A stretch of DNA of 33,582 nt from Alphaproteobacteria bacterium (GTDB lineage Bacteria; Pseudomonadota; Alphaproteobacteria; UBA9655). Shown piece by piece: positions 1-33,582 of the stretch. The translations under genes were made by a program, and so were the position numbers. The stretch lies in NCBI GenBank assembly GCA_021731585.1, contig JAKFXB010000038.1, forward strand, positions 1-33,582. The letters run 5' to 3'. The notes under the pieces are model-generated. The model did no database searches. It saw nothing but the letters and a program-made list of their open reading frames with translations, and was not told the origin of the DNA. Every line of letters starts with the position of its first letter. The first letter of the stretch is position 1.

Positions 1-8
1 TTTATCTA

Positions 9-30
9 TTTGCTTCCGTTTTGCTTCCGG
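9..30. repeat. two-copy 11-bp tandem repeat
   Basis: TTTGCTTCCGT is followed directly by TTTGCTTCCGG (10 of 11 identical). It lies downstream of the tRNA-Val gene on the minus strand. With two copies only, this may be chance; no function is proposed. Confidence 0.35.
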
Positions 31-77
31 AGCTTTTGAAGGGATTTCTTAAACAACCCTGAAACCGTTGATTTGAC

Positions 78-152
78 TGGTGGGCGATGAGGGATTTGAA
101 CCCCCGACCCTCTCGGTGTAAACGAGACGCTCTCCCGCTGAGCTAATCGCCC
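78..152 (-). tRNA. tRNA-Val (anticodon UAC)
   Basis: On the minus strand the sequence folds as a complete cloverleaf: acceptor GGGCGAT/ATCGCCC, D arm GCTC-AGCGGGA-GAGC, anticodon arm TCTCG-TTTACAC-CGAGA, and T arm GGGGG-TTCAAAT-CCCTC with one G-T pair. The seven-base anticodon loop TTTACAC places TAC at positions 34-36, so it reads valine GUA/GUG codons. The discriminator base is A and CCA is encoded (positions 80-78). Without CCA it is 72 nt long. Confidence 0.97.
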
Positions 153-241
153 GCTCATGGGGGTTTGTATACCCCAATGGGAATCATTTTGCTAGAGAAA
201 AAATAGAAAATTTTGTCCATTAGCAGAAAGCGAAATGATTT

Positions 242-793
242 TCACATATGCTTAAGGCCAGCACGGAGATAATCAAAACCCGTAATTAAGGTTAAAAGCG
301 CCGCAACCCATAACAGAACAAGACCAAGTATGTCGATGGGCAAGAAAAATCCAGGAATATCTTCAATAATCAATAGGCTAAGAGCCCCCATTTGAATGCC
401 CGTCTTCCATTTCGCAAGCTCGGTTACGGGAATAGAAACATGGACTTCGGCTAAAAATTCACGAAGACCCGAGACTAAAATCTCGCGACATAAAATGATA
501 ACAGCTGGAATCAAGCTGAGGCCCTGAATGCGTCCAAAGCCCACCAGCATCAGGATCGTGGCCGCAACCAAAAGCTTGTCGGCCACCGGGTCCAAAAAGA
601 CACCAAAACGGCTTGTTTGCTTCCAGGCTCTTGCAAAATAGCCATCCAAATAATCAGTGATACAGGCGAAAATAAAAATCCCCGCAACGATCCAATTGCT
701 GATGGGGCGGTCAAAATAAAAAAGAATAACCACCACGGGAACCAACGCGATCCGTGTATAGGTTAATAAATTGGGCAGTGTTGTTGATTTCAT
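242..793 (-). CDS. pgsA: CDP-diacylglycerol--glycerol-3-phosphate 3-phosphatidyltransferase
   Basis: This inner-membrane enzyme makes phosphatidylglycerophosphate from CDP-diacylglycerol and glycerol-3-phosphate, the committed step to phosphatidylglycerol and cardiolipin. The 183-residue protein carries the complete CDP-alcohol phosphatidyltransferase motif: D50-G51-x2-A54-R55-x8-G64-x3-D68-x3-D72, with a further Asp at 47. Several hydrophobic segments flank it, as expected for a multi-pass enzyme, and the length is normal for PgsA. The ATG start follows a purine-rich GGAGAGG stretch at about 9 nt. It lies just downstream of uvrC on the same strand (28-nt gap), a pairing common in proteobacteria, so the two are probably co-transcribed. 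Specificity for glycerol-3-phosphate rather than another alcohol is inferred from N-terminal similarity (PNLLTYTRI) and context. Confidence 0.95.
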   Translation of the reverse strand: MKSTTLPNLLTYTRIALVPVVVILFYFDRPISNWIVAGIFIFACITDYLDGYFARAWKQTSRFGVFLDPVADKLLVAATILMLVGFGRIQGLSLIPAVIILCREILVSGLREFLAEVHVSIPVTELAKWKTGIQMGALSLLIIEDIPGFFLPIDILGLVLLWVAALLTLITGFDYLRAGLKHM

Positions 794-821
794 TTAGAGA
801 GCCTCTCCCTTCTCTTCTATA

Positions 822-2645
822 TTAACCATGCTCATGAAAATAATCATAGATTTTTTTTGCCAAATTTTTACTCACTCCCTTTACCATTTCTAAATCCTTA
901 AGCCCGGCTCCTTCCACTGCCTTGGCAGACCCAAAGTGTTGAAGCAAAGCGCGTTTTCGGGCCCCACCCACTCCCGGAACTTCATCAAGCTTTGAGGTGC
1001 GAATAGCCTTTGTACGCCGCGTCCGATGGGCGCCAATGGCATAGCGATGCACTTCATCTCTCAGGCGTTGTAGGAAGTACAAAACCTTATCATTAAGAGG
1101 CAAGTGAATGGGGGCATAACCAGACATAAAAAAGGTCTCACGTCCTGCATTACGGTCGGGACCTTTGGCAATGGCAATCAAACGAACATCAGAGATTCCC
1201 AGGTCGGCAAAAACCCCTTCAGCCGCCGACAACTGTCCCTTCCCCCCATCAATCAAGACCACATCGGGCCATTGGGCGGTATCATCCTTATCCTCGGCAA
1301 GCGCCCGGGTAAAACGCCGTGTAAGAACCTCTCGCAGCATGGCGTAATCATCCCCTCGTGCCATATCCTTTGAGCGAATATTAAACTTGCGATAAGCATT
1401 TTTTTGGAAGCCCTCCGGCCCCGCCACAACCATCGCTCCTACAGGCATGGCTCCTTGTATATGACTGTTGTCATAAACTTCAATGCGGTGAGGCACCACG
1501 GGCAACTGAAACTTCTCCATAAAGGCTTGCAATAAATTCTGCTGACTGGCACGCTCACTCAGGTGGCGCTCCAGGGATTCTTTGGCATTTTGCAGGGCAT
1601 GGTTCACAAGATCAGCCTTAGGACCTGTACGCGGCACGCGAATATAAACCCGCTTTTTACGCTTTTGGGTAAAGGCTTCCTCCAATAATTTTGTTTGGGG
1701 CAAAGGAACATTGAGAAGGATTTCCTCGGGTAAAGGCGCCTCCTCATAAAACTGGGCGATATAAGCTTCCAACACTTCCTCAGGTGCGATGTCCTCTCCA
1801 TAGGAAGGAAAAAATGAATAGGAGCCATAGTTAGATCCATGACGAAAGAGAAAGAGCTGAATACAAATCCTCCCCTCCCCTTCATAGAGAGCGAAAACAT
1901 CCGCATCGGTCACATGAGTCGTATTTATGATTTGACGCGCCTGTATGGTCGAGAGCGCACGAATACGGTCTCTAAAAATAGCGGCCCTTTCATACTCACG
2001 AGCATTACTGGCCTCTTCCATGCGACCTGCAAGATCCTTTTGAATCTGACTTGATTTCCCCGCCAAAAATTCACGGGTTTCCTCCACCAACCTTTGATAG
2101 TCCTCCTCAGAGATATAATTCACACAAGGCGCACTGCAGCGCTTAATTTGATACTGAAGACAAGGACGCTTGCGGGAAGCAAAAACCGTATCCGGGCAGG
2201 AGCGCATCAAAAAGGCCCGGTGGAGCGCCGTTAGAGTTGTGTTCACCGCTTCTCCTGAGGCAAAGGGGCCATAATAATCCCCGGGCAAATTACGAGCCCC
2301 GCGGTGTTTCGTCAGTTGAGGATAAGGATGTCCACCTGTAATTCGAATAAAGGCAAAGGACTTACTGTCCCGCATCAAAATATTATAGCGCGGCGCCAGC
2401 TTTTTAATAAGGTTGACTTCCAAAAGGAGAGCCTCTGCCTCTGTGTGGGTTGTCACAAACTCCATACGCACAGTCTCGGACACCATGCGTTGAAGGCGTA
2501 TGGGCAAGCGCTCTACATGGGTGTAGCTGATGACGCGCTTTTTCAGGTTTTTTGCTTTTCCCACATACAATACCTCATCCCGCACATTGATCATACGATA
2601 CACACCGGGCTGAGAGGTGAGTTTTTGAGCCGTAGATTTAATCAT
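822..2645 (-). CDS. uvrC: excinuclease ABC subunit C
   Basis: UvrC makes both incisions in nucleotide excision repair, acting with UvrA and UvrB; uvrA is also in this window, uvrB is not. In order the protein shows an N-terminal GIY-YIG nuclease domain (QPGVYRM, then LYVGKAKNLKKR, then the Glu of LLLEVNLIK), a cysteine-containing linker, a UVR motif for UvrB contact (REYERAAIFRDRIRAL), the RNase H-like second nuclease domain (EVYDNSHIQG) and C-terminal helix-hairpin-helix repeats (EVPGVGGARKRALL). The frame is open to an ATG at 2684, adding 13 residues, but that codon has no ribosome binding site. The ATG at 2645 follows GAGGGG at 5-7 nt, so it is preferred and gives 607 residues, close to the family norm. 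Confidence 0.96.
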   Translation of the reverse strand: MIKSTAQKLTSQPGVYRMINVRDEVLYVGKAKNLKKRVISYTHVERLPIRLQRMVSETVRMEFVTTHTEAEALLLEVNLIKKLAPRYNILMRDSKSFAFIRITGGHPYPQLTKHRGARNLPGDYYGPFASGEAVNTTLTALHRAFLMRSCPDTVFASRKRPCLQYQIKRCSAPCVNYISEEDYQRLVEETREFLAGKSSQIQKDLAGRMEEASNAREYERAAIFRDRIRALSTIQARQIINTTHVTDADVFALYEGEGRICIQLFLFRHGSNYGSYSFFPSYGEDIAPEEVLEAYIAQFYEEAPLPEEILLNVPLPQTKLLEEAFTQKRKKRVYIRVPRTGPKADLVNHALQNAKESLERHLSERASQQNLLQAFMEKFQLPVVPHRIEVYDNSHIQGAMPVGAMVVAGPEGFQKNAYRKFNIRSKDMARGDDYAMLREVLTRRFTRALAEDKDDTAQWPDVVLIDGGKGQLSAAEGVFADLGISDVRLIAIAKGPDRNAGRETFFMSGYAPIHLPLNDKVLYFLQRLRDEVHRYAIGAHRTRRTKAIRTSKLDEVPGVGGARKRALLQHFGSAKAVEGAGLKDLEMVKGVSKNLAKKIYDYFHEHG

Positions 2646-2741
2646 CAAGGCCCCTCGTTCAAGGGAAGAGTTGGTATTTGTCATAATGTTCAGTCTAGCA
2701 TAGGTTTTTTTAATAGAAAATTAACATTTGTCCACGCAATC

Positions 2742-2750
2742 TGTGGATAA
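2742..2750 (-). promoter_or_regulatory. DnaA-box-like site TTATCCACA
   Basis: The minus strand reads TTATCCACA, an exact match to the TTATNCACA consensus bound by DnaA. It lies about 60-100 bp upstream of the uvrC start. Binding is inferred from the match alone. Confidence 0.4.
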
Positions 2751-2942
2751 GCTTGTGGGTATTCTGAGGGCATGAGGATTTTTTGATGAGTCTCTCTCCT
2801 TTTAGTTTAGGGTGCCTCATTTTTAGGCACTCATTTATAACACATTGATGCAATTAGATTTTTTAAAGTAAAGACCTTTTTTTTAAGTTGGTAAGAATTT
2901 TTTTCTTGACGAAAAATCCGAAAATTTTGCTTAAGTTTGATC

Positions 2943-2951
2943 TGTGCATAA
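2943..2951 (-). promoter_or_regulatory. DnaA-box-like site TTATGCACA
   Basis: The minus strand reads TTATGCACA, a second exact TTATNCACA match in the same orientation, about 200 bp from the first. Both share the flank ATCTGTGSATAA on the plus strand. Two exact sites in one short AT-rich gap is the only reason to list them. Confidence 0.35.
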
Positions 2952-3042
2952 CATTTATAAACCCATCTCATTTTTTTCTATCAATAACCAACAATGACTA
3001 TATTCTTCATAATTAAAGATGGCTTTTTGGATTTCAATACTA

Positions 3043-3071
3043 TAGACCCCGAGCGCAAGCTACGGGGTCTA
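3043..3071. repeat. perfect hairpin with GCAA tetraloop downstream of hsp20
   Basis: TAGACCCCG (3043-3051) pairs perfectly with CGGGGTCTA (3063-3071). Between them AGC-GCAA-GCT adds three more pairs, closed by a GNRA-type tetraloop, with one bulged A. It begins 25 nt past the hsp20 stop. There is no T-run on the minus-strand side, and only a short TTTT on the plus side, so it is not a textbook intrinsic terminator. It may act as a 3'-end stabiliser or be one copy of a dispersed palindrome. Confidence 0.6.
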
Positions 3072-3096
3072 CTTTTCAGTGATCTTTAAATATTAC

Positions 3097-3561
3097 TTAC
3101 TTTTTCTTCTTAATCTTAATATTCTTTTCTGCCACTGCATGAGACTTGGGCCGAGGAATGCGAATGGTCAGAACCCCACCCTCAAATTCAGCCTCCACCT
3201 TATTAGCTTCCGCCTCATAGGGTAAACGCAAGCTTCGAGTAAAAGAACCAAAGGAACGCTCGCTCATATAATGGTGTTCATCCTTTTCTTCTTTTTTACT
3301 TTTTTTCTCTCCTTTTATGGTCAACATATCATGATACACAGATACGGTGATATCCTCATCTTTTACCCCAGGAACCTCTGCAGAGATAGTAATCCCACCT
3401 TTATCTTCATGCATATCGACCCTTACATGGTGCAGGCTAACTTCTTGAAAAGGATTATAATCCAATAAATGGTAAAATTCACGGCGCAGCCCTTCAAGGG
3501 AATCATTTTTCCGGCGGTGAATCCTGCGGCGATTAAATGGTGAGAGTGCTTTCAAATCCAT
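3097..3561 (-). CDS. small heat-shock protein, Hsp20/alpha-crystallin family
   Basis: This ATP-independent chaperone holds unfolding proteins in the cytoplasm for later refolding. The 154-residue protein has a basic N-terminal arm, then an alpha-crystallin domain from about residue 45 to 138. Hallmarks are AEVPGVKDEDITVSV, DMLTIKGEKK, the SFGSFTRSLRLP strand and GGVLTIRIPRP. A lysine-rich tail ends IKIKKKK. The segment KKSKKEEKDEHH forms the charged loop normally used in dimer exchange. The ATG start follows GGGAGAAG at 5-7 nt. It is monocistronic and divergent from the exported-protein gene at 3684, with about 120 bp shared between them. Heat-shock control is expected for the family, but I found no convincing RpoH promoter. 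Confidence 0.93.
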   Translation of the reverse strand: MDLKALSPFNRRRIHRRKNDSLEGLRREFYHLLDYNPFQEVSLHHVRVDMHEDKGGITISAEVPGVKDEDITVSVYHDMLTIKGEKKSKKEEKDEHHYMSERSFGSFTRSLRLPYEAEANKVEAEFEGGVLTIRIPRPKSHAVAEKNIKIKKKK

Positions 3562-3683
3562 GATTCTTCTCCCTATACAGATTAGTAAACGCCAGTATGC
3601 TCAAAGAAAGATTAAAAAGAGGTTAAAACGCTTGAGCTAAACCTCTCATCCGTAATATTATCTTTTCAATAAAAGGAAAGCCT

Positions 3684-4205
3684 ATGAAAAAAACAATAAT
3701 TCTTTCCCTTCTCTTTCTTTGTGCAAGAAACGAGGCTTTTTCTATCCCTCAACCCAGCCCGAGTCGGTGCAAAGAAGAAAACTGGTGGCAAATTGATGCC
3801 CTGCTCCCTGATCAAAATGACAAGAATTATATTCAAACCCTACAATCCAAACAGCCAGTGATTACGGATCAGGAAATACTCCAAAGCGCTGTTAATTACA
3901 TCTTAACGATTAAGGATCTCTGTAATCAGCCTGTAGCTGGCGTAGGAGGATGGACAGATATGCTGGGAACAGCCTTATGTGAGCGGCTTGCTTATTATGA
4001 TCTGGGGCATGATGGCGTTTTAGCGTCGGAGGAAGCCTCCAAGTCTTCTCTAGCGCCTGACGATTTAACGTTTCTACGGACTGCCTATAAAGCCTGCCGG
4101 CCCACGACCCAAAGATGGTGGGATTACAACCTAATTTTGCATGTTCACTTTCAGCCAACGGAGGCGCAAACTACGTATTTTGGATCAGTGATTAAGGGTT
4201 ATTAA
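3684..4205 (+). CDS. uncharacterised exported small protein with EF-hand-like loop
   Basis: I do not recognise this family. The 173-residue protein starts with a typical signal peptide (MKKTIILSLLFLCARNEAFS, about residues 1-20). Four cysteines remain after it (C29, C80, C99, C138), which could form disulfides in the periplasm. Residues 106-117 (DLGHDGVLASEE) resemble a calcium-binding EF-hand loop: Asp at positions 1 and 5, Gly at 6, a hydrophobic residue at 8 and Glu at 12; position 3 is Gly rather than Asp/Asn/Ser. The protein is rich in Trp and Tyr. The start has AAAGGAAAG upstream. The stop codon directly abuts the uvrA stop on the opposite strand. Protein-like composition, signal peptide and RBS support a real gene; the function is unknown. 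Confidence 0.8.
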   Translation: MKKTIILSLLFLCARNEAFSIPQPSPSRCKEENWWQIDALLPDQNDKNYIQTLQSKQPVITDQEILQSAVNYILTIKDLCNQPVAGVGGWTDMLGTALCERLAYYDLGHDGVLASEEASKSSLAPDDLTFLRTAYKACRPTTQRWWDYNLILHVHFQPTEAQTTYFGSVIKGY

Positions 4206-7040
4206 TCACTTCTGAACTACATCTTTCAAATACTTCCCTGTATAGCTTTTATCCACGCGGGTAATATCTTCAGGAGTGCCGGTCGCGACGATTTGGCCGC
4301 CACCGTCGCCGCCTTCAGGACCAATATCGATGATCCAGTCGGAGGTTTTGATCACTTCAAGGTTATGCTCAATCACAATTACTGTGTTACCTTGGTCCAC
4401 AAGGGTATGGAGCACCTCTAACAGCTTGCGCACATCATCAAAGTGAAGGCCTGTGGTGGGCTCGTCCAGTATGTATAAGGTTTGCCCTGTAGCACGCCGA
4501 GAAAGCTCTTTCGAAAGCTTAACCCGCTGGGCCTCTCCTCCAGAGAGGGTGGTGGCCCGCTGTCCCACATGAACATACCCCAGCCCTACCTGAGAGAGGG
4601 TGGAAAGCTTTTCTCGAATACTGGGCATAGCCTCAAAGAATTCAAGAGCCTCATCAACAGTCATATCTAAAACGTCCGCAATGGATTTATCCCGATACTT
4701 GATTTCAAGGGTTTCTCGGTTGTAACGCTTACCATGGCACTGGTCACATTCCACATACACATCGGGAAGGAAGTGCATCTCGATCTTGATGACCCCATCT
4801 CCTTCACAAGCCTCACACCGCCCTCCCTTCACATTAAAGGAAAAGCGACCTGGCGAATAGCCACGGGCTTTGGCTTCAGGAAGGGCAGCAAACCACTCTC
4901 GAATCGGCGTAAAAACGCCCGTGTAGGTGGCTGGATTGGATCGCGGTGTCCGCCCAATGGGAGACTGATCGATATCCACGATTTTGTTAATCAGCTCAAT
5001 CCCTTCAATGGCCTTATGAGGACCTGGGATTTCTGAATTATCATTCAACAGCTGAGCCAACCCCTTATAAAGGGTTTCGATAATTAGAGAGGATTTCCCG
5101 CCTCCTGATACCCCCGTCACGGAAATAAACGTTCCTAAAGGAAACTCGGCGGTGACATTCTGAAGGTTATGACAGGTGGCTCCAATCACCTTCAGGGCTT
5201 TCCCTTTTTTGGGCTTTCGGCGCGTCTTGGGAATGGGAACTTTTTTTGTGCCCTGCAAATACTGACCCGTCAGGCTTTTTGGGTTATCCATGATATCTTG
5301 AGGGGTTCCTTGAGCCACAATGAACCCTCCCCTCACCCCCGCGCCGGGGCCCATATCAATCACATGATCCGCAGTTCGAATGGCATCTTCATCATGCTCC
5401 ACCACAAGAACCGTATTGCCGAGATCCCGCAGACGGGTGAGGGTTGCCAGCAATCGGTCATTATCCCGCTGATGGAGACCAATGGAAGGCTCGTCCAGCA
5501 CATATAAAATCCCCATCAGGCCTGAGCCAATTTGGGACGCCAAACGAATGCGTTGACTTTCACCTCCCGAAAGAGTGCCGGAGGCACGAGAGAGAGAAAG
5601 ATAACCGAGCCCCACACTGACCAAAAATCCAAGACGCTCTTGAATTTCCTTCAGGATTCGCACGGCAATATCCTTTTCCTTTTGGGTCAGCTTGTCTGCC
5701 AGCGTCTGAAACCAGTCGGCCCCATGCCCAATGGACATCTCCGTCACTTGGCCGATATGAAGCTTGTTAATTTTAACAGCGAGCGCCTCGGGCTTAAGAC
5801 GATAGCCCTGACACTCCTCGCAAGGAAGAGTGCTTTGGTAACGATTCATTTCCTCTTGCTGTTGGCCATAACGCTCTTTGCGATCCCGCTGCCGTCGCAA
5901 AAGAGTTGGGATAACCCCTTCAAAAGCTTTTTTTTGTGTAAAGGTCCGCGCTTCGTCCTTATAGGTTGTCGGAACAACCTCGCCGCCTGATCCATGGAAG
6001 ATGATCTCCTGGGTTCTTTTGGGGAGTTTGCTAAAGGACATGTCCATACGGCCGCCATACTTTTCCACCACAGCTGCCAAGGCTTGCTGATAATAGAAGG
6101 CAAAGGAGCCTGACCAGGGAACAATCGCGCCCTCTTTCAGGGAAAGCTTCGGATTCGGCACGATAAGCTGGGGATCAAAGACAATCTTAACCCCAAGCCC
6201 GTCGCAGGCAGGGCATGCTCCAAAGGGACTGTTAAAGGAGAAAAGACGGGGTTCAATTTCATCAATTGTAAAACCGGACACGGGACAAGCAAACTTAGCA
6301 GAAAAGGTATGGCGCTCGCCTGTGTCGGCATTTTCAGCATACAAAAGCCCATCTGAAAGGCGCAGAACTGTCTCAATGGCATCAGGAAGGCGGTGGCCTA
6401 TCTCAGGGGTAATCACAACCCGGTCAACCACAACCTCGATGTCATGCTTAATTTTCTTATTGAGCGTTGGCGCTTCGTCAATCTCATAAAGGGTACCATC
6501 AATTTTAAGGCGCTGGAAACCTTGCTTTTGAAGTTCTGCAATCTCCTTTTTATACTCCCCCTTCCGGCCCCTTACAATCGGCGCTAAGAGATAAAGACGC
6601 GTCCCCTCTGGCAAGCCCTTTAAACGATCCACCATTTCTGAGACGGTCTGGCTTTGAATCGGAAGGCCCGTGACGGGCGAATAAGGAACACCAATGCGGG
6701 CAAACAAAAGACGAAGGTAGTCATAAATTTCCGTGACCGTCCCCACCGTGGATCTGGGGTTCTTGGAGGTCGTCTTTTGCTCAATGGAGATGGCGGGCGA
6801 CAAACCATCGATTGAATCCACATCAGGCTTTTGCATGAGTTGCAAAAATTGACGGGCGTAGGCCGAGAGACTTTCCACATAGCGCCGTTGGCCTTCTGCA
6901 TAGATGGTATCAAAGGCAAGGGAAGATTTCCCCGAGCCGCTGAGTCCCGTAATCACCACAAGCTTATCCCGAGGGATTTCTACCTCAAGATTCTTTAGGT
7001 TATGCTCCCGCGCGCCGCGGACATGAATTGAATTGGTCAT
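4206..7040 (-). CDS. uvrA: excinuclease ABC subunit A
   Basis: This is the damage-sensing ATPase of nucleotide excision repair; as a dimer it loads UvrB at lesions. The 944-residue protein has two ABC ATPase modules: P-loops GLSGSGKS (residues 32-39) and GVSGGGKSS (around 645), each followed by an LSGGE signature and a DEP Walker B ([20 protein letters not shown]). The C-terminal zinc finger is intact (CEAC ... CDQC). In the first zinc module the leading pair reads CPVS rather than CxxC, so one Cys ligand is replaced by Ser, while the second pair (CPAC) remains. I recall the same change in other alphaproteobacterial UvrAs, so it does not suggest decay. It starts 3 nt after the ychF stop, apparently coupled, and is the last gene of the prs-rplY-pth-ychF-uvrA block. 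Confidence 0.97.
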
Positions 7041-7043
7041 ATA

Positions 7044-8144
7044 TTACACATTAAAGCGAAAATGGAAAACATCCCCATCCTGGACAAGATAATCTCGTCC
7101 TTCAAGGCGCAGCTTGCCGGCGGCTTTCGCTCCTTGCTCTCCATTGCAGACCACATAATCCTCATAGGAGGTTGTCTCCGCACAAATAAAGCCCCGTTCA
7201 AAATCCGTATGGATCTCGCCAGCTGCTTGGGGGGCTTTCGCTCCTTTATGGACGGTCCAAGCCCGAGCTTCCTTAGGCCCAATGGTAAAAAAGGTAATTA
7301 GGTTTAAAAGAGCGTACCCTTCCCGAATCACACGCGCAAGGCCGGTTTCCGAAAGGCCGAGGCTTTGGAGAAATTCCGTCTTATCTTCTTCCGAATCCAG
7401 GGAGGCCACTTCTGCCTCAATGGCGGCTGAAATAATTGCCACCTGGCCGCCCTCTTTTTCAGCACGGGCTTTGACTTGTTCTGTAAAGGCATTGCCCTTA
7501 ACCGCATCGCTTTCCGAGACATTACAGGCATAAAGAATAGGTTTTGTTGTAATGAGCCCCAAACGCCCGAGCTCTTCTCGCTCTTCAGGAGCACACTGAA
7601 CAAAACGGGCAGGCTTGCCTTCTTTCAAAAGAGTAAGGGCCCGCTCCATCAAAGGAAACTGCACAAGAGCCACGGGATCCTTTGTTCGTAGCTTTTTCTC
7701 AAGGGCGGGAATCCGCTTTTCCAAGCTCTCCATGTCAGCCAGCATCAACTCGGTTTCAATCACGTCGATATCCCGCAACGGATTGATTTCCACCTCTACG
7801 TGGGTGATATCCGTATCTTCAAAGCAGCGCACCACATGCACGATGGCATCCACTTCCCGAATGTGGGCCAAAAATTGGTTGCCTAGCCCCTCCCCTTTGC
7901 TGGCGCCGCGCACAAGGCCAGCAATATCCACAAATTCAAGCTGAGTCGGAATAATCTTGGCTGAGCCTGCAATTTTAGCTAATTCATCAAGCCTTTTATC
8001 GGGAACACCAACACGGCCGACGTTGGGCTCAATGGTACAAAAAGGATAATTGGCAGCTTCTGCTGCAGCCGTTGCCGTCAGAGCATTAAAAAGCGTTGAT
8101 TTTCCAACATTAGGAAGCCCCACAATACCACATTTAAATCCCAT
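7044..8144 (-). CDS. ychF: redox-regulated ATPase YchF (Obg-like)
   Basis: YchF is an OLA1-family P-loop protein of the TRAFAC class that binds ATP and associates with ribosomes. Residues 8-16 carry the P-loop GLPNVGKST, the G3 region is DIAGLVRGAS, and the base-recognition motif is NVSE, the NxxE form that distinguishes ATP-binding YchF from NKxD GTPases. The C-terminal TGS domain is present (FFTIGPKEARAWTV ... DYLVQDGDVFHFRFNV). The frame is open to a TTG at 8156, but the ATG at 8144 has GGAG 7 nt upstream and gives the usual N-terminus MGFKCGIVG, so it is preferred (366 residues). It overlaps the 3' end of pth by 11 nt, a neighbour arrangement seen widely in proteobacteria. Confidence 0.96.
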   Translation of the reverse strand: MGFKCGIVGLPNVGKSTLFNALTATAAAEAANYPFCTIEPNVGRVGVPDKRLDELAKIAGSAKIIPTQLEFVDIAGLVRGASKGEGLGNQFLAHIREVDAIVHVVRCFEDTDITHVEVEINPLRDIDVIETELMLADMESLEKRIPALEKKLRTKDPVALVQFPLMERALTLLKEGKPARFVQCAPEEREELGRLGLITTKPILYACNVSESDAVKGNAFTEQVKARAEKEGGQVAIISAAIEAEVASLDSEEDKTEFLQSLGLSETGLARVIREGYALLNLITFFTIGPKEARAWTVHKGAKAPQAAGEIHTDFERGFICAETTSYEDYVVCNGEQGAKAAGKLRLEGRDYLVQDGDVFHFRFNV

Positions 8145-8733
8145 TTTTTTCTCCAATTTTGTGTGACGGCGCTAATACTTGCGTGATTTTTGAAACGTAC
8201 TCTTCCTTCTTGTCACTTAAAAGAAGGTGAACTTCATCGGCCAAAATGCTCAGCAAGGGGTCAAGCCATGTACGATCTTGCTTTGAAAAATCGGACAACA
8301 CATAAGAGCTTACCTCTCCCTGATGTTGCGGCCTGCCAATTCCAATGCGAAGACGCCAATAGTCTTTTCCAAGGTGAGCATCTAAATCCTTAAGCCCATT
8401 GTGCCCTCCATGGCCGCCTCCTTGTTTAAGACGAATTTTTCCAGGAAGTAAATCCAAATCATCATGGAAAACTATAATGCGCTCAGGTGGAATCTTATAA
8501 AAACGGGCAGTCTCAGCAACGGGACGCCCGGACCTGTTCATATAGGCAAGAGGTTTGAACAGAAGGACTTTTTGATGATCAACGGGCCCTTCCGTCAGAA
8601 ATCCTGAAAACTTTGATTTTTCGGAAGGAAGACCATAGCTGGTGCGAATCTCATCCATGCACATAAACCCCACATTGTGGCGATTTTTTGCATACTCATT
8701 TCCCGGATTTCCAAGCCCCACCAGAAGATACAT
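8134..8733 (-). CDS. pth: peptidyl-tRNA hydrolase
   Basis: Pth cleaves the ester bond of peptidyl-tRNAs released from stalled ribosomes, recycling tRNA. The expected active-site positions are all present, numbered two or one less than in E. coli: N9 in GLGNPG, catalytic H19 in KNRHNVGF, N66 in PLAYMNRSG, D91 in FHDDLDL, and N112 in GGGHGGHNGLKDL. At 199 residues the length is normal. The ATG follows GAGGGA at about 7 nt. It starts 24 nt after rplY and runs 11 nt into ychF, so the three genes look like one transcription unit. Confidence 0.97.
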   Translation of the reverse strand: MYLLVGLGNPGNEYAKNRHNVGFMCMDEIRTSYGLPSEKSKFSGFLTEGPVDHQKVLLFKPLAYMNRSGRPVAETARFYKIPPERIIVFHDDLDLLPGKIRLKQGGGHGGHNGLKDLDAHLGKDYWRLRIGIGRPQHQGEVSSYVLSDFSKQDRTWLDPLLSILADEVHLLLSDKKEEYVSKITQVLAPSHKIGEKNGI

Positions 8734-8757
8734 ACTGTTCCCTCAAGGGAGCGCCGC

Positions 8758-9408
8758 TTACGCTTCCCCTTCTTCTGTTGCTGCAGCGGCTTCTGCGACT
8801 TCACCAGCTTCGCCCTCAGCTTCCTCAGTTTGCTTCATGACAGTTGGAGCCACGATATTGGCAATATCATTATCACGCTCAGGGTGAGCTGGAGCCACAT
8901 TCTCCGGCAATTTCAAATGCTTAAGATGGATGGTATCGTGAATCTCAAGGCCAGTCAGGTCAACTTCAATGTAGCTTGGGATATGGTCAACATCCGCAAC
9001 GACTTCCAAACTGTGGTTGATAATGTTCAACACACCGCCACGCTTAATTCCAGGAGACGCTAATTCATTGATGAATTGCACAGGAACGGAAACGGTAATT
9101 TTTGCCCCTTTGGTAATACGGTAAAAATCCACATGCAAGGGGCGATCGGTGACAGGATGAAACTGTACAGCACGAGCCAAGGCTTTTTCTTTTTTACCTT
9201 GAAGAGAGAGTTCGAACACTTTTGACATAAACCCTGTCTTGTGAAGTTCCTTATCCAATTGAATAGGATCAAGAGAAAAATGGGCTGGGAGAAGGTCCTT
9301 CCCGCCATACAAAACGGCAGGAACACGCCCCTCACGACGCAAAGCGCGCGCGGCTCCTTTTCCCGTTCCTTCCCTTAATTGAACGTCAAGCTGAGGTGTT
9401 GCTGTCAT
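8758..9408 (-). CDS. rplY: 50S ribosomal protein L25, long (Ctc/TL5) form
   Basis: This protein binds 5S rRNA on the large ribosomal subunit. The 216-residue protein has the N-terminal L25 barrel (REGTGKGAARALRREGRVPA, residues 12-31; HPVTDRPLHVDFYRI further on) and the extra C-terminal Ctc/TL5 beta domain (GGVLNIINHSLEVVADVD onwards). It ends in an acidic Glu/Ala-rich tail (from about residue 194), common in alphaproteobacteria and likely disordered. The ATG has a clean AGGAG 8 nt upstream. It sits between prs and pth on the same strand; the 77-bp gap to prs could hold a promoter, but none is clear. Confidence 0.96.
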   Translation of the reverse strand: MTATPQLDVQLREGTGKGAARALRREGRVPAVLYGGKDLLPAHFSLDPIQLDKELHKTGFMSKVFELSLQGKKEKALARAVQFHPVTDRPLHVDFYRITKGAKITVSVPVQFINELASPGIKRGGVLNIINHSLEVVADVDHIPSYIEVDLTGLEIHDTIHLKHLKLPENVAPAHPERDNDIANIVAPTVMKQTEEAEGEAGEVAEAAAATEEGEA

Positions 9409-9485
9409 AATAAAACTCCTTCAAAACGAATTCTTTGATCAGGGCTCAGAAATCCAATTCCTGATTCTTGCCACTGTTATATACA

Positions 9486-10418
9486 CTATTCAAATAAAAT
9501 TGAAACTGATTTTTCATTATGAATGCGTTCTATGGCCTCTCCCAAAAAGGAGGCCAGAGAAATTTGACGAATTTTTGCGCATTTTTTAACTTCATCAGTC
9601 GCTAAAATACTATCGGTCACCACAACTTCTTTCAATTTTGAGACATTAATCCGATCAAGTGAAGGAGGCGAAAACACTCCATGGGTGACGTAAGCCCTTA
9701 CCGACAGGGCCCCTTGCTCTAACAAAGCTTCTGCTGCATTGCAGATAGTTCCTGCTGAATCGACGATATCGTCCGTAATCAAGCAGTGATAGCCTTTGAC
9801 GTCTCCAATCAGGTTCATGACTTCGGACTCTCCTGGCTTTTCGCGCCGCTTATCAATCACCGCAAGACCACAATCCAGACGTTTAGCCAGCCCTCGTGCA
9901 CGGACAACACCGCCCACATCAGGGGAGACCACCAAGATGTCTTTGTTAGGAAAATTTTCTTGAATATCCTTTTGAAATAGGGGTGCGGCATAAAGGTTAT
10001 CCACGGGAATATTAAAGAATCCTTGGATTTGGCCCGCGTGAAGATCAAGGGTTAAAATACGATTTGCACCTGCCGTAGTGAGGATATCCGCCACAAGCTT
10101 TGCCGTAATAGGCGTCCGAGGGCCTGACTTTCTGTCTTGGCGAGCATAACCAAAATACGGAATGCACGCCGTGATGCGGCGGGCTGAGCCTCGCTTCAGC
10201 GCATCAATAGTAATCAAAAGCTCCATCAAGTGATCATTGGCAGGGTTGCTGGTGGATTGGATCACGAAGACATCCTCGCCACGGACATTTTCTAAAATCT
10301 CCACAAAGATTTCATGATCCGCAAACAGACGGATCGTGGCTTCACTTAAAGGAGTTTTAAGGGTTTTAGCGATTTCTTCCGCAAGGGGAATATTGCTATT
10401 ACAAGAGATAAGTTTCAT
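9486..10418 (-). CDS. prs: ribose-phosphate pyrophosphokinase
   Basis: This enzyme makes PRPP from ribose-5-phosphate and ATP, feeding purine, pyrimidine, His, Trp and NAD synthesis. The 310-residue length is typical of class I PRPP synthetases. Visible hallmarks are the flexible loop region [20 protein letters not shown], the metal-binding [11 protein letters not shown], the [17 protein letters not shown] segment and the PRPP loop [14 protein letters not shown]. No strong ribosome binding site precedes the ATG. It is divergent from gpmI, with about 190 bp between the starts, and heads the minus-strand block that continues through rplY, pth, ychF and uvrA. Confidence 0.97.
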
Positions 10419-10497
10419 GAATTTTTATGCCAATTAAGTTTCCCCAAACCTAGCAGAGCCTTGCTTTTCTGTAAATGGGGTTTGTATGGTAAAGCAG

Positions 10498-10539
10498 GGC
10501 CTACGCATAAAAATGTGTAAAAAATTAATCACGTAGGCC
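10498..10539. repeat. inverted repeat between prs and gpmI
   Basis: GGCCTACG (10498-10505) and CGTAGGCC (10532-10539) are perfect complements separated by 26 nt of AT-rich sequence. It lies between the divergent starts of prs and gpmI, so it could be in either leader or be an operator. No T-run follows, so it is unlikely to be a terminator. Confidence 0.4.
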
Positions 10540-10609
10540 TCTCCTCCACATTCCTCTAGCTTTTAAGCGCAGTTTTTCTTAGAATCGCTCCACAATGAAA
10601 AGGACGAGC

Positions 10610-12133
10610 ATGACGAAGACGGTTGTATTGTGCATTTTGGATGGGTGGGGTCATCGAGAGAATGGCGCGGATAATGCGATTTCCCACGCCAAGACACCCC
10701 ATTGGGATGAGCTTATAACCAAGTATCCTCACACTCTTCTTGAAGCCTCTGAGCTGAATGTGGGCTTGCCTGAAGGCCAAATGGGCAATTCGGAAGTGGG
10801 CCACATGAATATCGGCGCGGGCCGTATTATTCTTCAAGATCTCCCCCGCATTGATGAAGCCATCAAGCAAGGCTCGCTTTATGATTTACCTGAACTTAAT
10901 GATTTTATTGAAAAGCTAAAAGCCTCAAAGGGCACCTGCCATCTGATGGGCCTTTTATCCCCTGGCGGAATTCACTCCCATCAGCGCCACATTCAAGCCC
11001 TTGCTGAAGTCGTGGCCAGCCAAGGTGTCCCTGTGATCATTCACGCTTTCCTGGATGGGCGAGATACCCCTCCTCAAAGTGCTGAAGACTATCTCACCTC
11101 TCTTCTCCACTTTATGAATGATCATTCGAATATCACCCTTGGAACTCTTGGCGGACGCTATTACGCCATGGATCGGGATAAAAGATGGGAGCGCATCGAA
11201 AAGGCCTATGACGTTATGGTGAGCGGCAAACCTTTGACCCAAGATCCCCTCGCCTACCTTCAGCAAAGCTATACCAAGGGAATCAACGATGAATTTGTTG
11301 AGCCCGTGGCCATTGCCCCTTATGCCGGTATGAAAGCGGGAGACGGAATCTTTATGGCGAATTTTAGAGCTGATCGTGCTCGCCAAATCTTAACCGTACT
11401 CTTGGATCCTCATTTTAAAGAATTCAAAAGAACGGCGCCCCCCTTTGCAGCTGCTTTAGGGGTCACCGAGTACAGCGATACCCTTAACAAGTGGATGAAA
11501 ACTCTTTTTCACCCTACCGCCCTCCAAAATGTCTTGGGAGAAGTCATTTCGAAAGAAGGCTTAAAACAGCTGCGTATTGCGGAGACGGAAAAGTATGCCC
11601 ACGTGACCTTCTTCTTTAACGGGGGCCGTGAAGATATTTTCCCAGGCGAGGAGCGGACCCTTGTCCCCTCTCCTCACGTGGCCACCTATGATTTAAAGCC
11701 GGAAATGTCCGCCTTTGAGCTTACGGAGAAGCTTGTTGCAGCGATTGAAAGTAAAAAGTATAGCTTCATCGTTGTAAATTACGCCAATACGGATATGGTG
11801 GGCCATTCGGGCAATTTTGAAGCCGCCCGTAAGGCTGTGGAAGCTGTGGATGCATGTTTAGGGAAACTTATGATAACTATTAAAAAAGTGAGCGCTAGCC
11901 TTATTATTACTTCTGACCATGGCAATGCGGAAATGATGTTTGATGAAGCTCTCAAGTCAGCCCATACGGCCCATACCCTTAATCCGGTGCCCTTTGTGCT
12001 TTATAATAGATCAGGGGCAACACTTAAAAAAGGCAAACTCTCCGACATTGCCCCGACAATTTTGGAAATCTTGGAAATCCCAAAGCCATCCTCTATGACA
12101 GGTCAGTCACTTTTGGAGTCGTTTCATGGGTAA
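10610..12133 (+). CDS. gpmI: 2,3-bisphosphoglycerate-independent phosphoglycerate mutase
   Basis: This cofactor-independent, Mn-dependent enzyme interconverts 3- and 2-phosphoglycerate in glycolysis/gluconeogenesis. It belongs to the alkaline phosphatase superfamily. The metal-binding Asp lies in ILDGWG (D11) and the phosphorylated Ser in QMGNSEVGH (S61). Later motifs are HAFLDGRDTPP, GGRYYAMDRDKRWER, NFRADRARQ, the FFFNGG(R)E region and SDHGNAE near the C-terminus. An upstream in-frame ATG at 10595 lacks a ribosome binding site, whereas 10610 follows AAGGA at 5 nt, so 10610 is chosen (507 residues). The final codons overlap the start of the envC-like gene by 8 nt, indicating translational coupling. 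Confidence 0.97.
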   Translation: MTKTVVLCILDGWGHRENGADNAISHAKTPHWDELITKYPHTLLEASELNVGLPEGQMGNSEVGHMNIGAGRIILQDLPRIDEAIKQGSLYDLPELNDFIEKLKASKGTCHLMGLLSPGGIHSHQRHIQALAEVVASQGVPVIIHAFLDGRDTPPQSAEDYLTSLLHFMNDHSNITLGTLGGRYYAMDRDKRWERIEKAYDVMVSGKPLTQDPLAYLQQSYTKGINDEFVEPVAIAPYAGMKAGDGIFMANFRADRARQILTVLLDPHFKEFKRTAPPFAAALGVTEYSDTLNKWMKTLFHPTALQNVLGEVISKEGLKQLRIAETEKYAHVTFFFNGGREDIFPGEERTLVPSPHVATYDLKPEMSAFELTEKLVAAIESKKYSFIVVNYANTDMVGHSGNFEAARKAVEAVDACLGKLMITIKKVSASLIITSDHGNAEMMFDEALKSAHTAHTLNPVPFVLYNRSGATLKKGKLSDIAPTILEILEIPKPSSMTGQSLLESFHG

Positions 12134-13133
12134 ATTTCTCGTTCTTTTTTGTTGTCTCTTTCTCTCTCCCGCTATAGCCCAAGACCTTGTGACAGAGATT
12201 AAAGAGCTGCATAAAGAAAGAGCTAACTTGCTTGACAAAAAACAGCAGTTATTAGAAGAGGCCTCTGTTTTAGAGAAAACGTTGCAAGACTTCACGACAA
12301 AACAAATTCAAATGAATGAGAGCATCGCTCACCAGCGCAAGCAAATTGAGGCTAAGCTTCCTCTGCTCATCCGTTTAGGACGCGTCAATCCCTTAAAGCT
12401 TTTAGTGGACACAGCCGCGGGAAAGGATACTATTCGCAGCATTGTACTTATGCGCTCCTTATCCCATTCCTTAAAGCAAGAACTGCAACGCGTTCAGGCA
12501 ACTTCCACTGAGATTTTGGCCTTAAGCAAAGAGCTAGAAGTTAAAAAAAAGGTACAAGCCCAATTACTTGAAAGTCTTCACTTTCAAGACAGCCAACTTG
12601 AAGCTTTTGAAAAAGCAAAACTTGAACAATTAACAAATACGGAGCTTGAAAAACTCAGCAAAGAAGAAGATATTAACTTTCTTTTAAATGAGACGCGCGC
12701 CACCCTCTCAAAGAAAACACAAAGCGCCTCAAAAGCTTCCTCTAACCAAGACCTTCCTTTCAGGTGGCTTGAACAGCCGGTAGCAGGAAAAATAGTTAAG
12801 GATAAGGAGCTACAAAAGAAATTTAGCCCGGGCGCCCAGGGCATCATCTTTGAGACCAAGAAAAATGCTGAAGTATTTGCGCCCTCCGAAGGAGTTGTTG
12901 TCTTCAAAGGACCCTTTAAAAATCAAGGGGAGATTCTTATCATTGAAGTCGGTAAAAAAGTGTATACCATATTGATGGGAATGCATAAAATTAATGCAGA
13001 AGTTGGTGAAAGCATATATGCTGGGCAAAAAGTAGGATCCATGGCTGGCTATGGAGCTAGCTCTCCCAAACTTTATTTGGAGCTGCGGCAGAAAGGCAAG
13101 CCTATAGATCCTAAGGATTATTTTGCTCAATGA
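12126..13133 (+). CDS. EnvC-like murein hydrolase activator (degenerate LytM/M23 domain)
   Basis: EnvC-type proteins are periplasmic and switch on cell-wall amidases at division. The 335-residue protein has a signal peptide (MGKFLVLFCCLFLSPAIA, cut near residue 18) and a long coiled coil (about 20-200) rich in Glu, Lys and Leu. A C-terminal LytM/M23 domain follows (about 225-335: FSPGAQGIIFETKKNAEVFAPSEG, then GYGASSPKLYLELRQKGKPIDP). The His and Asp zinc ligands of active M23 peptidases are not in their usual places (GEILIIEVGKKVYTILMGMH replaces the HG...YAHL stretch), as expected for an activator rather than an enzyme. The gpmI-envC-ctpA order is familiar in alphaproteobacteria. The cognate amidase is not in this window. 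Confidence 0.88.
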   Translation: MGKFLVLFCCLFLSPAIAQDLVTEIKELHKERANLLDKKQQLLEEASVLEKTLQDFTTKQIQMNESIAHQRKQIEAKLPLLIRLGRVNPLKLLVDTAAGKDTIRSIVLMRSLSHSLKQELQRVQATSTEILALSKELEVKKKVQAQLLESLHFQDSQLEAFEKAKLEQLTNTELEKLSKEEDINFLLNETRATLSKKTQSASKASSNQDLPFRWLEQPVAGKIVKDKELQKKFSPGAQGIIFETKKNAEVFAPSEGVVVFKGPFKNQGEILIIEVGKKVYTILMGMHKINAEVGESIYAGQKVGSMAGYGASSPKLYLELRQKGKPIDPKDYFAQ

Positions 13134-13147
13134 GAGGGAATTCATAA

Positions 13148-14497
13148 ATGAAATCGAAAGTTGTAGGATTACTTGTCATTGTTTTGTTTTCATCGGTTGC
13201 CGTTGCAGGCATATATGCAGCCTCATCCCCAAAGGAGACAGAAGCTAAAGAAACAGCCTCTTCAGTTACTGATTTTGACTCCCGCACCTTTGATGCTATT
13301 TTGGAGCGCATTAAGCAAGATTATGTGGAGCCAGTCTCCGATGAAAAACTTCTTACGGGCGCCCTTAACGGTATGCTCGCTGCTCTCGACCCTCATTCAA
13401 CTTATTTAGATTCAAAAGCCTATAAGGAGCTACAGATTCAAACAAAGTCCGAATATGGCGGTCTAGGAATGGAAGTTACCTTAGAGAATGGCGTTGTCAA
13501 AGTTATCTCTCCTATCGATGATACACCGGCCAAGAAAGCAGAACTTGAATCGGGAGATTTGATCCTTGCCATTGATAAAAAGCCTGTCATGGGAAAAACC
13601 ATTAATGAGGCCGTTGACCTTCTTCGTGGCAAGCCTGGCTCAACCGTGACTCTTCACATTAAACGAGAGGGCAAAGATGTCTTCGAAAAAACCCTCACCC
13701 GTGAAAAAATCCATGTCAAAGCCGTTAAGTGGCGCCTTGAAGGCAACGTTGGGTATATTCGTATTGCCCAATTCAGTGAAAGCACCCTCCCCCTCTTAAA
13801 AGAGGCTCTTGCTGATTTTAAAAAGAAAAAAGGCGACAAGCTTCAAGGTCTTATTATTGACCTTCGCAATAACCCTGGCGGTCTCTTTGATGTAGCCATT
13901 GATACAAGTGATCTTTTCCTTCCCAAAGGCAAAGAAATTGTTTCAACCCGCGGGCGAAATTCAAAATCCGATAGCCATGCTTATGCCAAGGATGGGGACG
14001 TCACAAACAATCTGCCCATTGTCGTCATGATTAATGGAGGTTCGGCCTCTTCTTCTGAAATTCTGGCGGGAGCGTTGCAAGATAACCATCGCGCTCTCAT
14101 TGTAGGAACAAAGTCCTTTGGAAAAGGATCGGTTCAGCCTGTTATGCCTTTAACAAATGGCGGTGCGGTAGTCTTAACAACGGCCCGGTATTACACACCT
14201 TCTGGCCGCTCAATCCAAGCCAAAGGGATTGAGCCTGATATTGTTATTGAGCAACTTCATGGCAAACTTGAGAAAATTGATGAGACCAAGTATATTTATG
14301 AAAAGGATCTAGAAGGTGCCCTTGACACCCCTAAAGAAACAAAGCCAGACGCTTTAAAAATTGATGAGACAAAGATTCCACTGGAAGAGGATAAAACCAA
14401 GACGGGCAAGCCCGTTGAAGATTATCAACTGATGCGCGCCATTGATATCCTTCATGCCGTTGCCATGACAGAAAAAATGGAATCTTCTAAAAAGTAG
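13148..14497 (+). CDS. ctpA: C-terminal processing protease, S41 family
   Basis: This periplasmic serine protease trims C-termini of exported proteins and, in several bacteria, controls peptidoglycan hydrolases. The 449-residue precursor has an N-terminal signal/anchor (about 1-25), a PDZ domain (about 100-185: YGGLGMEVTLENGVVKVISP, ESGDLILAIDKKPV) and an S41 core. The probable catalytic pair is S301 in NGGSASSSE and K326 in KSFGKGSVQ, at the 25-residue spacing known for this family. The C-terminal stretch (from about 395) is Lys/Glu/Thr-rich and probably exposed. It follows the envC-like gene by 14 nt, so both are probably made together. Confidence 0.96.
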   Translation: MKSKVVGLLVIVLFSSVAVAGIYAASSPKETEAKETASSVTDFDSRTFDAILERIKQDYVEPVSDEKLLTGALNGMLAALDPHSTYLDSKAYKELQIQTKSEYGGLGMEVTLENGVVKVISPIDDTPAKKAELESGDLILAIDKKPVMGKTINEAVDLLRGKPGSTVTLHIKREGKDVFEKTLTREKIHVKAVKWRLEGNVGYIRIAQFSESTLPLLKEALADFKKKKGDKLQGLIIDLRNNPGGLFDVAIDTSDLFLPKGKEIVSTRGRNSKSDSHAYAKDGDVTNNLPIVVMINGGSASSSEILAGALQDNHRALIVGTKSFGKGSVQPVMPLTNGGAVVLTTARYYTPSGRSIQAKGIEPDIVIEQLHGKLEKIDETKYIYEKDLEGALDTPKETKPDALKIDETKIPLEEDKTKTGKPVEDYQLMRAIDILHAVAMTEKMESSKK

Positions 14498-14517
14498 AGT
14501 TGTGGGTAGTAATCATC

Positions 14518-15954
14518 GTGAACAAAGAAACGACATTGAGAAACGACTTTTCTAACAAAATTGTTATGATCGGCTTTGGAAGTATTGGCCAGGGGGTTCT
14601 TCCGTTGCTTGCCAAACACTTTGATGTTGAGAAGCAAGTCATTATTGTAAATCCTGAAATGGAAGCAAAAGAATTAGTAGATCAATATCATGTTCAGTAT
14701 CATCAGCACACTTTAACTCGTCAAAATTATGAGACCATTTTGGGATCCCTTTTAAAGCCAGGGGATTTTTTGTTAAATCTATCCGTAAATGTTTCTAGTC
14801 ATGATCTCATTCAATTATGTCAAAAAATGGGATGCCTTTATCTAGATACGTGCATTGAACCTTGGGAGGGAGGCTATCTAGATCCTCAAAGACCACTGGC
14901 TGAACGAACGAATTATGCCCTTCGCGAGAGTGTTTTATCCTTGCGTTCTCGTTTGCCCTCAAATGGCCCCACGGCCGTTATCGCTCATGGCGCGAACCCT
15001 GGCCTTATTTCGAGTTTTGCTAAACAAGCGATAATTAACATTGCTAAAGATGTGGGATGTTTTGATCTTATGCCAAAAACAAAACAGGAATGGGCAGAGC
15101 TGGCAGCTAAACTTAATCTCAAAGTTATCCATATTGCTGAGTATGATTGGCAATTTTCCAGTATCAAAAAGAGAGCGGGAGAATTTGTAAACACTTGGTC
15201 CGTAGATGGGTTTCACAGCGAAGGATGTCAACCTGCAGAGTTGGGCTGGGGAACTCATGAAAAAAATTGGCCAAAAATGGCTTGTACTTACGACTATGGT
15301 TGTAAAGCTGCCATTTATCTTGAGCAACCCAGTGTCAAAACAACGATAAAGTCCTGGACACCCCTTGCGGGTCAATATAAGGCCTTTTTAATTACCCATA
15401 ATGAATCAATTTCCATAGCCGACTTCTTGACCCTTTCCGATCATGAGCAAAACGTAACTTATCGCCCTACTGTTCATTACAGTTATCGTCCTTGTGATGA
15501 TGCTATTTTATCTCTTCACGAACTCAATGGCCGAGATCTCGTTCTGCAAGATGAAAAACGAATTCTTGGTGATGATATCATTGATGGGATTGATGAGTTA
15601 GGTGTTCTCTTAATGGGCCACAAAAAAGGGGCTTATTGGTTTGGATCTACCTTGAATATCCATGAAGCGCGACAACTAGCCCCCTATAATTCTTCCACAA
15701 CACTCCAGGTGACATCAGCTGTCCTTGCAGGTGTTTTGTGGGCTATTGAAAATCCCAATCGTGGCATTGTTGAAGCAGAGGAACTTGACTTTGAGCGCAT
15801 TTTAGAAATCGCAGCCCCCTATCTTGGAACAATGTCTGGACACTATACGAATTGGACTCCTTTATTGAAGGATGGAATTGATTCCTATCCTTCAATAAAA
15901 GATACCAGTGATCCGTGGCAATTTATAAACTTTGCTCTTGGAGAGTTCATTTAG
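14518..15954 (+). CDS. hss: sym-homospermidine synthase
   Basis: This NAD-dependent enzyme of the saccharopine dehydrogenase-like fold joins two aminobutyl units (from putrescine, or putrescine plus spermidine) to give sym-homospermidine. A Rossmann motif GFGSIGQG lies near the N-terminus (residues 19-26). TWSVDGFHSEG contains a Trp and Glu eight residues apart (W227, E235 here), matching the Trp229/Glu237 active-site pair of the Blastochloris viridis enzyme. AHGANPGLIS and ELGWGTHE are further family signatures. The frame is open to a TTG at 14500; GTG 14518 is preferred because about 13 residues then precede the Rossmann strand, as in homologues, but neither start has a clear ribosome binding site. 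It may be read through from ctpA and converges with yejF. Confidence 0.93.
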   Translation: MNKETTLRNDFSNKIVMIGFGSIGQGVLPLLAKHFDVEKQVIIVNPEMEAKELVDQYHVQYHQHTLTRQNYETILGSLLKPGDFLLNLSVNVSSHDLIQLCQKMGCLYLDTCIEPWEGGYLDPQRPLAERTNYALRESVLSLRSRLPSNGPTAVIAHGANPGLISSFAKQAIINIAKDVGCFDLMPKTKQEWAELAAKLNLKVIHIAEYDWQFSSIKKRAGEFVNTWSVDGFHSEGCQPAELGWGTHEKNWPKMACTYDYGCKAAIYLEQPSVKTTIKSWTPLAGQYKAFLITHNESISIADFLTLSDHEQNVTYRPTVHYSYRPCDDAILSLHELNGRDLVLQDEKRILGDDIIDGIDELGVLLMGHKKGAYWFGSTLNIHEARQLAPYNSSTTLQVTSAVLAGVLWAIENPNRGIVEAEELDFERILEIAAPYLGTMSGHYTNWTPLLKDGIDSYPSIKDTSDPWQFINFALGEFI

Positions 15955-15975
15955 AAGATTTTCTTAGGGTTTTTA

Positions 15976-17583
15976 TCAACTCACCTTCAAGTCAAAGGCA
16001 GCCTTAATCAGAGCTTTCGTATAGGGTTTTTCAGGAGCGGTAAAGATGGATGCGGCCGTTCCGCGCTCAATAATTTTTCCATGGCGCATGACCAGGACAT
16101 CATGGCTGATGGCCCGCACCACCGCCAAGTCATGGCTGATGAAGAGATAGGCCAACTTGTGGTCGGTCTGCAGCTTACGCAAGAGATCGATAATATCCAC
16201 CTGCACAGAGCGATCCAGGGCAGAAGTAGGTTCATCAAGTACTACAAGCTTTGGTTTCAAAGCAATGGCGCGGGCAATGGCGATCCGTTGGCGCTGCCCC
16301 CCTGAAAATTCATGGGGATAGCGGTGGCGGGCCTCGGGATCAAGGCCAACTTCTTTTAAGGCCTGAATCACAAGAATATCCCGTTCCTCCGGGGTTTTCC
16401 CCAAACGATGGATTTCGAGGCCCTCGGCAACGATTTGCTGCACACTCATGCGGGGACTCAAAGAGCCGTTTGGATCTTGAAATACAACTTGCATTTCACG
16501 GCGCAAGGAACGTAGTTTTTTCCGCCCATAGTCTTGGATTTCTGCACCATTAAACCAAATAATTCCTTGGCTTTGCTGCAAACGCAGCATGGCCATGGCA
16601 AAGGTCGTTTTTCCCGAGCCGCTTTCCCCCACAATCCCAAGGGTATGTCCTTCCCTTAAGGTAACGGTGACATCATCTACAGCCCGGATATCATCAACCT
16701 TTCGGCGAAAAAGCCCTTTGCGCACATCAAAGTAAACCTTGATGTGTTCAGCCTTTAACAAGGGGTTGGCTTCAGAGGAAACCGGAACTGCCTCCCCGCG
16801 CGGAAAAGAGTTGAGAAGATGGCGGGTATAGGGAGATTGTGGTTTGGCAAAAACCTTTTTGGTCTCGCCCTCTTCCATCACCAGGCCATCCTTCATGACC
16901 ACAATACGGTCAGCCATCTTCCGCACAATGCCTAAATCGTGGGTGATGAGGAGCATCGCCATATCCAGCTCTTTTTGAAGCTTCTTAAGAAGATGAAGAA
17001 GCTTGGCTTGGATCGTCACATCAAGGGCCGTTGTCGGCTCATCTGCAATAAGAATTTGCGGCTCACAGGCCAGAGCCATGGCGATCATTACCCGCTGCCG
17101 CTGACCGCCGGAGAGCTGATGGGGATAGGCTCCAAGGCGAGATTCGCCATCCTTAAAGCCTGCCATCTCTAAAACTTCAATACAGCGTTTACGGGCTTTA
17201 TCTCCCATAAGACCTTTGTGCACCAACAAAACTTCTTCAATCTGTTTCTGTACATTATGAAGAGGATTCAGGGACGTCATGGGTTCCTGAAAAATCATGG
17301 CAATCTTATTGCCCCGGATCGGAAGGAGGATCTTTTCAGGAGCATTCACCAAATCGTGACCCTGAAAATAAATATGACCTGAAGGATGGGAAGCCTTTGG
17401 ATAGGGAAGCAATTGCAAGATAGAAAGAGCGGTGACCGACTTTCCTGAGCCACTCTCTCCCACAAGGGCTACGGTTTCCTTGGGATTCAGGGTAAAGGAG
17501 ACAGACTTGACTGCCTCAATCACTTTGTCTTGCTGCTTAAAATTGACGCTTAAATTTTCAACGGAAAGTAAAGGCTTCGTCAT
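15976..17583 (-). CDS. yejF: peptide ABC transporter, fused double ATPase subunit (YejF)
   Basis: This ATPase powers the YejABEF importer, which takes up oligopeptides and, in enterobacteria, the microcin C nucleotide-peptide. The 535-residue protein contains two complete nucleotide-binding domains. The first has P-loop GESGSGKS (42-49), signature LSGGQRQR and Walker [13 protein letters not shown]. The second has P-loop GESGSGKTT (about 310), signature FSGGQRQR and Walker [13 protein letters not shown]. Oligopeptide/dipeptide-transporter C-terminal extensions follow each domain ([22 protein letters not shown]). Its start overlaps the end of yejE by 4 nt. The fusion is the normal YejF layout, close to the 529 residues of E. 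coli. Confidence 0.95.
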
Positions 17584-18605
17584 AAATTCGCCTTTCGAGG
17601 ATCAAAAGCATCGCGCACGGCTTCCCCAATAAAAATCAACAAGGTGAGCAGAATTGCTAAAACCGCAAAGGTTGAAATCCCAAGCCACGGCGCTTGAAGA
17701 TTGTTTTTACCTTGGTTCAACATCTCTCCCAAAGAAGGCGAGCCCAAAGGCAGCCCAAAACCTAAGAAATCTAGGGAAGTAAGAGTTGTAATGGAAGCAT
17801 TCAGAATAAAAGGCATAAAGGTTAAGGTCGCTACCATAGCATTGGGCAGAACATGACGATAGATAATCCGCGGCGTAGAAAGGCCCAAAGCGCGGGCTGC
17901 TTTAACATATTCTAAATTCCGAGCGCGCAAGAATTCAGCACGCACAACGGGCACAAGCGCCATCCAACTAAAAAGCAACATAAGCCCTAAAAGCCACCAA
18001 AAATTCGGTTGAACCACACTTGCGAGAATAATCAGAAGATACAAAACAGGCATGCCGGACCATATTTCCATAAACCGTTGGAATATAAGGTCAGTAAGTC
18101 CTCCAAAATATCCTTGGATGGCCCCTGCCGTCACCCCAAAAAATGAACTGAGTAGGGTAAGGGTCAGGCCAAAGAGAACAGAAATACGGAATCCATAAAT
18201 GAGGCGCGCGAGCACGTCCCTCCCCTGATCATCGGTCCCCAGCCAGTCTTCAGCGGAAGGTGGCGAAGGTGCTGGCACGGGGAGATCATAATTAACCGTA
18301 TTATAGCTGAAAGGAATCAGGGGCCAAATCATCCAACCCTGAGCGTCAATCAGATTTTGAACAAAAGGATCTCGGTAGTTGGTTTCCGTTTCAAATTCAC
18401 CCCCAAAGGTTGTCTCCGGATATTGAACGAAAGTCGGATAATAAAAGTGATTCTCATACTTAACGAGAAGCGGCTTATCATTGGCGATGAATTCAGCAAA
18501 AAGGGTGACTGTAAACAAAACAAGGAAAATCCAAAATGAGACATAGCCGCGCTTGTTTGCTTTAAATTGAGAAATCCTGCGCTGCGTTATAGGCGTAAAA
18601 GCCAT
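17580..18605 (-). CDS. yejE: peptide ABC transporter permease YejE
   Basis: This is an inner-membrane permease subunit of the Yej peptide importer, paired with YejB. The 341-residue protein begins with a cytoplasmic stretch typical of the family (TQRRISQFKANKRGYVSFW), one early membrane helix, a periplasmic loop (about 60-130), then the BPD_transp_1 domain. GTDDQGRDVLARLIYG is the OppC-type signature. The EAA coupling loop reads EYVKAARALGLSTPRIIYRHVLPN. Its start codon shares one base with the yejB stop (TAATG), so translation is coupled. The length equals that recalled for E. coli YejE (341). Confidence 0.95.
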   Translation of the reverse strand: MAFTPITQRRISQFKANKRGYVSFWIFLVLFTVTLFAEFIANDKPLLVKYENHFYYPTFVQYPETTFGGEFETETNYRDPFVQNLIDAQGWMIWPLIPFSYNTVNYDLPVPAPSPPSAEDWLGTDDQGRDVLARLIYGFRISVLFGLTLTLLSSFFGVTAGAIQGYFGGLTDLIFQRFMEIWSGMPVLYLLIILASVVQPNFWWLLGLMLLFSWMALVPVVRAEFLRARNLEYVKAARALGLSTPRIIYRHVLPNAMVATLTFMPFILNASITTLTSLDFLGFGLPLGSPSLGEMLNQGKNNLQAPWLGISTFAVLAILLTLLIFIGEAVRDAFDPRKANL

Positions 18606-19711
18606 TAGCCCATCCTCCGCTCAAAATCAATGCGCGGATCAATAAAGGTATAGGAGAGGTCTCCCACAATATGGAGGAAAAGACCAAGTAAAGTAAAAAT
18701 ATAAAGCGTTCCAAAGACGACCGGGTAATCCCGGCTGATGGCAGAGTCAAAGCCCAAAAGCCCCAGACCATCAAGGGAGAAAATAACTTCGATCAAAAGC
18801 GAGCCGGAAAAGAAAATGCCAATGAGGGCTGCGGGCATGCCCGCAATGACAATCAACATGGCGTTGCGAAAAACATGGCCAAAGAGAACCCTGCGTTCTG
18901 TCAACCCTTTGGCTCGCGCCGTCACCACATATTGTTTGTTAATTTCTTCCAAAAATGAGTTCTTAGTCAAGAAGGTCAGGCTTGCAAAACCACTGATAAC
19001 CATCGCCGTGATGGGCAATACCATGTGCCATAAGTAGTTTAATACCTTATCGATCAACCCTAATTGATGCCAGTTATCGGACACCAAACCTCGTAGGGGA
19101 AAGATGGACCAAAAGCTCCCGCCTGCAAAAAGAACGATTAAAAGAATCGCAAAAAGAAATCCAGGGATCGCATAGCCCACAACCACAACGGCGCTGGTCC
19201 ATACATCAAAGGAGGTGCCATCATGCACCGCTTTACGAATTCCAAGCGGAATAGAGATCAGATAGACAAGAATGGTCGTCCATAACCCAATACTAATGGA
19301 AACAGGCATCTTTTCGATAATTAGCTCCATCACAGAGCGATCTTTGAAATAACTCTCCCCAAAGTTAAAGGTAAGATAGTTTTTCATCATCAAGAGAAAG
19401 CGTTCAAGGGGCGGCTTGTCAAAGCCAAACATTTTTTCAAGCTTGGCGATGAATTCTGGATCCAATCCCTGAGCGCCTCTATATTTACTCTCAGAGAAGT
19501 GGGTCTCTCCCATTTGCTCCAAAGCCTGAGTGCTCTCCATGCCCGAGCCCGAAATACGGGAAGTCGCATCCACATTATTGCCACGAATTTTGGCAATCAT
19601 TTGCTCAACGGGGCCGCCAGGCGCCGCTTGAATCACAAGAAAATTGATCACCATAATACCAAAGAGAGTGGGAATAATCAGCAATAAGCGGCGTAAAAAA
19701 TAGGCCAACAT
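18605..19711 (-). CDS. yejB: peptide ABC transporter permease YejB
   Basis: This second permease half of the Yej importer is of OppB type. The 368-residue protein starts with the classical N-terminal helix of these permeases ([20 protein letters not shown]) followed by [12 protein letters not shown] periplasmic segment (about 45-115) precedes the transmembrane domain ([19 protein letters not shown] onwards). The EAA loop reads [20 protein letters not shown] and is followed by VFRNAML. It ends [17 protein letters not shown], a typical OppB/YejB ending. It lies 8 nt after yejA and overlaps yejE by one base. Confidence 0.95.
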
Positions 19712-19719
19712 TTATAGAG

Positions 19720-21645
19720 TTACCTTTTTAACTTGGCTTCTAAAGCCGGATCCACCCACCAAGCACTGAAACCAACCCCATCTTTGGGTGCTTTCGCCGG
19801 GTGTCCAAATTTATTCCAATAGGCAAAGCGGGAAGTTTTACCATACCATCCGGGAATTCCATAATATCCCCATAATAACACCCGATCCAAGGCATGAACA
19901 TGGGTTTCAAGGGTGGGCCGATCCTGTGAGTCTAAAAGAAGGGCTACTAGCTTGTCCACAACGGGATTTTTGATTCCTGCATAATTGCGTCCTCCAGGAA
20001 TGTCAGCATAGGTTGACACCCAAAAGTCGCGCTGTTCATTTCCTGGAGTTTCCGACTCCAGAATGGAGGTCGATATCATGTCATAATCAAAGCTTTGAAT
20101 TCTTTCTATATATTGAGACGGCGTGACAGTCCGAATGGTCATGTTTACACCCAATGAGTTCAAATTCCGTTGAAGGGCCAAAGCAACCCGTTCATAGTTA
20201 GGATCACTCAGCAAAAGTTCAAAGGTAAAAGGCTCTCCCGTCTTTTGATTAACGCGCTGGCCATTCTTAATCACCCATCCCGCCTCTTCCAAAAGCTTAT
20301 TCGCTTTCTCAATAAGACGACGATCTTGTCCTGAGCCGTTTGAAACAGGCAATTTAAATTCTTTCGTAAAAAGTTCTGCAGGAAGCTGGTCTTTAAAAGG
20401 CTCAAGGAGAGCAAGCTCTTCCCCTTGAGGCAGGCCTGAGGAGGCCATATCCGAGTTATTAAAGTAACTCTGCGCCCTCACATAAGAATTGAAAAATAGA
20501 TTCTTATTAATCCATTCAAAATCAAAAGCCTCTGTTAAAGCTTGCCGCACTTTGGGATCTTTAAAAAGAGGTCTACGGGTATTGAACGCAAGCATTATCA
20601 TTCCAGCGGGAAGTTGATTAGGAGTTTCTTTTAAGATGATCTTGCCTTTCGTTACGGCAGGAATTTTATAGCCGCTAGCCCAGTTTTTAGCAATGTTCTC
20701 GAGGCGAAAATCATAAGCGCCTCCCTTAAACCCTTCAAACTGAACCGATTGATCCCTAAAATAGATGTAAGTAACATCAAAGTTATGCTGTCCTTTTTGG
20801 GAAGGCAGATTTTCTCCCCACCATCCCGGAATGCGCTCATAGGTTACTGTTTGCCCTGCTTGAAAATTCTTGACCTTATAGGGGCCACAGCCTACAGGAG
20901 GCATTAAATCAGCGGCTTCAAAATTATGTTTTGTATAATAGGCCTTAGAAATCACATATAATAATTGCCCCAAAATAGCAGGAAGCTCGCGATTACGATC
21001 GGTTGAGAAGAGAAAACGAACCTGATCCGGCCCCGCCTTTTCCACTTTCGTGACGTCCTTGTAATACTGGGCAAACAGAGGGATTCCCTTTTTTATGTGC
21101 ATATTAAAGGAAAAAATGACATCATCTACCGTGACTGGAGTCCCATCGGAAAACTTGGCATTTTTGTTAAGAGTAAAAGTGACACTTTTGTGATCAGGCG
21201 CAACTTCAACCTTTTCAGCTAAATACCCATAGAGAGAAAAAGGTTCATCCTGGGCAGTATCTAAAAGGGTACAATGAAGAAGCACAGCACCCGCTGCAGC
21301 ATCGCCTTTGATAACAAAAGGGTTGAAACTATCAAAACCGCCTGTGGTCGCTAATTTTACATTTCCCCCTTTAGGAGCCTCGGGGTTCACATAATCATAA
21401 TGGGTAAAGTTTGCCGGATACTTGAGGTCACCAAAGATAGCAATTCCATGGGTCGGTTGAGGTTGGGAAGCTGGTGTCGTTTCGGCGTATAAAGGTGACA
21501 ACAGAAAAGTCGTCATTGCGAGGAGGGACAGAGTCCTGACGAAGCAATCCATTTTCCTTCTAAATGTAAGAAGCATACTCTTGATCGCCACGCCCTCTTC
21601 GAGGGCTCGCGATGACGATTTTATATTTGCGGAATTGAAACGCAT
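19720..21645 (-). CDS. yejA: peptide ABC transporter substrate-binding protein YejA, with palindrome-derived N-terminus
   Basis: This periplasmic SBP_bac_5-family protein delivers peptides to YejBE. The mature part is ordinary: HGIAIFGDLKYPANFTHYDYVNPEAPKGG is the expected YejA opening (quoted here only as a landmark: start HGIAIFGDLKYP), later MPPVGCGPYKVK and AFNTRRPLFKDPKVRQAL. The N-terminus is odd. The frame is open to a TTG (21651), but ATG 21645 follows AAGGA and the cytochrome stop by 2 nt. From it, about 30 residues precede the hydrophobic core MDCFVRTLSLLAMTTFLL, with a likely cleavage after SPLYA. Residues about 10-23 and 33-47 are translations of two palindromic elements (listed separately), so the signal peptide itself is partly made of repeat DNA. 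Confidence 0.94.
   Translation of the reverse strand: MRFNSANIKSSSRALEEGVAIKSMLLTFRRKMDCFVRTLSLLAMTTFLLSPLYAETTPASQPQPTHGIAIFGDLKYPANFTHYDYVNPEAPKGGNVKLATTGGFDSFNPFVIKGDAAAGAVLLHCTLLDTAQDEPFSLYGYLAEKVEVAPDHKSVTFTLNKNAKFSDGTPVTVDDVIFSFNMHIKKGIPLFAQYYKDVTKVEKAGPDQVRFLFSTDRNRELPAILGQLLYVISKAYYTKHNFEAADLMPPVGCGPYKVKNFQAGQTVTYERIPGWWGENLPSQKGQHNFDVTYIYFRDQSVQFEGFKGGAYDFRLENIAKNWASGYKIPAVTKGKIILKETPNQLPAGMIMLAFNTRRPLFKDPKVRQALTEAFDFEWINKNLFFNSYVRAQSYFNNSDMASSGLPQGEELALLEPFKDQLPAELFTKEFKLPVSNGSGQDRRLIEKANKLLEEAGWVIKNGQRVNQKTGEPFTFELLLSDPNYERVALALQRNLNSLGVNMTIRTVTPSQYIERIQSFDYDMISTSILESETPGNEQRDFWVSTYADIPGGRNYAGIKNPVVDKLVALLLDSQDRPTLETHVHALDRVLLWGYYGIPGWYGKTSRFAYWNKFGHPAKAPKDGVGFSAWWVDPALEAKLKR
21511..21550 (+). 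repeat. palindromic element B inside the yejA signal peptide region
   Basis: Plus strand: CGTCATTGCGAGGAGG ... GACGAAGCAATCC, with inner arms GGAC (21526-21529) and GTCC (21533-21536) and outer arms ATTGC (21515-21519) and GCAAT (21544-21548). Read on the coding strand it gives MDCFVRTLSLLAMT of YejA. Its ends resemble the CGTCATTGCGAG...GAAGCAATCC palindromes dispersed in several intracellular bacteria; that resemblance is from memory. Confidence 0.7.
21580..21619 (-). repeat. palindromic element A inside the 5' end of yejA
   Basis: Minus strand: CGTCATCGCGAG, then CCCTCGAAGAGGG, then CGTGGCGATCAAG. The core GCCCTC-TTC-GAGGGC (21592-21606) is a perfect six-pair hairpin. Its head CGTCATCGCGAG matches 11 of 12 bases of the head of element B, in opposite orientation, so the pair is bounded by 12-bp inverted repeats at 21511-21522 and 21606-21617. 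It encodes SSSRALEEGVAIKS of YejA. Confidence 0.7.
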
Positions 21646-21647
21646 TA

Positions 21648-22256
21648 TCAAGGTCCTTCCTTCTTAACATCATTTTTAGGTTCAGGTTCTTTTGAAGAGG
21701 GCGCAACTTCCTTAACTACCGGAAGTGGCATGGGGGAGTCACTTTGTTTCATCATATAAGCAATCAAATCGGCTCTTTCCTTATCGTCTTTAACACCCGC
21801 AAAGGACATTTTTGTCCCCGGCACGAAATCTCGAGGAGAGTACAGCCATTCGTTTAAGTCATCAAGAGTCCATGTGCCCCCTTTTTTCTCCAAGGCTGAA
21901 GAATAAGCATAACCTGGATGCTGTCCCTTAGGCGCTCCAACAACAGCATAAAGGTCCGGACCTATCCGATTGGGTCCTCCTTTTTCAATGGTATGGCAGC
22001 TAGTGCATTTTTTGAAAGCAGCTTCCCCTTGTTGCACATTAGCAGCCGCCAGAAGAGGCTCAATAGGCGCCGGCCCTTTTTTCGCCACTTCCACGGGCGC
22101 TCCTGAAGAGGAAGAAGACACTCCCGCAATTTTATAAACGTTTTCTTTAAGCATGTGAGGTTCAATAAGGTGATTTGAAATCAGATCCGCACCTTTAATG
22201 GTCAACAGGGCAATTAAAATGGCGGCGGCAATCTTGTTAAATTCAAAGCTGTCCAT
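21648..22256 (-). CDS. membrane-anchored c-type cytochrome (CycM-like)
   Basis: This is a class I cytochrome c, probably carrying electrons from the bc1 complex to a terminal oxidase at the periplasmic face of the membrane. The 202-residue protein has an uncleaved N-terminal anchor (FNKIAAAILIALLTIKGADL, about 6-25), a flexible Ser/Pro/Ala linker, then the haem domain: CTSCH at 84-88 with GPNRIGPDLYAVVG after it, and the likely distal ligand M150 in GTKMSFAG. The C-terminal 35 residues are Pro/Lys/Glu-rich. This is the usual alphaproteobacterial CycM/c552 layout. It is the first gene of a run with yejA-yejB-yejE-yejF and ends 2 nt before the yejA ATG; no functional tie to peptide import is known to me. 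Confidence 0.93.
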   Translation of the reverse strand: MDSFEFNKIAAAILIALLTIKGADLISNHLIEPHMLKENVYKIAGVSSSSSGAPVEVAKKGPAPIEPLLAAANVQQGEAAFKKCTSCHTIEKGGPNRIGPDLYAVVGAPKGQHPGYAYSSALEKKGGTWTLDDLNEWLYSPRDFVPGTKMSFAGVKDDKERADLIAYMMKQSDSPMPLPVVKEVAPSSKEPEPKNDVKKEGP

Positions 22257-22321
22257 TTTCCTGGTCTTTTTTGTCCTTCAAAATTGCCCTCACTATATCG
22301 TCCTTTGCTCAAAGATGATAG

Positions 22322-23089
22322 TCATTCTTCACGCATTTTCTGAGGTTTTTGGTATGACGCAAACAAAATCTGATAGGACGTTTGGGGGCGCATGTTATAA
22401 ATCTCCATCACCTTTTTAAAGGTTGAATGGGGAAGCGGACGATGGCCGGGTTGAGGCAAGCCCGCACCGATTTTTTTCAAACCGCGCAGAAATTCAAGAG
22501 CATCTGAAGGAGTCGTTGTAATCCATTCTTCTTCCACAGCACGACTGCCTGACAAAGGAAGCCATTCCTTCAATTGACCAAAGGGAATAAAATCTAAAAC
22601 ACCGCTTGGAGCCTCCACCAAAGCATGGGCCGTGCGCCATTCATGAAAACTGTTGTTGCCCAAAGCCGTAAGATATAGCCACCCTCCCGGCTTAAGGCAG
22701 GCAGCAAGTCGTGTGAGCGCAGCTTTTGGATCTTGAAACCAATGAAGGGCCAGATTTGAGACTATCAAGTCAAAGGACGCGGAAAAACACGGATACTCAG
22801 CATTGAGAACAAGGGACAACACCCTCTCATCCTGGTTTTTTTCCATAGCAATTTTAAGGATTGCATGGGAAAAATCACTTAAAACATATTGGGTACAATG
22901 GGAAAGCAAATGAGGTGTTAAGGCGCCTGTGCCACACCCCACCTCCAGGATTGAGCCTAAAGGCGCCTCTTTTTGTGCTAAAATTTTTGAGGCCAACCGC
23001 CCCGCCACAAAATTCTGAACAATCGCTTGTTGATCATAACTTGCCGCCGCACGAGAAAAAGCTTGGGATATTTTGAGGGACCGCGCCAC
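22322..23089 (-). CDS. BioC-type SAM-dependent methyltransferase (probable malonyl-ACP O-methyltransferase)
   Basis: BioC methylates malonyl-ACP so that the fatty-acid machinery can build the pimeloyl chain of biotin. The 255-residue protein opens with the BioC-like AFSRAAASYDQQA, then the class I SAM-binding motif EVGCGTGALT (49-58), the acidic-loop region LSDFSHAILKIA, and LIVSNLALHWFQDPKAALTRL followed by LKPGGWLYLT. The start is GTG, with AGGAG 7 nt upstream. No other biotin gene is in the window, so the role rests on family resemblance; a different small-molecule or protein methyltransferase (such as an NDUFAF5-like one) is possible. The left direct repeat of the toxin-antitoxin cassette lies 33 bp upstream of its start. 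Confidence 0.8.
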   Translation of the reverse strand: MARSLKISQAFSRAAASYDQQAIVQNFVAGRLASKILAQKEAPLGSILEVGCGTGALTPHLLSHCTQYVLSDFSHAILKIAMEKNQDERVLSLVLNAEYPCFSASFDLIVSNLALHWFQDPKAALTRLAACLKPGGWLYLTALGNNSFHEWRTAHALVEAPSGVLDFIPFGQLKEWLPLSGSRAVEEEWITTTPSDALEFLRGLKKIGAGLPQPGHRPLPHSTFKKVMEIYNMRPQTSYQILFASYQKPQKMREE

Positions 23090-23121
23090 ACCATCACTCC
23101 TGAATTAATTATAGGACAAGA

Positions 23122-23167
23122 GTATCTCTTTCTGTTCCTTTTTGAAAGGAGGAGATTGCAAAAGACC
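23122..23167 (+). repeat. left 46-bp direct repeat flanking the toxin-antitoxin genes
   Basis: It begins GTATCTCTTTCTGTTCC and ends GGAGATTGCAAAAGACC. It matches 23846-23891 in the same orientation at 42 of 46 positions (mismatches at 23125, 23145, 23159 and 23164). It contains a small internal hairpin CCTTT-TTG-AAAGG and a GGAGGAG stretch. Confidence 0.85.
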
Positions 23168-23173
23168 TTCACA

Positions 23174-23229
23174 CAACATTATATAATATATATTGTTGAC
23201 ATATGATAAAAATATATACATAATGTATA
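23174..23229 (+). promoter_or_regulatory. mazE-mazF promoter with two palindromic operator candidates
   Basis: TTGACA (23196-23201), a 17-bp spacer and CATAAT (23219-23224) form a strong sigma70-type promoter for the plus strand. A 25-bp near-palindrome (23174-23198, ends CAACA/TGTTG, one mismatched pair) runs into the -35 box. A perfect 15-bp palindrome, TATACAT-A-ATGTATA (23215-23229), covers the -10 box. Ribbon-helix-helix antitoxins commonly repress their own operon, so both are good operator candidates. Confidence 0.75.
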
Positions 23230-23259
23230 GTAGGAGTTTATGTTATAGAGGAAACACCA

Positions 23260-23490
23260 ATGCGTACCTTAAGCATTACAATTAGCGATGATTTATATAA
23301 TAATTTAAAGCATTCAATAGCTTCTCAAAAAATCAGCAAGTTTGTGAGCGAAGCTGTGGCTGAAAAGCTCAATCAAAAAAGAGAAGCTCTCTATCAAGCT
23401 TATCTCGAAGCCAGCCAAGACTCTCAGAGAGAGCAAGAGCTAAAAGATTGGGATATTCTAGGGATAGAATCCTGGGAACACGAGAAATAA
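23260..23490 (+). CDS. ribbon-helix-helix antitoxin, MazE-like
   Basis: This is the predicted DNA-binding antitoxin that neutralises the adjacent toxin. The 76-residue protein has an N-terminal ribbon-helix-helix fold: the beta strand RTLSITISDDLYNNLKHSI, then a helix SKFVSEAVAEKLNQKREALY. A highly charged C-terminal tail (about 46-76, EASQDSQREQELKDWD...) is the usual toxin-wrapping region. GAGGAAACACC precedes the ATG. The stop is 2 nt before the toxin ATG, so translation is coupled. CopG/MazE-type assignment comes from the fold pattern; the exact subfamily is uncertain. Confidence 0.85.
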   Translation: MRTLSITISDDLYNNLKHSIASQKISKFVSEAVAEKLNQKREALYQAYLEASQDSQREQELKDWDILGIESWEHEK

Positions 23491-23492
23491 AC

Positions 23493-23834
23493 ATGTTTAC
23501 GAGAAGCAAATTTAGAAGAGGCGCTGTCTATTGGGTCAATTTAGACCCTACCATCGGCTCTGAGATAAAAAAAACAAGACCCGGAGTTATTATTTCAAAT
23601 GATGGTCAAAATCTAGTGGGGCAGCGCGTCATTGTTGCTCCAGCGACTTCTGTTGTCAAAAAACTCTATCCTTTTGAAATACTAATCGATCTAAATGGGA
23701 AGAAATCAAAAGTTATGTTGGATCAAATCCGAACCGTCGATTGCCAACGACTGGGAGAAAAAATAGGAAAATTGACTTTGAAAGAAACAGAAGACTTAGA
23801 TCGCGCTCTTAAATTAGTTTTAAGTTTAGCTTAA
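23493..23834 (+). CDS. MazF/PemK-family mRNA interferase toxin
   Basis: MazF-type toxins cut mRNA at short sequence motifs and arrest growth when the antitoxin is lost. The protein from ATG 23493 has 113 residues; a longer frame to 23448 would overlap the antitoxin and has no support. Family hallmarks are the opening FRRGAVYWVNLDPTIGSEI, then KTRPGVIISND, VIVAPATS and the conserved SKVMLDQIRTVDCQRL with its Arg. The fold and length are complete, so the toxin is probably active. It ends 11 nt before the right direct repeat. The cleavage specificity cannot be read from the sequence. Confidence 0.93.
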   Translation: MFTRSKFRRGAVYWVNLDPTIGSEIKKTRPGVIISNDGQNLVGQRVIVAPATSVVKKLYPFEILIDLNGKKSKVMLDQIRTVDCQRLGEKIGKLTLKETEDLDRALKLVLSLA

Positions 23835-23845
23835 AAAATCGTAAG

Positions 23846-23891
23846 GTAGCTCTTTCTGTTCCTTTTTGGAAGGAGGAGATTGTAAAAAACC
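23846..23891 (+). repeat. right 46-bp direct repeat flanking the toxin-antitoxin genes
   Basis: This is the partner of 23122-23167, exactly 724 bp downstream in the same orientation, 42 of 46 identical. It lies between the toxin stop (23834) and the 3' end of the ATPase gene (23908). Its internal TTCC-TTTTT-GGAA can form a weak hairpin. Confidence 0.85.
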
Positions 23892-23907
23892 CAAAACTCA
23901 AACTTTG

Positions 23908-25044
23908 TCAGAAAGCCTTAAAATAAGGCACTATGTCTTCTATTCCTAAGGCAGAAACTTTGTCAGAAAGGTCAAAAACACCTTTATGAGGCGTGATAAT
24001 AAATATCTTGTCGAGCTTCAAAGCCTCTAAACTCGTCTTAATGGAAGCGGTGATCGTTGGTTTATCCGTCATTTTAATTTCAAATCCTAATTTCTGCCCC
24101 TGAAAATTTATCAAAAAATCCAGTTCAGCACCGCTGTGTTGCGCCCAAAAGTAAGCGTCTTCAAAGGAATCGAAGAGTTCATATAAATTTTCAATCACAA
24201 AACCTTCGAAGGAAAACCCTCGTTTTGGGTGGTTTTCAATATCATCCTCATGAATTTGAAGCAGCCTATGCAAAAGCCCCGTGTCCCTTATGAATACTTT
24301 CGGTGTTTTAACTTCCCTTTTCCCCATGTTGCTAAACCAAGGTTTTAATAAACGAATCATAAACGTCCCTTCAAGGGCATAGATATATTTTTTGACCGTC
24401 CTCTGATCAGCCCCTAGGGCATAGGCAAGCTCAGCATAATTTAGAATTTGACCATGATAATGAGCGAGCATTCGCCACAGTTTAGAGGTCAAAACAGGAT
24501 TAAAATCAAAACCAAGCATTGCAAGATCTCGCTCGAGGAATGTTTTAATGTATTCATCGCGCCACCTTCGAGAGGCTGTATAATCCTTTGCTAAATAAGA
24601 CTTCGGGAATCCTCCCACTTTCCAAAGGTGTTGCCAATCCGTAACCTCCTCCAAGGTAAAGGGGGTAATTTGGAGAAATCCAATTCGCCCAGCGAGGGTT
24701 TGACTTCCTTGAGAAATAAGATCCCTTGACGCGCTCCCGGTAATAAGGAAACATTTTTGAGGATCTTCATCAACAAGAACGCGGAGGTGTGAAAAAAGAT
24801 CAGGACGCAACTGAACTTCATCAATAATAATGAGCCCTGAAAGCCCACCCAAAGTTAAGAGAGGATCTTCAAGGCGCGCCAAATGAAGGGAATTTTCACA
24901 ATCAAAATAGTGATGCTCTCCCTTATCTGCGATAAGTTTTGCTAGAGTTGTTTTTCCACATTGGCGAGGTCCCAAAAGGCCACAAACCTGATGCACTTCA
25001 AACTCTTTCATGACTTTTTTGATCAGATCATGGCGTTGTATCAT
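23908..25044 (-). CDS. AAA-family ATPase with DUF4143 domain
   Basis: This is an ATP-binding protein of the widespread AAA_14/DUF4143 family, common in accessory regions and of unsettled function. The 378-residue protein has Walker A GPRQCGKT (25-32), Walker B LIIIDEVQ (71-78) and a LITGSASRDLIS sensor-like strand. A winged-helix segment follows (NYAELAYALGADQRTVKKYI). The C-terminal DUF4143 region includes VFIRDTGLLHRLL and the nuclease-fold-like HSGAELDFLINFQGQKLGFEIK, in which Asp, Glu and Lys have the PD-(D/E)xK spacing. Full length, no frameshift. It has its own promoter under a 13+13 bp palindrome and is convergent with the toxin gene. Catalytic nuclease activity is not established for this family. 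Confidence 0.9.
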   Translation of the reverse strand: MIQRHDLIKKVMKEFEVHQVCGLLGPRQCGKTTLAKLIADKGEHHYFDCENSLHLARLEDPLLTLGGLSGLIIIDEVQLRPDLFSHLRVLVDEDPQKCFLITGSASRDLISQGSQTLAGRIGFLQITPFTLEEVTDWQHLWKVGGFPKSYLAKDYTASRRWRDEYIKTFLERDLAMLGFDFNPVLTSKLWRMLAHYHGQILNYAELAYALGADQRTVKKYIYALEGTFMIRLLKPWFSNMGKREVKTPKVFIRDTGLLHRLLQIHEDDIENHPKRGFSFEGFVIENLYELFDSFEDAYFWAQHSGAELDFLINFQGQKLGFEIKMTDKPTITASIKTSLEALKLDKIFIITPHKGVFDLSDKVSALGIEDIVPYFKAF

Positions 25045-25070
25045 TCGACTTCCTCAATTATTATCACCAG

Positions 25071-25102
25071 GAAATTATGACATAGTGATGTCATAATTTC
25101 AA
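25071..25102 (-). promoter_or_regulatory. promoter of the AAA/DUF4143 gene overlaid by a perfect 13-bp palindrome
   Basis: GAAATTATGACAT (25071-25083) and ATGTCATAATTTC (25088-25100) are perfect complements around AGTG. On the minus strand TTGAAA (25102-25097), 17 bp, then CATAAT (25079-25074) fits a sigma70-type promoter with its spacer and -10 box entirely inside the palindrome. It ends 27 bp from the gene's start codon. A repressor bound here would block RNA polymerase; the gene's own winged-helix segment is a candidate. Confidence 0.75.
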
Positions 25103-25225
25103 TGTCCAAAGAATTTAGAGACCCCACAGAAAACAAAAAAAAATTTCCGTTGTTAACCTTTTAGTAATATGTTTTAGATTATCCATAACAGAATAATAGA
25201 AACAAAAATTAAGAAAGACCAACTC

Positions 25226-25945
25226 ATGATTGCCTTCTTAAGGCCTCTTTTACGACTTAGCCTACCTTTCATGCTTTTTACCGCTGAGAGTGCACACGCG
25301 AGCCATTGTACCACTTACATCACGCAACACGAAAAAGTCCACAACATTCCTGAAGGTCTTTTGCATGCCATTTCCAAGGTTGAATCCGGACGAAAAGGCC
25401 CCAAGGGAGGCGTCGTGGCGTGGCCTTGGACTGTGAATGCGCAAGGGCAGAGCCACTATTTTCCTTCTAAGGACGTTGCCGTCGCCGCTGTACGTGAGAT
25501 GCAGCGTAAAGGCATATCAAGCATTGACGTGGGCTGCATGCAGGTCAATCTTCATCACCATACTAAGGCCTTTGCTGATTTAGAAAGCGCCTTTGATCCT
25601 GCTCAAAATGTGGCTTATGCCGCCCGCTTTCTCACAGGGCTCAAAAAGGAACATGCCTCCTGGCACAAGGCTGTTGCCCACTATCATTCGGCAAACCCAC
25701 TCCATCATATTCCCTACCAAAAAAATGTCATGCAGGCCTGGAAGAAAAATCCCAACATTGGAGCTCTTGTTTTGGCACAAGGCCGCTTTAAAGATCGGAG
25801 CACTCTCAATCACATTCGCCGACTTTCAAGCGTAAAAACCTTAAGTTTACAAAATACGCAAATCCTTCAAGCTTCGACTAAAATGGAAGTAAGACGAGTC
25901 GCCCCTCGTACATCCCGCCATATTCGAAGGCTCTCAAGTCGATAA
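25226..25945 (+). CDS. exported lytic transglycosylase-like protein (SLT family)
   Basis: This is a predicted periplasmic enzyme that cleaves peptidoglycan glycan strands to 1,6-anhydro ends. The 239-residue precursor has a signal peptide (about 1-26, ending ESAHA). The SLT domain (about 35-165) shows IPEGLLHAISKVESGR with catalytic E53, GISSIDVGCMQVNLHHH and a FDPAQNVAYAARFLTGLKKE helix followed by AVAHYHSAN. Small SLT proteins of this type often belong to envelope-spanning secretion or conjugation systems, but none is nearby. After the domain comes a basic tail of about 70 residues in which HIRRLSS occurs twice (around 194-200 and again 231-237). No clear ribosome binding site precedes the ATG; the start is chosen because the signal peptide begins there. 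Confidence 0.88.
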   Translation: MIAFLRPLLRLSLPFMLFTAESAHASHCTTYITQHEKVHNIPEGLLHAISKVESGRKGPKGGVVAWPWTVNAQGQSHYFPSKDVAVAAVREMQRKGISSIDVGCMQVNLHHHTKAFADLESAFDPAQNVAYAARFLTGLKKEHASWHKAVAHYHSANPLHHIPYQKNVMQAWKKNPNIGALVLAQGRFKDRSTLNHIRRLSSVKTLSLQNTQILQASTKMEVRRVAPRTSRHIRRLSSR

Positions 25946-25955
25946 ACTCCTCTTC

Positions 25956-26004
25956 TTGATTTTGCGGAGAATAAAGACTATAATCTCCGCATATATTGCG
26001 GAGA
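25956..26004 (+). promoter_or_regulatory. fic promoter with repeated TTGCGGAGAATAA operator motif
   Basis: TTGATT (25956-25961), 17 bp, TATAAT (25979-25984) is a near-consensus promoter. The spacer begins with TTGCGGAGAATAA (25962-25974); the identical 13-mer recurs at 25996-26008. An inverted copy makes the perfect palindrome TCTCCGCA-TATAT-TGCGGAGA (25984-26004). The GGAG of the ribosome binding site (26000-26003) is inside that palindrome, so a bound regulator or a folded leader could block both transcription and translation. Confidence 0.75.
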
Positions 26005-26010
26005 ATAATG

Positions 26011-27114
26011 ATGTACATCTATGAACTCCCTAAATGGCCTCACTTTATGTGGGACCAGGAGACAATAACGCCTCTGCTTGTCTCTGTTCGTTATGAACAG
26101 GGGCGCCTTTTAGGGCGCATGGAAAATCTTGGCTTTAAATTAAGAGAAGATGCCACCCTTCTTACACTCACACAAGATGTACTTAAATCAAGCGAAATTG
26201 AAGGGGAGAGCTTAGATGCCCAACAAGTACATTCATCAATTGCACGGCGTTTAGGAATGGATATAGGCAGCTTACTCCCCTCAAATCGTAACGTTGATGG
26301 CATTGTTGATATGACCTTAGATGCCACGCAAAACTATGACAAACCTCTTACAAAAGAGCGCCTTTTTTCCTGGCATGCGGCCCTCTTTCCAACAGGCTAC
26401 AGCGGTTTATTAAAAATAAAAATAGGCGTCTGGCGCGATGATAGCCATGGGCCTATGCAAGTAGTTTCAGGTGCCTATGGCCGTGAGCGTGTCCATTATC
26501 AAGCCCCTGAGGCAACCCACTTAGATAAAGAGATGGCAGTCTTTTTAGAATGGTTTAATCAAAACCCAGCTGGAGACGCCGTTTTAAAAGCAGCCCTAGC
26601 CCATCTTTGGTTTGTGACCCTTCATCCCTTTGAAGATGGCAATGGCCGCATCGCCAGAGCTATTGCGGATATGGCGCTCGCTCAATCAGAACAAACTCCG
26701 CAGCGCTTTTACAGTATGTCCTCCCACATAAGATTAAGGCGCAATGAGTATTACAAAATTCTTGAACAGACCCAAAAGGACTCCCTGGATATAACCCCTT
26801 GGATGACATGGTTTTTAACTTGTTTGAAAGAAGCCATCCAAAAGGCTGACACTGCCTTAATTAGCATCCTTTTCAAAGCCCAATTTTGGAAAAAGCTTTC
26901 TGCCCATTCCCTAAACGACCGACAACGCAAAGTGCTTAACCTCATGCTGGATGATTTTGAAGGAAAACTGACAACGTCAAAATGGGCAAAGCTTACCAAA
27001 TGCTCTCAAGATACGGCGCACAGAGATATTCTTAATCTTGTTCGGCAAGGCATATTAATTATTAATCCTCAAGGAGGTCGGAACACGAGCTACTCTTTAA
27101 GCCCCCTCCCCTAA
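26011..27114 (+). CDS. Fic-family protein, class II (probable AMPylase) with DUF4172 and winged helix
   Basis: Fic proteins usually transfer AMP from ATP to Ser, Thr or Tyr of a target. The 367-residue protein has an N-terminal DUF4172-like segment (YIYELPKWPHFMWD), an inhibitory helix with the (S/T)xxxE(G/N) motif as SSEIEG (60-65), and the complete Fic active-site motif HPFEDGNGRIAR (205-216) with catalytic His. A C-terminal winged helix (about 295-367, KWAKLTKCSQDTAHRDILNLVRQG) follows. The inhibitory helix ahead of the core defines class II, so activity is expected to be autoinhibited. ATG 26008 and TTG 25996 are also in frame; 26011 has GGAG 7 nt upstream and is preferred. The winged helix probably binds the repeated motif in its own promoter. 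Nothing identifies the target. Confidence 0.93.
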   Translation: MYIYELPKWPHFMWDQETITPLLVSVRYEQGRLLGRMENLGFKLREDATLLTLTQDVLKSSEIEGESLDAQQVHSSIARRLGMDIGSLLPSNRNVDGIVDMTLDATQNYDKPLTKERLFSWHAALFPTGYSGLLKIKIGVWRDDSHGPMQVVSGAYGRERVHYQAPEATHLDKEMAVFLEWFNQNPAGDAVLKAALAHLWFVTLHPFEDGNGRIARAIADMALAQSEQTPQRFYSMSSHIRLRRNEYYKILEQTQKDSLDITPWMTWFLTCLKEAIQKADTALISILFKAQFWKKLSAHSLNDRQRKVLNLMLDDFEGKLTTSKWAKLTKCSQDTAHRDILNLVRQGILIINPQGGRNTSYSLSPLP

Positions 27115-27238
27115 TAAATGATTCTTGAATTATATCATATTTCTTTAAGATATATAAATAACAGCAAATCAATAATTTATTAATTAATACAGAGTTATCC
27201 TGAAAGTAGAGAGTAGTTGTTATTTAGGAGTCTGTGTT

Positions 27239-27658
27239 ATGTCCAGTCCAGTCACACTTATTGATTCTAGAATTGAAGAAGCCCACCGCCTCTTGAGCGC
27301 CACTCATGCTTACATCAAATGGCAAGCCCCCAAAGACATGGATACTATGGATCCTCATATAACCTTTCTTTTGAGCTCTGAAGCCATGCGCGTCACTGTT
27401 CGCTTGACCCAAATCATTGCGTGGCTCATGCTACAAAAGGCCATTCTTGAAGGAGAACTCACTTCTGAGGAGAGCATTTCTGAAAGCTGCCGTGTCATGC
27501 AAGGAGAAGAATGTTTAAATCAATCTTCAGAAGAAGATAAGGATATCCCTCCTCGCCTTCGTGAACTTTTAAAGGAAAGCCGTATCTTTTATTTTTCTAT
27601 ACTGCGCCTTGATACAAGGGCACGGGAACAATATTTGCCCCGCCGCAGACAATCTTAA
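27239..27658 (+). CDS. DUF1465 family protein
   Basis: This 139-residue protein belongs to a family of unknown function found almost only in alphaproteobacteria. The central block is the recognisable part: SSEAMRVTVRLTQIIAWLML, QKAILEGELTSEE and ESCRVMQGEE, predicted helical. There is no signal peptide or membrane segment, so it is probably cytoplasmic. AGGAG lies 10 nt upstream of the ATG. The preceding 124 bp are very AT-rich and should carry its promoter, though I could not fix one. Its stop overlaps the acnA stop on the opposite strand by 4 nt. Family assignment is from pattern memory. Confidence 0.8.
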   Translation: MSSPVTLIDSRIEEAHRLLSATHAYIKWQAPKDMDTMDPHITFLLSSEAMRVTVRLTQIIAWLMLQKAILEGELTSEESISESCRVMQGEECLNQSSEEDKDIPPRLRELLKESRIFYFSILRLDTRAREQYLPRRRQS

Positions 27659-30312
27659 TTCTTCCCCATTAGCTGACGAATCACATAATGGAGGATTCCG
27701 CCATGCTGATAGTAGTGTACCTCATTTTCCGTATCGATGCGGCAAAGAAGAGGGATAACCTCTTCTCGCCCATCCGTACGGTGAATGCGGGCCTTGACTT
27801 GCATTTTCGGTGTGATTTCTTTCTCTAAACCTTCAATATCAATAAGCTCCGATCCATCGAGATTTAAAGTACGCCGCGTCACCCCTTCCTCAAACATCAA
27901 GGGCAAAATGCCCATCCCAATAAGATTGCTGCGGTGAATGCGCTCAAAACTTTCTGCAAGGACAGCCTTCACGCCCAAAAGACGCGGTCCCTTGGCCGCC
28001 CAATCCCGGGAGGACCCTGTTCCATACTCCTTTCCTGCGATCACAACTAAGGGGATTCCCTCTTCCTTATACCGCATAGCTGCATCATAAATGGAGAGAA
28101 TCTCTCCCTCGGGCATATGGCGCGTAACACCTCCCGTGATTCCAGGAGTCATTTCGTTTTGAAGGCGAATATTGGCAAAGGTCCCGCGCATCATCACTTC
28201 ATGGTTGCCTCTACGGGACCCATAGGAGTTAAAATCGTGCACAGGCACATCATGTTCAAGAAGATAAAGACCCGCGGGGCTATCTTCCTTAATACTGCCT
28301 GCGGGAGAAATGTGGTCCGTTGTAATACTGTTCCCCAAAATCGCAAGAGGGCGCGCGCCTTTAATATTCTTTATGGGCAGAGGATCCTTGGACATCTCAT
28401 CAAAGTAGGGAGGCTCTTTCACATAGGTGCTCCCCTGGGACCAGGCATAGGTTTTGCCGCCTTCTACCTGCATTTCCTTCCATTCCTCATTGCCTTCAAA
28501 GACATTGGAATAGCGCTTCGTAAACATCTCGGGGGTCATAGAGGCGTGAATCACATCGCGAATTTCTTGGTTTGAAGGCCAAATATCCTTTAAGTAGACA
28601 TCTCGCCCTTCCTTATCTTGCCCCAAGGGATCATTGAAAAGATCAAGCATCATAGACCCCGCCAAGGCATAGGCCACCACCAAGGGCGGCGAGGCCAGAT
28701 AGTTCATCTTTACTTGAGGATGGATGCGCCCTTCAAAGTTGCGGTTCCCGGACAACACAGCAGCCACGGACATATCATTGTATTCAATAGTCTTGGCCAC
28801 CGGCTCAGGCAACGGACCAGAATTTCCAATACAGGTGGTACAGCCATACCCTACCAAATCAAAGCCAAGGGCGTCTAAATCTTTTTGCAGCCCTGCTTTT
28901 TCAAAATAATCAGTTACCACCTTACTTCCCGGCGCAAGGGATGTTTTTACCCAAGGTTTGGAACGGAGGCCCTTTTCAACGGCCTTTCGGGCCAAAAGAC
29001 CCGCGCCTACCATTACCATAGGGTTGGACGTATTGGTACAGCTGGTAATCGCAGCAATCACCACATCCCCATTGCTCAGACCATAGCCTTGACCTTGTAC
29101 AGGGATTCGGTTTTGTAGCTTATCATCATGGGCCAGAGTGCCCTCTGCGGCGGAGACAACATTCTTCAAAAGAATCTTATCTTGGGGGCGCTTTGGCCCT
29201 GCAAGAGTTGGCTCCACATCTTCAAGGTTCAAAAGGAGGGTTTCTGTATATACCGGATCAATGCTATGCCACAAGCCTTGGGCTTTGGCGTAGGCTTCAA
29301 CCAACTTAATACGGTGGAGCTCCCGATTGGTAAAGGCAAGGTATTTTAAGGTTTCTTCATCAATGGGAAAAATACCACAGGTCGCTCCATATTCAGGGGC
29401 CATATTCCCAATGGTAGCCCTGTCAGCGATCGTCAAATGCTTCAGACCAGGGCCATAGAATTCAACAAATTTCCCCACAACGCCTTTTTCCCGCAGCATT
29501 TGAGTGACAGTAAGCACCAGGTCTGTCGCCGTTGTACCTTCCTTAAGTTGTCCTTCAAGACGAAAGCCCACCACATCAGGAATGACCATTGAAAAGGGCT
29601 GTCCCAGCATAGACGCTTCCGCTTCAATGCCGCCCACGCCCCATCCCAAAATACCAAGACCATTGATCATGGTCGTATGACTATCCATGCCTACAAGAGT
29701 ATCAGGAAATACTTCTCTGCGCCCTTCCCTCTCCTGTGTCCATACTACCTGGCCCAAATACTCAAGGTTGACTTGGTGGCAGATCCCTGTGCCTGGCGGC
29801 ACTACGCGAAAGTTATTAAAACTATTTTGGCCCCATTTTAAAAAGACATAGCGCTCACAGTTGCGTTCTACTTCCCGGTGGACATTAAACTTGTAAGAAT
29901 CCAAGGTTCCGAATTTATCCACAATGACGGAGTGGTCAATGATTAAATCAACAGGCACTAAGGGATTAATAACTTTGGGATCGCCCCCCATTTTTTGAAT
30001 GGCCTCCCGCATAGCCGCCAAATCCACCACTGCCGGAACCCCTGTGAAATCTTGCATCAATACCCGCGCCGGCGTAAAGGCAACTTCTTTGTCAGAGGTC
30101 CGGGTCTTCACCCAAGCCGCTAAGGCCTCAATGTCCTTGGCCTTGACAGCCACCTCGTCCTGAAGTCGGAGCATGTTTTCGAGAAGAATTTTTAAGGAAT
30201 AGGGTAATCGGGAGATATCCCCCAATTGTTTGGAGGCTTCCTCTAATGAATAGTAGGTATAGTCTTTTCCATCAACATTTAAGGTTTTTCGCGTTTGAAG
30301 ATGGTAAGACAT
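27655..30312 (-). CDS. acnA: aconitate hydratase A
   Basis: Aconitase isomerises citrate and isocitrate in the TCA cycle using a [4Fe-4S] cluster. The 885-residue length is typical of AcnA. The three cluster cysteines are C425 in TSCTNTSNP and C491/C494 in GCTTCIGNSGP. Other hallmarks are GVPAVVDLAAMR (91-102), the substrate-binding MDSHTTMINGLG, EYGATCGIFP, and in the C-terminal swivelling domain TTDHISPAGSI, NSYGSRRGNHEVMMRGTF and GKEYGTGSSRDWAAKGP. It is monocistronic by layout: convergent with DUF1465, and about 43 bp after the der stop there is room for its own promoter. Confidence 0.98.
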   Translation of the reverse strand: MSYHLQTRKTLNVDGKDYTYYSLEEASKQLGDISRLPYSLKILLENMLRLQDEVAVKAKDIEALAAWVKTRTSDKEVAFTPARVLMQDFTGVPAVVDLAAMREAIQKMGGDPKVINPLVPVDLIIDHSVIVDKFGTLDSYKFNVHREVERNCERYVFLKWGQNSFNNFRVVPPGTGICHQVNLEYLGQVVWTQEREGRREVFPDTLVGMDSHTTMINGLGILGWGVGGIEAEASMLGQPFSMVIPDVVGFRLEGQLKEGTTATDLVLTVTQMLREKGVVGKFVEFYGPGLKHLTIADRATIGNMAPEYGATCGIFPIDEETLKYLAFTNRELHRIKLVEAYAKAQGLWHSIDPVYTETLLLNLEDVEPTLAGPKRPQDKILLKNVVSAAEGTLAHDDKLQNRIPVQGQGYGLSNGDVVIAAITSCTNTSNPMVMVGAGLLARKAVEKGLRSKPWVKTSLAPGSKVVTDYFEKAGLQKDLDALGFDLVGYGCTTCIGNSGPLPEPVAKTIEYNDMSVAAVLSGNRNFEGRIHPQVKMNYLASPPLVVAYALAGSMMLDLFNDPLGQDKEGRDVYLKDIWPSNQEIRDVIHASMTPEMFTKRYSNVFEGNEEWKEMQVEGGKTYAWSQGSTYVKEPPYFDEMSKDPLPIKNIKGARPLAILGNSITTDHISPAGSIKEDSPAGLYLLEHDVPVHDFNSYGSRRGNHEVMMRGTFANIRLQNEMTPGITGGVTRHMPEGEILSIYDAAMRYKEEGIPLVVIAGKEYGTGSSRDWAAKGPRLLGVKAVLAESFERIHRSNLIGMGILPLMFEEGVTRRTLNLDGSELIDIEGLEKEITPKMQVKARIHRTDGREEVIPLLCRIDTENEVHYYQHGGILHYVIRQLMGKN

Positions 30313-30355
30313 AGACTTGCTCCCGTAATTTTTTTATTTAACAAGTTTAGCAGAT

Positions 30356-31732
30356 TCAGTCTTTGTCTGCATATGGGTTTTTACCGGATCTCACAAAAAG
30401 ACGTAAGGGAACTCCCTCAAGGCCAAAGGCATCACGCAATCCATTAAGGATATAGCGTACATAAAAATCAGGAAGCTCCTCTGATTTACTAGAAAACAGA
30501 ACAAAAGTAGGCGGCCGCGTTTTGATTTGCGTCAGATATTTAATCTTAAGGCGCCTTCCCGCAATCAAAGGCGGCGGATGATGAGAGACAATTTCTGCTA
30601 GCCAGCGATTAAGCTTGGATGTAGAAATCCGTAAGTTCCACAGGGCATAAATATCCAAAACAGCATCAAGAAGCTTTTCCTTATTCTTCCCCTTCAAGGC
30701 CGAAATAGGAATCATAGGAATACCGCGCACTTGCGGCAATACGCTTGCCAAGCGCGCTTTCAAGTCACCCAAAAGTTCCAATTTATTAGAAATTAAATCC
30801 CACTTATTCAAAGCCAACACAAGACAGCGTCCTTCATCAATGGCTTGACTTGCAATATGCAGGTCTTGCTTTTCCAAGGGTTGGGTTGCATCAACAACTA
30901 AGACAACAACTTGAGCATATTGAATGGCCGTCAGACTCTCAGAAACAGAAAGCCATTCCAATTTTTCCGTCACGTTGGCTCTTCGGCGCATGCCTGCCGT
31001 ATCAATCAACCGCAGAATTTGGCCCTTATACTCCCAATCAATGGCAATAGCATCGCGTGTCACACCGGCTTCAGGACCGGTCAAGACCCGCTCATGGCCA
31101 ATAAGTTGATTCACGAGGGTTGATTTTCCTACATTAGGACGGCCCACAATAGCAAGTTGTAGTGGGGCTGCTTCGTCGCCCTCTACCTCTTTTTCCTCTT
31201 CCAGAGGACCTTTATAATGGGGCAGAAGGGCTTCATAGAGGGAATCCATGCCTTGGCCGTGTTCGGCAGAAAGAGGAAAGGGCTCTCCAAAGCCAATTCC
31301 CCAAGCTTCCGCAAGGCCTTCTTCCGTCCCCTTCCCTTCACATTTATTTGCCAATAAAAGAATGGGTTTTTTCGCTTTTCTCAAAAAGTCAGCAAAGGCT
31401 TGATCCAAAGGAGTCATCCCCTGGCGGGCATCAATCATAAATAAAATCACATCCGCTTCATCCAAGGCTCGTAAAACTTGGATTTTCATCCCGCCCATAA
31501 GGGGATCATCGCTTTTGTCCTCAAGTCCTGCCGTATCCATCAGCCTTAAAGGAATGTCCCCCAATTGGCCAAAGGCTTCCTTAAGATCTCGAGTGACACC
31601 TGGTTTGTCATGGACAATGGCCATCCGCTTGCCGCATAAGCGATTGAAAAGAGTCGATTTCCCCACGTTCGGGCGCCCCACAATGGCAAGTTTAAGACCA
31701 TATTTTCTGCAAAAGGCTTCAGAGAGATTCAT
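30356..31732 (-). CDS. der: ribosome biogenesis GTPase Der (EngA)
   Basis: Der is an essential tandem GTPase that helps mature the 50S subunit. The 458-residue protein has two G domains: P-loops GRPNVGKS at 19-26 and 197-204, DTAGL and DTAGM G3 motifs, and G4 motifs NKCEG in the first domain and NKWDL in the second. A C-terminal KH-like domain follows (LKIKYLTQIKTRPPTFVLFSS). The N-terminus carries an extra 11 residues (MNLSEAFCRKY) before the usual KLAIVGRPN. There is no alternative start nearer, and the ribosome binding site is weak. It begins 6 nt after the bamB stop; yfgM-bamB-der is a conserved order also seen in E. coli. Confidence 0.97.
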   Translation of the reverse strand: MNLSEAFCRKYGLKLAIVGRPNVGKSTLFNRLCGKRMAIVHDKPGVTRDLKEAFGQLGDIPLRLMDTAGLEDKSDDPLMGGMKIQVLRALDEADVILFMIDARQGMTPLDQAFADFLRKAKKPILLLANKCEGKGTEEGLAEAWGIGFGEPFPLSAEHGQGMDSLYEALLPHYKGPLEEEKEVEGDEAAPLQLAIVGRPNVGKSTLVNQLIGHERVLTGPEAGVTRDAIAIDWEYKGQILRLIDTAGMRRRANVTEKLEWLSVSESLTAIQYAQVVVLVVDATQPLEKQDLHIASQAIDEGRCLVLALNKWDLISNKLELLGDLKARLASVLPQVRGIPMIPISALKGKNKEKLLDAVLDIYALWNLRISTSKLNRWLAEIVSHHPPPLIAGRRLKIKYLTQIKTRPPTFVLFSSKSEELPDFYVRYILNGLRDAFGLEGVPLRLFVRSGKNPYADKD

Positions 31733-31738
31733 GAAATT

Positions 31739-33025
31739 CTATTTAAAGGCCATGACATCCCCATTATCCGTTAAGATAAAGAGAGTGTCTTGCGCCACAA
31801 GAGGAGGCAATGATACGGGTGACCCCAGATTTTGCTCCCCTATAATCTCGCCATTTTTAGGGTCAAGGCTCAACAAGTTTCCATGGACGCTAACTAAATA
31901 AAGCCTTCCCCCTGCAAGGATGGGGCCTTCCCAAACCCCTTTAAAGGGATATTCAGGGTCGCAGGCCAATTTCTTAATCCAAACCACTTGTCCAAAATCA
32001 CGGGTGACGCACAGCAATTCATTGTGAGAATTAACCATGAAGATATATCCCCCCGAGACAGCAGGTGTTCGTGTCCCCCCTATGCTCCGCTCCCAACTCC
32101 TCTCACCCCGCCGTAAATCATAGACCGCCATTTTTTGATTGTGCCCAATAATGATCACTTTTTTATCGTCAATAACTGGCAAGGCACGAATATGGGAAAG
32201 CGCAGAAAGAGAATCAGGCCTACGGGTCGAACTTAAGGTTTCCGTCCAAAGTTGATAGCCATTATCCGCCTTTAAGGCATAAATTTCCCCTGAAGAATAG
32301 GTGACGATCACAACGCCTTTTGAGACAGCGGGAGTTGCCGTTCCTAAAAGACCAGCAAATTCAGTGATACCTGCGTGCTCCCAAAGTTGCTTTCCCGACT
32401 CTCCCTCTAAAACGGTGAGCATATTACTGATGGTTAAGACATAAAGACGACCATCTACATAAGCGGGTGACGCACGCACAGGACTTAAGGTTGGGATACG
32501 CCAAAGGATAGATCCGGTCTTGGCATCTAGCCCCAAAACTTCCGCGTGCGGAGAGGTTATAAAAATTTTCCCCTCACCATAGGCAAGACCTCCACCAATG
32601 ATGGCCATCTCACGACCTTCAGGCGAGATATCTGTCCTCCAAAGCTCTACTCCCGTTGAGGCATCTAAAGCACTTACGTTCCCATAAGTATCCATGGCAT
32701 AAAGCACACCTTCTTCAACAATAGGAGGAGATAAAAGTCGTCCGGCTCCATTACCAGCACCGATTGAATTTACCCATAAAGGCTGAGATGCCCCCGAGAA
32801 TGCTAAATTTGATATAGCATGACTTGCTTCTCGCCCCATTTGAGACCAGCTAGCATTGGCTTCAGGCTGAGGCAGGGAAACGCTTACACTTTTAGCTTCT
32901 TCATCCACCTTGATGGTGCTCTCATAATCGACAACGGGAACACGTGTTCCTATAATCGGTACTTTTGCTGCATCACAGGCAACAAGGATGAGAAGTAAGA
33001 CTGGCCAAAGCCAATTTTTATTCAT
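31739..33025 (-). CDS. bamB: outer-membrane assembly lipoprotein BamB-like
   Basis: BamB is an eight-bladed beta-propeller lipoprotein of the BAM complex that inserts outer-membrane proteins. From ATG 33025 the protein has 428 residues and starts with a lipoprotein signal peptide MNKNWLWPVLLLILVACD, where LVAC is the lipobox and C17 the lipidated cysteine. PQQ-like propeller repeats follow: ALDASTGVELWRTDISP, GLDAKTGSILWRIP, VLEGESGKQLWEHAG, ALKADNGYQLWTETL and a last blade with SLDPKNGEIIGEQNLG. The frame is open to 33079, but that start would overlap the preceding gene and displace the signal peptide. It lies 7 nt after the yfgM-like gene and 6 nt before der. Confidence 0.94.
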   Translation of the reverse strand: MNKNWLWPVLLLILVACDAAKVPIIGTRVPVVDYESTIKVDEEAKSVSVSLPQPEANASWSQMGREASHAISNLAFSGASQPLWVNSIGAGNGAGRLLSPPIVEEGVLYAMDTYGNVSALDASTGVELWRTDISPEGREMAIIGGGLAYGEGKIFITSPHAEVLGLDAKTGSILWRIPTLSPVRASPAYVDGRLYVLTISNMLTVLEGESGKQLWEHAGITEFAGLLGTATPAVSKGVVIVTYSSGEIYALKADNGYQLWTETLSSTRRPDSLSALSHIRALPVIDDKKVIIIGHNQKMAVYDLRRGERSWERSIGGTRTPAVSGGYIFMVNSHNELLCVTRDFGQVVWIKKLACDPEYPFKGVWEGPILAGGRLYLVSVHGNLLSLDPKNGEIIGEQNLGSPVSLPPLVAQDTLFILTDNGDVMAFK

Positions 33026-33032
33026 GTCTATT

Positions 33033-33582
33033 TCACTCTTTCTTTTCTTCTTGCTCAAACATGGCATCGGGGACTTCAATTTGAGTCAGCATTAAACTTG
33101 CACGCATTTTCTCATGATCAGAGGCATAAGGTTCTTTTAAAATCGCAATAAAGTTTTTGGCAGCCATAACCTCATCCCCTTTTTTTAAATGCGCAAATCC
33201 CAAGAGTTCATAGGAAAGAGGCGCCCAGGCATTGTTTGGGGCTGTCAGAGGTTGAATCGCTTCTAAAGCAGCGCCACTATCAAGTTCTCGCACCGCAAGC
33301 AGCAGTTTTGGCAAATTCCCAAGCGCCGGATCAGAAACATTTTTTTGAGCCATTTCATTATAGATTTCACTAGGATTGGAAGTAAGAGCCGCTTCATAAA
33401 GGCCCGCCAATTTACCATAACCGCTACTCTCTTGCGCTATTCCTTGAAAGGCTTTCAAAGCTTCCTCTTTCTTGCCGTCATTATAGAGCTTTACTGCGGA
33501 TAAAAATGATCCATGCACACGAAGTTGATTTTTATGATGAAAATATTTCCATAAGGTATACCCCGCCGTTGCAACAATAATT
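33033..33582 (-). CDS. YfgM-like tetratricopeptide membrane protein (5' end outside window)
   Basis: YfgM-type proteins are inner-membrane anchored, with a periplasmic TPR-like domain, and associate with SecYEG and periplasmic chaperones. The frame stays open to the right edge, so a start within the window is not the true one. Residues read from the edge (IIVATAGYTLWKYF) are the end of a membrane helix, followed by HHKNQLRVHGSFLSAV. The helical repeat part includes YNDGKKEEALKAFQGIA, SYELLGFAHLKKGDE and KNFIAILKEP. It ends EQEEKKE. Position directly before bamB and der matches the E. coli yfgM-bamB-der order. A GTG at 33516-33518 could act as an internal start, but it would remove the anchor. 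Confidence 0.85.
   Translation of the reverse strand, partial: IIVATAGYTLWKYFHHKNQLRVHGSFLSAVKLYNDGKKEEALKAFQGIAQESSGYGKLAGLYEAALTSNPSEIYNEMAQKNVSDPALGNLPKLLLAVRELDSGAALEAIQPLTAPNNAWAPLSYELLGFAHLKKGDEVMAAKNFIAILKEPYASDHEKMRASLMLTQIEVPDAMFEQEEKKE

Follow-up and report, generated by a model that had tools for sequence, protein, structure and literature searches.

A CGTC-tagged REP dimer in the signal-peptide codons of yejA, and its probable incorporation into an export signal

We analysed a 33,582-nt stretch of DNA (the window) from an uncultured alphaproteobacterium whose genome, G000, is a draft assembly of 158 contigs. Codons 10–45 of its yejA gene hold a 107-bp block (21511–21617, minus strand), in frame, in which two REP-type hairpin units, each with a CGTC end, form a head-to-head dimer. 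According to comparison with related genomes, this dimer probably inserted into the signal-peptide codons, was kept in an open frame and is now part of the Sec export signal of YejA.

The REP dimer in yejA

yejA (19720–21645, minus strand) encodes an intact protein of 641 aa, the solute-binding protein of a YejABEF-type peptide ABC transporter (Pfam SBP_bac_5, E = 6.6e-72). Downstream, in the arrangement of a YejABEF-type operon, lie two permease genes, one yejB-like (18605–19711, minus strand; BPD_transp_1) and one yejE-like (17580–18605, minus strand; BPD_transp_1 and OppC_N), followed by a double ATPase gene, yejF-like, with two ABC domains (15976–17583, minus strand; two ABC_tran stretches). 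On the upstream side, the stop of a cytochrome c gene (21648–22256, minus strand; a listed ORF, Cytochrom_C E = 2.4e-8) abuts the yejA start. A Shine-Dalgarno-like GGAAGGA (21654–21660, minus strand) precedes the ATG, and the insert-bearing relatives are similar there. Alignment with four relatives (G010, G005, G009 and G012) identified MRFNSANIK (21618–21645, minus strand) as the native 5' end of the gene preceding the insert. On the far side of the block, TFLLSPLYA (21484–21510, minus strand) corresponds, by alignment with relatives and by hydrophobicity, to the native remainder of the signal core and the cleavage region.

The block was delimited from its sequence, its copies in the genome, its translation and alignment. 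It comprises units of 37 and 41 nt separated by an AT-rich spacer of 29 nt (21552–21580, minus strand). Unit A (21581–21617, minus strand), supported by a covariance model (57.6 bits), its fold and covariation, consists in order of a CGTC tag, the hairpin ATCGC-GA-GCCCTC-GAA-GAGGGC-GTG-GCGAT and the tail CAA. Unit B (21511–21551, plus strand; 25.0 bits and fold) has the opposite orientation. The repeat codes for YejA residues 10–23, SSSRALEEGVAIKS, and unit B, read on the coding strand, for residues 32–45, MDCFVRTLSLLAMT. The 12-bp ends of the block, CGTCATCGCGAG and CTCGCAATGACG, are inverted and identical at 11 of 12 positions. At zero or one mismatch, the end motif occurs three times in the window, against 0.12 expected.

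A first-pass annotation of this DNA had described two palindromic elements at this place, with opposite-facing 12-bp heads matching at 11 positions, and had given their translations. These points held, the block being 2 bp shorter than the range originally given. Each of the two elements is one REP unit, and their translation in frame within the signal peptide was supported. No Rfam match was obtained between positions 19000 and 23000. No target-site duplication was visible at the insert in comparison with G012, whose yejA is only 72.5% identical.

The repeat family and its known counterparts

Searching G000 with the block returned the self match and 15 more, including a copy of near full length at C3:37670-37764 and many half matches. 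The block is thus multi-copy rather than single-copy. Pairs of facing end motifs, 87–136 bp in length, occur on C1, C3, C6, C13, C24, C32, C42, C48 and C83, paired inverted ends also occur on C12, and further paired copies in G000 number about ten. The covariance model identified 43 units in G000 (a figure that takes in a tandem array on C66), 71 in G010, 55 in both G014 and G003, and 29 in G012; G013 and G016 had no units.

The hairpins of this family are conserved. The stem of the long-armed units has 5 bp, an internal loop and 6 bp, closed by a 3-nt loop. In the 13 long-armed units, all 142 pair cells (100%) were standard, and the stems contained 33 double changes compared to a shuffle mean of 9.2, a number reached in none of 500 shuffles. 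The CGTC tag, which begins both yejA units, was invariant in these 13 units, as were the stem-opening AT pairs (A-U, U-A; 13/13). The unpaired tail is CCA in most units and CAA in unit A of yejA. The compensatory change belongs to the repeat family as a whole: it is common to the intergenic copies and therefore reflects the life cycle of the repeat rather than its role in yejA. Among 12 dimers, 19 of the 72 frames were free of stops, indicating that an insert does not by default stay open and keep the frame.

In the portions of Di Nocera et al. (2013; PMC3733652) drawn on here, CGTC-tagged REPs are a superfamily found mostly in Alphaproteobacteria and mostly as head-to-head dimers with spacers of 20–100 bp. 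They have no dedicated transposase, and some lie within genes, many of those near N-termini. The same portions give the four published families, CGTC-1 to CGTC-4, a stem of 8–9 bp and a loop of 4–5 nt, and equate RPE-4 and RPE-6 of R. conorii with CGTC-4 and CGTC-1. The yejA repeat shares with these elements a CGTC/TGTC end outside the stem, an AT stem start, a CCA-like tail and many head-to-head copies. It differs from CGTC-1 to CGTC-4 in its long-armed stem of 5 + 6 bp around an internal loop. By those portions of the published description, the family lies inside the CGTC-tagged REP superfamily and outside its four published families. The comparison with Rickettsia RPEs made in the first-pass annotation was apt, in that some RPE families are CGTC-tagged REPs by the same account.

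Insertion of RPEs in frame is well known (PMC10969869). Compared by description, the present family similarly places in-frame palindromes in unrelated genes (yejA, LpxB, MutL, slt, lolA, PstS-like and others), but in another alphaproteobacterial lineage. REPINs and RAYT-mobilised GTAG REPs are likewise dispersed as a hairpin pair of ~100 bp (PMC3116915); unlike them, the yejA family carries a CGTC rather than a GTAG tag, and G000 has no match to a Y1 (RAYT-type, Y1_Tnp) transposase. Mobilisation of the RAYT/REPIN kind was rejected on this ground and because Y1 count does not track unit count across the genus: G013 has five Y1 matches and no units, and G014 and G003 have 55 units each and no Y1. 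The genome copies, empty sites and size variants support the original proposal, namely a small non-autonomous element whose terminal inverted repeats are imperfect. As in MITEs, the element is short, has inverted ends (11/12 match) and lacks a transposase of its own. It is nevertheless better described as a REP dimer than as a classical MITE: the insert shows only the dimer, with no visible target duplication and no longer terminal inverted repeat.

The yejA site in relatives and the export core

Most orthologues lack the repeat-coded residues. Together with the multi-copy state of the block, this goes against the refuting condition named in the first-pass annotation, a single-copy block whose residues are conserved in distant YejA proteins. 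In G012, the YejA signal peptide is plain, at 20 residues without repeat (MMFFRFLIITLLFFPPSLHA), although that genome has 29 unit matches. Plain N-termini are likewise present in G003, G004, G006, G007, G008, G013 and G016. The YejA proteins of close relatives are 88–90% identical to that of G000. Related inserts of different length occupy the site in three species: 107 bp in G000, 59 bp in G010 and 38 bp in G005. Each length is 2 mod 3, and the frame is open from the native ATG in each. The frame is likewise unbroken by a 3-nt indel that lies upstream of the repeat. GCAAT repeats occur in the two units, and the 38-bp form seems to have arisen by deletion between them; a form of the same kind is present at C8:23828-23865 of G000.

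Other repeats occur at the same site. G009 has, at nearly the same place, a different dimer of the TGTC family, TGTCATCCTGAG...CTCAGGATGACA, with 59 matches in its genome. In G015, of a sister genus, yejA contains a dimer resembling the CGTC-1 type (18 matches in that genome). In G002, the dimer in yejA is decayed, and its second unit and flank recur in that genome; the repeat remnants in G014 are weakly supported. All are in frame with an upstream ATG. Across two genera, three or more repeat families occupy the site. In the second YejA paralogue, such inserts were absent from all 14 genomes.

Together, the empty sites in relatives, the frame-keeping size variants and the copies elsewhere in the genome indicate that the yejA block is an in-frame insertion. 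The trees of YejA and of four genes do not fix the order of G000, G010, G005 and G009, and the concatenated tree is weakly supported. On these trees, one ancestral CGTC insertion followed by replacement in G009 is indistinguishable from separate events.

To compare signal cores, we used a hydropathy scale and a 14-residue window. The G000 core, LSLLAMTTFLLSPL, draws LSLLAMT from the repeat, which is about half of it, where the first-pass annotation had stated most of it. The core SLLAMTTFLLSPLYA is present in G000 YejA, and its hydropathy falls in the range of the relatives only with the repeat residues included. The best mean hydropathy was 1.76 with the repeat residues and 0.69 without them in G000, 1.75 and 0.19 in G010, and 2.24 and 0.39 in G005. 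Orthologues with an empty site gave 1.73–2.48. As the native remnant is far below these orthologues, the repeat residues appear to be needed for an ordinary core in the three species, where about half of the export core is predicted to be repeat-coded. G009 and G015 retain a complete native core, and there the repeat adds length to the n-region only. It is from these comparisons that we infer that the repeat serves in export.

In the mechanism we propose, a dispersed, non-autonomous CGTC-tagged REP dimer of the genus would have entered the signal-peptide codons of yejA, presumably moved by a mobilising enzyme, and would have been retained because the reading frame was left open. Translation would run from the native ATG (21645) through the repeat and on into the second half of the core, which is native. 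The repeat residues (...SLLAMT, or IVGVAMT in G005) would replace the lost upstream half of the core in G000, G010 and G005. The repeat would thereby belong to the Sec export signal, with cleavage expected after ...SPLYA. The region probably tolerates repeated inserts because signal peptides are constrained in hydrophobicity and not in exact sequence.

It is unlikely that translation starts instead at the ATG of residue 32 within the insert (MDCFVRTL...), such that the repeat is partly 5' untranslated and donates the start and the front of the signal. Counted from the native ATG, the n-region is unusually long, at ~37 residues. ATGs are available at residues 23 and 32, AGAAGGAAAATGG stands ahead of residue 32, and an internal start gives MDCFVRTLSLLAMTTFLLSPLYA, which from residue 32 has 23 residues, an ordinary signal-peptide length. 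Many N-terminal REPs may be extragenic, according to the portions of PMC3733652 drawn on here. However, the native ATG stays in frame and free of stops in the 59- and 38-bp forms and across the 3-nt indel, which lies ahead of every internal ATG; an internal start would not require this. Moreover, G005 has no internal ATG before the core, just a GTG, and a good Shine-Dalgarno sequence is retained at the native start. Even if true, an internal start leaves the repeat coding for half of the core. A doubtful reading, albeit one with a better chance than an internal start, is that the stretch is permissive and accepts any hydrophobic sequence, the repeat being tolerated there as filler and not selected as a signal. 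This reading fits the REP dimers in linkers and loops (the C32 ORF, MutL of G014, LpxB of G005), and the slt, lolA, PstS-like, G009 yejA and G015 yejA cases, all of which have an intact native core and an n-region that the repeat just lengthens. By contrast, the remnant alone is well under empty-site hydrophobicity in G000, G010 and G005, which argues for present use of the residues, even if the insertion itself was neutral. The filler reading overlaps with insertion followed by use in export and differs from it mainly in emphasis.

The repeat could also act on the mRNA, as a hairpin close to the start codon that adjusts translation or mRNA stability, its coding role being incidental. The RNA fold of the whole dimer (-39.1 kcal/mol) and the covarying stems of the units speak for this. 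We nevertheless consider it improbable: the covariation is not a yejA trait, the yejA copy folded as single-stranded DNA gains only modestly over shuffles (z = -2.03), and folding yields just -21.0 and -18.4 kcal/mol for the 38- and 59-bp forms, respectively, both of which keep the frame. Native coding sequence is rejected on account of the multi-copy repeats and the orthologues without the residues. Taken with an artefact of assembly or binning, to which the draft state of G000 (158 contigs) might point, it has next to no likelihood: related forms are at the yejA site in two other assemblies and other repeats in G009, G002 and G015, the family is multi-copy, and the 641-aa ORF is intact within a 33-kb contig.

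Insertion of the dimer and its use in export thus being the preferred reading, its bearing is as follows. REPs and RPEs within genes are usually viewed as tolerated inserts in loops and termini. CGTC-tagged REPs were already known, as were REPs or RPEs inside genes; what appears to be new is the recurrent occupancy of signal-peptide codons and the likely action of a repeat as part of an export signal. The portions of PMC3733652 drawn on here do not describe repeated occupancy of signal-peptide codons or a contribution to an export core. In the open-access literature, we found no earlier report of a signal peptide built in part from a REP, RPE or MITE, and the exact end motif occurred only in one unrelated plant paper. 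If the preferred reading is true, a mobile DNA repeat is the source of part of a signal peptide. Related species present a series of natural states at a single site of an intact protein gene: an empty site, inserts of 107, 59 and 38 bp, and repeats of other families. This makes it directly testable whether mobile palindromes become working protein parts. Selfish repeats may be able to enter genes through signal peptides at little cost, and some N-terminal 'extensions' in such genomes may be repeats rather than wrongly annotated starts.

Repeats in other genes and sites

Similar inserts occur in other genes, at the N-termini of slt, lolA and a PstS-like gene. In G010, the insert in slt (L318) is 177 bp long and in frame, and 9 bp of its target are nearly duplicated (CATYATTTT); lolA (L329) has an in-frame insert of similar size with ends GTGGCA...TGCCAC adjoining a duplicated TA. 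In both, the REP dimer is nested in a longer element with MITE-like ends and, as in MITEs, duplicated targets (9 bp and TA), which suggests that CGTC REPs can hitch-hike on other elements. In a PstS-like gene of G009, a REP dimer immediately follows the ATG. Relatives have empty sites for the slt, lolA and PstS-like inserts, all of which leave the native core intact. Further in-frame cases are in CcmH (just past a signal-like stretch), a pilin-like gene, LpxB and a MutL linker. The location of repeats in genes was judged from 88 unit matches chosen among the best-scoring, and the inserts were found via open frames, a procedure that would miss out-of-frame insertions, so these cases carry no claim of enrichment. 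On balance, we favour the view that palindromic repeats in this lineage, alone or within MITE-like inserts, have landed repeatedly in signal-peptide codons (yejA, lolA, slt, PstS-like), with the yejA repeat taken over as half of a working export core in three species, although with less assurance than we hold the account of yejA itself.

Intergenic sites also vary in content. At the C1 site (G000:C1:41023-41109; orthologous sites L223, L228 and L214), G000 has a CGTC dimer, G009 and G010 have a TGTC dimer at the orthologous position, and G005 has a third palindrome; three different palindromic repeat families thus occur there across species. The C3 site has a TGTC dimer in G009. A second C42 site is occupied in G010 and empty in G005 and G009.

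Several individual cases are recorded here. The second in-frame REP dimer of G000 (L084, G000:C32, 827–918) lies within an ORF of at least 789 aa, in a linker rich in Ser, Thr and Pro. The LpxB-like gene of G005 contains a full dimer in frame (L307, 1693–1729), and its flanks match those of the 38-bp form at C8:23828-23865 of G000 (L081). An in-frame REP unit lies in the MutL linker of G014 (L286, 7086–7120; G014:C6:77285), and REPs in repair genes are remarked on in the portions of PMC3733652 drawn on here. In the pilin-like gene of G010 (L246, 1247–2218, minus strand; G010:C57:6556), the prepilin leader has no evident start codon downstream of the REP dimer, which suggests a translation start within the repeat or ahead of it. 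Finally, the C66 array of G000 corresponds to a gene of tandem 141-bp (47-aa) repeats (L296, 6690–9469, minus strand), each of which contains a whole CGTC-REP dimer (12.4 + 4.4 copies according to TRF). An apparent orthologue in G010 (L265, 1507–2655) has about two copies, and the C66 gene looks like a repeat protein grown from a REP dimer.
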